Shown piece after piece: positions 1 through 64,000 of a DNA stretch of 64,000 nucleotides (its first letter is position 1; every line of letters starts with the position of its first letter). The translations under genes and the position numbers were made by a program. Source of the stretch: Hyphomicrobiales bacterium (GTDB taxonomy: Bacteria; Pseudomonadota; Alphaproteobacteria; Rhizobiales; Rhizobiaceae); assembly GCA_900466475.1 (NCBI GenBank), contig UBMI01000002.1, forward strand, positions 1 to 64,000, given 5' to 3'. The notes beneath the pieces were generated by a model. That model ran no database searches. It was not told the DNA's origin and saw only the letters and a list, made by a program, of their open reading frames with translations.

Positions 1-393
1 ACACACCGAAACAGTCAACAGGCCTTTTTCAAAAAAATCATCTTTCTCGTATCCTTTTGTTTTCTCAAGGGATTTTATAGGGGTTATTGGAATTCGTCGG
101 TTTCGCGGATTCTGATCACGCAGGAAAGCCTGAAAAACATGACTGTTTGTCGGTTTTGTTGTGGAAGATGCGATTTTGCTCCTCTTCGCCCCGACATCAT
201 CACATTCTGCTGGTGAGAGGAAACACGTAGGATTCACGCAGGCATGCGCACGTAAGGTGCCATTCCCGGTGTGATTTGACTTCAGTGCCCAAAATATGCA
301 CATCTTTCGCCCCAGCCAGGATGGCCCGCGGATGCTCAGAACGACATCGAATGTAAGGATGCGAACTCCACTGCCATGATGACGGAGAAAATG
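1..393. other. non-coding stretch at the window edge
   Basis: No convincing gene lies here. The first 100 bases are AT-rich with T and A runs, as expected for the end or promoter of a neighbouring unit outside the window. A TTGACT hexamer sits at 276-281, but no good -10 box lies at the right distance, so I do not call a promoter. The leader of the M23 gene must lie in this stretch. Confidence 0.5.
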
Positions 394-2319
394 ATGATCC
401 GCTCGCTCGGCAGCGAGCCTCCGCTTCTGGCAGACGGGCGACGCGCGCCCGACCGACGCGAAGTTTCGCTTCGCTGGCTTTCGGGTACGTTCCTCACCGG
501 CATTACCTCTTCAATCCTCATGGGTGTCGCACTCTTTGCTGCGCTCGACGGCAGGCAGCAGCTGGCAATCCCGGCCGAAGCCTATGCAAGCGCATCGGCA
601 GACGCACATCAGGATACATCTGTTACCCGCGGCGGTCGTCTGATCGCCCCCGTCATCGCCGCCAAACCATCCGACCGCGCCATCATGGAGGTCTCGACCG
701 TTGTCCATGACGGCGAGAAGGAAGTCGTGCGCCGCCAGCCCTTCTCTCATGTGAAGATGATGCTGGCTGCCAATCACGTGGCAACTGAGGATTATCCGGA
801 CTTCGATCCGCTGGCGATCTTCTCGGCCGACGAGCCCCAGCCGGCACCGCAAAGCCGTACCGGCGCAATCTACGGCTCCGATGTCGAATCCGAAGTGGCA
901 TTGAAGACCGTCCCCTTCCCCACCGGCAAATCCAATCTCAACATGGCCCCTGGCCTGTCGCTTGACGAGGTTGAGGAAAACGTCCGCTCCAACGGATCCG
1001 TTCTGACGGATGGAAATGCCCAGCTCGCGGCCCTTTACTATGTGGATCCGCGCCGCTTCTCCGCCGAGGACAATGACGTCGATTTGACGGCCGGCCTTGC
1101 CGCACGCGTGCTCGAACAGAATATGACCGTCTCGGCACCGGAATCCATCACACCGCAGACCGAGGAATTCGCCGACGATATTCTGCCGGTGCGCCAGGAC
1201 ACGACAATTGCCAAGGCGCTCGCCGATTCCGGCTATCCGCAGCCACAGGCAGATGGCATGTCCGGTTATATCACCCCGGTGCTCGGCACCGATACGCTTT
1301 CCAAGGGCGACGTCCTGCGCATCGGTATCATTCAGAAGGGCGAGCAGGCGAAGATCATTCGGGCCAGCATCTATCGCAATACGCGCCATCTCATCACTGT
1401 CGCCCTCGATGACAAGGGCCGCTTCGTGGCCGGCAGCGAACCACCGATGCTGGATGCGATCGCCACCGCTTTCGAAGGCAATTCCTTCGCTCCGCCCGCC
1501 GGCCAGAATCTGCCGCGCGTCTACGACGGCATTTACCGCGCAGCCCTTTCCTACGGCATGACCAAGGATATGACCGCGCTGATCATCAAGCTGCTTGCCG
1601 CCAACGTAGATTTCCAGGCGCAGTTGAAGCCGACGGACTACCTCGAAGCCTTCTTCTCGGTGGCTGACAGCAACGGCCAGGCGACCGAGGATTCCGACCT
1701 TCTCTATGTCAACGCCCGCTTCGGCGATACGTTGACGCGCTTCTACCGCTTTCAGGACCCGGAAGACGGCACGATCGACTACTTCGATCAGGAGGGTAAG
1801 AGCATCCGGCAGTTCCTGTTGCGCAATCCTGTCCCGAACGGCATTTTCAAGTCCGGCTTCGGCATGCGCCGCCATCCGATCCTCGGCTTCGCGCGCATGC
1901 ATACGGGTGTAGACTGGGCAGCGCCGCGCGGAACGGCGATCATCGCAGCCGGTAATGGTACGGTCGAAAAGGCCGGCTGGGATTCCGGCGGCTACGGCAA
2001 CCAGACGATCGTCCGCCATGCCAATGGCTATGAATCCTCCTATAACCACCAGAGCGCCATCGCCAAGGGCATCGTGCCCGGAGCAAAGGTGCGACAGGGT
2101 CAGGTCATCGGTTGGGTGGGCACGACAGGCGAATCCACCGGCCCGCATCTGCATTACGAACTGATCGTCAACGGCACCAAGGTCGACCCGCTTCGCATCC
2201 GCCTGCCGGGCGGCAAGTCGCTCCAGGGCGATGCACTCGCCAAGTTCGAGGACGAGCGCAAACGCATCGACACGCTGCTGAACAACCAGCCCGCGTCGGA
2301 CCAGGTCGCCAGCAAGTAA
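394..2319 (+). CDS. rgsM: M23 family envelope metallopeptidase, RgsM-like
   Basis: Membrane-anchored periplasmic endopeptidase of the LytM/M23 type, acting on peptidoglycan cross-links. A short cytoplasmic N-terminus is followed by one membrane segment (about residues 30-50), a long variable periplasmic stretch and a C-terminal M23 domain from about residue 480. The zinc and catalytic residues are all present: H503-x3-D507 and H585-x-H587, so it looks active. I start at the ATG at 394, six bases after a GGAG; earlier in-frame ATGs at 376 and 391 have poorer spacing. It converges on clpB with a shared terminator. In Sinorhizobium the M23 protein I recall beside clpB is RgsM, a polar-growth factor; the symbol rests on that remembered neighbourhood and on domain layout, so treat it as inference. 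Confidence 0.85.
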   Translation: MIRSLGSEPPLLADGRRAPDRREVSLRWLSGTFLTGITSSILMGVALFAALDGRQQLAIPAEAYASASADAHQDTSVTRGGRLIAPVIAAKPSDRAIMEVSTVVHDGEKEVVRRQPFSHVKMMLAANHVATEDYPDFDPLAIFSADEPQPAPQSRTGAIYGSDVESEVALKTVPFPTGKSNLNMAPGLSLDEVEENVRSNGSVLTDGNAQLAALYYVDPRRFSAEDNDVDLTAGLAARVLEQNMTVSAPESITPQTEEFADDILPVRQDTTIAKALADSGYPQPQADGMSGYITPVLGTDTLSKGDVLRIGIIQKGEQAKIIRASIYRNTRHLITVALDDKGRFVAGSEPPMLDAIATAFEGNSFAPPAGQNLPRVYDGIYRAALSYGMTKDMTALIIKLLAANVDFQAQLKPTDYLEAFFSVADSNGQATEDSDLLYVNARFGDTLTRFYRFQDPEDGTIDYFDQEGKSIRQFLLRNPVPNGIFKSGFGMRRHPILGFARMHTGVDWAAPRGTAIIAAGNGTVEKAGWDSGGYGNQTIVRHANGYESSYNHQSAIAKGIVPGAKVRQGQVIGWVGTTGESTGPHLHYELIVNGTKVDPLRIRLPGGKSLQGDALAKFEDERKRIDTLLNNQPASDQVASK

Positions 2320-2339
2320 TCCTCCCGTCTGCAGAAACA

Positions 2340-2367
2340 AAAACGGCGGCCCGAAGGCCGCCATTTT
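2340..2367. terminator. bidirectional terminator between the M23 gene and clpB
   Basis: A perfect 7-bp GC stem (GGCGGCC at 2345-2351, GGCCGCC at 2356-2362) closes on a CGAA tetraloop, flanked by AAAA on the left and TTTT on the right. It therefore reads as an intrinsic terminator on both strands, fitting the two converging genes. Confidence 0.85.
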
Positions 2368-2387
2368 CAATTCTCGTCATCGCAGCC

Positions 2388-4991
<2,604 letters not shown>

Positions 4992-5113
4992 ATGTTACCT
5001 CCATGAATCGCCCTGCCCTTCATAAGGCACAGACCGATGATTGAGATTGAGCTCCCTCAAAAGGCAAGCCCTGTTTGTCGCCATTGAGATTGGCGGCAAA
5101 CAACCTGGGCAGG

Positions 5114-5142
5114 ATATGGTGGAGAATCCGGAGAGTTTAAAG
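5114..5142 (-). promoter_or_regulatory. putative heat-shock (RpoH) promoter of clpB
   Basis: Read on the minus strand: CTTTAAA (5142-5136), 14 bases, then CACCATAT (5121-5114). The known sigma-32 pattern is CTTGAAA, 13-17 bases, CCCCATnT, so there is one mismatch in each box. Placement about 120 bases before clpB and the expected heat-shock control of that gene support it. Confidence 0.5.
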
Positions 5143-5300
5143 GGGCGGGACACGGGAAAAACCACGCGTCATAGGCCGCTTCGCAAACCTCTCCAATTTT
5201 GCCGCCTGGTCAGATTCGCTTGATCTGAAAGTCGGATTCCAACCGCGATGGGCAAAGACAGGCGCGAGAATGTTCCGGCGTGACACGCGGCCCGTGCCCC

Positions 5301-5328
5301 TAAAGAAAAGCCGCCTAGGGGGCGGCTT
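5301..5328 (-). terminator. terminator of the DUF4167 gene
   Basis: AAGCCGCC (5308-5315) pairs with GGCGGCTT (5321-5328) around a 5-base loop. On the minus strand the stem is followed by TTTTCTTTA, a good intrinsic terminator tail, about 30 bases after the DUF4167 stop codon. Confidence 0.8.
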
Positions 5329-5356
5329 CTCGGGTCCATGGATATTTGAAACGAGC

Positions 5357-6124
5357 TTACTCCGAAGCTGCCTCGGCCAGAGCAGGTGCCTCGCTGGAAG
5401 CGCCCTCTTCGCCTGCTGCTTCGCCTTCAGCGGCGCGGCGCGGACGGCGGGGGCGGGCGCCTGCGGCACGGCGACGGGGCTGGCGTTCAACAGGCTGCGC
5501 TGCGCCACCCTCTTCTTCCATGGCAACTTCCGCCGGAATACCTTCGATCTCCGGCTGCGGTCCGGTTCCGTCGATGGCCTCCGCCTGCTGCACCGGTGCG
5601 GCCGGCTGCTGTTCACGTGGCTGGCGCTGTTCACGCGGCTGACGCTCTTCACGCTGTTGCTGACGCTCTTCGCGTTGCGGCTGTCGCTCTTCTCGCTGCT
5701 GCTGGTGCGGCGGCTGAACGATGACGACATCGTCATTGTCACCCGTATCCAGATCGTCACCATCGCGGTCCGCATTGTCACGATCATTATAGTCGTTGCG
5801 GTCGTCGCGCTGGAAGCGCTCCTGCATCTGCGCCTGCGCGGCGGCAATGATGCGGTTGTAATGTTCGGCGTGCTGCAGGTAATTTTCGGCAATGACGCGG
5901 TCGCCGGAGCTCTGCGCGTCACGGGCGAGCTGCGCATATTTCTCAGCGATGTGCTGGGCAGTGCCGCGGATCTTCACATCGGGACCGGAACTGTCATAAG
6001 TCCTGGTCAGCGGATTGCCGCCCTTGCGGTTGAAATTGTTGTTATTGTTATTTCCGCCGCCGCCATTGTTATTATTGTTATTGCCACGCCCTCGACCGCG
6101 CTTGTTCTGCTGTCCTGGCCTCAT
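5357..6124 (-). CDS. DUF4167 domain-containing protein
   Basis: A 255-residue protein typical of Rhizobiales. The N-terminus is a basic RGRG stretch followed by asparagine and glycine runs, as in RNA-associated proteins. Residues about 40-100 form the conserved helical DUF4167 block, and the C-terminal half is a disordered tail of repeated Q-R-E-E-R units (about 150-190), then R- and A/E-rich segments. The start at 6124 is chosen because AGGTGA lies seven bases upstream; a longer frame begins 16 codons earlier without a ribosome site. Function is not established. RNA or ribosome association is only an inference from composition and from lying upstream of prmC-prfA homologues on the same strand. 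Confidence 0.8.
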   Translation of the reverse strand: MRPGQQNKRGRGRGNNNNNNGGGGNNNNNNFNRKGGNPLTRTYDSSGPDVKIRGTAQHIAEKYAQLARDAQSSGDRVIAENYLQHAEHYNRIIAAAQAQMQERFQRDDRNDYNDRDNADRDGDDLDTGDNDDVVIVQPPHQQQREERQPQREERQQQREERQPREQRQPREQQPAAPVQQAEAIDGTGPQPEIEGIPAEVAMEEEGGAAQPVERQPRRRAAGARPRRPRRAAEGEAAGEEGASSEAPALAEAASE

Positions 6125-6470
6125 CGATCGTTCACCTGAATTCTCTGTTTGTGATTGGATACATGGCACCAACCGCCAAGACCGGTCTATCCGGATCAGG
6201 GCCTTCGTGCCGCAAGCATAGTGCGCCTTCGCGCCGACCTGCCGCTTGTCTTCAAGTCAGTTTGACTGATTCACGCATTGGGTCGTGTTCAACTTTTGAA
6301 ACTCTCGTTTAAAAGAGCAGACCCCCGAAGCTGAGCAAGTACCGAACGAATCTCGTTCATTCCTATGCGCCCAACGCGTGAGGGCAACCTATATTGCTTC
6401 CTCGGGAAATCCAAGCCTTTTTCTTCGCAATAGCAACAATGTCCAGTTCGATGCTGCAATTTGTCGCCGG
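6125..6470. other. intergenic region between prmC and the DUF4167 gene
   Basis: About 345 bases separate the two leftward genes, so DUF4167 probably has its own promoter here. I could not identify convincing -35/-10 boxes. A 61-codon minus-strand frame (6289-6474) overlaps the prmC stop by ATGA but has no ribosome site and no recognisable composition, so I do not call it a gene. Confidence 0.4.
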
Positions 6471-7340
6471 TCATGCCGGCGAGAACACGAGCACTCTGTC
6501 ATTCTGACCATAGTCTTTCACGGATTTGAGGCACTTGAAGCCTTCCGCTTCAAAGATCGCCGTCACATCGTTTCGCTGATCATAGCCTATTTCAAGTCCG
6601 ACGATCCCATTTGGCCGTACGAACCTTCCGGCATCTTTTGCTATGGCTTTGTAGGCGTCAAGCCCATCCGAGCCGCCGTCCAGAGCTGCAGCTGGATCAA
6701 ATTTCGTCACTTCGGGAGCGAGATCGTGAATAACATTGGAAGCAATATAGGGCGGATTTGAGACAAGCGCATGAAACGTCCCGTGGATGTTCTCGAACCA
6801 GTTCGACCGAATGGTCGTGAATCGATCCTGCAATCCGTTTCTTTCTGCGTTTGATCTTGCCGTCTCAAGTGCATCGGTCGAAATGTCGCTGCCGATGCCT
6901 GATGCTTCCGGGCATTCACTCAGGAGGGCAAGGCAAATCGCTCCTGTCCCGGTTCCTAGATCCAGGATGTGGAGATTGTCCTCCGTCTTTGCAAGGTCGC
7001 GCAGATAAGGAATGATCGTATCGACGAGGATTTCCGTATCCGGTCGCGGTTCCAGCGTGCCGGCGGACAGCGAAAGCGGCAGGCCGTAGAACTCCCGCTC
7101 TCCGAGAATGCGATGCACCGGCTCGTGTTTCAACCGCCTTTCGATCGCCCGACCGATGGTTCCCGCCTGCTCTTCCGAAACCACGTCACGGCCTGCGGTC
7201 AGCATCTCGGTCGGCGAGAGCTTCAACAATCCCGAAATCAGCAGCCGCGCATCGGTCTGCGGATCAGTGATGCCGGCTTCCGTGAAACGGCGCCGGGCCT
7301 CGGCAAGCATTTCGGAAACCGTCGACCCGGATGCGGTCAT
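6471..7340 (-). CDS. prmC: peptide chain release factor N5-glutamine methyltransferase
   Basis: Methylates the glutamine of the GGQ motif in release factors RF1 and RF2, which is needed for efficient termination. It is 289 residues long: an N-terminal helical domain, then a Rossmann methyltransferase with DLGTGTG at about 127-133 for SAM binding, and the diagnostic NPPY motif at 195-198 that holds the target glutamine. The ATG overlaps the prfA stop codon in an ATGA, so it is translationally coupled to its own substrate gene, the usual prfA-prmC arrangement. Confidence 0.96.
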
Positions 7341-8416
7341 TGCTGTTCGCCAAGCTGCGCGAGCTGGCTCGCCTGATAATCAGCAAGAAGCGCATCCACC
7401 ACTTCGTCAATCTCGCCGATCATCATCCGGTCGAGTTTATAAAGCGTCAGATTGATACGATGGTCGGTCACGCGGCCCTGCGGGAAGTTGTAGGTGCGGA
7501 TGCGCTCGGAACGGTCGCCAGACCCGACCTGGCTTTTGCGGTCGGCAGACCGTTCGCTATCGGCCCTCTGCCGCTCGGCATCGTAAAGACGCGACCGAAG
7601 CACCTGCATGGCCTTGGCGCGGTTCTGGTGCTGCGATTTTTCCGAGCTGGTCACAACGATACCTGTCGGCAAGTGCGTGATACGCACCGCCGAGTCCGTC
7701 GTGTTGACGTGCTGGCCGCCCGCACCCGACGAGCGCATCGTATCGATGCGGATATCCTCCGGCCGGATTTCGATATCGATCTCCTCGGCCTCGGGCAGGA
7801 CCGCAACCGTCGCCGCCGATGTGTGGATGCGCCCACCGGCTTCCGTCTCCGGCACACGCTGCACACGGTGCACGCCGGATTCGAACTTCAGCTTGGCAAA
7901 GACACCTTTGCCGGTGATTGTAGCGATGATTTCCTTAAAGCCGCCGGCTTCGCCCTCGCTTGACGACAGCACTTCCACCTTCCAGCCATGTGTCGACGCG
8001 TAGCGCTCGTACATACGGAAAAGGTCACCGGCAAAAAGCGCGGCCTCGTTGCCGCCGGTGCCGGCGCGGATTTCCAGGATCGCGCTCTTTTCATCGGCCG
8101 CATCCTTCGGCAGCAGCAGGATCTGAATTTCGTTCTCCAGCGCCTCGATCCGCTCTTTCACGTCAGGCAGCTCGAGTTCGGCGAGCTCGCGCATGTCGCG
8201 ATCGACGGACTTGTCCTCGAGCAGCACCTCCAGATCGGCAAGCTCGCCGACTGCTTTCTGATAGGCACGGATCTTTGTGACGACCGGCTGCAGCTCTGAA
8301 TATTCGGACGCGAGCCTTACATAAACATCGGCCGAAGGGCCGGCCGACATGCGCGCTTCGATCTCGCCGAACCGGCGCTCAAGCTCGCGCATCTTTTCAA
8401 TGGGAAGCTTCGCCAC
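7337..8416 (-). CDS. prfA: peptide chain release factor 1
   Basis: Class I release factor that reads UAA and UAG stop codons and triggers peptide release. With the GTG start at 8416 the product is 359 residues. It carries the PxT stop-codon recognition motif as P189-E190-T191 and the catalytic GGQ at 233-235 in its usual sequence setting. I prefer the GTG at 8416 to a TTG four codons earlier because GGAGCAAGG lies just before it and the product then begins like other rhizobial RF1 proteins. It overlaps prmC by four bases and follows ptsP by under 30, so the three are probably co-transcribed. Confidence 0.95.
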
Positions 8417-8444
8417 CCCTTGCTCCAATTCTTCTTATATATGT

Positions 8445-10712
8445 CTAAAGGGGAATATTGTGGCTCTCGGCGAAGCGGGCAAGCACTTCGCGCATCGGCA
8501 CGGTCGCATTTCGGTCGTCGAGCGCTTCATTAACGGCCTTAGTAAGAGCCTCGGTATCGAGGCCCAGCAGCATCGCCTTGACCGGCCCGATCGAAGCCGG
8601 CGACATGGAAATGGAGCGGAAACCGACGCCCAGCAACGCCATGGCTGAAAGCGGCTTTCCTGCCAGCTCACCGCAGAGGGTCACCGGTGTCTTGTTGCGA
8701 TCGGCGCCGCGCACGATATCGCGCAGAATCCGCAGGAACGGCCGCTCCAGTGGATCGAAGCGCTCCGACACCCGCGCGTTGCCGCGATCGACCGCCATGG
8801 CGAACTGGAAGAGATCGTTGGAACCGACCGAGACGAAATCGACCGCATCCATCAGCTCGTCGAGCTGCCAGAGCAGCGCCGGCACTTCCAGCATCGCGCC
8901 GAACTGCAGCTTGCGCGGCAGGCCATGGCCGAAGCGCGAAAGATGCTGCACTTCCTTCTGCAGAAGTTCGCGCACCTGCCTGAGCTCAGAAACCTCGGTC
9001 ACCATCGGCACCATCAGCTTCAGCTCGGCGCCTGCCGCAGCCTTCAGCATGGCGCGCAGCTGGGTGCGCAACAGCCCCGGACGATCAAGCGACAGGCGGA
9101 TTGCCCGCCAGCCGAGCGCCGGATTCTCTTCCTCGTGGCCGCGGAAGTAAGGAACGACCTTGTCGCCACCGATATCGAGCGTACGGAAAGTCACGACACG
9201 GCCCGCCGCCTGCTTCAGCACATTGCGGTAGAACATCTCCTGCTCTTCCGCTTTCGGCATGGTTGACGCGATCATGAATTGCAGTTCCGTGCGGAAGAGA
9301 CCGATGCCCTCCGCACCCGATTCCGCCAACTGCGGCAGGTCGACCAGCAGGCCGGCATTCATCAGAAGCTGAATGCGCTGACCATCCCGGGTGACCGGCT
9401 CGACGGAACGCAATGCCCGGAACTGCTCCTGCCGGCGGGCACGGAAACGAACCTTTTCTTCATAGGAGCGCTGATGCTCCGGCATCGGGCGGATATGCAC
9501 ATGCCCTTCGTCACCATCGATAATGACGGCATCGCCATTTTCGGCGAGAGCGACGACACCCGCCGCCTGGCCGATGACCGGAATGCCCATGGCGCGTGCA
9601 ACGATCACCACATGGCTCGTCACCGCGCCTTCTTCCAGCACCAGACCGCGCACATTGGCCCGCGGGTAGTCGAGAAGTTCCGCCGCCCCCATGGCACGCG
9701 CCAGGATGATCGCGTCGGTCGGAAAGCCTTCAGCCGTCGTGCGACCTGTATAGCCGGTCAATACGCGCAGCAGCCGGTTCGCCAGATCTTCGAAATCGTG
9801 CATCCGCTCGCGAAGATACGGATCGGTCAGGCGCATCATCCGCGCCTTGGTGTCGCTCTGGACCTTCTCGACCGCCGCTTCCGCCGTCAGGCCGTTGCGG
9901 ATCGCTTCTTCCAGCTTGCGCACCCAGCCCTGGTCATGGGCGAACATGCGATAGGTTTCGAGCACCTCGCGGTGCTCACCTTCCATGGAGACATCGCGGC
10001 GCGACAGCATGTCGTCGATCGAAATCCTGAGCGAGCCCATGGCCTCCGCCAGCCGCCGGATTTCCTTCTCCGCATCTTCATTGAGGAGATTGGTAACAAC
10101 GATGCGCGGCTCGTGCAGCACGACGTAACCGAGACCGATGCCGTCATTATACGTATCGCCGTCGACTGTGACCGAACGGGTGAGATCGAGTTCGAGACCC
10201 GGCTTGGTGATCTTCTTGAGTTCACCGGTCGCGATCATCTCGGCGAGAACCATCGCCGTTGTTTCGAGCGCCTCCAGCTCCTCGTCGCGATAATTGCGGC
10301 TCGCCTTGTTCTGCACGACGAGAACGCCGAGCGAGCGGCCGGTCCGCAGGATCGGTACACCGAGGAAGGAATGATAGATCTCTTCACCCGTTTCCGGCAG
10401 GTAGCGGAAGGCCGGATGCGACTGTGCGTCGGAAAGATTGAGCGGCTGGGCCGATGCGGCGATCGTGCCGACGAGACCCTGCCCCATCTTCAGTTGCGAA
10501 AGGTGGACGGCTTCTTTTTTGAGACCCTCGGTCGCATAGAGCTCGAGAACGCCGTCGGCTCGCAGCACGTAGACGGAGCACACCTCTGCCACCATGTTGC
10601 TGGCGATCTGGCGCACGATCCGGTCGAGTCGCTCCTGCGGCTCCAGCGGCTCCGCCATCAATTCGCGCAGCCGCTTGAGCAATACGCGCGGACCGCCGGA
10701 AAGGTCTCTCAT
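8445..10712 (-). CDS. ptsP: phosphoenolpyruvate-protein phosphotransferase PtsP (EI-Ntr)
   Basis: First enzyme of the nitrogen-type phosphotransferase system, which passes phosphate from PEP to NPr and on to EIIA-Ntr as a regulatory relay, not for sugar uptake. The 755 residues comprise an N-terminal GAF domain (about 20-160, a nitrogen-signal sensor), the PEP-utilising N-terminal domain, the phosphohistidine swivel domain with TSH367, and a C-terminal TIM-barrel PEP site ending in the conserved CGELAG segment. The GAF domain separates it from sugar-type enzyme I. It sits between lysC and prfA, an order I know from many Rhizobiales. No NPr or EIIA gene is in this window. Confidence 0.95.
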   Translation of the reverse strand: MRDLSGGPRVLLKRLRELMAEPLEPQERLDRIVRQIASNMVAEVCSVYVLRADGVLELYATEGLKKEAVHLSQLKMGQGLVGTIAASAQPLNLSDAQSHPAFRYLPETGEEIYHSFLGVPILRTGRSLGVLVVQNKASRNYRDEELEALETTAMVLAEMIATGELKKITKPGLELDLTRSVTVDGDTYNDGIGLGYVVLHEPRIVVTNLLNEDAEKEIRRLAEAMGSLRISIDDMLSRRDVSMEGEHREVLETYRMFAHDQGWVRKLEEAIRNGLTAEAAVEKVQSDTKARMMRLTDPYLRERMHDFEDLANRLLRVLTGYTGRTTAEGFPTDAIILARAMGAAELLDYPRANVRGLVLEEGAVTSHVVIVARAMGIPVIGQAAGVVALAENGDAVIIDGDEGHVHIRPMPEHQRSYEEKVRFRARRQEQFRALRSVEPVTRDGQRIQLLMNAGLLVDLPQLAESGAEGIGLFRTELQFMIASTMPKAEEQEMFYRNVLKQAAGRVVTFRTLDIGGDKVVPYFRGHEEENPALGWRAIRLSLDRPGLLRTQLRAMLKAAAGAELKLMVPMVTEVSELRQVRELLQKEVQHLSRFGHGLPRKLQFGAMLEVPALLWQLDELMDAVDFVSVGSNDLFQFAMAVDRGNARVSERFDPLERPFLRILRDIVRGADRNKTPVTLCGELAGKPLSAMALLGVGFRSISMSPASIGPVKAMLLGLDTEALTKAVNEALDDRNATVPMREVLARFAESHNIPL

Positions 10713-10802
10713 TGCGTCTCAAGCTCCCCGAAACAAACGCTTGGTGCGGACAGAAGAACCGGCCGCATCTTCAACCTGAAGGGGCAGGCCGCCCGCTGGG
10801 AA

Positions 10803-12077
10803 TCAATTCTTATCCAGACCGTAGCAGGAATGCAAAGTTCTGACAGCGAGTTCTGCGTAAGGACCGTCGATCAGGATCGAAATCTTGATCTCCGAAGTTG
10901 TAATTGCCTTGATGTTGATGCCTTTTTCGGCAAGTGCCCTGAAGGCGGTCGCCGCAACACCCGCATGGCTGCGCATGCCGATGCCGATGACCGAAACCTT
11001 CACCAGCCCCGATTCGCTCTGCGCAACGTCATAGCCGATCTTCGCCTTGTTGTCGGAGAGAACCTTGATGGCCTTCTCGACATCTCCCGAGGGAACGGTG
11101 AAGGTCATGTCCGTCTTCGAACCATCTTCGGAGATGTTCTGAACGATCATATCGACGTTGATGTGGCTTTCGGCAAGCGGACCGAAGATCGCAGCGGAAA
11201 CGCCCGGCCGGTCGGCAAGACGGCGAAGCGAGATCTGAGCCTCATCCTTGGCATAGGCGATGCCGGTGACTACTTCCTGTTCCACGATTTCATCCTCGTC
11301 ACAAATCAGCGTTCCGGGCGGGTTCAAGAGGTCACCCATGCCCGGAGCATCGGGATCCTCGAAAGACGAACGCACAAAGGTGCGTACCTTGTGCACCATG
11401 GCAAGCTCCACTGAGCGCACCTGGAGAACCTTGGCACCGAGAGACGCCATTTCCAGCATTTCTTCGAAGGCGATCTTCTTCAGGCGCCGGGCCTTGGGCT
11501 CGATGCGCGGATCGGTCGTGTAGACGCCGTCGACGTCGGTATAGATGTCGCAGCGGTCGGCCTTCACTGCGGCCGCGATCGCCACTGCCGACGTGTCCGA
11601 TCCGCCGCGCCCGAGCGTCGAAATGCGGTTATCGGGGCCAAGCCCCTGGAAGCCGGCAACGACCGCGACCTGACCCTCGCCCATGCGTTTGATGATATCG
11701 GTGCCGTCGATCTCCATGATGCGCGCGGCGCCATGCGCGTTGTCTGTGCGGATCGGAATCTGCCAGCCCTGCCAGGAACGGGCGTTGATGCCCATGCTCT
11801 GCAGAGCGATCGCCAGAAGGCCTGACGTGACCTGTTCACCCGAGGCGACCACGGCGTCATATTCGCGTGCGTCGTAGAAAGGCGAGTTGGCGCCGATCAC
11901 TTTCGGCGTGCCTTGCACCCAGCCAACCAACTCATTGGTCTTGCCGGACATGGCGGAAACGACGACTGCCACTTCATGGCCGGCGTCGACTTCACGTTTC
12001 ACATGGCGGGCAACGTTCTTGATGCGGTCCAGATCAGCGACGGAGGTTCCGCCGAATTTCATAACGATGCGTGCCAT
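10803..12077 (-). CDS. lysC: aspartate kinase
   Basis: Catalyses ATP-dependent phosphorylation of aspartate, the first step to lysine, threonine and methionine. The 424-residue product starts with the KFGGTSV nucleotide/aspartate motif at about 7-13, has the kinase domain to about residue 250 and two C-terminal ACT domains for feedback control by lysine or threonine. Length matches the single alpha/beta-type monofunctional enzymes. It is followed after 90 bases by ptsP. I looked for a lysine riboswitch-like fold upstream and saw none. The pathway continues in this window with lysA at 49 kb, which is not linked. Confidence 0.96.
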   Translation of the reverse strand: MARIVMKFGGTSVADLDRIKNVARHVKREVDAGHEVAVVVSAMSGKTNELVGWVQGTPKVIGANSPFYDAREYDAVVASGEQVTSGLLAIALQSMGINARSWQGWQIPIRTDNAHGAARIMEIDGTDIIKRMGEGQVAVVAGFQGLGPDNRISTLGRGGSDTSAVAIAAAVKADRCDIYTDVDGVYTTDPRIEPKARRLKKIAFEEMLEMASLGAKVLQVRSVELAMVHKVRTFVRSSFEDPDAPGMGDLLNPPGTLICDEDEIVEQEVVTGIAYAKDEAQISLRRLADRPGVSAAIFGPLAESHINVDMIVQNISEDGSKTDMTFTVPSGDVEKAIKVLSDNKAKIGYDVAQSESGLVKVSVIGIGMRSHAGVAATAFRALAEKGINIKAITTSEIKISILIDGPYAELAVRTLHSCYGLDKN

Positions 12078-12480
12078 AAGCCTCTACCACGACCCGCGCG
12101 CGACTGCCGGAAACGGGATTTGCTTCTCCGGTACGCCACGCGTTCACAAACCGCCGGGAGACGCATTGCCCTCCCGGGCATCAGAAAACCCCGGCTGCCG
12201 AATGGCCGAAGAGCCCGGAAATACTGGTTTCTGGAACGCTTCTGGCCCCGCCAACCAAGGACGAAAGTTGGCGCGTCTCTTAGCGAGTTTGGCAAGGGGT
12301 GGCAAGGGCGGGGAAAGGGTGAAATGGAGACGGCGGGAGTTCGCCGGAAACGACCCGCGCCGCCCACGCAAAACATCCCTTTCGCTATATCCGTCAAACC
12401 GGAACACGAAGGCGATTGAACTTAGTGGTCGGAAATGCGTTTAAACAGCAATAGATACGTCAAGAAAGCTGGTGAGCAGA
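12078..12480. other. divergent intergenic region between lysC and the BA14K gene
   Basis: About 400 bases with two divergent promoters expected. Long reading frames exist on both strands but have arginine/proline-rich, unrecognisable products and no ribosome sites. A TTGAAC hexamer at about 12415-12420 lies 17 bases from GTTTAA, a weak candidate promoter for the rightward gene. I see no gene or structured RNA. Confidence 0.4.
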
Positions 12481-12966
12481 ATGAGAAGATTAGCGATAAT
12501 TGCACTGTCGATAGCAACCGCATTCTCCGGAATGCCCGCTTGGGCGGGGCCGGCCTATACGGCAAACCCTGTCCAGTCGGCAGTGCAACCCCAAGCCGCC
12601 GGCGACCAGGCCGAGCTTCTTCAGGTGGGCTGCAACAACTTCACGAAATGCCCTCGTTATAATCAAGGTTGGGGCCGCAATTACCGCTATTCGGACCGTT
12701 ATCGTTATGATCGGGGATGGGATAGGGACCGCCGCTATTATGGCGACCGCTACTACCGCGACCGGTATTATCGGCACCATGACAATACCGGCGCCATTAT
12801 CGGGGGCCTGGCCGCCGGCGCAATCATCGGTGGCATTATAGCCTCGCAGCCGCGCGTGCAGACGGGCAATTCCCATGCCGATTACTGCTACAGCCGTTAT
12901 CGCTCATACCGCGCGTATGACAACACCTACCAGCCCACATACGGCCCGCGCCGTCAGTGCCGCTGA
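12481..12966 (+). CDS. BA14K family secreted protein
   Basis: A 161-residue exported or surface protein. A signal peptide ends near AWAG at about residue 20, a Tyr/Arg/Asp-rich stretch follows (about 60-100), then one glycine/isoleucine-rich hydrophobic segment (about 103-120) of the two-glycine-helix type, and the C-terminal BA14K signature: DYC, RYRSY, TY and a final cysteine. The family is named after a Brucella lectin-like immunoreactive antigen; the biochemical role is unknown. I chose the ATG at 12481 with GGTGAG upstream over a GTG three codons earlier. A strong terminator follows, so it is monocistronic. Confidence 0.8.
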   Translation: MRRLAIIALSIATAFSGMPAWAGPAYTANPVQSAVQPQAAGDQAELLQVGCNNFTKCPRYNQGWGRNYRYSDRYRYDRGWDRDRRYYGDRYYRDRYYRHHDNTGAIIGGLAAGAIIGGIIASQPRVQTGNSHADYCYSRYRSYRAYDNTYQPTYGPRRQCR

Positions 12967-12987
12967 ACCGGCATGACCTTTGATACG

Positions 12988-13013
12988 AACCCCGCGAAGA
13001 CGCGGGGTTTTTT
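12988..13013 (+). terminator. terminator of the BA14K gene
   Basis: AACCCCGCG (12988-12996) pairs with CGCGGGGTT (13001-13009) around an AAGA loop and runs into six Ts. A textbook intrinsic terminator 22 bases after the stop codon. Confidence 0.9.
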
Positions 13014-13133
13014 AATGTCTTGAGGCTCGCTCGTTCTTTTAAGGTCTATCCCAAGTTTCCGCTGCAGCCTGAGCGCCCTTGACTTATCGTCTCGATCATC
13101 CGACTTCACTGACAGGACATGAAGGAGCGGCAG

Positions 13134-13880
13134 ATGAACGAAGCGGCCAAAACAACAATCGACCAGAGCGAAGTCGATCGCTTTTCCGCCATGGCTGCCG
13201 AGTGGTGGAGCCCGACCGGCAAGTTCAAGCCGCTGCACAAGTTCAATCCTGTTCGCCTGGCCTATATTCGCGACAGGGCAGCGGAGAATTTTTCACGCAA
13301 TCCGAAGAGTGCCAAACCGCTTGAGGGCCTGCGCGTGCTCGATATCGGCTGTGGCGGCGGCCTTCTGTCGGAGCCGGTTGCCCGCATGGGGGCCGAAGTA
13401 GTCGGCGCGGACCCCTCCGAAAAAAACATCGGCATCGCTTCAACCCATGCCAAGGCATCGGGTGTTACGGTCGACTATCGGGCCGTCACCGCAGAGCAGC
13501 TCGCCGAGGCCGGTGAGGCCTTCGATATCGTGCTCAACATGGAAGTGGTGGAGCATGTGGCTGATGTCGAGCTTTTCATGAATACCTGCGCCGGCATGGT
13601 CCGGCCGGGCGGCCTGATGTTCGTCGCCACCATCAACCGCACCATGAAGGCGGCCGCGCTTGCCATTTTTGCCGCCGAAAATGTCCTGCGCTGGCTGCCG
13701 CGCGGCACGCATCAATATGAAAAGCTGGTGCGCCCCGAAGAGCTGGAAAAACCGCTCGTCGCAAACGGCCTCGAAATCATCGACCGCACAGGCGTCTTCT
13801 TCAATCCGCTGGCAAACCAGTGGAAACTGTCGAAGGACATGGATGTGAACTACATGCTGCTGGCAAAGCGGCCGGCTTGA
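13134..13880 (+). CDS. ubiG: ubiquinone biosynthesis O-methyltransferase
   Basis: SAM-dependent enzyme that performs both O-methylations in ubiquinone synthesis (2-polyprenyl-6-hydroxyphenol and 3-demethylubiquinone). The 248-residue product has the glycine-rich SAM loop VLDIGCGGG at about 65-73 and the class I methyltransferase fold; it starts with the alphaproteobacterial [11 protein letters not shown]-type segment that marks UbiG. The ATG at 13134 has GGAG seven bases upstream; an ATG five codons earlier lacks one. Its 3' end faces the DUF3291 gene with only 10 bases between. Confidence 0.94.
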
Positions 13881-13890
13881 TCGCGACGGT

Positions 13891-14469
13891 CTAGACCTTC
13901 AAAGTTTGGACGAAAGCGAGCAGATCCTTCTGCGTCTCGGCATTGCGCGCGGCAATCTCTTTAACGTGGTCGCGATCGATCACAATTTCCGCCCCGTCAG
14001 GCCCATAGGGCTGTTTGAAGTTGAAGGCCTTCGGGCTTGCGCCGTGGTCGGCAAGATATTCGAGACGCTCCACGCCTTCCTGCCAGTCCGGCCGATGATA
14101 GGCTGAAACCCACCAGAGGACGAGCGGCGGCCAAGTCTGCTTCACATTCCAGTTGCGGGCATGTTTCAGGGCGTCGGCATGAACACCATTATAGGTGAAA
14201 GCCAGCAGAGACTCGATATCGGCCCATAATGACAGGGAAGATGGCGCGGAGGTGAAACCGCTGCCCTCGATGTAACGCGGAAAAACCTGCGGCCCCCAGC
14301 TTCTGGGGCCGGGATATCCGGGATAGCCTGAGCGGCCAATGAAGCCGCACGCCCGGGCGGCAGCTTCAAAATTCGGAGGTTCACGAAGAACGAAGCCTTC
14401 GACGGCCCGGCTGTCAGAAGGTGCGACATGCAGGCCGAAATTATAGAAGGCCAGCCGCGCAGTCTCCAT
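13891..14469 (-). CDS. DUF3291 domain-containing protein
   Basis: A soluble 192-residue protein with no signal peptide. The sequence is of the DUF3291 type: an ARLAFYNFG-like opening, a conserved FxYxGxHxxAL-like segment near residue 95-105 and a tryptophan-rich centre. The fold is probably of the dimeric alpha/beta-barrel (antibiotic-monooxygenase-like) kind, but no activity is known. It is the last gene of the leftward set comF-grxC-nitrilase-DUF1178, starting one base after the DUF1178 stop, so it is surely co-transcribed. Confidence 0.75.
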   Translation of the reverse strand: METARLAFYNFGLHVAPSDSRAVEGFVLREPPNFEAAARACGFIGRSGYPGYPGPRSWGPQVFPRYIEGSGFTSAPSSLSLWADIESLLAFTYNGVHADALKHARNWNVKQTWPPLVLWWVSAYHRPDWQEGVERLEYLADHGASPKAFNFKQPYGPDGAEIVIDRDHVKEIAARNAETQKDLLAFVQTLKV

Positions 14470-14470
14470 A

Positions 14471-14899
14471 TCAGTTCACGTCTTCAGGCAGGATCGGCAG
14501 GGCAGCAATCTCGATACCCTCTTCCACCAGCGACTGCGCTTCATCGGGTGTCGCCTGGCCGATAATGCCGCGAGCATCCGCCTCGCCGTAATGGATCTTG
14601 CGGGCCTCTTCGGGAAAACGCGTCCCGACATCCTCCGAATTCGCCTTGACCGCTGCAACCGCTTCCTTGAGCTTCAGGAAGGCTTCGCGGCGAGCCACGT
14701 CCATGGCAACGGACTGTATCTCGTCCTTCTTGCGTGCAGTCGAAACCGACGGCGCCATCAGCGATTTCGAGATGGAGGCGGAATTGCAGACGGGACAGGT
14801 CAGAAACCCGCTTGCGACCTGCCGGTCGAAATCGGCGCTTTCTGAAAACCAGCCTTCGAACTCATGGGCATTCTCACAAATGAGGGAATAGCGGATCAA
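14471..14899 (-). CDS. DUF1178 family protein
   Basis: A 142-residue protein of the DUF1178 family, common in alpha- and betaproteobacteria. The N-terminus carries a cysteine followed by a conserved HEFEGWF segment, and a CPVC pair lies at about residues 36-39, together suggesting a small zinc-ribbon-like site. No function is established. The ATG overlaps the stop of the carbon-nitrogen hydrolase in an ATGA, so the two are translationally coupled; that pairing recurs in related genomes as I recall it. Confidence 0.8.
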   Translation of the reverse strand: MIRYSLICENAHEFEGWFSESADFDRQVASGFLTCPVCNSASISKSLMAPSVSTARKKDEIQSVAMDVARREAFLKLKEAVAAVKANSEDVGTRFPEEARKIHYGEADARGIIGQATPDEAQSLVEEGIEIAALPILPEDVN

Positions 14900-15753
14900 G
14901 CTGCGACGCCTCCCGAGATTCCCCCCGCAATCCTCTCGATGGAAAACTCCCGTCCGTTCTTAAGGTTTGGAATCTTGTCATGCGCGACCTTCACAGCCGC
15001 CGGATCGATCTCTGCCAAAATGACGGCCTCGCCAGTCGGACCGCCCGCCGCGAGCACCTTGCCCCAGGGGTCGATGATCATGGAATGACCGAATGTCTCC
15101 CGACCGTCCTCGTGCAGGCCTGCCTGAGCTGCGGCGATGACGAAGACGCCGTTTTCGATGGCACGCGCCCGCAGCAGGATCTCCCAATGCGCCTCTCCGG
15201 TCTGCTTCGTAAAGGCGGCCGGAACGGTCATCACTTCGGCACCGGCAACCGCCTGCGCACGGAAAAGCTGCGGGAAACGCACGTCGTAGCAGATGGCGAA
15301 ACCCATCTCGGCAAAAGGCAAAGACAGAACGCGCGCTTCGGACCCCGGCCGGTAGGCTGCGCTTTCGCGCCAGCTCTCGCCGTTGTCGAGATCGACGTCG
15401 AACATATGGATCTTGTCGTACCGGTTAAGGATCTTCCCGTCAGGTCCGAAGAGGAAACCGCGATTGGCCATCTTGCCGTCATCGAGCGCAATCGCCGTCG
15501 AGCCGACATGCATGAAGATGCCGAGTTCAGCCGCAAGCGCCGAGCCGGTCTTGACGATGATGTCATTGCTCTCGTCGCGCAGCACTTCTTTTGCAGCAGC
15601 CCGGTTACGCTGCAGCATGCCGGTCATTTCCGGCGTTTGCACATAGGTGGCGCCCTGCGCGGCAGCTGCTCGGACGAGGCGCGCCATCGAAGCGGCATTC
15701 CGCTCCGGATCGACCCCGGAACACATCTGTATGGCGGCAGCCATGAAGCTCAT
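14896..15753 (-). CDS. carbon-nitrogen hydrolase, nitrilase/Nit2-like
   Basis: Cytosolic amidase of the nitrilase superfamily (285 residues). The Glu-Lys-Cys triad is visible: the glutamate in TPEMTG near residue 42, the lysine in YDKIHMFDVD near 115 and the cysteine in ICYDVRFP near 155. The sequence resembles the Nit1/Nit2 branch, which in characterised members removes deaminated glutathione or omega-amides of 2-oxo acids. Its place nine bases downstream of glutaredoxin grxC fits a glutathione-linked repair role, though that is inference. Confidence 0.88.
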   Translation of the reverse strand: MSFMAAAIQMCSGVDPERNAASMARLVRAAAAQGATYVQTPEMTGMLQRNRAAAKEVLRDESNDIIVKTGSALAAELGIFMHVGSTAIALDDGKMANRGFLFGPDGKILNRYDKIHMFDVDLDNGESWRESAAYRPGSEARVLSLPFAEMGFAICYDVRFPQLFRAQAVAGAEVMTVPAAFTKQTGEAHWEILLRARAIENGVFVIAAAQAGLHEDGRETFGHSMIIDPWGKVLAAGGPTGEAVILAEIDPAAVKVAHDKIPNLKNGREFSIERIAGGISGGVAA

Positions 15754-15762
15754 CGCTCTTCC

Positions 15763-16020
15763 TCAGGCTGCCAGCAGCGGATCGAGCTTGCCTGCCCGAT
15801 CGAGCGCGTAGAGATCATCGCAACCGCCGACATGCGTGCTGCCGACGAAAATCTGCGGAAAGGTCGTGCGGCCGTTCGACTTGCCAAGCATTTCCTGGCG
15901 AAGCTCGGGCGAGAAGGTGGCGTCATGTTCGACATAGTCGACCCCCTTCTCTTCAAGAAGAGATTTGGCGCGTGCACAATAGCCGCAGAATTGGCGCGTA
16001 TAGATGGTAACGGGTACCAT
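15763..16020 (-). CDS. grxC: glutaredoxin 3
   Basis: Small glutathione-dependent disulfide oxidoreductase (85 residues). The active site is C12-G-Y-C15, followed by the TFPQIFVG cis-proline loop and the GGCDDL glutathione-binding segment, all standard for class I monothiol/dithiol glutaredoxins of the GrxC type. I start at 16020, where GGAGA stands five bases before the ATG; a longer frame overlaps comF and has no homologous sequence. It lies between comF and the nitrilase-like gene in a tight leftward operon. Confidence 0.95.
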   Translation of the reverse strand: MVPVTIYTRQFCGYCARAKSLLEEKGVDYVEHDATFSPELRQEMLGKSNGRTTFPQIFVGSTHVGGCDDLYALDRAGKLDPLLAA

Positions 16021-16052
16021 GAAGCTCTCCAGACAGTGCTGTTTTCTTTCTG

Positions 16053-16814
16053 TCATATAGTTTCTGCGATAGCCCTTGCAAAGGTCAAAACCGTTATATC
16101 GGAGGCCCCCGCCTTGCGCAGCGCGCGCGTTGCCGCACCAACTGTCGCTCCTGTCGTAAAGACGTCGTCGACAAGCACGATGCGTTTTCCGAAGACATCG
16201 CTTTCCCTGCCCGCGGCAACTGCAAAAGCGCCACGGACATTGTCTTCGCGCGCCCGCAAACCAAGGCCGACCTGCTGGCTGGTCCGCTTCACACGCAGGA
16301 GCGTTGCCGGCAATAGCGGCTTTCCGGCAAGCCCCGCCAAATGTCGGGCAAGCTCTGCGGCCTGGTTGAATTTGCGCGAGACCATGCGGGTGCGATGGAG
16401 GGGAACCGGAATGATGGCGTCGCAGCGTTCGACCATGCCGTCCGAGGCGCGCAGCATCCAGGCGGCCATCATCGGTGCGAGATCCGTACGATCGCGGTAT
16501 TTCAGACCATGGACCAAGGTTCGAACGGCGTGATCGAGGGTGGCTGCTGAACGCAGTCGATCGAAGGGAGGTGGATTGGCGATCGCTTCGGCACTCAGGA
16601 TGCCGGCGCCGAGATCATGAGAAAAGGGAAGGCCGAGCACCTCGCAATAAGGGCGCTCGATGAAGCGGACTTCGGACCAGCATTTGGCACAGAGCCCGCG
16701 GTGACCGCCTGTCGAAACACCACAAGCCGCGCAGGCCGGCGGATAGACAAGATCGGCAAGCATCGAAAACGGCTGCAGAAACTGCGCCCATATCCGCACT
16801 GCCTCACTTTTCAT
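16053..16814 (-). CDS. ComF family phosphoribosyltransferase-like protein
   Basis: Homologue of ComF/GntX, a protein linked to DNA uptake or use of extracellular DNA in some bacteria; its exact role here is unknown. The 253-residue form has an N-terminal double zinc ribbon (CAACG and GLCAKCW pairs at about 25-50) and a C-terminal PRTase fold with the PRPP motif VLVDDVFTTGAT near 215-226. I start at 16814 with GGGGA upstream; an ATG five codons earlier is possible, while the frame further upstream is not family-like. First gene of the comF-grxC-nitrilase-DUF1178-DUF3291 operon. Confidence 0.88.
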   Translation of the reverse strand: MKSEAVRIWAQFLQPFSMLADLVYPPACAACGVSTGGHRGLCAKCWSEVRFIERPYCEVLGLPFSHDLGAGILSAEAIANPPPFDRLRSAATLDHAVRTLVHGLKYRDRTDLAPMMAAWMLRASDGMVERCDAIIPVPLHRTRMVSRKFNQAAELARHLAGLAGKPLLPATLLRVKRTSQQVGLGLRAREDNVRGAFAVAAGRESDVFGKRIVLVDDVFTTGATVGAATRALRKAGASDITVLTFARAIAETI

Positions 16815-16996
16815 CCCGATCGTCCCCATATGAGGCAGACTAAAGCATGTCGCACAAAAGTGTGTAGCGGTTTTGCGAGAGTGACATGCGTAAAAACGAA
16901 GACCCAAAGTGTGGCAGGCTGATCTGAAGGGCCGCGAGACGCGTTGGCGCGTCGCGCCAGAGGAAAATCGCCTTGCCGCCTGCCGGACGGGGGAAT

Positions 16997-17893
16997 ATGG
17001 ACATCGCCATGGATATCATCTTCGACAAGGCGCAGATCGCCGCAAACCGTCGGCGCGCACTCTCAAATAACGACCCGAAAGCAGGCTTCCTGCTCGATAT
17101 CGCCGCCGAGGAACTGGCAGAGCGCCTCGCCGTCGTGGAGCGCAGCTTCGAACATGCGGTAGAACTGCACGGCACGACGGGTGCGGCCGCCCATGCGGCG
17201 ATCGCGACCGGCAAGGTCGGCAGCCTCACCCGCGTGGAAAGCGACATTCGCTACGTCGCGCCCGGTGAATCTTTTCTCGAAGCACCGCTCGAAGACGTGC
17301 CGCTCGCGCCCCAATCAGCCAATCTGGTGATTGCACCACTCAACCTGCACCTGACCAACGACACACCCGGTGTCTTCATCCAGATTCGCCGCGCGTTGAA
17401 ACCGGACGGCTTGTTCCTGGCCGCCATTCCTGGCGCCGGCACGCTGCAGGAACTGCGCGAGGTGCTGCTCGCAACCGAAATCGAGATGACCGGTGGGGCA
17501 AGCCCACGCGTCATCCCCTTCGCCGATGTGCGCGATGTCGGCGGTTTGCTGCAGCGAGCAGGCTTTGCGCTGCCCGTCATCGATGCGGAGAATTACACTG
17601 TCCGCTATGATTCACTGTTTCCGCTGATGCGTGACCTGAAAGCGATGGGCATGACGAATCCGTTGTCTGCTCGCAGCCGCAAGCCGCTGACGCGTGCCTT
17701 CTTCCTGCGCGCAGCGGAAATCTACGCCGAGCGCTATTCAGACCCGGACGGCCGTATCCGCGCAACATTTTCAGTAATCTATGTGTCTGGATGGGCACCG
17801 CATGAAAGTCAGCAGCAGCCCCTGAAGCCGGGATCGGCCAAGGCACGGCTTGCTGACGCATTGAAGGTGGAAGAGCAGAAACTGAGGCAGTGA
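16997..17893 (+). CDS. class I SAM-dependent methyltransferase, NDUFAF5/BioC-like
   Basis: A 298-residue methyltransferase divergent from comF. The N-terminal FDKAQIAANRRRA segment and the later NLVIAPLNLHLTND and RALKPDGLFLAAIPG blocks are characteristic of the alphaproteobacterial relatives of mitochondrial NDUFAF5, a complex I arginine hydroxylase/methyltransferase-like assembly factor. The first glycine-rich SAM loop is weak, as in that group. The ATG at 16997 follows GGGGGA closely; a second ATG at 17009 is equally possible. Substrate is unknown. Confidence 0.82.
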   Translation: MDIAMDIIFDKAQIAANRRRALSNNDPKAGFLLDIAAEELAERLAVVERSFEHAVELHGTTGAAAHAAIATGKVGSLTRVESDIRYVAPGESFLEAPLEDVPLAPQSANLVIAPLNLHLTNDTPGVFIQIRRALKPDGLFLAAIPGAGTLQELREVLLATEIEMTGGASPRVIPFADVRDVGGLLQRAGFALPVIDAENYTVRYDSLFPLMRDLKAMGMTNPLSARSRKPLTRAFFLRAAEIYAERYSDPDGRIRATFSVIYVSGWAPHESQQQPLKPGSAKARLADALKVEEQKLRQ

Positions 17894-17908
17894 GGCCTGA
17901 CGGATAGC

Positions 17909-18076
17909 TCAGTTGATCGTCAGGTTATTCTCGACGGTATTGAACACGCCGCGCAGGCCATCGGTGAACACACCCAGGCCTCCGATAAGGGCGACCGCCA
18001 TCAGCGCTGCGATCAATCCATATTCGATCGCCGTCGCACCGCTTCTGTCCGTCAGAAATTTCTTCAGCAAATCCAT
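17909..18076 (-). CDS. Flp family type IVb pilin
   Basis: A 55-residue pilin subunit. The N-terminal KFLTDRSG leader is followed by ATAIEYGLIA, which gives the expected prepilin cleavage after glycine 13 and the Glu-Tyr pair of Flp pilins, then one hydrophobic helix to about residue 36. The start codon at 18076 has AAGG about ten bases upstream. No tad/cpa secretion genes (cpaB-F, tadG) are in the window, so export would depend on genes elsewhere. It lies 69 bases downstream of an unknown membrane protein on the same strand. Confidence 0.85.
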   Translation of the reverse strand: MDLLKKFLTDRSGATAIEYGLIAALMAVALIGGLGVFTDGLRGVFNTVENNLTIN

Positions 18077-18145
18077 CAACCCAACCCTTTTGCGCCCAAG
18101 ACAGCAACGACATTCGCAAGCCCCGGCGACGGAAGCCTGATTTCC

Positions 18146-18484
18146 TCAGCAGCCGGCGCCGACACCGTAGCCCTGAACAACACAGACAGAGCCAGGCGTA
18201 TCCTGGAGCACGCTGCGGCGGATTGTATAGCGCTTGCCGTTCTCGCTCTTCGCGCCATTGTCCACCTTCGGAATGGAACCGGTGGTGATCGCGTCGAAAT
18301 CAGCCGGCGCGCTGGCAAGCACGCTCTTCTTGGAAGAATCCGCCAGCATAGGCGTCAGGATAAGGGTCAGCGCCACTACAGCGGTACCGAAGAGAAGGGC
18401 AATATTGAGCGCCCCCGTCCTGCGTGAAGCAGACGAAGAAGCGCGTTCCTTTTCGCGCACAGCTTTCCAGAAATCGTCGTCCAT
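18146..18484 (-). CDS. unknown single-pass membrane protein upstream of the Flp pilin
   Basis: A 112-residue protein I cannot assign to a family. A charged, serine-rich cytoplasmic N-terminus (1-22) is followed by one membrane segment (about 25-46) and a C-terminal periplasmic domain with the words ITTGSIP, common in rhizobial periplasmic proteins, and cysteines near the end (SVCVVQG and a C-terminal GC). Two or three cysteines suggest a disulfide. Its position directly upstream of the pilin gene suggests shared expression, and perhaps a role in pilus assembly, but nothing in the sequence proves that. Confidence 0.65.
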   Translation of the reverse strand: MDDDFWKAVREKERASSSASRRTGALNIALLFGTAVVALTLILTPMLADSSKKSVLASAPADFDAITTGSIPKVDNGAKSENGKRYTIRRSVLQDTPGSVCVVQGYGVGAGC

Positions 18485-18610
18485 GACGTCAAGCCCTTAA
18501 ATACACACACGCCAGTTGCTTGAGTGAGGCCGATCATTGCCAGAAGGTGCTAAATGATCGATTAATATCCACAGGCGAAATCGACGTTTCGTCCCAATAA
18601 TCAACAAAAG

Positions 18611-19024
18611 CTAAAGTAAATCCTGCAACACCGGAATGAGCGGTTCATCGGCCGGCGGCATCGGATAATCGCGCAGTGCCTGCGGGCGCACCCATTTGAT
18701 TGCCTGGCCCTCACGACCATGCGGAATGCCCTCGTAGCGGCGGCAGACGTAGAGTGGCATGAGCAGGTGGAACGTATCGTAGCTGTGGCTTGCGAAGGTC
18801 AGCGGCGCAAGACATGGCACCTTCGTCGAGATACCGAGCTCTTCGTTCAGTTCGCGCACCAGCGTTTCCTCGGGCGTCTCACCGGGTTCGACCTTGCCGC
18901 CTGGAAATTCCCACAGGCCGGCAAGCGACTTGCCTTCCGGACGCTGCGCCAGAAGGATCCGCCCATCCGCATCGATCAGCGCACAGGCTGCGACCAGGAG
19001 CAATTTCCTTCCGGCTTCGCTCAT
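18611..19024 (-). CDS. mutT: 8-oxo-dGTP diphosphatase MutT
   Basis: Hydrolyses 8-oxo-dGTP to the monophosphate and so prevents A:T to C:G mutations. The 137-residue product contains a complete Nudix box at 42-64 (GGKVEPGETPEET then REL and EELGI). The ATG at 19024 has GGAG seven bases upstream and overlaps the stop of the preceding acetyltransferase gene as ATGA; a frame eight codons longer is not needed. It is the last gene of the prsA-argJ-GNAT-mutT series, a familiar alphaproteobacterial order. Confidence 0.92.
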   Translation of the reverse strand: MSEAGRKLLLVAACALIDADGRILLAQRPEGKSLAGLWEFPGGKVEPGETPEETLVRELNEELGISTKVPCLAPLTFASHSYDTFHLLMPLYVCRRYEGIPHGREGQAIKWVRPQALRDYPMPPADEPLIPVLQDLL

Positions 19025-19797
19025 TCGCAACGCTCCCGCCAATAGCAATAGTGATAGGCATCACGGAAGCCGAGACGCTCGTAGAGAGCGATTGCCGGCG
19101 CATTGGAGAGTTTCACCTGCAGCCAGGCTGTACGGGCGCTGCGCATCCGCGCCCAGCGCAAAGCCGACGTCAGGATCTCGATACCAAGGCCCTTGCGGCG
19201 ATGGCTGTCGGCGACCGACAGCGACATGATGCCGGCGAGATCATTGTCCTGCACGCAGAGGACCGTTGCCAGCGAGCCTTGGATTGTATCCTCGATCATG
19301 AAGAGACCGGACGGCGGCTTGATTGCAGAAATGATCTCGGCAAGCGCTGGCTTCATCGAAGGTGATGCCTGGTCGACGGCGAGATTGGCATCGACGAACC
19401 GGCCAACATCATGTGTTGGAAGGTGATCGAGCGTATCGGGCAGATCGGCCTGCGAGAGATCGCAGACCATGACGGCCGTCTCATCGAAACGGTTCCAACC
19501 CTGCTCCTTGATCATGTCGATCAGAACAGGCGATGCAAGCGGTGTCTCGCGCAGCACGGCGGAGCGGCCATAGGCCTCGAATTTACGGCTTGCCTTCTCC
19601 AGCCTGATCTCGACGTCCCGATGGTCGGACGGATCGAGCGGCACGATGGAATTCAGGCGGTTGGAGGGATGGCCGGCGGTTAGGCGAACCTGCCAGCTTC
19701 CGTCATATTGCACGGAAGCGGCCGGCCAGGCGCGAAAGCCCACGGCCTCCAGCCGCCGGACCAGCGGCAGGTTCTGCTTCTGAAGGGATGCCTGCAT
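19021..19797 (-). CDS. GNAT family N-acetyltransferase
   Basis: A 258-residue acetyltransferase between argJ and mutT. The C-terminal half is a GNAT domain: the acetyl-CoA loop reads RRKGLGIEILTSAL near 200-213, followed by NAPAIALYERLGF near 232-244. The N-terminal half looks like a degenerate second GNAT copy. The substrate is not predictable. Start choice is uncertain: I use 19797, just after the argJ stop, with GGAG about 13 bases upstream; an ATG at 19827 would overlap argJ by some 20 bases. Confidence 0.8.
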   Translation of the reverse strand: MQASLQKQNLPLVRRLEAVGFRAWPAASVQYDGSWQVRLTAGHPSNRLNSIVPLDPSDHRDVEIRLEKASRKFEAYGRSAVLRETPLASPVLIDMIKEQGWNRFDETAVMVCDLSQADLPDTLDHLPTHDVGRFVDANLAVDQASPSMKPALAEIISAIKPPSGLFMIEDTIQGSLATVLCVQDNDLAGIMSLSVADSHRRKGLGIEILTSALRWARMRSARTAWLQVKLSNAPAIALYERLGFRDAYHYCYWRERCE

Positions 19798-19807
19798 CAA
19801 CGAACGA

Positions 19808-21049
19808 TCAGCTCCGGTAGTCGCCATTGATCGCAACATATTCCTTGGTGAGGTCGCAGGTCCAGACCGTGGCCTTGCCGGAGCCGAGGCCAATGTCGAC
19901 CTTCACAGGAATATCCTGCTTCTTCATGACAGCCGAGGCAGCATCCTCGGAATAGCTGGGGTCACGTTCACCATTGACTGCAACACGCACATCACCGAAC
20001 CAGATGGCGAGCCGGTCACGATCAGCCATTTCGCCGGCCTTGCCGACAGCCATGACGATCCGGCCCCAATTGGCATCTTCGCCGGCAGCCGCAGTCTTGA
20101 CCAGCGGCGAATTGGCGATGGAAAGGGCGATCGTCTTGGCGGCGGCATCGCTCTCGGCACCGGTCACGGTGATCTCGAGCATCTTCGTCGCCCCCTCGCC
20201 GTCGCGGGCAACCTGGATTGCGAGGTCCTTGAGAAGGTCGTTGAGCGCCGAACGGAATGCGCCGAGCTGCGGATCGTCCGCGCTCGTGATCCGAGCCTGT
20301 CCGTCGGTCGCTGCTGCACCTGTCGCAAACAGCATCAGCGTGTCCGAGGTCGAGGTGTCGCTATCAACCGTCATGGAATTGAAGCTCGGTTCGACGCCGG
20401 CAGACAAGAGCGACTGCAGGACGGAGGAATCGATCGCAGCATCCGTGACGACGAAGGAGAGCATGGTCGCCATGTCGGGCGCGATCATACCGGCTCCCTT
20501 GGCGATACCGTTGATCGTCACCTCGACACCGCCAATTTCAGCCGTGCGGGTCGCGACCTTCGGATAGGTGTCGGTGGTCATGATCGCCTTGGCGGCCTCG
20601 AACCAGAAATCGCCCGTCGCATCGGCGTGCATCTTGTCGAGCACACCGGCAAATTTGCTGGCGTCGAGCGGTTCGCCGATGACGCCGGTCGACGCAAGAA
20701 AGATTTCATTTTCGCGGCAGCCGACGGCGGCAGCGGCGGACTTTGCCGTGAGCTCGGTCGCGGCGCGGCCCTTCAGGCCGGTAAAGGCGTTGGCATTGCC
20801 GGAATTGACGACGACGGCGCGTGCCATCCCGTGCGGCAGGTTGGTCCGGCAGAAATCAACCGGAGCGGAAGGGCACTTCGACTTGGTGAAAACGCCGGCA
20901 ACGGCAGCCGGCGCATCAAAGACCATCATCAGCACATCCGTCCGGTTCTTGTACTTGATGCCGGCGGAAGCGGTCGCCATGCGCACGCCGCGAAGCGCGG
21001 GCAGCGAGGCAAAGGTTTTCGGGGCAAGCGGAGAAACGGTAGCGGACAT
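19808..21049 (-). CDS. argJ: bifunctional ornithine acetyltransferase/N-acetylglutamate synthase
   Basis: Transfers acetyl from N-acetylornithine to glutamate, recycling the acetyl group in arginine synthesis, and in bifunctional forms also makes N-acetylglutamate from acetyl-CoA. The 413-residue precursor contains the self-cleavage motif [14 protein letters not shown], with cleavage expected between A194 and T195 to give alpha and beta chains. The ATG at 21049 has AGG upstream; frames reaching further upstream are low-complexity. It lies 112 bases after prsA, with a stable hairpin between. The pathway also appears here as argH at 47 kb. Confidence 0.95.
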
Positions 21050-21128
21050 AGAATGAGACCTGCCAATATGCATTTCCAGGCGAAGTGGAAACCGGTCCGC
21101 CATCCGGAAATGCGACGATGATAGTGAA

Positions 21129-21149
21129 GGGCCCGGAAGAACCGGGCCC
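21129..21149 (-). terminator. hairpin between prsA and argJ
   Basis: GGGCCCGG (21129-21136) and CCGGGCCC (21142-21149) form a perfect 8-bp stem with a 5-base loop just after the prsA stop. On the minus strand the tail is TTCACTAT, a weak U run, so it may be a partial terminator or an mRNA-stabilising hairpin. Confidence 0.5.
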
Positions 21150-21161
21150 AAATGCTGATGA

Positions 21162-22046
21162 TTACTGCTGCGGCGCCGGTGCCGGCACGGGCTCGGCGCC
21201 CGGCTCTGGCTGCTTGTTCGCGTTTTCGTAACCCTTGCGAAGCGTTTCGTCCGTGATCTCGACCTTGGCCTTGGCTTTCGCATCGTTCAGAAGCGCAAGA
21301 TACTTGTCACGCATGACGAGTTGACGAACCTGGTCCTGTACCTGTTCGAACGGCGGCGGCGGAGCGTCGCGCTTATCCTCGACCTTGATCACATGATAAC
21401 CGAAGTCGGTCTTCACAGGTGTCTTGGAATAGGTGCCCTTTTCGAGAGAGAAAGCAGCATCCTCGAATTCCTTGACCATGCGGCCGCGGGTGAAGTAACC
21501 GAGGTCGCCGCCGTCATCCTTGTTCGGATCGGTGGACTTTTCCTTGGCGAGCTCGGCAAAATCCTTGCCGGCGTCGAGCTGCTTGATGACGTCCTTGGCC
21601 TCGTCCTCGGTCTTGACGAGGATGTGGCGGGCGTGAACCTCTTCCTGCTTCGGCAGAGCGGCGACTTCCTTGTCATAGCGCGCCTTGACGTCGGCATCGG
21701 TCACGGTATCGACGACATGTTTCTTGAAGTAGGCGTTGTGAAGCTCGCGGTCGGTCAGGTACTGCATGCGCTTCTTGAAGTCGTCGGTCTGGTCGAGCTT
21801 CTCGGCGGTCGCGTCGGAAGCCAGAAGCTTCACGTCGATGGCGGCCGAAAGTGCGGCGACCTTCTTCTGGTCATCGGGAAGCTGCGCGAGCTGTGGGTCG
21901 AGATTGGCGACAGCCAGATCGAGTTCCGACTGATGGATTTCCAGATTGCCGACCTTGGCGACGACAGCGTCATCGGCAAAGGCGGGAGCCTGAAACGCCA
22001 CGAGGGCGGTAAACGCCAGCGCGGCAAGTTTTTTACTGCTCAACAT
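21162..22046 (-). CDS. periplasmic parvulin-type peptidyl-prolyl isomerase
   Basis: Secreted foldase (294 residues). A signal peptide ends at APAFA-D near residue 24; an N-terminal SurA/PrsA-like helical region follows, and the PpiC rotamase domain runs from about 135 to 230 with the usual [14 protein letters not shown] and [10 protein letters not shown] blocks. The C-terminus is a Pro/Ala/Glu tail. It probably assists folding of outer-membrane or secreted proteins emerging from the Sec channel, which fits its divergent placement next to secA. I start at 22046 (AAGGG upstream); the 24-codon extension is not a signal-like sequence. Confidence 0.9.
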
Positions 22047-22151
22047 CAAATAACCCTTCACAATTATAGCCGCCGGCTTCAGCTTTCGTGAATCCAGCCC
22101 GAAAACAGCCTTCAACACCGGAATGTGGCCTTTCTATATCAGCCAAATCCG

Positions 22152-22180
22152 TTGACATCATTTGCCCCCCCTCTTATCTG
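22152..22180 (+). promoter_or_regulatory. putative housekeeping promoter of secA
   Basis: TTGACA (22152-22157), a 17-base spacer, then TATCTG (22175-22180). The -35 is perfect and the -10 matches four of six positions. Transcription would start near 22187, leaving a leader of roughly 108 bases before the secA start codon. Confidence 0.55.
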
Positions 22181-22294
22181 TCACGCAACCTCGCGTCCAG
22201 AACAGTTTCCGGGCGTTTTCAAGCGTGCGCCTGTTTTTCGGCTGGGTGGCGAATAAGAAACGTCGGGGAAGAATATTCAGAAAGGACCAGTCAT

Positions 22295-25012
<2,718 letters not shown>

Positions 25013-25013
25013 G

Positions 25014-25038
25014 AATGGCGCCCTCGGGCGCCATTTTT
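25014..25038 (+). terminator. terminator of secA
   Basis: AATGGCGCC (25014-25022) pairs with GGCGCCATT (25027-25035) around a CTCG loop, leading into a run of five Ts. It begins two bases after the secA stop codon. Confidence 0.9.
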
Positions 25039-25171
25039 CTTGGGTAATTCCGCCCAATTATGGATCACCGCGACAGGCAAGACATCCTCGCCGGGCATAC
25101 CGTTTCTTAACCCTGGTCTGGCAAGACTTGGCCGTGCGAATGCCCTGCCCTTAGAGTTTTGCGTGTTCAGA

Positions 25172-26587
25172 ATGGCGGTCATAGAAACAGCGGAAAAGAT
25201 GCTGCCCGCGGGGCTGCGGCCGATCGCCGGCCGGGCGCGGCGCATGCTTGCCGCGGTCCTGACCGAACGGGGCGACAAGGCCGCCGCCCAACGTATGGCG
25301 CTGATCGCCTTTTCGATCCGCATTCTGAGTGCGGCCCTCGCCTTCCTGTCGCAGATCATACTTGCCCGGCTGATGGGCGAATATGAATACGGCATCTTCG
25401 TTTTCGTCTGGGTGCTGGTCGTTCTATGCGGGGATCTTTCCTGTCTCGGTTTCCACACCGCGATTGTCCGCTTCCTGCCGCAATATCGCGCTGCCGGCGC
25501 CTTCGCCGAAATCCGCGGCCTGACGGGTATTGCGCGCATCTTTGCAATGGTCTCGGGCACGACCGTTCTCATCGCCGGCATGCTTGGCCTGCATTTCTTC
25601 GGCGACAGGATCGAGAGCTACTATCTGGTTCCGATCTTCCTCGGCCTCATGGCGATGCCGATGATCGCGCTCGGCGACATCCTCGAGGGCACGTCGCGGG
25701 CCAATCATTGGCCTGTCATGGCGCTGAGCCCGGTCTATATTGTCAGGCCGATCCTCATCATCCTCTTCATGCTGGCTGCGATTTTCTTCGACGCGCCGCA
25801 TACGGCAGTCACCGCCATGCAGGCAGCGCTCGCGGCGACCTTCGTCACGGCACTCGGCCAATATGCCGCAACGCTCTATCGGATGCGCAAGCACTACGAT
25901 GCCGGCCCGCGCAAGGTCGATTTCGTGGAGTGGCTCGGTGTCGCATTTCCGATCTTCCTCATTGAAGGCGTGAGCTTCCTGCTGACCAATTCCGATGTCG
26001 TCGTCGTCGGCATCTTTCTGGAGCCGCACGACGTTGCGATCTATTTCGCAGCGGCCAAGACCATGGCGCTGGTACATTTCATCAATTTCTCGGTAAAGGC
26101 CGCCGCCGGCCCGCGCTTCTCCTCGATCATTGCCGAGGGCAACCGAGCCGATCTCGCAGTTGCGGCTATCGATGCCGCGCGCTGGACTTTCTGGCCGGCG
26201 CTTGTTGCCGGTCTCGCGGTGCTGGCCGCCGGTCATATGCTGTTGTCGCTCTTCGGAGGCGCCTTTACTGCCGGTTATGTGCTGATGGCGATCCTGCTGG
26301 CCGGTATACTTGCCAAGGCGCTGATCGGCCCCGCCGAGACGCTGCTGATGATGGCGGGCAAGCAGAACCTCTGTGTCGCCCTTTACGCCGGAGCACTCGC
26401 CGCCAATGTCGGCCTCAATCTCCTGCTGATCCCTCACTACGGCATTGTCGGCACGGCAATCGCCACGGCCTCCGCCATGGCCGTGGAAGCGATCCTCCTG
26501 CATGTCTTTGTCCGTCGTGCGCTCGGCTTCGCGCTTTTCGCCTTCGCAACCCCTTCCATCACAACGCCAGAAATGAGAGCCCGATAG
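25172..26587 (+). CDS. polysaccharide flippase-like membrane protein
   Basis: A 471-residue polytopic membrane protein of the MATE/MviN/Wzx (oligosaccharide flippase) superfamily with about 12 to 14 predicted segments. The N-terminal FSIRILSAALAFLSQIILAR and GEYEYGIFVFVW blocks are typical of rhizobial lipopolysaccharide/exopolysaccharide export flippases. It would move a lipid-linked oligosaccharide or lipid across the inner membrane. The ATG at 25172 is chosen because the family homology begins shortly after; its ribosome site is poor. Its stop codon abuts the start of the CelD-like acetyltransferase gene, so the two form a unit separated from secA by a terminator. Confidence 0.85.
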   Translation: MAVIETAEKMLPAGLRPIAGRARRMLAAVLTERGDKAAAQRMALIAFSIRILSAALAFLSQIILARLMGEYEYGIFVFVWVLVVLCGDLSCLGFHTAIVRFLPQYRAAGAFAEIRGLTGIARIFAMVSGTTVLIAGMLGLHFFGDRIESYYLVPIFLGLMAMPMIALGDILEGTSRANHWPVMALSPVYIVRPILIILFMLAAIFFDAPHTAVTAMQAALAATFVTALGQYAATLYRMRKHYDAGPRKVDFVEWLGVAFPIFLIEGVSFLLTNSDVVVVGIFLEPHDVAIYFAAAKTMALVHFINFSVKAAAGPRFSSIIAEGNRADLAVAAIDAARWTFWPALVAGLAVLAAGHMLLSLFGGAFTAGYVLMAILLAGILAKALIGPAETLLMMAGKQNLCVALYAGALAANVGLNLLLIPHYGIVGTAIATASAMAVEAILLHVFVRRALGFALFAFATPSITTPEMRAR

Positions 26588-27865
26588 ATGGTACGTGTAC
26601 CACCCATCACCGAGAGCACCGACAGCAACGCGAACCGCATGGTTCACGATCTCGCCGCACTCAAGTTCGAGGCGCCGCAGGCCGAAGCACGGATCGAAAT
26701 CGGCCGGCTGGGGCGCGAGCTCTGCCTTTACCCCGGCAGGCTGGGTTACGATCTGCAGGAAGAATTGGACTTCCTCTCCAACCGCGCGATGGAACCGAAC
26801 GTCTTTTTCAGCGGCCGTTTTCTGGCGCCTGCCATGCCACGTCTGGAAGACCGGCAGGTGAATTTCGCGATCATCCGCGACGAGAACGAACATCGCAGCC
26901 GCATGCGCCTGCTCATGCCCTTCTCGGTCGACAAGCCCGGCTTTGCCGTTGGCCCGTCGATCATCCGCGGCTGGGCAAACAGTTTCGGTCCGCTCGGCAC
27001 CCCCTTGGTCGATGCAGAGGAAGCGGCGGAGACGCTCGACAACCTCTTCGAAGGCCTTGTCACGCCGGACCTTGGCCTGCCGGGCACACTGGTGCTGCCG
27101 GATGTACGGCTGAACGGCATCTTCGTGCGCATGGCAAAGGCGGTGGCCCTCAGCCGCAACCTGCCGCTGACAGTTGCCAATCCCTATGAGCGGCCGATGC
27201 TGCAAAGCGATGACGACGCCATGGTCTATCTCGGCCGCACCATATCCTCCTCTCACCAGCGCGAGATGCGCCGCCAGTGGCGGCTTCTCGAAGAACTCGG
27301 TAATGTCGTCCACACCGTTGCCCGCCAGCCGCGCGAAATCCACCTTCGCTTCGAGGAGTTCCTCGCGTTGGAGGCCGGCGGCTGGAAGGGCAAGCGCCGC
27401 AGTGCGCTGGTGACCGACCGCTATCACACCGCGTTCGCCCGCGAGGCCGTCTCCAATCTGGCGGAAGTCGATGCCGTCCGCATCCACACGATCGACATTA
27501 ACGGCAAGGCGATTGCTGCCGTGGTCGTACTGATGATGGGTGGCGAGGCCTATACCTGGAAGACTGCCTACGACGAGAGCTACTCCCGCTATTCGCCAGG
27601 CAAGCTGCTAATGAGCGAACTGACCGAATGGCATCTCGACGACGCCAATGTCGTACGCTCGGATTCCTGCGCGGTCTCGGATCATCCGATCATGAGCCGC
27701 TTCTGGCAGGAACGCGAGGAGATGGGCACACTGGTGATCGGCCTCACCCAGAACGGTGACCGCGACATGCGACAGGTCGCGGCTCAGCTTCACATGTACC
27801 GCAGCACCCGCAACATGGCGAAGATGCTACGCGAGAAGATCATGTCGCTCGCCGGCCGCGGTTAG
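26588..27865 (+). CDS. CelD/BcsL-like GNAT acetyltransferase
   Basis: A 425-residue cytosolic protein whose C-terminal half (about 220-370) looks like the BioF2-like GNAT fold found in CelD/BcsL and FemAB-related proteins: a QREMRRQWRLLEE helix, FLALEAGGWKG, the WKTAYDESYSRYSPGKLLM segment that forms the acyl-CoA site, and a DFG-like turn. Such enzymes acylate polysaccharides or their precursors in cellulose and exopolysaccharide clusters. It starts on the base after the flippase stop, so it is translationally coupled to it. Its 3' end overlaps the converging acyl-CoA synthetase gene by four bases. Confidence 0.78.
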   Translation: MVRVPPITESTDSNANRMVHDLAALKFEAPQAEARIEIGRLGRELCLYPGRLGYDLQEELDFLSNRAMEPNVFFSGRFLAPAMPRLEDRQVNFAIIRDENEHRSRMRLLMPFSVDKPGFAVGPSIIRGWANSFGPLGTPLVDAEEAAETLDNLFEGLVTPDLGLPGTLVLPDVRLNGIFVRMAKAVALSRNLPLTVANPYERPMLQSDDDAMVYLGRTISSSHQREMRRQWRLLEELGNVVHTVARQPREIHLRFEEFLALEAGGWKGKRRSALVTDRYHTAFAREAVSNLAEVDAVRIHTIDINGKAIAAVVVLMMGGEAYTWKTAYDESYSRYSPGKLLMSELTEWHLDDANVVRSDSCAVSDHPIMSRFWQEREEMGTLVIGLTQNGDRDMRQVAAQLHMYRSTRNMAKMLREKIMSLAGRG

Positions 27866-29505
27866 CTTTTAGCTTCCGCCGCAGCCTTTTCCCGCAGCAG
27901 GCGCCGGATGACCTTGCCCGTCGTCGTCAGCGGCAGTGCATCGACGAATTCGACCTCGCGCGGATATTCGTGCATCGAAAGCCGGGTTTTCACCCAGTCC
28001 CGGATCTCCACTGCCAGTTCCGCGCTCGAGCTGTAGCCCGGCGAAAGCACGATATAGGCCTTGACGATCTCCGTGCGCAGCGCATCGGGCTTTCCAACGG
28101 CGGCAGCAAGCTGTACGGCCGGATGGCCGATGAGACAGTCCTCGATCTCTGCAGGCCCGATACGGTAGCCAGATGAGGTGATGACGTCGTCGTCGCGGCC
28201 CGCAAAGGTGACATAGCCCTCTGCGTCCTGCCGGCCGATATCGCCGGTCAGCAGCCAACCCTTGGCATATTTCCTGTCTGTCGCATCGGGATCGTTCCAG
28301 TAACCGAGAAACATTACTGGATCAGGGCTGGCGATTGCGATCTGCCCCTGCTCTCCGACCGGCAGTTCGTCACCTTCGTCGCTGACAACAGCAACCCTGT
28401 GACCAGGTGAGGCGCGCCCGATCGCGCCAGCTTTGGTCACCCCGAAGGCAGAGCTCGAAGACAGCACAAAATTGCACTCCGTCTGTCCGTAAAATTCATT
28501 GACGGTGATGCCAAGCGTACGGCGCGCCCACTCGTAGGTTTCGCGCCCCAGCGATTCACCTGCCGAACCGATGGTGCGCAGCACGAGATTGTATTTCGAG
28601 CGCGGCTCCTCGACGGATTTCAGGAGCCGGAGCGCCGTCGGCGGAATGAAAGCATTGCGCACCCTCATCTCGGCCATGATGCGATAGGCCATGTCGGCAT
28701 CGAATTTCTGGGCCGGCGAGGAGACGACAGGCACGCCGAGCAGCAGGCTCGGCAGCAGCGCGTTGAGCAGCCCGCCCGCCCAGGCCCAGTCTGATGGCGT
28801 CCAGACCTTGTCTCCGGCCTGCGGAAAGCCCTCATGGGCAAACTGCATGCCGGGAATATGGCCGGCGAGAACCCGGTGACCATGCAATGCGCCCTTCGGC
28901 GGCCCCGTCGTGCCCGACGTGAAGATCATCAGCGCTGGCTCGTCCGGGCCTGACGACGCAATTTCGAAAGCAGAAGAATAGGCAGAGACCAGCTCGGCAA
29001 AACCGAGCGTACCAGCCGATTCTCCCTCGATCGAGACGACGTGCTTGACGTCAGGCAGCCGGTCGCGGATCTGGTTGATGCGCGCAAGCCCGAAGCCGTT
29101 GGTGACGACGGCTGTCGCGCCCGCAGCCTTCAGCCGGTATTCCAGGGACTCGACCCCGAAGAGCAGCGCCAGCGGCAGCGCGATTGCGCCCATCTTGTAG
29201 ATCGCGACATGCGAAACGACCGTCTCGAAACATTGCGGCAGGAGTAGCGCAACCCGATCCCCCCAGCCGATGCCAAGTGCTGACAGCGCATTGGCGAAGG
29301 ATGAGGAGCGGGCGGCAAGCTCGCCATATGTCAAAGACAGATGGTGGCCGTCGGGACTAAAATGTTCGAGACAAACGCGATCGGGATCACGCGCGGCCCA
29401 ATCGTCGCTGACGGCACGGCCGATATTGAAATCCTTTGATATCTGCCAGGAAAAATCGCGGTAGAGCGTGTCATATCGATCGCCGGGCGGCAGTTTCATA
29501 GGCAT
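27862..29505 (-). CDS. AMP-forming acyl-CoA synthetase
   Basis: A 547-residue member of the ANL adenylating superfamily, close in length and sequence to the acetyl/medium-chain acyl-CoA synthetase group. The P-loop-like motif FTSGTTGPPKGAL is near residue 190, GYWNDPDATD and the TGDIGRQDAEGYVTF hinge are near 400-430, and the catalytic lysine is in TTTGKVIRR close to the C-terminus. It activates a carboxylic acid to its CoA thioester; chain length cannot be told. ATGs at 29505 and 29499 are both possible; the ribosome site is weak. It stands alone, convergent to the CelD-like gene. Confidence 0.86.
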   Translation of the reverse strand: MPMKLPPGDRYDTLYRDFSWQISKDFNIGRAVSDDWAARDPDRVCLEHFSPDGHHLSLTYGELAARSSSFANALSALGIGWGDRVALLLPQCFETVVSHVAIYKMGAIALPLALLFGVESLEYRLKAAGATAVVTNGFGLARINQIRDRLPDVKHVVSIEGESAGTLGFAELVSAYSSAFEIASSGPDEPALMIFTSGTTGPPKGALHGHRVLAGHIPGMQFAHEGFPQAGDKVWTPSDWAWAGGLLNALLPSLLLGVPVVSSPAQKFDADMAYRIMAEMRVRNAFIPPTALRLLKSVEEPRSKYNLVLRTIGSAGESLGRETYEWARRTLGITVNEFYGQTECNFVLSSSSAFGVTKAGAIGRASPGHRVAVVSDEGDELPVGEQGQIAIASPDPVMFLGYWNDPDATDRKYAKGWLLTGDIGRQDAEGYVTFAGRDDDVITSSGYRIGPAEIEDCLIGHPAVQLAAAVGKPDALRTEIVKAYIVLSPGYSSSAELAVEIRDWVKTRLSMHEYPREVEFVDALPLTTTGKVIRRLLREKAAAEAKS

Positions 29506-29721
29506 GATCCAGTAAAATGCTGCACCAGCTAACACCTCACCGGTCGAATGTGCAAGCATTGTAATCCGCAAGGATAAGACGACATCCCGCCCGTCCATCA
29601 CGTATTATTGCGCTAACTGCAGAAGACATTCTCCGCCTACTCACTGAGACTTCGGCAATTTCTGCACTACATCATGCGCATGCGCCTGGGGAGCCGCTGA
29701 AATTCATCACGGAGCATTTTT

Positions 29722-30702
29722 ATGGAATATGTAAAACTCGGGAAAACCGGTCTCGAAGTCTCGAAGATCTGCCTAGGCTGCATGACCTATGGCGATCCGG
29801 ACCGTGGAAACCACGCCTGGAGCCTGCCTGAAGAAGGAAGCCGCGCATTGCTCCGGCAAGCGATTGAACTCGGGATCAATTTCCTCGACACGGCCAATAC
29901 CTATTCCAACGGGTCCTCCGAGGAGATCGTCGGCCGCGCCATCAAGGATTTCGCCAAGCGTGAGGATATTGTTCTCGCCACCAAGGTCTTCAATCGCATG
30001 CGCCCCGGCCCGAACGGCGCCGGCCTGTCGCGTAAGGCGATCTTCGACGAGATCGACAACAGCCTGCGCCGCCTCGGCACCGATTATGTCGACCTCTACC
30101 AGATTCACCGGTGGGACTACACGACACCGATCGAGGAAACGCTCGAAGCTCTCCATGATGTCGTGAAAGCCGGCAAGGCGCGCTATATCGGCGCCTCCTC
30201 CATGTATTCCTGGCAGTTCGCCAAGGCGCTTTATACCTCCCGCGTCAACGGATGGACGGAATTCGTCAGCATGCAGGACCATCTGAACCTGCTCTACCGC
30301 GAGGAAGAACGGGAAATGCTGCCCTTCTGCGAAGACCAGAAGATCGGTGTCATTCCCTGGAGCCCGCTTGCCCGCGGCCGGTTGACCCGTGACTGGGACG
30401 ATAAGACCAACCGCAGCGAGACCGATGAATTCGGCAAGACGCTCTACAAGCAGGCTGAAGATGCCGATCGCAAGATCGTCGAGAAGGTTGCCGAAATTGC
30501 CAAGGCCCATGGCATCTCCCGCGCGCAGGTCGCCACCGCCTGGATCCTGCAGAAAAGTGCCGTCACCGCGCCGATCATCGGCGCATCCAAGGCGCAACAC
30601 CTCACGGATGCCGTCGGCTCGCTGACCGTGAAACTCAGCGCCGAAGACATTGCCGCACTCGAAGCCCCCTACATCCCGCACAATGTTGCGGGCTTTAAAT
30701 GA
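29722..30702 (+). CDS. aldo/keto reductase
   Basis: NADPH-dependent oxidoreductase of the AKR superfamily (326 residues). The catalytic tetrad is complete: D56, Y61, K88 and H129. The sequence is of the YajO/YeaE-like branch with the GTDYVDLYQIHRWD segment. The real substrate is likely a small aldehyde or ketone. The ATG at 29722 follows GGAGCA with normal spacing. It lies between the acyl-CoA synthetase and a methyltransferase without clear co-transcription with either. Confidence 0.92.
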   Translation: MEYVKLGKTGLEVSKICLGCMTYGDPDRGNHAWSLPEEGSRALLRQAIELGINFLDTANTYSNGSSEEIVGRAIKDFAKREDIVLATKVFNRMRPGPNGAGLSRKAIFDEIDNSLRRLGTDYVDLYQIHRWDYTTPIEETLEALHDVVKAGKARYIGASSMYSWQFAKALYTSRVNGWTEFVSMQDHLNLLYREEEREMLPFCEDQKIGVIPWSPLARGRLTRDWDDKTNRSETDEFGKTLYKQAEDADRKIVEKVAEIAKAHGISRAQVATAWILQKSAVTAPIIGASKAQHLTDAVGSLTVKLSAEDIAALEAPYIPHNVAGFK

Positions 30703-30885
30703 CAAGTCCCGACAAGCTCCCTCTGCTGGTGCGGAGGGAGACCCATTCAATTCCAAGTCAGGGCTTTCAGGCGCGCACCGCGCCTGGAATATCAGTCCCC
30801 AGCTTGGTCTCGACATCGAGGCCGATCATCACGAGCCGGTCACACTTAGGCCTTAGCCGTTTCGGGCAAACAGAGGGCTTGCCGC

Positions 30886-31680
30886 ATGACTATCGTTCCC
30901 TACGAAGCTCGCCGCTTCCGCACTACTGCTACTTACTATAGCCGCTTTCGCATCCCCTATCCGGACAGGTTGATCGAACGCGTTACCGAACGAACCGGCC
31001 TGAAACCCGGTGATCGTCTGCTTGATCTCGGCTGCGGCCCGGCACCGCTCGGCATCGCCTTTGCACGCCTCGCCGGCGCCGATGTCATCGGGATTGATCC
31101 CGAGCCGGAAATGCTTGATGCAGCACGCGAGAATGCGTCCGAAGCCGCGGTGACTATACGACTTATCCAGGGCTCCTCTTACGATCTCGGCCAGGATCTG
31201 GCACCGTTGAAGCTTGCAGTCATGGGCCGCGCCTTCCATTGGATGGACCGCCCGGCAACGCTTGCAGCACTCGATAAGCTCATCGCTCGCGATGGCGCTG
31301 TCGTTCTCTTCTCCGACAGGCATATCGCGGCCGCACCGGATTGGCGTGATGTCCTGCATCAGCTGTCAGAAACCTATTCGCCGGAAAAAAACGCCGAACG
31401 CAAATTGCGCCGCGCGCCGGAATTCGGACCGCACGAGACGGTCCTGCTGCACTCCCCCTTCCGCAACCTCGAACGCATTGGCATCGTCAACGAACGGATA
31501 ATCGGGACGGAGGACATAATCGGCCGCGCCTTCTCCATGTCCGTCACCTCTCCACAGGCGCTGGGCGACAAGACAGAAGAATTCGAGACGGCCTTCCGCA
31601 GCGAACTCGCAGCGCTCTCGCCGAACGGCACCTTTACTGAAATCGTCGAAGGCCTTGCGATGATCGCCTTCCGCGACTGA
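30886..31680 (+). CDS. class I SAM-dependent methyltransferase
   Basis: A 264-residue methyltransferase. Motif I is LLDLGCGPAPLGIA at about 45-58, motif II GIDPEPEML follows, and an AFHWMDR segment near 110 is typical of the methyltransferase_11/trans-aconitate-methylase-like group. The substrate cannot be predicted. It stands about 180 bases after the aldo/keto reductase and converges on the tetR gene. Confidence 0.85.
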   Translation: MTIVPYEARRFRTTATYYSRFRIPYPDRLIERVTERTGLKPGDRLLDLGCGPAPLGIAFARLAGADVIGIDPEPEMLDAARENASEAAVTIRLIQGSSYDLGQDLAPLKLAVMGRAFHWMDRPATLAALDKLIARDGAVVLFSDRHIAAAPDWRDVLHQLSETYSPEKNAERKLRRAPEFGPHETVLLHSPFRNLERIGIVNERIIGTEDIIGRAFSMSVTSPQALGDKTEEFETAFRSELAALSPNGTFTEIVEGLAMIAFRD

Positions 31681-31733
31681 AGCAACTCCAGTAAAAGCGC
31701 GGAGCCGTTTTGCAACGGGAATGCGCGAATGCC

Positions 31734-32312
31734 CTAGGATGATTGCGCCGGATCGAGCCTGCGGCGCATCGTGACCAGAAATTGCTCGGCGAGCGCCCGG
31801 TCCTCGACCGCGCGGGCAAGAATGACGGCCCCCATCATCGATGAAAGCGTCGTCGTCGCATTGGCACGGCGCTCTTCCTCAGTCGCGCCGGGCACCACTT
31901 CCTTCAACACATCGACCAGCGTGGACAAGCCCTCGCTGAAGGTCGCACGAACCGCCCCTTCGCTGCGGCTGACCTCCTGGATCAGCGACGCAAAGACGCA
32001 GCTTCCACCGGGATCGTCGACCGTGCGCCAATGGATGTAATGATCGAGCAGCGCCTGAAGCGGACGATCTGGATGGCCGACAATCAACTCACGCCAGCGC
32101 TCCTCCACCCGCTCGATCAGCTTGCGGCTGACCTCCAAGGCAAGATCGTCCTTCGATTCGAAATGACCGTAGAACCCGCCATGCGTCAGACCCGCGGCTT
32201 TCATGATGTCCGCAACGCCAACGCCGTCGAACCCGTTCTCGCGGAAGAGCACGCTGGCTGCCGTCAGGATCTTCTCGCGGTTCTCTGCAAATTTCTCGCG
32301 GGTAACCCGCAT
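31734..32312 (-). CDS. TetR/AcrR family transcriptional repressor
   Basis: A 192-residue regulator. The N-terminal helix-turn-helix (about 10-55) has the canonical ILTAASVLFRENGFDGVGV and THGGFYGHFESKDDL blocks; the C-terminus resembles the TetR_C group that includes regulators with a GSCVFASLIQE segment, where a cysteine near residue 103 might sense a reactive ligand (inference). The start at 32312 has GGAGA six bases upstream. It is divergent from an MFS transporter across a 124-base region that contains two matched 14-bp palindromes and a good promoter, so it almost certainly controls both itself and the transporter. Confidence 0.92.
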   Translation of the reverse strand: MRVTREKFAENREKILTAASVLFRENGFDGVGVADIMKAAGLTHGGFYGHFESKDDLALEVSRKLIERVEERWRELIVGHPDRPLQALLDHYIHWRTVDDPGGSCVFASLIQEVSRSEGAVRATFSEGLSTLVDVLKEVVPGATEEERRANATTTLSSMMGAVILARAVEDRALAEQFLVTMRRRLDPAQSS

Positions 32313-32342
32313 TTTTCGTCTCCGGAAATGGTCGCTTGACAA

Positions 32343-32371
32343 TTTATATGATGTCCATCATCAATATGCAA
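32343..32371 (-). promoter_or_regulatory. putative tetR promoter
   Basis: On the minus strand: -35 TTGCAT (32371-32366), a 17-base spacer, -10 TATAAA (32348-32343), about 30 bases before the start codon. Operator 1 lies within the spacer and touches the -10 box. Confidence 0.65.
32348..32361. promoter_or_regulatory. TetR operator 1
   Basis: Perfect palindrome ATGATG-TC-CATCAT in the tetR/MFS divergent region. It sits inside the putative tetR promoter, so bound repressor would block RNA polymerase. Binding itself is inferred. Confidence 0.65.
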
Positions 32372-32376
32372 CAAAT

Positions 32377-32390
32377 ATGATGGTCGTCAT
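32377..32390. promoter_or_regulatory. TetR operator 2
   Basis: ATGATG-GT-CGTCAT, the same 14-bp pattern as operator 1 with one mismatched arm position, centred 29 bases further right and closer to the MFS transporter gene. Confidence 0.6.
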
Positions 32391-32436
32391 GTAAAACGGC
32401 CTTGTATGGTCCCGACGTCACAAACGGAATTTGCCC

Positions 32437-33732
32437 ATGGTCTCTGCTGTACTTGCTTCAACCCTTGCCCGGCGAAACATCCACTATGGATGGGTTGTCG
32501 TCGCAGCCACCTTCCTGACCATGCTGGTAACCGCCGGCGCAATGGGGGCGCCGGGCGTGCTCATCAAGCCGCTGCAGAACGAGTTCGGCTGGGAAACTTC
32601 GCAGATTTCCTCCGCACTCGCCATCCGCCTGATCCTCTTCGGCCTGATGGGACCGTTTGCCGCCGCCTTCATGAATTATTTCGGTGTCCGCAAGGTCATT
32701 GTCTTCGCCCTTGCCTTGATCGGCGCGGGCTTCGTCGGCTCGCTGTTCATGACCAAGCTCTGGCATCTGCTGGCGCTCTGGGGCATCGTCGTCGGCTTCG
32801 GAACCGGGCTGACTGCCATGGTGCTGGCAGCCACGGTTTCCACCCGCTGGTTCGTCAAGCATCGCGGCCTTGTCGTCGGCATGCTCTCGGCAAGCTCGGC
32901 GACCGGCCAGCTCGTCTTCCTGCCGCTGATGGCGGAATTGACCGAACGCTACGGCTGGCGCGCCACGGTCTTCTTCGTCTGCGCGATGATCATGGTTGCT
33001 GCTCTTCTCGTGCTACTTTTCATGCGTGACCGCCCCTCGGACGTAAATCTGCCCTCGGTCGGCGAAACTCAGGTGACGCCGCCCCCGGCCCGCGGCACAC
33101 TCGCCGCCGCGCTTGCAACGCCGATCACCGTTCTCAGGGAAATCTCGACGACTTCGACCTTCTGGATCCTGTTTGCCACCTTCTTCATCTGCGGTCTCAG
33201 CACCAACGGCCTGATCCAGACGCATTTCGTGACACTTTGCGGTGACTACGGCATCATGCCGGTCGCAGCCGCCAGTGTCCTAGCCGTCATGGGCATCTTC
33301 GATTTCTTCGGCACGATCGGCTCCGGCTGGCTTTCCGACCGCTTCGACAATCGCTGGCTGCTCTTCTGGTATTACGGCTTGCGCGGCCTCTCGCTGCTCT
33401 TCCTGCCCTTCAGCGATTTCTCGTTCTACGGCCTGTCGATATTCGCCGTCTTCTATGGCCTGGACTGGATCGCCACGGTGCCGCCGACCGTCAAGATTGC
33501 CGCTGACCGCTTCGGCCGTGAAAAAGCCGGTCTCGTCTTCGGCTGGGTCTTCGCCGGCCACCAGCTTGGCGCTGCAACCGCTGCTTACGGCGCCGGCCTG
33601 TCGCGTACGGCGCTGGAAAGCTACCTGCCGGCATTCTTCATTGCCGGTGCCTTCTGTCTGCTCGCCTCGGTTCTGGCGATCACGCTGAAGAAATCGGGCC
33701 TAACCGGCGCAAGCGCAACGGTGGCCCACTAA
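32437..33732 (+). CDS. MFS transporter
   Basis: A 431-residue major facilitator with 12 predicted membrane segments, resembling the monocarboxylate/oxalate-formate (OFA-like) group: the N-terminal IHYGWVVVAATFLTML segment and the LPLMAELTERYGWRATVF loop are typical. A cytoplasmic loop lies near residues 195-225. Substrate is unknown; small carboxylates or a toxic compound are possible given control by the divergent TetR. I start at the ATG at 32437; a TTG two codons earlier has no better ribosome site. Confidence 0.88.
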   Translation: MVSAVLASTLARRNIHYGWVVVAATFLTMLVTAGAMGAPGVLIKPLQNEFGWETSQISSALAIRLILFGLMGPFAAAFMNYFGVRKVIVFALALIGAGFVGSLFMTKLWHLLALWGIVVGFGTGLTAMVLAATVSTRWFVKHRGLVVGMLSASSATGQLVFLPLMAELTERYGWRATVFFVCAMIMVAALLVLLFMRDRPSDVNLPSVGETQVTPPPARGTLAAALATPITVLREISTTSTFWILFATFFICGLSTNGLIQTHFVTLCGDYGIMPVAAASVLAVMGIFDFFGTIGSGWLSDRFDNRWLLFWYYGLRGLSLLFLPFSDFSFYGLSIFAVFYGLDWIATVPPTVKIAADRFGREKAGLVFGWVFAGHQLGAATAAYGAGLSRTALESYLPAFFIAGAFCLLASVLAITLKKSGLTGASATVAH

Positions 33733-33817
33733 ACACAAAATTCGAAGCGGCTAAACTTCGCCCGCCGTCTTGCACGCGCGGGCGAACGCATGTTAGACAG
33801 CCGCCTCGTATTTCGCT

Positions 33818-33902
33818 GCCCCATTGGCGGAATTGGTAGACGCGCTCGACTCAAAATCGAGTTTCGAAAGAAGTGCTGGTTCGACCCCGGCATGGGGCAC
33901 CA
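33818..33902 (+). tRNA. tRNA-Leu(CAA)
   Basis: Cloverleaf of 85 bases including an encoded CCA end. Acceptor GCCCCAT pairs with ATGGGGC; the anticodon stem CTCGA/TCGAG (33845-33849, 33857-33861) encloses loop CTCAAAA with anticodon CAA at 33852-33854, reading UUG. A long variable arm (class II) and GGTTCGACCCC T-arm confirm leucine identity. No integrated element borders its 3' end. Confidence 0.96.
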
Positions 33903-33933
33903 AATATCTCTAAATATCAGATCTAGTATGTTT

Positions 33934-33955
33934 GCCCCGCCCTGAAGGGCGAGGC
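33934..33955 (+). terminator. possible hairpin after tRNA-Leu
   Basis: GCCCCGCCC and GGGCGAGGC can pair with one mismatch around a TGAA loop, about 30 bases after the tRNA. There is no T run, so it is at best a processing or weak termination signal. Confidence 0.3.
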
Positions 33956-34012
33956 ACCATCCATGGCCGACGATGCTGAAGTGCGACAAAGTGCAGGACC
34001 TCAGCCGGCTGC

Positions 34013-34315
34013 TTAGTCACACCGTCTGACCGTTTTTGTCACCGTTCCTTCGTCAGTCTCGCGGGTCACGCTGCGCGTGTAGCAGCGGTCACGGTCCCGA
34101 TCGCGATAACGATCACGTTCGCGCACCGCGCCGAACGTAATGCCGCGATCACTGATGGTAACGCCGGGTCGGACCCGGTCTCGGTCACGGTCGTAACGAT
34201 CATAACCGTCATAGGCGCGCTCGCGTGTGACTGTAACGCTGCCTGCCATCGCAGGCGCCGCAGCCGAGCCCAGGGCAAGGGCAGCGATTGCGCAGTTGAT
34301 GATGATCTTTCGCAT
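34013..34315 (-). CDS. unknown small secreted Arg/Asp/Tyr-rich protein
   Basis: A 100-residue product of unknown family. A clear signal peptide (about 1-24, ending APAMA-G) precedes a mature part of about 76 residues built around repeated YDRYDRDRDR and DRYRDRDRDR runs, then CYTRSVTRETDEGTVTKTVRRCD with two cysteines that could form a disulfide. The start at 34315 is supported by AGGAGA a few bases upstream; a longer frame adds 20 unlikely residues. The C-terminal ETDEGTVTKTVRRC pattern is one I associate with small rhizobial periplasmic proteins, but no function is known. Confidence 0.7.
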   Translation of the reverse strand: MRKIIINCAIAALALGSAAAPAMAGSVTVTRERAYDGYDRYDRDRDRVRPGVTISDRGITFGAVRERDRYRDRDRDRCYTRSVTRETDEGTVTKTVRRCD

Positions 34316-34473
34316 ATCTCTTCTCCTCGTCTTCATGCATAGGCAACGACCCAGGAGCTTCGTGGTTCCGCCCAAAAAGGCAGCCCTTTAAGCCAATTCT
34401 ATTCAAATCAACTCTTTAACTTTGCCGACGCTTCGTCCTAAAGTGCCGGCCTTGCGGCATTTTGAGAGGGCTG

Positions 34474-36216
34474 ATGCACCAGGAAACGGGACTCATTGCG
34501 ACGGTAGCCATAAGCTTCGTCTTTGCAGTAATTCTTGGCTACGGCGCGGACAGGTTGAGGCTGCCGCCACTGGTCGGCTATCTTGCCGCCGGGGTCGTCA
34601 TGGGGCCTTTTACGCCGGGCTTCGTTGCCGATACCGAGCTTGCGAGCCAGCTTGCCGAAATGGGCGTGATCCTGCTGATGTTCGGCGTCGGCCTTCATTT
34701 CTCGGCATCCGATCTTCTTGCCGTGCGCGGCATCGCAATACCCGGCGCCATTGGCCAGATTCTCCTTGCCACCCTGCTCGGCATCGGCCTCGGAGAACTC
34801 TGGGGCTGGAGCCTCGGCGCCGGCATCGTCTTCGGCCTCAGCCTTTCGGTTGCCAGTACCGTCGTACTTCTGAAGGCGCTGGAAGAACGCAACCTTGTCA
34901 ACACCGCCGGTGGGCGTGTTGCCGTCGGCTGGCTGATCGTCGAGGATCTTGCAATGGTGCTGGCGCTCGTGCTTCTGCCGGCGCTGGCCGAGCTTTTGGG
35001 TGGCCATGCGGGTGAAGCCTGGCACGGCCTCGACCTGCCTCTCTGGGCCACGATCGCGCTGACCTTGCTGAAGGTCGCAGCTTTTGCCGCCATGGCGATC
35101 TTCCTCGGCCCGCGTATCGTGCCCTGGCTTCTGACGCTGATTGCCCGCACCGGCTCGCGTGAGCTTTTTACTCTTGCGGTGCTTGCCATCGCACTTGGCA
35201 TCGCCTTTGGCTCGGCGGCGATCTTTGGCGTTTCCTTCGCGCTCGGCGCCTTCTTTGCCGGCGTGGTCATGAGCGAATCCCATCTCAGCCATCGAGCAGC
35301 AGCCGATTCCCTGCCGTTGCAGAACGCTTTCTCGGTGTTGTTCTTCGTCTCGGTCGGCATGCTCTTCGATCCATCGATCATCGTGAAGCAGCCGCTTGCC
35401 GTCGTCAGTGCCTTGGCGCTGATTATCATCGGCAAGGCGATTATCGCCTTCGGCATCGTAACTTTCTTGCGCTATCCGATCGGTATGGGCCTGACGGCCG
35501 CCGGTGGCCTTGCTCAGATCGGCGAATTCTCATTCATCCTCGCTGGACTCGGTGTCTCCCTCGGTCTGTTGCCGCATGAGGGGCAGGATCTGATCCTCGC
35601 TGCAGCGATCCTCTCCATCACCCTTAATCCGCTGGTCATCTTCGTAGCGGAAAACCTGAACCGCCATATCAAGACGAAATGGCCGCGTGTCTACGACACG
35701 TACGGCCGCAAGAATCAGGACACTCTCAGCCGCGAACTCGAGAAGATCCGTGCAATCGGCGAGGAGCGTGAACGCCAGCACCATCTGCGCATCCAGCAAC
35801 TGATCGACACTTTCCCGCTCTTTTCAGAGGTCAACGAGGATGCACTGGAGGAACTGCTGCTGCTCTTCCAGGCCAGACTTGCTCCACCCGGTGAACGTGT
35901 GATCCGACGCGGCGACCGCGGCGACAGCATGTATTTCATTTCTTCCGGCGCAGTCGAAGTGAGGCTGGCAAGCGGCTCGGTTCGCCTGGAGCCCGGCGCC
36001 TTCTTCGGTGAAATGGCGCTACTCAGCGGCGGTCGCCGTACGGCTGACGTCATCGCTGTCGATTTCTGCCAATTCGAAGTGCTGGAGCGCCGCGATTTCA
36101 ACATGTTCATGTCGCGTCATCCGAACCTCCGTGCCATCGTCAGCGAAATGGCCCAGAAGCGCACCGAAATGAACGTCATGCGCCAGCAGTGGGAAAAATC
36201 CATGGACCTGTCGTAA
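34474..36216 (+). CDS. CPA2-type cation/proton antiporter with cyclic-nucleotide-type domain
   Basis: A 580-residue inner-membrane antiporter of the KefB/YbaL family. About 12 to 13 membrane segments run to residue 385; the conserved LLMFGVGLHFS and SLSVASTVVLLKALEE blocks with the ion-site region are present. The usual C-terminal NAD-binding RCK (TrkA-N) domain is missing; instead, after a charged coiled stretch, there is a cyclic-nucleotide-binding domain (about 450-560: PPGERVIRRGDRGDSMYF and FFGEMALLSGGRRTADV). The start at 34474 follows GAGAGGG. It presumably exchanges K+ or Na+ for protons under nucleotide or other ligand control. Confidence 0.88.
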   Translation: MHQETGLIATVAISFVFAVILGYGADRLRLPPLVGYLAAGVVMGPFTPGFVADTELASQLAEMGVILLMFGVGLHFSASDLLAVRGIAIPGAIGQILLATLLGIGLGELWGWSLGAGIVFGLSLSVASTVVLLKALEERNLVNTAGGRVAVGWLIVEDLAMVLALVLLPALAELLGGHAGEAWHGLDLPLWATIALTLLKVAAFAAMAIFLGPRIVPWLLTLIARTGSRELFTLAVLAIALGIAFGSAAIFGVSFALGAFFAGVVMSESHLSHRAAADSLPLQNAFSVLFFVSVGMLFDPSIIVKQPLAVVSALALIIIGKAIIAFGIVTFLRYPIGMGLTAAGGLAQIGEFSFILAGLGVSLGLLPHEGQDLILAAAILSITLNPLVIFVAENLNRHIKTKWPRVYDTYGRKNQDTLSRELEKIRAIGEERERQHHLRIQQLIDTFPLFSEVNEDALEELLLLFQARLAPPGERVIRRGDRGDSMYFISSGAVEVRLASGSVRLEPGAFFGEMALLSGGRRTADVIAVDFCQFEVLERRDFNMFMSRHPNLRAIVSEMAQKRTEMNVMRQQWEKSMDLS

Positions 36217-36249
36217 GCGGTCCGGCGGCTAGTCGTTGCCAAACCCCTG

Positions 36250-36552
36250 TCACGCTGTCGTAGTGCTATCCAGCGCCGGCCAGTACAGGTCTGAATCGAA
36301 ATCAGCTGGAATATGATCGAGACGGCACATTGCCTCGGCAGCATATTCGATCTGCATGGCGAGGTATCTGAGTGATGACGGCATCGGCACACCAATGGCA
36401 AATTCCATGACCCGTGACCGGTGATATCCGCTGGCACCGAGACGCCGCTCGGCTTCGCGGCGAACATCCTCATGTTCCGGCCGGCGGTGCTCCGCTTCCT
36501 TGTTCCATTCTTTGGCGGCGCTGAGCCCGCCGTCTATGACCTTCAATTTCAT
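36250..36552 (-). CDS. unknown 100-residue cytoplasmic protein
   Basis: I do not recognise this family. The product is soluble, with no signal or membrane segment, a KLKVIDGGLS opening, a charged middle (EAEHRRPEHEDVRREAERR) and a conserved-looking centre ASGYHRSRVMEFAIG. The ribosome site is weak. It faces the antiporter gene with 33 bases between and is divergent from the YqaA gene. The codon use looks like its neighbours. It could be a Rhizobiaceae-specific small protein. Confidence 0.5.
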   Translation of the reverse strand: MKLKVIDGGLSAAKEWNKEAEHRRPEHEDVRREAERRLGASGYHRSRVMEFAIGVPMPSSLRYLAMQIEYAAEAMCRLDHIPADFDSDLYWPALDSTTTA

Positions 36553-36748
36553 GAGATGCCGTCAGTATTTCGATCTGCCGGTAGCTTGCCGCAGATTCGC
36601 CCCCTTGCCATCCTGCTAAATCTTGGGAGGGGGACCAGATCGATCACGAAAATTTTCAACGCGAACGTCGTCAAGCCGAAGACCAAGCATTTACAGCGTC
36701 ACGATCGCCCCCTAATGCTTTGTGCGTCGCAACAAGGAAAGGAAACGG

Positions 36749-37339
36749 ATGCTCCGCAGACTTTACGACTGGACCATGTCTCTGGCCTCGAAGAAATCGG
36801 CCGAAGTCTGGCTCGCCGTCATCGCCTTCGTCGAAAGCTCCGTCTTTCTGGTTCCCGCGGACGTGCTCTTCCTGCCGATGGCGCTTGCCAAGCCCGAACG
36901 CTCCTATCGCTACGCGATCGTCGCTACCATCGCATCGGTGCTGGGCGGAATCGCCGGCTGGGCGCTCGGCTATTATGCCTACGAGGCTGTCGCGCGCCCG
37001 GTGCTGGAATTCTATGGAAAGCTCGATCAATTCGAGCAGATGAAGTCCTACGTCACCTACGAGACGATCCTCCTGCTTCTCGTCACATCGGGTCTGGCGC
37101 ACCTGCCGCCAATCAAGATCGTCACGATTCTATCCGGCGTCATCCACGTCAGCCTGCCGCTCTTCATCGTTTCGGCAATCATCGCCCGCGGCGCCCGCTT
37201 CCTCTTCCTTGCCTGGCTGCTGCGCCGTTATGGCGAGCCGATCCGCCACTTCATCGAGAAGCGCCTCGGCCAGATCGTCGGCGTCGGCGCGGCGGTCGTG
37301 ATCGTGCTATATCTAGCCTACAGATATTTTGCCCACTGA
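36749..37339 (+). CDS. YqaA family membrane protein (DedA/SNARE-associated)
   Basis: A 196-residue inner-membrane protein of the YqaA branch of the DedA/VTT superfamily, some of whose members act as lipid carrier flippases or in membrane homeostasis. Visible features are the re-entrant EVWLAVIAFVESSVFLVPAD loop (about 20-40), several further segments, and the glycine-rich motif G-x-I-A-G-W-x-L-G-Y-Y. The ATG at 36749 follows AAGGAAAGGAAA. It overlaps nothing and is 22 bases before dsbB, with which it is probably co-transcribed. Confidence 0.87.
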   Translation: MLRRLYDWTMSLASKKSAEVWLAVIAFVESSVFLVPADVLFLPMALAKPERSYRYAIVATIASVLGGIAGWALGYYAYEAVARPVLEFYGKLDQFEQMKSYVTYETILLLLVTSGLAHLPPIKIVTILSGVIHVSLPLFIVSAIIARGARFLFLAWLLRRYGEPIRHFIEKRLGQIVGVGAAVVIVLYLAYRYFAH

Positions 37340-37361
37340 GCCAACTTCGCGGAGTTCCGCC

Positions 37362-37877
37362 ATGAATGCCCCCACCTCGCCGCTTGCCCGCCCGGGCTTC
37401 ACCCTCTCGCTGCTGCTCGCCATTGCCATGGCAGTGGTCGTCGGCACGGCGCTCGGCTTCCAGTATATCGGCGGCTATATTCCCTGTGCGCTCTGCCTGC
37501 TGCAGCGCCAGCCCTACTATTATGGCATTCCAATCGCTGTAGTCGGCGCTGTTGCGGCTCTCGTCGGCCTGCCGAACTGGATGACGCGCGCCATCATCCT
37601 CGCCGTCGGCATCCTCATGCTGGTGGGCGCCGGAATGGGCGTCTATCACGCCGGCGTCGAGTGGCATTTCTGGCCCGGTCCAGCCACCTGCTCGACCACG
37701 GCCAGCAGCATGACCACCAATGCCGGCGATCTCCTGGGCGAACTGAATACGATCAAGGGCCCGTCCTGCACGGATGCAGCGCTGCGGGTCCTGGGCTTGT
37801 CCTTCGCCGGCTGGAATGTGATCGCAAGCCTGGTCCTCGCAGCCTTCGCCTTCTGGAGCGTGAAGAAGACTGCATAG
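37362..37877 (+). CDS. disulfide bond formation protein DsbB
   Basis: Inner-membrane quinone-linked oxidase that reoxidises a periplasmic DsbA-type thioredoxin. The 171-residue protein has four membrane segments, the first cysteine pair C42-A-L-C45 in the PCALCLLQRQ context, and a second loop pair C110 and C136. This is the compact DsbB of alphaproteobacteria. The start at 37362 has GGAG seven bases upstream. It follows the YqaA gene closely and faces the HNH gene. Confidence 0.9.
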   Translation: MNAPTSPLARPGFTLSLLLAIAMAVVVGTALGFQYIGGYIPCALCLLQRQPYYYGIPIAVVGAVAALVGLPNWMTRAIILAVGILMLVGAGMGVYHAGVEWHFWPGPATCSTTASSMTTNAGDLLGELNTIKGPSCTDAALRVLGLSFAGWNVIASLVLAAFAFWSVKKTA

Positions 37878-37886
37878 TCGGCTCGA

Positions 37887-38444
37887 TCAGGGCTGCAGCT
37901 CGGTGTCCCAGTAGAGGTAGTCGAGCCAGCTGTCATGCAGGTAGTTCGGCGGGAAGAGCCGACCGTTATTGTGCAGGTCCTGCACGGTCGGCTGATAAGG
38001 CTTTTGCGCCGGGAGCATGCCAGCCTGCTTCGGAAGCTTGCTGCCCTTGCGCAAATTGCAGGGAGAACAGGCCGCCACGACATTCTCCCAGGTTGTCTCG
38101 CCGCCGTGAGCGCGCGGGATGACATGGTCGAAAGTCAGATCGTCGTGAGCGCCGCAATACTGGCACTCGAACCTGTCGCGCAGGAAGACGTTGAAGCGGG
38201 TGAAGGCGGGATTGCGGGACGGCTGAACGTAAGTCTTCAGGCACACGACACTCGGCAACCGCATCGAGAAGCTCGGTGAGGAAACCTCATGCTCATATTC
38301 TGCGATAATGTTCACACGGTCGAGAAATACCGCCTTGATCGCGTCCTGCCAGGACCAGAGCGACAAGGGGTAATAACTCAGCGGCCGGTAGTCAGCGTTC
38401 AGGACGAGCGCTGGCAGGGCCTGTGGTGAGACTGCAATCGTCAA
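37887..38444 (-). CDS. HNH endonuclease family protein
   Basis: A 185-residue protein with a C-terminal HNH nuclease domain: zinc knuckle CQYC (about 94-97), the catalytic DHVIPRAHGG segment, TTWENVVAACSPCN with the second zinc pair, and LRKGSK. The N-terminal half (VLNADYRPLSYYPLSLWSWQDAIKAVFLDR) is typical of a widespread housekeeping HNH family found singly in chromosomes, not of restriction or toxin systems. The role is not known. It is convergent with dsbB and begins about 110 bases after the AlkA gene stop. Confidence 0.88.
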   Translation of the reverse strand: MTIAVSPQALPALVLNADYRPLSYYPLSLWSWQDAIKAVFLDRVNIIAEYEHEVSSPSFSMRLPSVVCLKTYVQPSRNPAFTRFNVFLRDRFECQYCGAHDDLTFDHVIPRAHGGETTWENVVAACSPCNLRKGSKLPKQAGMLPAQKPYQPTVQDLHNNGRLFPPNYLHDSWLDYLYWDTELQP

Positions 38445-38556
38445 GGAGCCCTCCTGGATCGATTCGGCATCTGCACTTGTATATTAGGCCGGTTGTTACA
38501 GGATTGTGAAGTCCAATAAATTCAGGGGATAAAGGCAAATTGAGGGAGGGTGTCTG

Positions 38557-39228
38557 TCAGGCGACCGGCAGCACGTCCCGACGCATTTTTGCAGCGTAAT
38601 AAGCCCAGAAAAGCCGGGCTGCGACCGAACGCCATGGCGACCAGATTTCCGCAAGCCCTGCAAGGACTTTGGCTTGCGGGCGTTCAGCGAGACCGAATGC
38701 CGCAGCGACCGCCGCCTGAAGCGCCACGTCGCCGGATGGAAATACATCCACATGGCCGCCGCAGAACATCAGATAGACCTCCGCCGTCCATGGCCCGATT
38801 CCCTTCTGAGCCGTCAGTTCTGCGAGCGCTTCGCCGGGCGGTTTTTGGATCATGGCCTCCAGATTGATTCGTCCGGAAGCAACCGCTTGCGCAATCCGCG
38901 TCAGTGTATCGGCCTTGGCGCGCGAGAGACCGAACTCACGCCAGGCATCGGGATGAAGCAATATGTAAGATTGCGCGCTCAGCATTCCGCTCTCTGGCTG
39001 CATCCGCCGCCAGATCGCCTCGGCGCTCGCCCGCGATACCATCTGCGAAACGATGATATGGGCAAGGCCGGCAAATCCTGGCTCGCGCAGCCTGAGCGGA
39101 ACGGGGCCCGCCTCCCTGGCGATTGCCAATAGCCGCGGATCGAGAACAAAGAGAGCGGCAAGCCCCTCCTCAATATCCTTTTCATTGCTGATGACCCGCA
39201 CCTTGCCTCGCGATCGCTTCAAATCCAT
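38557..39228 (-). CDS. DNA-3-methyladenine glycosylase II (AlkA-like)
   Basis: Base-excision repair glycosylase of the HhH-GPD superfamily that removes alkylated purines. The 223-residue form has the helix-hairpin-helix LTAQKGIGPWTAE at about 138-150 and the catalytic aspartate D167 in PSGDVALQ. It lacks the N-terminal TBP-like domain of Escherichia coli AlkA, as many alphaproteobacterial versions do. Start is uncertain: 39228 (used), or ATG 39243 or GTG 39249, which would overlap the divergent gluQRS start. Confidence 0.88.
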   Translation of the reverse strand: MDLKRSRGKVRVISNEKDIEEGLAALFVLDPRLLAIAREAGPVPLRLREPGFAGLAHIIVSQMVSRASAEAIWRRMQPESGMLSAQSYILLHPDAWREFGLSRAKADTLTRIAQAVASGRINLEAMIQKPPGEALAELTAQKGIGPWTAEVYLMFCGGHVDVFPSGDVALQAAVAAAFGLAERPQAKVLAGLAEIWSPWRSVAARLFWAYYAAKMRRDVLPVA

Positions 39229-39241
39229 GCGAGAAGAAAGC

Positions 39242-40123
39242 ATGATCACGACTCCGCGTCAAAAGCCCGTGTTCCGTTTCGCTCCAAGCCCCAACGGGCC
39301 GCTGCATCTCGGTCACGCGCTGTCGGCTTTCCTGAACAACGACATGGCCAGGGCCGCAGACGGTCGGCTGCTGCTGCGTATCGAAGACATAGACCTCACC
39401 CGCTGCACACCGGAATTCGAGGCCGGCATATTCGCCGATCTCAAGTGGCTGGGCATTGAATGGGAACAGCCGGTCCGTCGCCAGCAGGAACATTTTTCCG
39501 ATTACCAGGCAGCCCTTCATTCGCTGATCGAACGCGGGCTGGTCTATCCCTCCTTACTGACGCGCGGTGAGGTCAAGGCACGCGTTACCGCCTATGAGCG
39601 GATGGGCGAGCCCTGGCCGCGCGATCCGGATGGCACGCCGCACTATCCAGCCGACGATCGTGACCGCAGCGAGGAAGAACGCGACGCGATGCTGGGCTCA
39701 GGTCTCAGACATGCATGGCGGCTGAACATGAGCAGGGCGTTGGATCTGATCGGTGAACCGCTGTTCTGGATGGAGACAGGCGATGAGCGTAAGGGCGAAA
39801 TCCCGGCCGAGCCCGTCGCCTGGGGCGACGTCGTTCTCTCACGCTCGGACGCGCCCTCGAGCTATCATCTCTCCGTCGTCATCGACGATGCGCTGCAGGG
39901 CGTGACCCACGTCGTGCGCGGCCTCGACCTCTTCCACGCCACCTCGGTGCACCGGCTGCTGCAGGAGCTGCTCGACCTGCCGCAGCCCGTCTATCACCAT
40001 CACCGTCTCATCGTGGATGCAGAGGGCCGCAAACTTTCCAAGCGTGAAGGCGATACCGGCCTTGCGGAACTGCGTGCCAGGGGGCTGTCAGCCGCCGATA
40101 TTCGCAGTCTTGTCGGGCTTTGA
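39242..40123 (+). CDS. gluQRS: glutamyl-Q tRNA(Asp) synthetase
   Basis: Truncated glutamyl-tRNA synthetase paralogue that attaches glutamate to the queuosine base of tRNA-Asp. The 293-residue product has the catalytic core only: the HIGH-like motif H22-L-G-H in PNGPLHLGHALSAF and the KMSKS-like KLSKREGD near 262, and no anticodon-binding domain, which defines the family. The four cysteines of the zinc site seen in some members are not obvious. The ATG at 39242 has GAAGAAAG upstream. Both ends are squeezed: its start is back-to-back with alkA and its 3' end overlaps the YihY gene by 36 bases. Confidence 0.93.
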   Translation: MITTPRQKPVFRFAPSPNGPLHLGHALSAFLNNDMARAADGRLLLRIEDIDLTRCTPEFEAGIFADLKWLGIEWEQPVRRQQEHFSDYQAALHSLIERGLVYPSLLTRGEVKARVTAYERMGEPWPRDPDGTPHYPADDRDRSEEERDAMLGSGLRHAWRLNMSRALDLIGEPLFWMETGDERKGEIPAEPVAWGDVVLSRSDAPSSYHLSVVIDDALQGVTHVVRGLDLFHATSVHRLLQELLDLPQPVYHHHRLIVDAEGRKLSKREGDTGLAELRARGLSAADIRSLVGL

Positions 40124-41059
40124 ATCGGCGGCGTGGTCACGTCCGACCACCGAGAAGGTTCGCGAGAAATTGCGCAACACCCGGAACTTCATGAGCGCCG
40201 CATTGATCTCCGCGCCGACGATGAAGATGACACCCACCATATAGAGAAAGATCAGCACGATCATGACGGACGCCAGACCGGCATAGGTGGCCGTGTAGTT
40301 GGCGAAGGTCGCAAGATAATAGGCAAAGATCAGCGCACCGATGAGCCAGAATATCAAGGTCAGGAAGACGCCCGGGACGACGTCGAAAACGCGACGCTTG
40401 CCGGAGGGCAGCCAGAGGTGAACGACGAGCAGGGCAATCGTCAGCATGACGAGCGTGCCGTAGATGCGCCAGCTGAAGACAATTTCGAGTGTGTCGACGA
40501 TGGCGGGCAGCCATTGGCGGATGGTGACGGGAAGCCATTCGAGCGAGTCGTTGTGCAGCAGCCAGTCGCGGGCATAATCAAGACCGACAGGGACTGCCAC
40601 GAGCAGAATGCTGATGACCGCAAAGATGATCACGGCGATGAGGACATAACCGAGGCTCGCAAGGCGGGTGAAGTACCAAGGGCGCGTCTCCTGCACGCGA
40701 TAGGCGCGATTGAGCGAGATCCTGAGTGCCTCGACACCGTTCGAGGCGAAATAGGCAGCTGCAAGCACGGAGATGGTCAGCAGCCCGCCGCGCGGGATCG
40801 TCAAGACCTCCACCACCTGGTCGGCCAGCGGCTTGGCGATCGCTTCAGGCCACGTATCGAAGATCAGATGGATGGCCGTGGTGGAAAACTGGTCGGCACC
40901 AAGAAAATTGGCAAGCGCCGTACCGAAGATCAGGAAGGGAAAGACTGCAAGCAGGGTGGAAAGCGCCACATGGCTTGCCATTGCGAAGCCATCGTCCTCG
41001 ATAAGGTGGCAGATGGCGTCGTACACCACATCGTAGAACGTGCGCAGGAATTTCGGCAT
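40088..41059 (-). CDS. YihY/BrkB family membrane protein
   Basis: A 323-residue inner-membrane protein with about six segments of the YihY/virulence factor BrkB family (once, wrongly, thought to be RNase BN). The ATHVALSTLLAVFPFLIF-like segment near 25-45, the SNGVEALRISLNRAYRV motif near 115-130 and the VPGVFLTLIFWL block are family hallmarks. Function is unknown. ATG at 41059 follows GGGAAGCAGA. Its 3' end overlaps gluQRS on the opposite strand by 36 bases. Confidence 0.88.
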   Translation of the reverse strand: MPKFLRTFYDVVYDAICHLIEDDGFAMASHVALSTLLAVFPFLIFGTALANFLGADQFSTTAIHLIFDTWPEAIAKPLADQVVEVLTIPRGGLLTISVLAAAYFASNGVEALRISLNRAYRVQETRPWYFTRLASLGYVLIAVIIFAVISILLVAVPVGLDYARDWLLHNDSLEWLPVTIRQWLPAIVDTLEIVFSWRIYGTLVMLTIALLVVHLWLPSGKRRVFDVVPGVFLTLIFWLIGALIFAYYLATFANYTATYAGLASVMIVLIFLYMVGVIFIVGAEINAALMKFRVLRNFSRTFSVVGRDHAADSKPDKTANIGG

Positions 41060-41127
41060 TCTGCTTCCCAATTGTATCCTTTCCGCGAATATGGGAAACG
41101 AGTCCCATTTTGTACAGGAATCATTGA

Positions 41128-41961
41128 ATGGCTGACCCGCGCATCATCGTCGTGACCGGATGCTCCTCCGGCATCGGCGCTTATTGCGCGCGCGCCCTGA
41201 AAGCCGACGGCTGGCGTGTCTTCGCCACAGCACGCAAGGCGGAGGATTTGTCGTCGCTCGAAGCCGACGGCATCGAAGCCGTGCTGATGGACTACACGCA
41301 GCCTGAAACGATCTCGGCGCTGGTGGACGCAGTAGCCGAGCGCACTGGCGGCAGAATCGATGCCTTGTTCAACAATGGCGCCTATGGGCAGCCGGGCGCA
41401 GTCGAGGATCTCTCCACGCAGGCCCTGCGCGACCAATTCGAGACCAATGTCTTCGGCTGGCACGAACTGACCAGGCTAGTCATTCCCTTCATGCGCCGGC
41501 GCGGCCAGGGTCGCATCGTCCAATGCTCCTCGATCCTCGGCCTCGTACCCTACCGCTATCGCGGCGCTTACACGGCCTCGAAATTCGCGCTCGAAGGCCT
41601 GAGCATCACCTTGCGCATGGAGCTGCAGGGAAGCGGCATTCATGTGAGCCTGATTGAGCCGGGACCCATCACCAGCCGCTTCACCACAAACGCGCTGGCG
41701 AAGATCAAAGAACATATCGACCTGGAAAACTCGCCCCATGCGGTCGAATACCGCCGGCAGCTCGCCCGCCTTGAAGGCTCAGGCCCGGTCAACCGCCACA
41801 AGCTTGGCCCCGAAGCGGTCTACGCAGCATTGAAACGTGCATTGAACTCGAAAAATCCGAAGCCACATTATCCTGTAACGACTCCGGCTAAACAGGGCAT
41901 ATTGTTGAAGAGGCTGCTTCCGTCCGACCTCTTCTACCGCCTGATGCGTTGGACGGACTGA
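41128..41961 (+). CDS. short-chain dehydrogenase/reductase
   Basis: NAD(P)-dependent oxidoreductase of the classical SDR family (277 residues). The cofactor loop TGCSSGIG is at about 10-17, NNGAYG near 82-87 in place of NNAG, and the catalytic set S134/S135, Y148 and K152 is complete. The C-terminus fits the retinol/steroid-dehydrogenase-like branch. No specific substrate is suggested. It is 17 bases before the HIG1-type gene, so likely co-transcribed with it and the adenosyltransferase. Confidence 0.92.
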   Translation: MADPRIIVVTGCSSGIGAYCARALKADGWRVFATARKAEDLSSLEADGIEAVLMDYTQPETISALVDAVAERTGGRIDALFNNGAYGQPGAVEDLSTQALRDQFETNVFGWHELTRLVIPFMRRRGQGRIVQCSSILGLVPYRYRGAYTASKFALEGLSITLRMELQGSGIHVSLIEPGPITSRFTTNALAKIKEHIDLENSPHAVEYRRQLARLEGSGPVNRHKLGPEAVYAALKRALNSKNPKPHYPVTTPAKQGILLKRLLPSDLFYRLMRWTD

Positions 41962-41978
41962 AAAGAAAAGAGACTGCC

Positions 41979-42182
41979 ATGTCCACAGTCACCTACGTCA
42001 TTGCGATCATCGTCATGGGCCTCGTCGCCCTCGTGCTGATCCGCGGCCTGTTCAACATGATGAAGGGTGGCGATCCGAACCTTTCCAACAAGCTGATGCA
42101 GCTGCGCGTGCTGCTGCAGGCAATCGCCGTCATCCTGATCATGCTGACGCTCTGGTTGACCGGTGGCGGACGCCCGAGCTGA
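41979..42182 (+). CDS. twin transmembrane protein, HIG1-like
   Basis: A 67-residue membrane protein with two hydrophobic helices (about 2-24 and 38-58) joined by a polar loop containing the GDPNLSNKLMQLRVLLQ segment characteristic of the HIG1 domain. In mitochondria the relatives tune respiratory supercomplexes; in alphaproteobacteria the role is unproven. The ATG at 41979 is used because the family begins there. It lies 14 bases before the cobalamin adenosyltransferase gene. Confidence 0.85.
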   Translation: MSTVTYVIAIIVMGLVALVLIRGLFNMMKGGDPNLSNKLMQLRVLLQAIAVILIMLTLWLTGGGRPS

Positions 42183-42196
42183 TCCGAAAGCCGTCA

Positions 42197-42775
42197 ATGG
42201 TAAAGCTCAACAAGATCTACACCAGAACCGGCGATGACGGCACGACCGCGCTCGTCTCCGGCCCGCGACGTGCCAAGCATGACCTGCGTGTCGAAGCCTA
42301 CGGCACCATCGACGAAACCAATTCGGTAATCGGCGTCGCAAGGCTGCATACGGCGGACCTGCCCGAACTCGATGCCATGCTGATGCTGATCCAGAACGAC
42401 CTCTTCGACCTCGGTGCCGATCTGGCTACGCCTGAAACCAACGAGCCGCCGGCTTATGAGCCGCTACGCGTCGTGGAAAGCCAGGTCACCCGGCTGGAAC
42501 GCGATATCGACAGGCTGAATGCCGATCTCGACCCGCTGAAATCCTTCGTGCTGCCCGGCGGCAGCCCTGCCGCCGCTCATCTGCACCTTGCCCGGACGAT
42601 GGCGCGCCGTGCCGAACGGCTGATGGTTGCACTTGCCCGCGGCGAGGGAGAGATCGTGGGCGTCGCGGCCCTCAAATATGTCAACCGTCTCTCCGACTTC
42701 CTGTTCGTTGCGGCCCGCCATGCAAATGATGGCGGCAAGGCGGATGTGCTTTGGGTTCCCGGAAAAAACAGGTAG
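42197..42775 (+). CDS. PduO-type corrinoid adenosyltransferase
   Basis: Transfers the adenosyl group of ATP to cob(I)alamin to make coenzyme B12. The 192-residue protein shows the N-terminal ATP loop TRTGDDGTT at about 8-16, and a conserved FVLPGG and RTMARRAER helix that form the trimer active site. This is the PduO (not CobA/CobO) type. It lies directly after the HIG1-type gene and 37 bases before a rhomboid protease; no other cobalamin gene is in view. Confidence 0.93.
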   Translation: MVKLNKIYTRTGDDGTTALVSGPRRAKHDLRVEAYGTIDETNSVIGVARLHTADLPELDAMLMLIQNDLFDLGADLATPETNEPPAYEPLRVVESQVTRLERDIDRLNADLDPLKSFVLPGGSPAAAHLHLARTMARRAERLMVALARGEGEIVGVAALKYVNRLSDFLFVAARHANDGGKADVLWVPGKNR

Positions 42776-42812
42776 GTTCGCAGCCATCACGATCGCCCGG
42801 GGGCAGGCTTTC

Positions 42813-43598
42813 ATGTTCATACCGCTGCACGATGCCAATACGCTGAAACATATCAAGGTCCAGTGGGTGACACTCGGCCTGATGGCGATCAATATCGCCG
42901 CCTGGATCGTCACAACGACCGAGAGCGAGCAACTCGTGCAGGCCACGACCGTCGGTCTCGGCTATATCCCGGCCATCGTCTTCGGCCATGCGGTGCTGGC
43001 GCCGGGATTGGAAATCGTGCCGGAGACAGCCACCTACGTTACCTATTCCCTGATCCATACGAGTTTCTGGCATCTTGCCGGCAATATGATCTTCCTCTGG
43101 GTCTTCGGCGACAATGTCGAGGATTCAATGGGGCATCTGCGCTTCCTCATCTTCTACCTCGCCTGCGCCGCCGCCGGTGCCCTCTGCCACGGCCTGCTGT
43201 CGACGACATCGGAAGCCCCGCTCGTCGGTGCATCCGGGGCGATCTCAGGTGTGGTGGCGGCCTATCTGATGCTGCATCCGCGCGTGCGGGTCTGGGTGCT
43301 GGTTTTTTTCCGCGTGCCATTGCCGCTACCCGCCTTCATCCCGCTCCTGCTCTGGGTCGGCCAGCAGTTCTTCATGCTGTTGATCGATTCCGACGGCAAT
43401 GTCTCGTGGGGCGCCCATGTCGGAGGCATCATCGCGGGTGCCCTGCTCATTTTCGTCATGCGCCGGCCGGGCGTGCCGCTGTTCGACCGGCAGATCGTGA
43501 CGCCGCGCGCCGTCAAGGATCGGCCGATCCCCATTCGCGTCACTGCCTCGGGCATGCCCGTGCCACCGCGCCTGCCCTGGGGCCGAGACAAGCTTTAA
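42813..43598 (+). CDS. rhomboid family intramembrane serine protease
   Basis: A 261-residue polytopic protease that cleaves membrane-embedded substrates. The catalytic dyad is present: S141 in GASGAISG and H202 in GAHVGG, with the preceding HLAGNMIFLWVFGDNVED segment typical of the family. About seven membrane helices, and a short cytoplasmic tail with repeated arginine-proline. The start at 42813 follows GGGGGCAGG. Last gene of the SDR-HIG1-PduO-rhomboid series; the etf operator region follows. Confidence 0.92.
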   Translation: MFIPLHDANTLKHIKVQWVTLGLMAINIAAWIVTTTESEQLVQATTVGLGYIPAIVFGHAVLAPGLEIVPETATYVTYSLIHTSFWHLAGNMIFLWVFGDNVEDSMGHLRFLIFYLACAAAGALCHGLLSTTSEAPLVGASGAISGVVAAYLMLHPRVRVWVLVFFRVPLPLPAFIPLLLWVGQQFFMLLIDSDGNVSWGAHVGGIIAGALLIFVMRRPGVPLFDRQIVTPRAVKDRPIPIRVTASGMPVPPRLPWGRDKL

Positions 43599-43600
43599 TA

Positions 43601-43620
43601 TTGACGTGAACGTAAACGTT
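43601..43620 (+). promoter_or_regulatory. MerR/LiuR-like operator upstream of etfBA
   Basis: TTGACGTGAACGTAAA (43601-43616) is an inverted repeat of ACGT half-sites, and a third ACGT follows at 43616-43619 so that the overlapping AACGTAAACGTT is also a palindrome. Three ACGT cores recur every six bases. The first site resembles the known LiuR-type pattern of two ACGT cores two bases apart with A/T flanks. It lies 165 bases before etfB. Confidence 0.5.
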
Positions 43621-43689
43621 AATATATTGCCATCCAAATCGACCGGCTGCGTCACGGAAGCGTTGTATTTGGAGGAAAAACGCGTATCC

Positions 43690-43785
43690 ATGTCGCCATT
43701 CGACAATCGGAGCGGCGCCCAAGCGCGCATTTTCCCAGAAGTCTCTGTTGAAGGCCCATCTCTGTTCGAAGGAAGGACCCCATGA
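43690..43785 (+). CDS. possible 31-residue leader peptide overlapping etfB
   Basis: An ATG frame of 31 codons ([13 protein letters not shown] opening) whose TGA overlaps the etfB ATG as ATGA. GGAGG stands 14 bases before the ATG, too far for ideal spacing, and two in-frame TTG codons lie closer to other sites. It may be a translated leader or chance. No family recognised. Confidence 0.25.
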
Positions 43786-44531
43786 AAATTCTCGTCCCAG
43801 TCAAGCGCGTTGTCGATTACAACGTGAAGATCCGCGTCAAGCCGGATGGATCGGGCGTCGACCTTGCCAACGTCAAGATGTCGATGAACCCGTTCGACGA
43901 GATTTCGGTCGAGGAGGCCCTTCGCCTGAAGGAAGCCGGCAAGGCCGAGGAAGTGGTCGTCGTCTCGATCGGCCCGGCCAAGGCCGAGGAAACGCTCCGC
44001 ACGGCGCTCGCAATGGGCGCCGACCGCGCCATCCTCGTCGAGACTGATGACGCCGTCGAGCCGCTCACCGTTGCGAAGATCCTCAAGGGTGTTGCCGACG
44101 CCGAAAAGCCGGGCTTGATCATCGTCGGCAAGCAGGCGATCGACGACGATTCCAACCAGACCGGCCAGATGCTGGCAGCCCTCCTCGGCTCCGCCCAGGC
44201 GACCTTCGCCTCCAAGATCGCGATCGAGGGCGACAATGCCACCGTTACCCGTGAGATCGACGGCGGCCTGCAGACGATCAAGGTCAAGCTTCCGGCAGTC
44301 GTCACGACCGACCTGCGCTTGAACGAGCCGCGTTACGCCACCCTGCCGAACATCATGAAGGCGAAGAAGAAGCCCCTCGACAAGAAGAGCCCGGCCGATT
44401 TCGGTATTTCCACCGCTCCACGCCTCAAGGTGCTGAAGACGGAAGAGCCGTCCGGCCGCAAGGCGGGCGTCAAGGTGAAGTCGGTCGCCGAGCTTGTCGA
44501 CAAGCTCAAGAACGAAGCCGGCGTCCTCTAA
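43782..44531 (+). CDS. etfB: electron transfer flavoprotein subunit beta
   Basis: Small subunit of the heterodimeric ETF, which takes electrons from acyl-CoA dehydrogenases and other flavin dehydrogenases and passes them to ETF-ubiquinone oxidoreductase. The 249 residues follow the group I ETF-beta pattern: [22 protein letters not shown] opening, the [16 protein letters not shown] block, the AMP-site region and the recognition-loop [28 protein letters not shown] helix. GGAAGGA precedes the ATG. It is 23 bases before etfA. Confidence 0.96.
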
Positions 44532-44554
44532 GGTTCGAGAAAGGAATTACGACC

Positions 44555-45484
44555 ATGGCCATTCTTCTTCTGGCTGACCACGACAACGCAACCCTTTCCG
44601 ACCAGACCGCCAAGGCCCTGACGGCTGCCGCACAGATTGGCGGAGACATCCACGTTCTCGTCGCCGGCAAGGGCGCAAAGGCCGCCGCCGACGCGGCTGC
44701 CACGCTATCTGGCGTCTCCAAGGTGCTGCTCGCCGAAAGCGATGAACTCGCCAACAATCTTGCTGAGCCGCTTGGCGACCTGATCGTCTCTCTGGCCGGG
44801 AGCTATGACACGATCGTCGCCGCGGCTACCTCCACCGGCAAGAATGTCATGCCGCGCGTCGCCGCTCTCCTCGATGTCGCCCAGGTCTCCGAAATCACCG
44901 AAGTGGTTTCGCCGGATACCTTCAAGCGCCCGATCTATGCCGGCAACGCGATCCAGACGGTGCAGGCGACCGACGCCAAGAAGGTCATCACCGTGCGCAC
45001 CGCTTCCTTCGCCTCCGCCTCCGAGGGCGGCTCGGCCGCCGTCGAAGCAATCCCCGCCGTCTCCGATCCGGGCCTTTCGAACTTCGTGTCCGACGCGCTC
45101 TCGGCCTCCGAACGTCCGGAACTGACCTCCGCCAAGATCATCATCTCCGGTGGCCGCGCGCTCGGTTCCGCCGAGAAGTTCAAGGAAGTCATCCTGCCGG
45201 TAGCCGACAAGCTCGGTGCAGCCGTCGGTGCCTCGCGTGCCGCTGTCGACGCCGGTTACGCCCCGAACGACTGGCAGGTCGGCCAGACCGGCAAGGTCGT
45301 CGCCCCGCAGCTCTACATTGCCTGCGGCATATCGGGCGCCATCCAGCATCTTGCCGGCATGAAGGATTCGAAGGTCATTGTCGCGATCAACAAGGACGAA
45401 GAGGCTCCGATCTTCCAGATCGCCGACTATGGACTTGTCGCCGATCTCTTCGACGTCCTGCCGGAGCTCGAAAAAGCCCTCTGA
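44555..45484 (+). CDS. etfA: electron transfer flavoprotein subunit alpha
   Basis: Large subunit of ETF, carrying the FAD domain. The 309-residue product has the N-terminal AMP/FAD-like fold and the C-terminal FAD-binding domain (about 190-305) with [29 protein letters not shown] and [12 protein letters not shown] segments that line the isoalloxazine. It ends in the [14 protein letters not shown] helix. Operon partner of etfB; a strong hairpin lies about 70 bases downstream. Confidence 0.96.
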
Positions 45485-45552
45485 TCGGTCAGATTGCCTT
45501 CTTTTCGCACTTGCGAATGACTGGAAAATTGTCTTCTATCGGTCTACTACTT

Positions 45553-45582
45553 TTGCCGGGCGATCTTTCGTCCGGCAATTTC
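45553..45582 (+). terminator. probable terminator after etfA
   Basis: TTGCCGGGCGA (45553-45563) pairs with TCGTCCGGCAA (45568-45578) around TCTT, an 11-bp stem with one G-U pair, followed by TTTC and AT-rich sequence. The U run is short but the stem is very stable. Confidence 0.55.
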
Positions 45583-45631
45583 ATATAAAAATACCGGCGG
45601 CGCGGGGGTGTATGCCGGGCGGGGGTTGGAG

Positions 45632-46513
45632 ATGAGCGCGGTGTTGAAGAATATTGGTATCATTGGTGCGGGCCAGATGGGCTGCGGCATCGCGCATGTT
45701 TCGGCCGCCGCAGGATACAAGGTTCATATCTACGATCTGTCGCAGGATCGTATCGAGTCCGGCCTTGCCACCATCAACGGCAATTTTGCGCGTCAGGTGA
45801 CGAACGGCAAGATGACCGATGAAGAGCGCAGCACAGCGCTTTCCCATATTACCGGCTCGGCCAATGTCAACGATCTCGCCCCCTCTGATCTCGTGATCGA
45901 GGCGGCAACCGAAGATGAAAGCGTCAAGCGCAAGATCTATACTCAGGTCTGTCCGGTACTGAAGCCGGAAGCGATCCTTGCCACCAACACGTCCTCGCTG
46001 TCGATCACGCGTCTTGCAGCCGCGACCGACCGTCCCGAGCGCTTCATGGGCATCCACTTCATGAACCCGGTTCCGGTCATGAAGCTCGTGGAACTGGTGC
46101 GCGGCATCGCGACTGAGGAAACAACCTTTTCCGCCGCCAGGGAATTCGTCGCATCGCTGGAAAAGACCGTTACGGTCGCCGAGGATTTCCCGGCCTTCAT
46201 CGTCAACCGCATTCTGCTGCCGATGATCAATGAAGCGATCTATACGCTCTACGAAGGCGTCGGCACGGTCGATGCCATCGATACCGCCATGAAACTCGGC
46301 GCCAACCATCCGATGGGACCGTTGCAGCTTGCCGATTTCATCGGCCTCGATACCTGCCTTTCAATCATGCAGGTGCTGCACGACGGCCTCGCCGACAGCA
46401 AATACCGCCCGTGCCCGCTGCTGGTGAAATATGTCGAGGCCGGCTGGCTCGGCCGCAAATCCGGCCGCGGCTTCTATGACTATCGCGGCGAAACCCCGGT
46501 TCCGACCCGATAA
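45632..46513 (+). CDS. 3-hydroxybutyryl-CoA dehydrogenase
   Basis: NAD-dependent oxidation of 3-hydroxyacyl-CoA, or its reverse in polyhydroxybutyrate turnover. The 293-residue protein has the Rossmann loop GIIGAGQMGCGIA at about 8-20, the ATNTSSLSI segment and catalytic H in the HFMNPVPVMKLVE block, and the C-terminal 3HCDH domain with NHPMGPLQLADFIGLDTCL. Length and sequence fit the stand-alone short HbdA/PaaH type. The ATG at 45632 follows GGTTGGAG. It follows etfBA, and an acyl-CoA dehydrogenase/ETF route joins the three functionally. Confidence 0.94.
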   Translation: MSAVLKNIGIIGAGQMGCGIAHVSAAAGYKVHIYDLSQDRIESGLATINGNFARQVTNGKMTDEERSTALSHITGSANVNDLAPSDLVIEAATEDESVKRKIYTQVCPVLKPEAILATNTSSLSITRLAAATDRPERFMGIHFMNPVPVMKLVELVRGIATEETTFSAAREFVASLEKTVTVAEDFPAFIVNRILLPMINEAIYTLYEGVGTVDAIDTAMKLGANHPMGPLQLADFIGLDTCLSIMQVLHDGLADSKYRPCPLLVKYVEAGWLGRKSGRGFYDYRGETPVPTR

Positions 46514-46589
46514 GTCCCTGATCACTAAAATAGGCGAATGGAACAAAGGCTCGCGACATGCTTTCCTGCCGTGAATGGGAGGAAAAATC

Positions 46590-46682
46590 ATGTCGAGCGA
46601 ATTGCCGATGTTTCTGCTGCAGTGCTGCGTCCTGATCGGACTGGCAGGTGTGTTCCTTATCCGCGGCGCCGGTGACCCCTGA
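46590..46682 (+). CDS. 30-residue single-span membrane peptide
   Basis: A short open frame, MSSELPMFLLQCC then a hydrophobic stretch to about residue 24 and a terminal RGAGDP, preceded by GGGAGG seven bases before the ATG, one of the strongest ribosome sites in the window. The hydrophobic helix of about 18 residues suggests an inner-membrane peptide. No function recognised. It lies 76 bases after the hydroxybutyryl-CoA dehydrogenase gene and nine bases from the converging tlpA stop. Confidence 0.6.
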   Translation: MSSELPMFLLQCCVLIGLAGVFLIRGAGDP

Positions 46683-46691
46683 GCCGCGTCC

Positions 46692-47354
46692 TTACGACCC
46701 GATCGCCCCCTTGATCAGCGCCTTGGCATCGTCGCTATCCCATGCGGCCGGACCGTTCATGGCCGAGATCAGGCAACCCTTTTCGTCGAGCAGCAGCGTG
46801 ACCGGAAGACCAAAGGCAAGTCCTTCCTTTTTCAGGCTATTGAAGACGCCGATCGTATTGTCCCGGTAAAGCTGCAGCGCATCGACACCGATTTCGCTCA
46901 GGAACGCCTTCGGCTTCTCATCGTCACCACTATCGATATTGACAGGCACGACCTGGAACTTGTCGCTGCCCATATCCTTCTCCAGCGCGTCCAGTGCCGG
47001 CATCTCCTCGCGGCAGGGCACGCACCATGTGGCCCAGAGATTGAGAAGCACGGTCTTGCCGGCGAAATGATCAAGCGTCATCGGCTTGCCGTCAGGGCCG
47101 TTGAACGCGACTGTCTGAAGTTTCTTCGGCTGGTTGGCGGCGACCATGGCGGCAACCTGGCCTTTCATGAGGGAGCTCAGGTTAGCACTGCGCTCCTTCG
47201 TCAGCGGGCACTCGGCCGAAGCCGTATCGCCGATACCATTGCCAATGCCCGTCTCCTTCACGTATACCGCTGCCGCACCGGCAACGATGCCAGCAACGGC
47301 AGCGATTGCGATCAGTTTCACGGACGGCAGGCCGAAGGGTTTTTTCGTCGTCAT
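46692..47354 (-). CDS. tlpA: TlpA-like thiol:disulfide reductase
   Basis: Membrane-anchored periplasmic thioredoxin that reduces disulfides, usually for cytochrome c or copper-centre maturation. The 220-residue protein has an N-terminal signal anchor (about 13-32) and a thioredoxin domain with the active site W-C111-V-P-C114 in [19 protein letters not shown] further cysteine (C49) before the domain and an ECP motif are typical of TlpA/CycY. The start at 47354 has GGAG six bases upstream. It is divergent from argH with only 26 bases between start codons. Confidence 0.87.
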
Positions 47355-47380
47355 TTCATTCTCCAGGACGGGCATCTTCC

Positions 47381-48784
47381 ATGGCCGAGGACAACACGGA
47401 CACCAAATCCTCCAACCAGATGTGGGGCGGACGTTTCGCCTCCGGCCCCGATGCGATCATGGAGGAGATAAATGCCTCGATCGGTTTCGACAAGAAGCTG
47501 TTTGCCCAGGATATCCGCGGATCGATCGCCCACGCCACGATGCTCGCCCATCAGGGCATTATTTCCGGCGACGATAAGGACAAGATCGTTCACGGGCTAA
47601 ACACGATCCTGTCAGAAATCGAAAGCGGTAATTTCGAATTTTCCCGCCAGCTTGAAGACATTCACATGAACGTCGAGGCACGGCTTGCGACCCTGATCGG
47701 CCCAGCGGCCGGCCGCCTTCACACGGCCCGTTCGCGCAATGACCAGGTGGCGCTCGACTTTCGCCTCTGGGTGAAGGAAGAATTGCAAAAAACCGAGGCC
47801 ATGCTGACCGATCTGATCGCAGCCTTCCTCGATCGCGCCGAGGAACATGCAGACAGCGTCATGCCTGGTTTCACGCATTTGCAGACAGCCCAGCCGGTGA
47901 CCTTCGGCCACCATTGCATGGCCTATGTGGAAATGTTCGGCCGCGACCGCTCGCGTGTTCGCCACGCAATCGAACATCTCGATGAAAGCCCGATCGGTGC
48001 GGCAGCGCTCGCCGGCACCGGCTATGCAATCGACCGCCACATGACGGCAAGGGCCCTCGGTTTCCGCGAGCCGACCCGCAACTCGATCGACACCGTTTCC
48101 GACCGTGATTTTGCCATCGAGTTCCTGGCGATTGCCGCAATCTGCGCCGTGCATCTGTCGCGTCTTGCAGAAGAGATCGTCATCTGGTCGACGCCGCAAT
48201 TCGGCTTCGTGCGTCTCTCCGACGCCTTCTCGACCGGCTCCTCGATCATGCCGCAGAAGAAGAACCCGGATGCGGCCGAGCTGGTGCGTGCCAAGACCGG
48301 CCGCATCAATGGCTCGCTGATCGCCCTGCTGACGATCATGAAGGGCCTGCCGCTCGCCTATTCCAAGGACATGCAGGAAGACAAGGAACAGGTCTTCGAC
48401 GCAGCCGAGAGCCTGGAACTTGCGATTGCCGCCATGACTGGCATGGTACGCGACATGACGATCAACACTATCAGAATGAAAGCAGCTGCCGGCTCGGGCT
48501 ATTCGACTGCAACCGATCTCGCCGACTGGCTGGTGCGCGAGGCAGGTCTTCCCTTCCGCGACGCCCACCATGTCACCGGCCGCGCCGTGGCCCTTGCCGA
48601 AAGCAGGGGCTGCGATCTGTCGGAGCTTCCGCTCGCCGATCTGCAGGGGATCAATCCTGCCATCACCGACAAGGTCTATGACGTGCTGACGGTCGAAGCT
48701 TCGGTCGCCAGTCGCAAGAGTTTTGGCGGCACCGCACCTTCGGAAGTCAGGAAGCAGATCGCCTATTGGCGCGCGCGCAATTAA
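47381..48784 (+). CDS. argH: argininosuccinate lyase
   Basis: Last step of arginine synthesis: argininosuccinate to arginine and fumarate. The 467 residues show the fumarase/aspartase superfamily signature [15 protein letters not shown] near 280 and the opening [14 protein letters not shown]. The start at 47381 sits 26 bases from the divergent tlpA start. It is followed by a lipoprotein gene and lysA in an order conserved among proteobacteria; the two amino-acid enzymes are thus co-expressed although in different pathways. Confidence 0.97.
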
Positions 48785-48929
48785 GGCATTTCCGGGAGAA
48801 ATGGAGAACGGTCTCCCGCCCGGAAACACGCACTGGACAAAGCGTCAACAATCGGGGTGCACAAGGCTGTCAAACTTCGCTATGAAGATGCCAGTCAGTG
48901 CCCGCCCAGTGTCCGATACGAGGATATCC

Positions 48930-49124
48930 ATGCAGACCAGCTTGCCGCATTTCATCCGCCTTACGGTGGTTTTTGCCGTCATCGGCCTCGCCGTTGCCGG
49001 GTGCGGCCGCAAGGGTGACCTCGATCCGCCGAGCGCAAACGCGACAAAGGGCGGCGATGTTTCCAAACCGACGCAACGGCCAGGCTCCGTCGACAAGCCC
49101 TTTATTCTCGATCCCCTTCTCTAA
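48930..49124 (+). CDS. lptM: LptM-like small lipoprotein
   Basis: A 64-residue lipoprotein between argH and lysA. The signal peptide ends in the lipobox L-A-V-A-G-C at about 20-25, and the mature peptide starts CGRKGDLDPP, the LptM (YifL) pattern. In Escherichia coli LptM binds the LPS translocon LptDE and helps its oxidation; the identity here rests on the lipobox, the C-G-x-K-G-x-L-x-x-P motif and the conserved place upstream of lysA. ATG at 48930 follows GAGGAT. It is 12 bases before lysA. Confidence 0.85.
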   Translation: MQTSLPHFIRLTVVFAVIGLAVAGCGRKGDLDPPSANATKGGDVSKPTQRPGSVDKPFILDPLL

Positions 49125-49136
49125 GGCCGGACTCCA

Positions 49137-50405
49137 GTGAACCATTTCCAGTATCGCGACGGCATTCTCTACGCCGAGAACGTTCCCGTTCCCGAGATCG
49201 CCAAAGCGGTCGGTACGCCCTTCTACGTCTATTCGACTGCAACGCTCGAGCGCCATTACCGCGTCTTCGCCGACGCCTTCGGCGATGTCGATTCCATGGT
49301 CTGCTACGCAATGAAGGCCAATTCGAACCAGGCCGTGCTGAAAACGCTCGGCCGACTCGGTGCCGGCATCGACGTGGTTTCCGAAGGCGAACTGCGCCGC
49401 GCGCTTGCCGCGGGAATTCCCGCCAACCGCATCATGTTCTCCGGCGTCGGCAAGACACCGAATGAGATGGACTACGCACTCGAAGCCGGTATCTACTGCT
49501 TCAACGTCGAATCCGAACCGGAACTCGAAGTTCTCAACCAGCGTGCCGTGCGCGCCGGCAAGAAGGCGCCTGTTTCCTTCCGCATCAATCCGGATGTCGA
49601 CGCCCGTACCCATGCGAAGATTTCGACAGGCAAGAAGGAAAACAAGTTCGGCATCTCCTGGGAGCGCGCCCGCACGATCTATGCTCGCGCCGCCAGCCTG
49701 CCCGGGATCGAGGTTACCGGCATCGACATGCATATCGGCAGCCAGATCACTGAGCTGCAGCCCTTCGACGATGCCTTCAAGCTGTTGCACGATCTGGTCG
49801 ACACGCTGCGCGCCGATGGTCACGATATCCATCACGTCGATATCGGCGGCGGTCTCGGCATCCCCTATAAGGACGACAACAACCCGCCGCCCTCGCCGGA
49901 AGCCTATGCCGCCGTCGTTAAGAACCAGCTTCGCTCTCTGAACTGCAAGATCGTCACTGAGCCGGGCCGCCTGCTCGTCGGCAATGCCGGTATCCTCGTC
50001 ACCGAGGTCATCTATTTGAAGGACGGCGGCGAAAAGACCTTCGTGGTCGTTGACGGCGCGATGAACGACCTCATCCGCCCGACACTCTACGAGGCCTATC
50101 ATGAGGTCCGCCCCGTGGTGATTTCGGCTGCCAATGCGCCGCGCATCCGGGCCGATGTCGTTGGCCCCGTCTGCGAGACCGGCGATTACCTCGCGCTCGA
50201 CCGCGAAATGGCGACCCCGAAGCCGGGCGACCTCCTGGCCATCGGCACGGCCGGCGCTTACGGCGCAGTCCAGGCGGGCACCTATAATAGCCGCCTTCTC
50301 GTGCCTGAAGTTCTGGTCAAGGGCGACGAATTCCATGTGATTCGCCCCCGCCGCACCTATTCGGAGCTGATCAGTCTCGATTCCGTCCCGGCCTGGCTGG
50401 ACTAA
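49137..50405 (+). CDS. lysA: diaminopimelate decarboxylase
   Basis: PLP enzyme making lysine from meso-diaminopimelate, the last lysine step. The 422-residue protein has the Schiff-base lysine K60 in YAMKANSNQ, the HIGSQ segment near 200, and the C-terminal ECETSD-like region as GPVCETGDYLA near 340. It begins with GTG. It directly follows lptM and precedes, after about 170 bases, the TIGR02302 gene. Confidence 0.97.
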   Translation: MNHFQYRDGILYAENVPVPEIAKAVGTPFYVYSTATLERHYRVFADAFGDVDSMVCYAMKANSNQAVLKTLGRLGAGIDVVSEGELRRALAAGIPANRIMFSGVGKTPNEMDYALEAGIYCFNVESEPELEVLNQRAVRAGKKAPVSFRINPDVDARTHAKISTGKKENKFGISWERARTIYARAASLPGIEVTGIDMHIGSQITELQPFDDAFKLLHDLVDTLRADGHDIHHVDIGGGLGIPYKDDNNPPPSPEAYAAVVKNQLRSLNCKIVTEPGRLLVGNAGILVTEVIYLKDGGEKTFVVVDGAMNDLIRPTLYEAYHEVRPVVISAANAPRIRADVVGPVCETGDYLALDREMATPKPGDLLAIGTAGAYGAVQAGTYNSRLLVPEVLVKGDEFHVIRPRRTYSELISLDSVPAWLD

Positions 50406-50573
50406 TGGTCGCAATCACTTTTTGGCGACCGCACGTGAAAAACCGGTATTGAAGGGCCCCCGCCCTCGCCTTCGCCACAAAGAGTGTTATCCTTTTCTTT
50501 CGTGAGCGTATTGCCCAGCAATCGCCGGAAGCGCCCTCTGTTCCCTGAACGCCAGATCGCGGAGACCGGATTG

Positions 50574-53210
50574 ATGACAAGCCCCGCAAGGCAGAAGAAA
50601 GGCGCATTCGCGCTTCAACCCTCTCTTGCGCGGCTTGTGGCAGCAAAACGTTTCCTCGCGCGGATTGTGCTTCTTGCCGAGCAGGTTCTTCCGCTGCTGG
50701 TACCCGCCCTTTCCGTCGTAGCGATTTATCTCTCGGTCTCCTGGTTCGGCTTCTTCCGCATCGTACCGGATTGGCTGCGTATCCTCCTCCTGACCGTCTT
50801 TGCTGCAGGCTTCCTCGTTTCCCTCCTGCCGTTCCGCAATCTTCGCTGGCCCCGCGTTGTCGACGCCGACCGCATGCTGGAAGAGCGCAACGGCCTGCCG
50901 CATCAGCCGGTCATGGTGCAGGAGGATGAGCCCGCCTTCGACACACCCTTCTCCCGCGCCCTGTGGCGTGAACACCAGACGCGCATGGCGCGGAAGATCG
51001 CGACATTGGACGCCGGTCTGCCGCGACCCGATATCGCGCGGCACGACCGCTTCGCACTGCGCGCCATTCCGGCACTGCTTGTCGTTACCGCTTTCGGTTA
51101 TTCGCTGTCCATCAACGGCGGTTCCGTAGCCGATGCATTTGAGCCTGCGCCCGCACAGGTTACGAGCAATCCGGCCGTGCGTATCGACGCCTGGGTGACC
51201 CCACCCTCCTATACCGGCCGCGCGCCGATCTATCTGACGGCCGATGGCAGTGAACAGACACCGATCGGCGTTCCGCAGTTTTCCAGCCTGACGGTGCGTG
51301 TCAGCGGCGGTCAATCGGACGAGAAGGTGCTGTTCAGGAAGGCCAATGGCGAAAGCCACGAGATTGCTGTTCAGGAAGACACCCGGCCGCAACCGGCCGC
51401 AAATGCCAATACCGAACAGCCCTCGGGCGGCGCGCCGGTCGCGCCTCAACTGATGGCGCAGACGCACATCATGAAGCTCGAGGAAAACGGCGCACTGCAG
51501 GCAAACGGCCGCACCTGGAATTTCGACGTGCTGCCCGACAAGGCCCCGGAAATCGCCTTCGACGGCATGCCGCACCGCGCCGTCAATGGTGCTCTGGAGA
51601 TCGGCTTTACGGTGAAGGACGATTACGGCGTGCAAGAGGCTCATGCCGAGATCGTGCCGGTCGAATCCGATCCGGCAGCGACCCCGCTCTATCCGCTGCC
51701 GGAATTCCGGCTGGACATTCCTCGCCGCAATGCGCGTGACGGCAAGGGCCTGACGAGCAAGAACCTGACCGAGCATCCGCTGGCCGGCAAACGTGTACGC
51801 ATCACGCTCGTCGCCAAGGATGCCGCCGGACAGACGGGCCGCAGCCCGCCCTATGAGATGATCATGCCGTCGCGACCCTTCAGCGAGCCGCTGGCTGCGG
51901 CCGTCGCCGAAGAGCGCCAGACGTTTGCTCTCGATACTCGCAAGATGAAGGAAGCAATCGCGCTCAACGAAGCCCTGACGATCCGGCCCGAGGAGACGAT
52001 CCCGAACACCACCCATTTCCTGCTGATCGAGTCCGCGCTGACCCGCATGAAAATCGCCAAAGGTGATGAGCAGCTCAAGGATACCGCCCAATATCTCTGG
52101 GACATCGCCCTCGGTATCGAGGAAGGGGATCTTTCGCTGGCCGAACGGCGGTTGCGCGACGCCCAGCAGAACCTTGCCGATGCGCTGAACCGCAATGCTC
52201 CTGATGCCGAAATCAAGAAGCTGATGGATGAACTGCGCAAGGCGATGCAGGACTACATGAACGAGCTCGCCCAGCGCCTGCAGAACATGCCGATGCAGCC
52301 GAACCAGAATGCCCAGAATTTCCTGCGCCAGCAGGATCTGCAGCGCATGATGGACCAGATCGAAAACCTGGCGCGCTCCGGCAATCGTGATGCCGCCCAG
52401 CAGATGCTGTCAGAACTGCAGCGACTGATGAACAATCTGCAGACAGCCCGCCCGCAACGCGGCCAGCAGCAGGAAAACAGCCAGCTGACGCAGCAGATGG
52501 ACAAACTCGGCAAGATCCTGCGCGACCAGCAGAAGCTGATGGACGAGACCTTCCGTCTCGATCAGCAGCTTCGCGACCGCATGCAGCGCGGTGACCCCAA
52601 CATGGACGACATGATGCCGGGCGAGGAAGGCCAGCAGCAACAGCAGCAGGGCCAGCAGGAGCAGCAGCAAGGCCAGCAGCCCGGTGACCAGATGACGGCC
52701 GAGCAGCTGCGTGAAGCATTGAAGCAGTTGCGCTCCCAGCAGGATGCGCTCGGCAAGCAGTTGCAGGAACTGCAGAAGAGCCTCAGCGATATGGGTATGA
52801 AGCCTGGCGAAGGCTTCGGTCAGGCACAGCGGGAAATGGAAGGCGCCGGCCGCGACCTCGGCCAGGGCAACGGCAGCAGCGCTGTGGAAGGCCAGGGACG
52901 GGCTCTAGAAGCCCTGCGGCAGGGCGCACGTGACATGATGAGCCAGATGATGCAGGCACAGCAGGGTCAGCAAGGACAACAGGGTCCTAACGGCCAGCTC
53001 GGCCAGGGCAACCAGAACGGCCGCGATCCGCTTGGCCGCCCGCGCCAGACCGATCTCGGCCCCGATATGAACAACGATGTGAAGATACCCGACGAGATCG
53101 ACGTCCAGCGCGCCCGGGAGATTCTCGACGCCATCCGCGAAAAGCTCGGGAATAATCCGACCCAGGCGATCGAGCGTCAATATCTCGAGCGGCTGCTGGA
53201 TATTCAGTGA
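50574..53210 (+). CDS. TIGR02302 family large membrane protein
   Basis: An 878-residue protein of an alphaproteobacterial family of unknown function. Two N-terminal membrane segments (about 35-75) are followed by a third hydrophobic stretch near 155-175, a large periplasmic beta-rich region (about 190-470), a helical region, and a C-terminal tail rich in glutamine, glycine and methionine (about 560-860) with G-Q-Q-Q-Q-Q-G-Q-type repeats and coiled-coil stretches such as QQLRDRMQRGD. The C-terminus again folds (DEIDVQRAREILDAIREK). The ATG at 50574 follows GGAGACCGG; a longer upstream frame lacks support. Family membership is known, role is not. Confidence 0.85.
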   Translation: MTSPARQKKGAFALQPSLARLVAAKRFLARIVLLAEQVLPLLVPALSVVAIYLSVSWFGFFRIVPDWLRILLLTVFAAGFLVSLLPFRNLRWPRVVDADRMLEERNGLPHQPVMVQEDEPAFDTPFSRALWREHQTRMARKIATLDAGLPRPDIARHDRFALRAIPALLVVTAFGYSLSINGGSVADAFEPAPAQVTSNPAVRIDAWVTPPSYTGRAPIYLTADGSEQTPIGVPQFSSLTVRVSGGQSDEKVLFRKANGESHEIAVQEDTRPQPAANANTEQPSGGAPVAPQLMAQTHIMKLEENGALQANGRTWNFDVLPDKAPEIAFDGMPHRAVNGALEIGFTVKDDYGVQEAHAEIVPVESDPAATPLYPLPEFRLDIPRRNARDGKGLTSKNLTEHPLAGKRVRITLVAKDAAGQTGRSPPYEMIMPSRPFSEPLAAAVAEERQTFALDTRKMKEAIALNEALTIRPEETIPNTTHFLLIESALTRMKIAKGDEQLKDTAQYLWDIALGIEEGDLSLAERRLRDAQQNLADALNRNAPDAEIKKLMDELRKAMQDYMNELAQRLQNMPMQPNQNAQNFLRQQDLQRMMDQIENLARSGNRDAAQQMLSELQRLMNNLQTARPQRGQQQENSQLTQQMDKLGKILRDQQKLMDETFRLDQQLRDRMQRGDPNMDDMMPGEEGQQQQQQGQQEQQQGQQPGDQMTAEQLREALKQLRSQQDALGKQLQELQKSLSDMGMKPGEGFGQAQREMEGAGRDLGQGNGSSAVEGQGRALEALRQGARDMMSQMMQAQQGQQGQQGPNGQLGQGNQNGRDPLGRPRQTDLGPDMNNDVKIPDEIDVQRAREILDAIREKLGNNPTQAIERQYLERLLDIQ

Positions 53211-53233
53211 CGCTGAGAGGAGTGAGAGTAGTT

Positions 53234-53254
53234 GGCGTGCCTTTTGGGCACGCC
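53234..53254. terminator. hairpin between the TIGR02302 gene and cpdR
   Basis: GGCGTGCC and GGCACGCC form a perfect 8-bp stem with a TTTTG loop between two converging genes. There is no T run on either side, so it may be a weak or Rho-assisted end, or an mRNA-stabilising stem. Confidence 0.4.
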
Positions 53255-53267
53255 GCGCCGCAATATG

Positions 53268-53627
53268 TTATGCGACCAGGGCGCGCGCCACGGCCTTGCG
53301 AATGTCAGGCAAGGCGAACGGTTTCGGCACGACGTCGATAATTTTCTCAGCCAGGTCGTCAGCGCGTTCGCGCTGTTCGGCATAACCCGTCATCAGCAGG
53401 ATTTTCAGCGCCGGAAAGGCATCCTTCGCCTGATGCGCCAGTTCGATGCCGTCCATGACCGGCATCCGGATATCGGAAAGCAGCAGGTCGTAGCTGCCGC
53501 CCTTCAGCTTTTCCAGCCCTTCCGCCCCATCGGCGGCTTCATCGGTCTCATGACCGTCAAGGCGTAGTGCCCGGGCTACGAAAGTACGAAGGGAATCCTC
53601 GTCTTCCGTGATCAGAATTTTTGCCAT
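53268..53627 (-). CDS. cpdR: CpdR-type single-domain response regulator
   Basis: A 119-residue receiver domain with no output domain. The acidic pocket E8-D9, phospho-acceptor D52 in LLLSDIRMPVMDG, and the K in PKPFAL are in place. In alphaproteobacteria CpdR, in its unphosphorylated form, localises and activates ClpXP to degrade cell-cycle regulators and is controlled by the CckA-ChpT relay. The identification rests on the length, the MTGYAEQRERADD segment and the C-terminal ALVA-type end; a different stand-alone receiver is possible. ATG preceded by GGAG about ten bases away. A CtrA-like box lies 88 bases upstream. Confidence 0.75.
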   Translation of the reverse strand: MAKILITEDEDSLRTFVARALRLDGHETDEAADGAEGLEKLKGGSYDLLLSDIRMPVMDGIELAHQAKDAFPALKILLMTGYAEQRERADDLAEKIIDVVPKPFALPDIRKAVARALVA

Positions 53628-53714
53628 CTGTGCATTGCTCCGTCGTCATGCCCCGCGACGGAGATCGCATGCGGTTCCTTTTCGATCGGTAAACATGTCA
53701 GGCCGATCGACGGA

Positions 53715-53722
53715 ATGGTTAA
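53715..53722 (-). promoter_or_regulatory. CtrA-like half site upstream of cpdR
   Basis: TTAACCAT on the minus strand, 88 bases before the cpdR start codon. This 8-mer is a known CtrA recognition form in Caulobacter relatives. One copy is weak evidence alone; see the matching copy at 55145. Confidence 0.35.
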
Positions 53723-53723
53723 C

Positions 53724-53748
53724 AAGCCGTCTTGAAGCAGGACGGCTT
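53724..53748 (-). terminator. hairpin after hpt
   Basis: AAGCCGTC (53724-53731) and GACGGCTT (53741-53748) pair around a 9-base loop, overlapping the hpt stop codon. On the minus strand it is followed by GTTAACC, so the tail is not a T run. Weak terminator at most. Confidence 0.35.
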
Positions 53749-54289
53749 ATGCGTCACCGGTAACCACGCCGACGAAGGGCAGCTCGCGGAAGGCATAGGC
53801 GACATCCATGCCGTAGCCGACCACGAAATAGTCGGGGCATTCGAAGCCGACATAGTCCGCTTCCAGTTCTTCCTTGCGCTTCACGCGCTTGTCGAGCAGC
53901 ACGGCGATCGTCACGTTGCGCGCACCGCGCTCATAGAGCAGCTCTTTGGCAAACCGCAGCGTACGGCCGGATTCAAGAATGTCGTCGATCAGCAGGACAT
54001 CGCGGTCCTTCACGTCGCTGTCGATATCCTTGACGATACGCACGCCCTGCGAAACCGTGCCCGCGCCATAGCTCGAAAGCGTGATGAATTCGACCTCGGG
54101 AGCAAGGCCGGTATCATGCAGGGCGCGCAGCAGATCGGCCGCAAAAATGAAGGAACCCTTGAGCACGGCGATGACCAGCAGGTCCTTGGTCGGACCGGCT
54201 GCGATATCCTGCGCCAGGGAATGATTGCGCTCGGCGATCTGCTCGGCAGTGAAGAGCGGTTCGATGTTTTTTCCGCGCACGACAGGCAT
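53747..54289 (-). CDS. hpt: hypoxanthine phosphoribosyltransferase
   Basis: Purine salvage enzyme that converts hypoxanthine (and often guanine) with PRPP to the nucleotide. The 180-residue protein carries the PRPP motif VLLIDDILESGRT at 98-110, the LVIAVLKGSFIFAADL block at 38-53 and the KRVKRKEELEADYVGFECPDYFVVGYGMD base-binding region. It is leftward, between the DUF3426-like gene and cpdR. Confidence 0.95.
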   Translation of the reverse strand: MPVVRGKNIEPLFTAEQIAERNHSLAQDIAAGPTKDLLVIAVLKGSFIFAADLLRALHDTGLAPEVEFITLSSYGAGTVSQGVRIVKDIDSDVKDRDVLLIDDILESGRTLRFAKELLYERGARNVTIAVLLDKRVKRKEELEADYVGFECPDYFVVGYGMDVAYAFRELPFVGVVTGDA

Positions 54290-54398
54290 AAAGGCTTGCT
54301 CCGTAAAATGAAGGGTAAGCCGTTAGCACATTAATCCCGGCGAAACACCCCGCAGAAGCAGGTTTTCCCGTCGATCGACCCAAAAACGCCCTTGGCGC

Positions 54399-55058
54399 TC
54401 AGGGCATGAAGGAAAGCCGCAGATCCGGCACCTTGCCGCCGACATGCTGCACACGGGCTGAAAAGCCACGGCTCTGACCTGCATAAATGGCATCGGCCGG
54501 TGGCTCGATGACGATACTGGCGGTCAATCTGTCGTCGGTGACGAGATCAGCGCGGATCGGCTTGACCTGCTGCGTCACGCCGCTGTCGTTCTCGATGATG
54601 CCATTGATCAGCAGGATGCGCATGCCATTGGCGTCACGTGGGGTAATCGTCACATGCGAGAAGTGGAGCGTAGCAGCCGGCGGCCCTCCACTTTCCGAAA
54701 GAAACGAAAATCCACCGGCAAGTCCGAACACCAGCACGAAGAGCGAGGCGACCAATGCAGCAAAGCCCTGCAGCGACGCCTGTTGTAGCCAGACCTCAAT
54801 GTTGCGCACGACCGCGGTGACGGTAGAAAGCGGCATTGGAGGTTGGTCCCTGGGCGGGACGCTGCGACGGGGATTGTGGGTCGTATCGCGGGCATTGCCG
54901 GACCCACCTTGCTGCCGTGCTTTGCCGACAACAACGAACTCGGCATCGGCAACGTCATCTCTGCGCGGCATGCGCCGAGGCTGGCGAATAACCGGATCCG
55001 GCGGCAGAAAATCATAGGTCTGACCGGCGGCCTGTCTTCTGAAGTAGGATGCTTCCAT
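54399..55058 (-). CDS. DUF3426-like single-pass membrane protein lacking a zinc ribbon
   Basis: A 219-residue protein. An arginine- and proline-rich, probably disordered cytoplasmic N-terminus (1-75) is followed by one membrane segment (about 100-122), and a periplasmic beta domain whose RILLINGIIENDSG and PIRADLVTDD words and terminal LRLSFMP resemble the DUF3426 immunoglobulin-like domain of the gene that often stands next to ftsE. In other alphaproteobacteria that protein begins with a four-cysteine MJ0042-type zinc ribbon; none is present here. Start at 55058 is supported by GAGAGGT. Divergent from ftsE. Confidence 0.65.
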   Translation of the reverse strand: MEASYFRRQAAGQTYDFLPPDPVIRQPRRMPRRDDVADAEFVVVGKARQQGGSGNARDTTHNPRRSVPPRDQPPMPLSTVTAVVRNIEVWLQQASLQGFAALVASLFVLVFGLAGGFSFLSESGGPPAATLHFSHVTITPRDANGMRILLINGIIENDSGVTQQVKPIRADLVTDDRLTASIVIEPPADAIYAGQSRGFSARVQHVGGKVPDLRLSFMP

Positions 55059-55144
55059 GGTGGCGACCTCTCGGATGTCCACATGGTTTCGCTGCCCAAG
55101 ACAATCTTGGCATTGAAACGAATCCAGCCCAGTCGTAAATTTCA

Positions 55145-55152
55145 ATGGTTAA
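55145..55152 (-). promoter_or_regulatory. CtrA-like half site upstream of the DUF3426-like gene
   Basis: TTAACCAT on the minus strand, 87 bases before the start codon at 55058, the same 8-mer, orientation and distance as the one before cpdR. Two further GTTAAC hexamers lie at 55207-55212 and 55220-55225, nearer to ftsE. Confidence 0.4.
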
Positions 55153-55264
55153 TGCTTCGCAAAGATCGCCATCAAACGGGCGGCTTTCCGGCAAAATTTA
55201 CCCGCTGTTAACGGTGTTGGTTAACAAGTCATGCGGCGAAACCACGAAAGACTGAGCTGCCCCG

Positions 55265-55916
<652 letters not shown>

Positions 55917-55924
<8 letters not shown>

Positions 55925-56939
55925 ACCGCCCACCAGGACCCGCACAAAGGCACCCGCCGCTGCCCCTGCCCAGCAGCCCAAGCGGCCGGAGATGCGCGTG
56001 CGCCCCACGGCACCGATCCTGCCGCCATCGAACATCCAGGGCAATGCACTGATGGTTGTCATCGCCATCATGGCATTCCTTGCCTGCCTGACACTCGGTG
56101 GCGTCAGCATGGTCCGTTCGACTGCAGCAAGCTGGGAAAGCCAGATCTCCCGCGAAGTCACCATCCAGATCAAGCCCGACGATAACTTGGACATGGAAAA
56201 GGCCCTCGTTCAGGCCCGCGATATCGCGCTCACCTTCGTCGGCACGAAGAGCGGTCAAATCGTCGATGAAGCCGCCACTGCTCGCCTTCTGGAGCCGTGG
56301 CTCGGCAGCGGTCTGGACATCAAGGAACTTCCCGTGCCGCGTCTGGTGATCATCACCATCGACGAGAGCCATCCACCCGACTTTGCGGCGATGCGCGACC
56401 TTCTGAAGGAAAGTATTCCGCAAGCCTTCCTTGATGACCACCGTACCTGGGTCGACCGGCTGGTTGCCATGGCCCGCACAACGGTCATGATCGGCACCGG
56501 CATTCTGCTACTCGTTTTCGCAGCCATGGTACTGACGGTGGTCTTTGCCACGCGCGGCGTACTTTCCGGCAATCGCCACATCGTCGAAGTCCTGCATTTC
56601 GTCGGTGCCGAGAGCTCGTTCGTCGCGACGGAATTCCAGAAGCATTTCCTGAAAATCAGCCTCAAGGGTTCGGCAATCGGCAGTGCGCTGGCCGCGCTCT
56701 TTTTTGCCGGCGCCGGCTTCTTGCAGAGCAGGACGATCGCCACGCCAGAGACCGATCAGGCAACGGCCCTCTTCGGCACTTTTTCGGTCGGTGCTCTCGG
56801 CTATCTCGGCATCTTGGCGACGATGATCGTGATTGCGTTGCTCACGACGTTGACGGCGCGGCTCACTGTCATGCGCACGATCTATGAAATCGATACATTG
56901 CGTTCCGATCCGACGCGCGCGGACGGCATCGTGAATTAG
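55917..56939 (+). CDS. ftsX: cell division permease FtsX
   Basis: Membrane partner of FtsE, 340 residues. A proline- and arginine-rich cytoplasmic tail (1-45) precedes the first membrane helix (about 45-65), a large periplasmic loop that in characterised members contacts amidase regulators, and three further helices in the C-terminal FtsX domain. The ATG lies within the ftsE coding end, so the pair is translationally coupled. The neighbouring ydcF and plsC follow on the same strand. Confidence 0.94.
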
Positions 56940-57005
56940 TCGCAGCATGCCGATTTGCCATGAAAGCGTCTGTTCTGCGCCGCAATCAGCGTATAATCAC
57001 GACTC

Positions 57006-57719
57006 ATGACGATGGGCCATACGACACGCAATCCGATTCGCCCGGACCCGGAGATTGAACGCCCCGAGAGCGTCTCGGCGCGGCGTAGCCCGATCCGTCG
57101 CGTCTTGCGCTGGACGGGCTTTTCCTGCGTATTGATTGCTGCACTGATCTTCGGCGGTTTTTTGCGGTTTGCCGATTCGGTGACGACCCTGAAGCCTCCC
57201 GCCGAGCCGCGGGCGGACGCGATCATCGTGCTGACCGGGGGCTACCAGCGTATCGATCAAGCCGTCGAGCTCCTGCAGAAAGGTGCAGGCAAGCGGTTGC
57301 TGATCTCCGGCGCGCATCCCTCCACCACGCCGGCGCAGATCCGCAGGATGACCCAAGGCTCTGCCGATCTCTTTTCCTGCTGTGTCGACATAGGCTACGA
57401 CGCGCTCGATACGATCGGCAATGCGGAGGAGGCGTCGAACTGGATTCATGCCAGGGGCTATAAGAGCATCCTCGTCGTCACCAACAACTACCACATGCCG
57501 CGCAGCCTCGCCGAACTCGCCTATGTCGATCCCGACACCCAATTCATCGCCTATCCCGTCGTCAATTCCGATCTGAAGACACGCGATTGGTTCACTGATC
57601 CGAACGCCTTGCGCGTCATGCTGGCCGAATACGCCAAGGTACTGTTGGCCGGTGCACGCAACATTGTCGGCCTGCGCCATACGGGCCTGCGTTCCGCCAG
57701 CCTGGCGGGCCAAAGCTGA
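57006..57719 (+). CDS. YdcF/ElyC/SanA family (DUF218) membrane protein
   Basis: A 237-residue protein with one N-terminal membrane anchor (about 40-57) and a periplasmic DUF218 domain: ADAIIVLTGGYQRIDQAVELL, KRLLISGAHPST and VVTNNYHMPRSLAEL mark the family. Relatives ElyC and SanA are linked to peptidoglycan or lipid-carrier metabolism. It follows ftsEX by about 65 bases and precedes plsC, an order that recurs in rhizobia and hints at envelope biogenesis. Confidence 0.88.
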   Translation: MTMGHTTRNPIRPDPEIERPESVSARRSPIRRVLRWTGFSCVLIAALIFGGFLRFADSVTTLKPPAEPRADAIIVLTGGYQRIDQAVELLQKGAGKRLLISGAHPSTTPAQIRRMTQGSADLFSCCVDIGYDALDTIGNAEEASNWIHARGYKSILVVTNNYHMPRSLAELAYVDPDTQFIAYPVVNSDLKTRDWFTDPNALRVMLAEYAKVLLAGARNIVGLRHTGLRSASLAGQS

Positions 57720-57807
57720 GACTTTTGCGCGCTCAGGCAATCAGACGCTTTTTCCGACGGGCAATATCGTGTAGGCCGGTCCCGTGACCGTGCCTCGGGA
57801 AAGTTTC

Positions 57808-58605
57808 ATGATCGCCCTGCGTTCCGTTCTGTTCAACACGATCTTCTATGCAAACCTCATCCTGCGGATGATCGTGCTCTCCCCGATCTACTTCATCATT
57901 CCGCGCAAGCTCGCCTACAGCGTTCCCAAGAACTGGGCGCGCTCGAACCACTGGCTGATGCGGGTGATCGTGGGAACGACCTTCGAGATCGAGGGCATCG
58001 AGAACCTGCCTCATGGCAGCTACATCATTTCGCCGAAGCATCAGTCTTTCTGGGATACATATGCGCTGCTGCCCAACCTCGACGATCCGGTCTACATCCT
58101 CAAGCGCGAACTCATGTGGATCCCGCTCTTCGGCTGGTACGCCAAGAAGCAGCGAATGATCCCGGTCGACCGCGGCGCCCGCGGCAAGGTGATGGTCGAG
58201 GTTCTGAAACGCACCAAGGAAGAGCTTGCCACCGGCCGTCAGCTCATCATCTACCCCGAGGGCACACGCCGCCCGCCAGGTGCCGAGCCGCTGTACAAAT
58301 ACGGCATCGCCCGCATGTACCGCGACCTGCAGCTGCCGGTCGTACCCATCGTGATGCATCCCGGTCTGTTCTGGCCGCGCCGCAGCACCATGCGCTATCC
58401 CGGTCACTTCAAGGTACAGATCCTGCCGCCCATCATGCCCGGCATGGATCCCGACGCTTTCTTCGCCCATCTGATCGACGTGACGGAAAGCGCCAGCGAT
58501 CAGCTCCTGATCGACACGGTCGAACGCAACCCGCATGTGCCGTTGCCGCCGACAGCGGCAGAACGGCTGGCCGAGTTGCGCAAGGCAAAAGCGGTCACGG
58601 CTTAA
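57808..58605 (+). CDS. plsC: 1-acyl-sn-glycerol-3-phosphate acyltransferase
   Basis: Adds the second acyl chain to lysophosphatidic acid in phospholipid synthesis. The 265-residue membrane-associated protein has the catalytic HX4D motif H78-QSFW-D83, the EGTR motif in IYPEGTRRPPGAE and an N-terminal hydrophobic anchor (about 8-32). I start at 57808 after GGGAAAG; a GTG eight codons upstream is possible. Its end overlaps the converging chaC by four bases. Confidence 0.9.
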   Translation: MIALRSVLFNTIFYANLILRMIVLSPIYFIIPRKLAYSVPKNWARSNHWLMRVIVGTTFEIEGIENLPHGSYIISPKHQSFWDTYALLPNLDDPVYILKRELMWIPLFGWYAKKQRMIPVDRGARGKVMVEVLKRTKEELATGRQLIIYPEGTRRPPGAEPLYKYGIARMYRDLQLPVVPIVMHPGLFWPRRSTMRYPGHFKVQILPPIMPGMDPDAFFAHLIDVTESASDQLLIDTVERNPHVPLPPTAAERLAELRKAKAVTA

Positions 58606-59135
58606 GCTGCAGCCCGCAGCCGCGTGACTTCCTCTGCCACCTGCTCCAGCCACTGGTCGCGAATGCCCATCTCCTTGAGATGCGCGAGCGTGTTGAAGAC
58701 ATAGGCATCGTTCGGCCCCGACTGGCCGACTGATACGTTGACGACACGTGCCGCAGCGAATGCGTCGAGTGCGCCGGCATATTGCTCATGGGCGCGATCG
58801 ACCACATAGGCGACAGCGCGCGCGCTGCGGCCATCCGGAAGCTGCAGCGGCAGATGCCGTTCGAGATAGACATTGGTGACGAGTTCGCGGGCGCGCAGGT
58901 AGTCGATCACTTCATCCCACTTATCCGCCGCCACGCGAAAAGCCATGCCGCGGCAGGCGCCGCCTCTGTCGAGGCCGAGAACGAGACCGGGGTTTTCCCG
59001 GCTGCCGCGATGTACGAAGGAGCGGACGCAAAGAGAGCGCCGATAGCCGTAAACCAGGGCTTGCGATCGCTCGACGAATTCGAAGCCCGGATTCCACATC
59101 AACGAGCCGTAGCCAAATACCCAAAATTCGTCCAT
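58602..59135 (-). CDS. ChaC-like gamma-glutamylcyclotransferase
   Basis: Degrades glutathione to 5-oxoproline and Cys-Gly. The 177-residue protein has the GYGSLMWNP motif at 8-16 and the RGMAFRV block; the fold is the gamma-glutamylcyclotransferase barrel. This matches ChaC family length. It is leftward, between plsC and the divergent DUF2125 gene, with 49 bases between the two starts. Confidence 0.9.
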   Translation of the reverse strand: MDEFWVFGYGSLMWNPGFEFVERSQALVYGYRRSLCVRSFVHRGSRENPGLVLGLDRGGACRGMAFRVAADKWDEVIDYLRARELVTNVYLERHLPLQLPDGRSARAVAYVVDRAHEQYAGALDAFAAARVVNVSVGQSGPNDAYVFNTLAHLKEMGIRDQWLEQVAEEVTRLRAAA

Positions 59136-59184
59136 ATCGCACGCCAGATCAAATCAGATTTCGCTCTCACCATTGGAGAACATC

Positions 59185-60201
59185 ATGGCAGCGTCAAGCC
59201 AATCCGGCAGCGGCCAATATAACAGCGGTAAGAAATTCTGGTTGCTGGGCGGCGCTATCCTTCTGGTGATCGCTCTCTATACGGGCGGCTGGTTCTATGC
59301 AGCCTCTGCGCTGAAACAGACCGTGCTGAGCGCGATTGCTCCCCGCGCAGACACGGGCGTCAGCGGCGAGTGCTCCGATATCGAATTCCGCGGCTTTCCT
59401 TTCCGCATCGGGCTTTTCTGCTCCAAGGTGGATGTGGACGACAACGTCAACGGCATCTCGGCCACCTTCGGCGCGCTTCGTTCTGCTGCCCAGGTCTATG
59501 CCCCCGGCCATATCGTCTGGGAACTCGACTCGCCGGCTGAAATCCGCACCGCGCAGGGCCTGACCATCAATGCCCAATGGGACAATCTGCAATCGAGCCT
59601 CGTCACCAAGGCGCAGGGCATCGACCGCACCTCGACCGTCATCAACGGGCTGAAGGCCGTCACCATCTCGTCCTTTACCGGACAGACCGTCAATTTCGAT
59701 GCCGCCCGCACCGAAATCCACCTGCGGCAGAACGGAGCGGATCTTGACGGCGCGATCTCGGTCGAAAACGCCAATGCGATCGTCAAGGACTGGCCGCAGA
59801 TCTTCCCGAAGTTCTCAGCCAGCGCCGACCTGACGCTGATTGGAAGGGCCGGCATGATCGACGGCACTGACGAACAGGGCATCCACGGCTCTCAGGGCCA
59901 ACTCCGCCGCATCGTCGCCGACATCGGCGATGGCAAGGTGATGAACGTCTCCGGCCCGTTCACCTTCGACGAGAACGGCTTCCTGTCCGGCAAGTTCAAG
60001 CTGGAGATCGAACAGCTCGGGTCCTGGGGCAAAACCATCAAAGAGGCCTTCCCCGATATCGCCTCGACGGTCGATACGGCAACCAAGCTGTTGAAGGCGC
60101 TTGCCGGCGGAGGCGACAAGGTGTCGGTCGATCTCGTCGTCGATCACGGAAATGCCACGGTGAGCGGCTTTATTCCTCTCGGCAAGATCCCACCGGTTTA
60201 A
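59185..60201 (+). CDS. DUF2125 domain-containing envelope protein
   Basis: A 338-residue protein of the DUF2125 family, found in Rhizobiales and other alphaproteobacteria. A single N-terminal membrane anchor (about 20-40) is followed by a periplasmic domain with CSDIEFRGFPFRIGLFCSK, the signature of the family and of a possible disulfide, and repeated beta strands. Function is unknown. GGAG precedes the ATG at 59185. The 3' end overlaps the converging GNAT gene by four bases. Confidence 0.85.
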   Translation: MAASSQSGSGQYNSGKKFWLLGGAILLVIALYTGGWFYAASALKQTVLSAIAPRADTGVSGECSDIEFRGFPFRIGLFCSKVDVDDNVNGISATFGALRSAAQVYAPGHIVWELDSPAEIRTAQGLTINAQWDNLQSSLVTKAQGIDRTSTVINGLKAVTISSFTGQTVNFDAARTEIHLRQNGADLDGAISVENANAIVKDWPQIFPKFSASADLTLIGRAGMIDGTDEQGIHGSQGQLRRIVADIGDGKVMNVSGPFTFDENGFLSGKFKLEIEQLGSWGKTIKEAFPDIASTVDTATKLLKALAGGGDKVSVDLVVDHGNATVSGFIPLGKIPPV

Positions 60202-60617
60202 TCGAGCTTCTTGAGAAAGAAGACCTCGGGCACCAGTTGAATGCCGGGCAGCTCGATCGACCCGGTTTCAGAAAAGCCGTTACGGCGATGCCAATCCTGC
60301 GGACGGCTTTCATCGCACTCGCTCGAGGTCATCAAAAGGCGCGCGCCGCTGTCGCGCATTTCCTTTTCCCAGATGAGAAACAGCGCGGTGCCGATGCCAG
60401 ACCGGCGATGGCCATCCAGGACGCGGATCATCTCCATATAGGGGATCCTGCCCCAGAAGCGGGAGAAGCGCAGGAAGCCGACGATCTCGCCCTCTTCGCG
60501 GGCAATCAGATATTCGCCGAGGTCGATGCAACGCGAAACCCAGGTTTCGCCAACGCGATGATCCTCGCGTAGCAGCCATTCCTTGTCCGACTGGCCAGCC
60601 TTGGCGATCTCCACCAT
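60198..60617 (-). CDS. GNAT family N-acetyltransferase
   Basis: A 139-residue acetyltransferase with the acyl-CoA binding segment HRRSGIGTALFL near 70-81 and a terminal HRRNGFSETG block. The substrate is unknown. It ends the leftward run hisC-tyrC-GNAT, starting two bases after the tyrC stop, so it is co-transcribed with those genes. Overlaps DUF2125 at their 3' ends by four bases. Confidence 0.85.
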   Translation of the reverse strand: MVEIAKAGQSDKEWLLREDHRVGETWVSRCIDLGEYLIAREEGEIVGFLRFSRFWGRIPYMEMIRVLDGHRRSGIGTALFLIWEKEMRDSGARLLMTSSECDESRPQDWHRRNGFSETGSIELPGIQLVPEVFFLKKLD

Positions 60618-60619
60618 GA

Positions 60620-61546
60620 CTATTTCTTTTCCAGCGGGTGCGGGCGGCCGAAGTCCGGCGCATCCACATCCTGGCCTGCCTGGACGATCGAGCGGCGGAT
60701 CGCCCGGGTGCGAGTAAACAATTCGAAAATCTTGTCGCCCTCACCCCAGCGGATCGCCCGCTGCAGATAGGCGAGGTCTTCCGAGAATCGTGCCAGCATT
60801 TCCAGGATCGCGTCGCGATTATGCAGGCAGACATCGCGCCACATCGTCGGGTCGGATGCGGCAAGTCGGGTAAAATCGCGAAAGCCGGAGGCGGAATATT
60901 TGATGACTTCCGATTCCGTCACCGTCTCCAGATCGTCGGCCGTGCCGACGATATTGTAGGCTATGAGGTGCGGAAGATGCGAGACGATAGCGAGCACCTT
61001 GTCGTGATGCTGGGCGTCCATTTCGTCTACTCGGGAGCCAAGTGTTTCCCAGAAATTGCGCAGCGTCTTCAGCGCCGTCGGATCAGTTCCTTCGAGCGGC
61101 GTCAGGATGCACCAGCGCCCTTCGAAAAGGCCCGGAAATCCGGCATCCGGACCGGACTTTTCCGTACCGGCAATCGGGTGACCAGCAATGAAATGCACGT
61201 GGTCAGGCATGTGCGGCTGCATCTGCGCGATAACAGACGCCTTGGTCGAGCCGACATCTGTGACGATGGCGCCGCGCTTCAACGTGCCGGCAATTTCCTT
61301 CGCCACACTTTCGGAGGCACCGACCGGCACCGAAACGATGACAAGATCGGCATCCTTGACCGCTTCGGCCGAGGAGGTCGTATAGCGGTTTCCAAGACCA
61401 AGCTCCTCGGCCCGCTTCAGCGTCTCTGCACTGCGCGTGGCGACGACCACTTCCTTGGCCAAGCCCAGACGCTTGATGTCGTGGGCGAGCGAGGAGCCGA
61501 TCAGCCCAATGCCGATGAGGGTGATGCGATCAAACTGCACAGTCAT
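60620..61546 (-). CDS. tyrC: prephenate/arogenate dehydrogenase
   Basis: Oxidative decarboxylation of prephenate (or arogenate) to the tyrosine precursor. The 308-residue protein has the NAD loop [13 protein letters not shown] at about 11-23 and the [14 protein letters not shown] segment near 120-133, and lacks a fused chorismate mutase. The ATG overlaps the hisC stop as ATGA. In rhizobia the hisC-tyrC order reflects the shared use of the aminotransferase for tyrosine. Confidence 0.93.
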
Positions 61547-62640
61547 GCCTTGCGTCCCATGAATTCGCCAAGTGCTTCGATAACGCCGCGATTGGCCTCT
61601 TCCGGACCGACGCTCATGCGCAGCGCATTGGCGAAGCCGTAGCCGCGCACCGCACGCAGAATAAAACCGCGGCTGGTCAGGAATTCATCGGCATCCGCTG
61701 CGCGCTTTCCATCCACATCGGGAAAATGGATGAGAACGAAATTGGTCACCGAGGGCGTGACCTTGAGGCCGAGCGCCTGAAATGCATCCGTCAGCTTCTC
61801 GATCCACATCCGGTTGAAGGACACGGCCTCCTGAATGAAAGCCTGGTCGCGGATCGCCGCGGCCCCCGCCGCAATGGCCGGAGCATTCATGTTGAACGGC
61901 CCACGCACGCGGTCCAGTGCATCGACGATCGCCGCCGGCGCGTACATCCAGCCGATACGCAAGGAAGCAAGGCCATAAGCCTTCGAGAAGGTGCGGGTCA
62001 TCACGACATTGGCATTCGAGGAAACGACTTCGATACCGGATTCGTAATCGTTGCGGCGGACATATTCCGCGTAAGCCGCATCGAGCACGAGCATGACATG
62101 CTGCGGCAGCCCAGCCTGCAGACGGCGGATTTCGCCGACCGGGACATAGGTTCCGGTCGGATTGCCGGGATTGGCGATGAAGACGATCTTCGTCCTCTCA
62201 GTCACCGCCGCAAGGATCGCGTCGACATCGACCGTATGATCCTTTTCCTTGACCACGACAGGCGTCGCTCCAGCCGCCATGGTCTGGATCTTGTAGATGA
62301 GGAAACCGTGTTGGGTGACGATGCTCTCGTCGCCGGAGCCGAGATAGACATGGCAGAGCAGCGCAAGCAGCTCATCTGAGCCGTTGCCGCACAGAATATT
62401 TGCCGGGTTGAGGCCATGCACTGAAGCAATCGCCTCGCGCAGCTCACGAGCCTGTCCATCCGGATAACGCTCGAGATTGCCTGCGGCTGCCTTGAATGCC
62501 TCGATTGCCTTGGGGCTCGCGCCGAGCGGTGTCTCGTTGGAGGAGAGCTTGTAGACGCGGGCGACACCCGGCGCATGCTCCTTGCCCGGCACGTAGGCAG
62601 CGATATCAAGAATACCGGGACGCGGAACGGGTTTGCTCAT
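61543..62640 (-). CDS. hisC: histidinol-phosphate aminotransferase
   Basis: PLP enzyme of histidine synthesis that also can transaminate aromatic amino acids, fitting coupling with tyrC. The 365-residue form starts [19 protein letters not shown] and has the Schiff-base lysine K220 in [17 protein letters not shown], plus NPGNPTGT near 158-165. A longer in-frame frame reaching toward 62931 is low-complexity and overlaps the methyltransferase. It is 100 bases downstream of that methyltransferase. Confidence 0.95.
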
Positions 62641-62740
62641 CTCAATGCTCACGGATCGACCTTCGAAATCGCCGGAAAGCCGGCGAAAGACTCGAGTGGC
62701 ATTAAAGCGGAATGGCGTTTTTGTCGAGTACTGCGGTGTG

Positions 62741-63481
62741 CTAGCGGCTGCGCGTCGTCGGCACGCCGTGCGGCGCGAGCACGGGCACGAAGACACGTCG
62801 GGACGCGCGGGCAGCAACCGGCAGGCCCTGATAAAGCCGCTTCTGTGCCTCGACGATAATGACACCGGAAAAAGCCGGCCAGAGTGCGCGGCCGATCCGC
62901 TCGAAACCGCGGCGCAGGCGCAAGACGGCACGCAGTTTCGACGGCGGAAAGAACAGAGCCTCGGCCGTGGCGCCTGGCGTGAAATTGGTCTCGCGCAGCA
63001 GATGGGTCAGCTGACCGCGCGAATAGGGCCGGCCCGAACCGAAAGGCGTATGTTCCATCCGTGCCCAGACACCGCGCCGGTTCGGCACGACGATAACGAG
63101 GCGTCCGCCGGGCGCCAGCACCCGCCAGAGCTCTTTCAGCGTCTCGCGCGGACTTTCCGCAAATTCCAGCGAATGCACCATCAGCACGCGATCGATCGAA
63201 GAATCCGGCAGCGGCAACTCCTCGTCGAAGATCAGCGCAGTGGAGGAGAGCGAGCCGACAGGCCAGTTCACCGCCCCCTGCCCGGCCGGCATGAAGGCGA
63301 AGGTGCGTTCCGTATCGGCCTGGAACCGGTCGAGGAAGGGCACGGAATAACCGATGCCCACAAGCCGCTCCTGCGGCAGCCGGACCCACAGCGATGATAG
63401 CGCCATGGCAATCGACTGCTCGGCCATGCGCCCAAGCTCGGAATGATAGAATTGGCGAAGATCGACGATATCGGCGTGCAT
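62741..63481 (-). CDS. class I SAM-dependent methyltransferase
   Basis: A 246-residue methyltransferase of the group that often stands opposite gloB in alphaproteobacteria. It opens [17 protein letters not shown] and has the methyltransferase_11-type [35 protein letters not shown] block near 100-140. The SAM glycine loop is degenerate ([13 protein letters not shown]). The start at 63481 matches family openings; a longer frame adds 12 residues. It is divergent from gloB with 90 bases between starts. Confidence 0.84.
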
Positions 63482-63571
63482 TATCTCAAATGTTATCAAT
63501 GACCGGTTGGACTTCAAGACCGGAACCTCTACATTCCCGGTCAGTTCGAGGGATAAGGGACTATTTGAGCG

Positions 63572-64000
63572 ATGAAACCTTTGGAATTAGATGTTTTTCT
63601 CTGCCGCAGCGACAATTTCGGTGTTCTGATCCATGACACGGAGACTGGGCAGACCGCTTCGATCGACGCGCCCGATGCGGCAGCTGTCGAGGCCGCTGCT
63701 GCGCGCCGCGGCTGGAACATCACCCATATCTTCACGACCCACCACCACATCGACCATGTGGAAGGCAATCTGGCGCTGAAAGAACAATACGGCCTTGAGA
63801 TCATCGGCCCGATCAACGAGGCTGTGGCCATTCCCGGCCTCGACAAGACGATGGGCGACGGCGACAGCTTCCTCTTTGGCGACCACACGGTCAATGTCAT
63901 CGAAACGCCCGGCCACACGGCAGGCCATATCTGTTACCACTTCCCCGACGACAAGCTGCTCTTCGCAGCCGATACGCTCTTTGCGCTCGGCTGCGGCCGC
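63572..64000 (+). CDS. gloB: hydroxyacylglutathione hydrolase, glyoxalase II (partial)
   Basis: Metallo-beta-lactamase fold hydrolase that splits S-lactoylglutathione, the second step of methylglyoxal detoxification. The window ends inside the gene; 143 codons are seen. The metal motif T-H57-H-H59-I-D61-H62 and the later [11 protein letters not shown] segment are intact, and the [10 protein letters not shown] at the edge holds the next metal residue. Starts at 63572. The C-terminal helical substrate domain lies beyond the window. Confidence 0.93.

Follow-up and report, generated by a model that had tools for sequence, protein, structure and literature searches.

A conserved double operator between divergent tetR and MFS transporter genes in Rhizobium and its probable assignment to the adjacent TetR-family repressor

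Results

The 124 bp gap between a tetR-family gene and a divergent MFS transporter gene (32313-32436, between the tetR ATG at 32312 and the MFS ATG at 32437) holds two palindromes, and comparison across relatives confirmed them as a real and conserved double operator, which looks like part of an ordinary kind of chemical switch. The palindromes are very probably the operator pair of the adjacent repressor itself. All positions refer to the window, the whole stretch of 64,000 nucleotides that was analysed. We consider it likely that the model as a whole is correct, namely that operator 1 (O1) and operator 2 (O2) are the paired operators of the adjacent TetR, that O1 shuts both promoters with O2 as an auxiliary site, and that a signal induces the transporter. 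The operator pair, its match to the repressor class, the conserved promoter elements, and the gene pairing come from comparison of relatives.

Gene organization and its conservation

The tetR-family repressor gene occupies 31734..32312 on the minus strand and encodes 192 aa from the ATG at 32312, which is preceded by a Shine-Dalgarno sequence, GGAG (32323-32320, minus strand). Its product scored 54.6 bits against Pfam TetR_N (PF00440; cut-off 24) and 32.3 bits against TetR_C_13 (PF16925; cut-off 27), placing the repressor in the latter subgroup. Met1 was unchanged across 22 aligned orthologues, and a longer TTG start for tetR was disfavoured. The MFS transporter gene (32437..33732, plus strand) encodes 431 aa (Pfam MFS_1, 162 bits) and is directly followed by a tRNA-Leu gene (anticodon caa; 33818-33902). 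A methyltransferase gene lies beside the tetR/MFS pair (30886-31680), an aldo/keto reductase gene is located two genes away from tetR (29722-30702), and an AMP-binding enzyme gene is found nearby (27862-29601). By eye, a small ORF on the minus strand (34013-34375) begins like a signal peptide and contains an Arg-Asp repeat tract.

The orthologue loci that carry names came from Rhizobium or Rhizobiales isolates, placing the window in a Rhizobium genome. An orthologue of tetR (E 1e-50 or better) was present in 147 of 148 Rhizobium genomes. The MFS gene was divergent from tetR in all 80 Rhizobium loci (83.6-97.9% identity), which, together with the Pfam domains, bore out the TetR/MFS divergent pair proposed in the first-pass annotation. 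The neighbouring aldo/keto reductase gene was found in 77/80 and the AMP-binding gene in 76/80 of these loci, counts that include six loci shorter than 8 kb, and Rhizobium sp. NLR16a carries both genes on its plasmid p3. Outside Rhizobium, the divergent TetR-operator-MFS arrangement was seen in 10 of the 11 loci looked at (L017, L019, L177, L258, L260, L271, L280, L281, L284, and L286; MFS identity 62-73%), the eleven having been picked because both genes gave hits and the L258 match covering residues 143-430 only. One clear operator site only was recognized in L177, L281, and L286. Loci were obtained for 30 of 58 order-level MFS orthologue places, and most of the MFS orthologues examined there did not adjoin this TetR: a TetR hit was absent from 24 of the 26 loci L175-L200 within a flank of up to 1.5 kb. 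On plasmids, the MFS orthologues had genes for an SDR, a thiolase, or an aldo/keto reductase as neighbours. In Paroceanicella and Sphingomonas, the aldo/keto reductases encoded close to MFS orthologues shared only 33-35% identity with that of the window.

The operator pair

O1 (ATGATGTCCATCAT, 32348..32361) is proximal to tetR and O2 (ATGATGGTCGTCAT, 32377..32390) is proximal to the transporter gene. Both fit ATGAYNNNNRTCAT, and they are 29 bp apart from centre to centre and also from start to start. The matched double operator described in the first-pass annotation was thus recovered by direct reading, and it was equally evident in the alignment of 81 rows, which consisted of the window and 80 Rhizobium loci (the best 80 of 260 relatives). 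O1 and O2 stood at exactly 29 bp in 81/81 rows, each site within 3 mismatches, and the outer four dyad base pairs of both sites were invariant in every row. At dyad position 6 of O2, both halves were altered yet remained paired (T-A or C-G) in four of the 81 rows. The earlier description of a perfect first palindrome and a near-copy second did not turn out to be a fixed property, as dyad position 5 was imperfect in O1 in 48 rows and in O2 in 14. Among 30 less redundant rows, the columns beyond O2 (32396-32430) reached at most 0.6 bit each.

This conservation provides the strongest evidence that the predicted operator pair exceeds chance. When up to 2 mismatches were allowed, ATGATGNNCATCAT matched the window four times versus 2.7 expected, which is not significant alone, and single-site statistics in the window were therefore rejected as evidence. 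Without mismatch, ATGAYNNNNRTCAT matched only O1 and O2 in the window versus 0.31 matches expected, and 8 of 100 shuffles reached two. As a pair with a gap of 8-24 bp, ATGAYNNNNRTCAT was found at one place in the 7.2-Mb genome, and the reversed control pattern at none; the concern that the same palindromes might be common in unrelated places did not apply to the pair, which was unique in the genome. The genome search that had been suggested for the exact 14-mer returned 6 places, the other five of which lay inside long reading frames. Coding-sequence matches to the 14-mer include genes that we take, from their protein starts, to be purC and eno. With one mismatch allowed, the 14-mer matched 69 places in the genome, of which 10 were inspected, and the repressor may have further single-site targets among them.

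Match between recognition helix and operator type

A survey of 81 family TetR homologues (82 hits minus one 76-residue fragment) was carried out with ATGAYNNNNRTCAT, at most one mismatch being allowed within 250 bp upstream. A site was present upstream of 24 of the 26 relatives with the recognition helix THG[GA]FYGHF, and 23 of them had two or more sites, whereas the in-gene control for the same set gave 1/26. These 26 include four Rhizobium orthologues (among them the window) and L244, a paralogue from a Rhizobium genome; the two without a site in the 250 bp scanned were L015 and L229. None of the 27 relatives with the helix TQG[GA]FYKQF had a ATGAYNNNNRTCAT site upstream, and this sister TetR group carried TAGATNNNNATCTA instead (11/27 with at most one mismatch). 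Other helices had a site in 16/28 cases, including 4/4 for THGGFYGYF. TAGATNNNNATCTA was seen upstream of tetR in L024, L207, L023, L217, and L216, and a GAT-N4-ATC core is common to both operator types.

A class-wide sample covered 385 genomes, from which 29 loci were examined; the helix class was here extended to THG[GA]FYG[HY]F. A site was present in 9/9 members of this class, including one place seen before (L266 = L154), and two sites were found 22-34 bp apart in 7/9. Other helices had a site in 16/18 cases and TQG in 0/2, and the in-gene control gave 0/29. In relatives outside the Rhizobium orthologue group, the two sites of a pair were spaced by about 23-32 bp. A free search for the pair in 297 genomes of the order gave 23 places in 21 genomes. 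Among the 21 places examined, 16 were upstream of a TetR homologue, four of these being Rhizobium orthologues. The pair was located past the 3' end of a TetR gene in L164 and L165 and adjoined a contig-cut TetR piece in L170, and no TetR was found at either of the loci L163 and L166. Because the operator type follows the recognition helix and free pairs are mostly upstream of TetR genes, O1 and O2 were assigned to this TetR subgroup.

Partners other than a transporter were seen among these relatives. In L033, L154, L159, L206, L212, L220, L224, L226, and L231, the gene divergent from TetR across the same kind of operator pair encodes a short-chain dehydrogenase, which was recognized in 7/7 frames tested by family and by eye in L159 and L224. 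In L210, which has the same helix and operator pair, the gene opposite the TetR relative encodes a flavin oxidoreductase (Oxidored_FMN, 95.5 bits; L210:1079-1537). The frame taken from L239 gave no family match, and at several loci where the longest frame ran on the wrong strand the neighbour was left unassigned. The sequences ATGATGGTCATCAT, ATGATGNNCATCAT, ATGATNNNNATCAT, ATGATGGACATCAT, ATGATGACCATCAT, and ATGATGTCCATCAT occurred in no main text of the open-access papers searched. No study of this locus was among the literature matches listed, and the terms looked for had zero occurrences in PMC5017801 (blr7984 TetR).

Predicted promoters

Promoters were scored at each position over the 81 rows using a matrix for E. 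coli sigma-70. The best minus-strand promoter was TTGCAT-17-TATAAA (mean 6.53, lowest row -3.26, window 5.13), the same tetR promoter that had been placed around O1 in the first reading, and its coordinates checked. The -35 element TTGCAT (32366..32371, minus strand) kept its TTG and its last T in at least 98% of the 81 rows, and the -10 element TATAAA (32343..32348, minus strand), 17 bp away, has its first base in common with O1. Thirteen of the 14 bases of O1 fall within the spacer of this predicted promoter and the other base forms the initial T of the -10, supporting the suggestion that tetR may repress itself through O1.

The best plus-strand promoter was TTGACA-17-CATCAA (32336-32364; mean 6.30, no variation). 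Its probable transporter -35, TTGACA (32336..32341, plus strand), was invariant in 81/81 rows and lies outside both palindromes. The probable -10, CATCAA (32359..32364, plus strand), is weak (3 of 6), and the absence of variation in its score over the 81 rows is confounded by its overlap with the end of O1 and the flank. We infer that this promoter overlaps that of tetR, which would place O1 in the spacers of both and make O2 auxiliary; the earlier proposal that O2 would govern the transporter was thus not supported in that form. An alternative transporter -10, TGTAAA (32390..32395, plus strand), abuts O2, and its TAAA part was 99-100% conserved. An automated sigma-70 scan of the window, which demands T at -10 position 6, listed neither promoter, and both predictions therefore rest on conservation.

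CAATA, in the stretch that separates O1 from the tetR -35, was examined as a possible -10 element and set aside as likely operator flank, since AT-rich sequence of this kind also adjoins the operator in other genera. TGTCA or GTCAA was found beside O1 in 35 of 42 further loci from other genera and paralogues; this count leaves out L170 (C-terminal TetR piece only) and the Rhizobium orthologues L167-L169, retains three paralogues found in Rhizobium genomes (L237, L242, and L244), and includes O1 picks that slid to an overlapping match in L151, L153, and L156.

Discussion

According to the model favoured here, a repressor dimer on O1 would sit within the spacers of both overlapping divergent promoters and shut tetR as well as the transporter gene. 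O2 sits shortly upstream of the tetR -35 and shortly after the predicted transporter start; with TTGACA as the transporter -35, it would span about -41 to -54 relative to tetR and about +6 to +19 relative to the transporter. A second dimer bound there would strengthen repression of the transporter and only modulate tetR. A ligand or a thiol-reactive signal, sensed in the domain with the invariant Cys105, may free both dimers and thereby induce the transporter. Cooperative stacking of the dimers finds no support because 29 bp does not correspond to whole helical turns and other members use other spacings. Binding itself, the division of labour, induction, and the direction and substrate of the transporter are the parts of the model that we infer. 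The first-pass annotation had read the region as a testable ligand-responsive switch, and this reading is supported.

With regard to the signal, the transporter might import a small organic acid, and the inducer would then be that acid or a metabolite such as a CoA ester. This proposal is plausible but lies on the unlikely side. Among proteins of solved structure, the lactate transporter SfMCT (E 2.6e-26) and the human MCTs come closest to the transporter, the plasmid MFS orthologues occur with thiolase and SDR genes, and the AMP-binding enzyme gene nearby is retained in 76/80 Rhizobium loci, all of which are consistent with an acid substrate. However, the transporter scored 152.6 bits against the SfMCT family, below the curated cut-off of 320, and where SfMCT and MCT2 have their transmembrane-8 Arg the transporter has Thr293, a position that is Thr in 80/80 Rhizobium orthologues.

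A NemR-like thiol switch at Cys105, in which reactive aldehydes, quinones, or chlorine species act as inducers and the transporter exports them or their products, appears fairly unlikely. The predicted fold of the repressor (pLDDT 83.9) found its best matches among solved TetR-type regulators; the closest structure was 2fd5 and the second was E. coli NemR, to which the repressor is 23% identical over 143 aa. Cys105 aligns with NemR Cys106 and was invariant in 102/102 rows, which comprise 100 loci, the window, and NemR, three of the loci being duplicates (L167-L169). The Oxidored_FMN enzyme facing the TetR relative of the same helix class in L210 belongs to the family of NemA, an old yellow enzyme according to the available part of PMC5297802, and the aldo/keto reductase gene two genes from tetR points in the same direction. 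As far as the available parts of the reviews PMC7464077 and PMC5297802 extend, Cys106 with Lys175 of NemR senses reactive chlorine, and Cys21 and Cys116 are needed for electrophiles. In the repressor, however, Cys21 and Cys116 are replaced by Phe23 and Ser115, and Lys175 by Arg167 (Arg in 99/102 rows). Because these three residues are not kept, NemR membership fails as judged from the alignment, and the thiol switch is only a lead. In addition, an invariant Cys may be structural, and the aldo/keto reductases encoded close to plasmid-borne MFS orthologues share just 33-35% identity with that of the window.

As for the division of labour, O1 could instead repress tetR only, with O2 repressing the transporter from a promoter of its own whose -10 would be the TGTAAA abutting O2. 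The conservation of TAAA after O2 in the 81 rows (99-100%) would fit this arrangement, as would its geometry, which mirrors that of tetR, where the last T of the operator is likewise part of the -10. We nevertheless regard it as unlikely: the TGTAAA promoter was outside the best eight plus-strand promoters, no good -35 was seen by sequence inspection at 16-18 bp from it, operators in other genera are commonly flanked by AT-rich sequence, and the invariant TTGACA at 32336 would be left unexplained. It is highly improbable that the palindromes serve a different regulator or are a chance repeat, since the operator type tracks the recognition helix of the neighbouring TetR in both the family and the class and 16 of 21 free-pair places are upstream of a TetR homologue. 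On the other side, single mismatched sites in the window are no rarer than chance, the 14-mer is found at five further positions within coding sequence, and 5 of the 21 places have the pair elsewhere than upstream of a TetR gene.

A broader joint reading would cover a widespread alphaproteobacterial TetR subgroup. According to this reading, the helix THG(G/A)FYG(H/Y)F recognizes ATGAY-N4-RTCAT, with most sites paired at a distance of about 23-30 bp, the helix TQG(G/A)FYKQF recognizes TAGAT-N4-ATCTA, and the subgroup uses a thiol switch based on the invariant Cys, with Arg replacing the Lys of NemR, a switch chemistry not yet described for NemR. We hold it doubtful that all of these parts are true together. 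The value of the match between helix and operator is that one recognition-helix string yields an operator guess for many unstudied alphaproteobacterial TetR repressors, and the Rhizobium regulator offers a ready switch for finding inducers and for building inducible promoters in rhizobia.

Among known systems, SfMCT and the monocarboxylate transporters are similar in that they include the best solved relatives of the transporter, although the transporter falls under the family cut-off and has Thr in place of the transmembrane-8 Arg. In QacR-type regulation, two dimers share one long overlapping operator. Two TetR-family dimers are likewise predicted to bind one regulatory region here, but on two distinct palindromes separated by 15 bp. 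The repressor resembles E. coli NemR in its predicted fold (rank 2) and in keeping the equivalent of Cys106; it differs in the loss of Cys21, Cys116, and Lys175, in its low identity (23%), and in gene order, as nemR precedes nemA and gloA and is not opposite an MFS gene.

The tetR and tetA genes of Tn10 are divergent, with operators about 30 bp apart, and the present locus likewise has a divergent repressor gene and MFS gene with two operators. The operator sequence is different, the repressor here belongs to the TetR_C_13 subgroup, and no evidence for tetracycline as the inducer was found at this locus. One tetR promoter is predicted here versus two in Tn10, and the available part of PMC3037858 gives no indication of operator cooperativity in the Tn10 tet system. 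In the same part of that source, binding to tetO1 shuts both genes, whereas tetO2 impedes tetA and merely down-regulates tetR. The arrangement predicted here is similar, with overlapping promoters, one operator placed to act on both genes, and the other acting mainly on the transporter.
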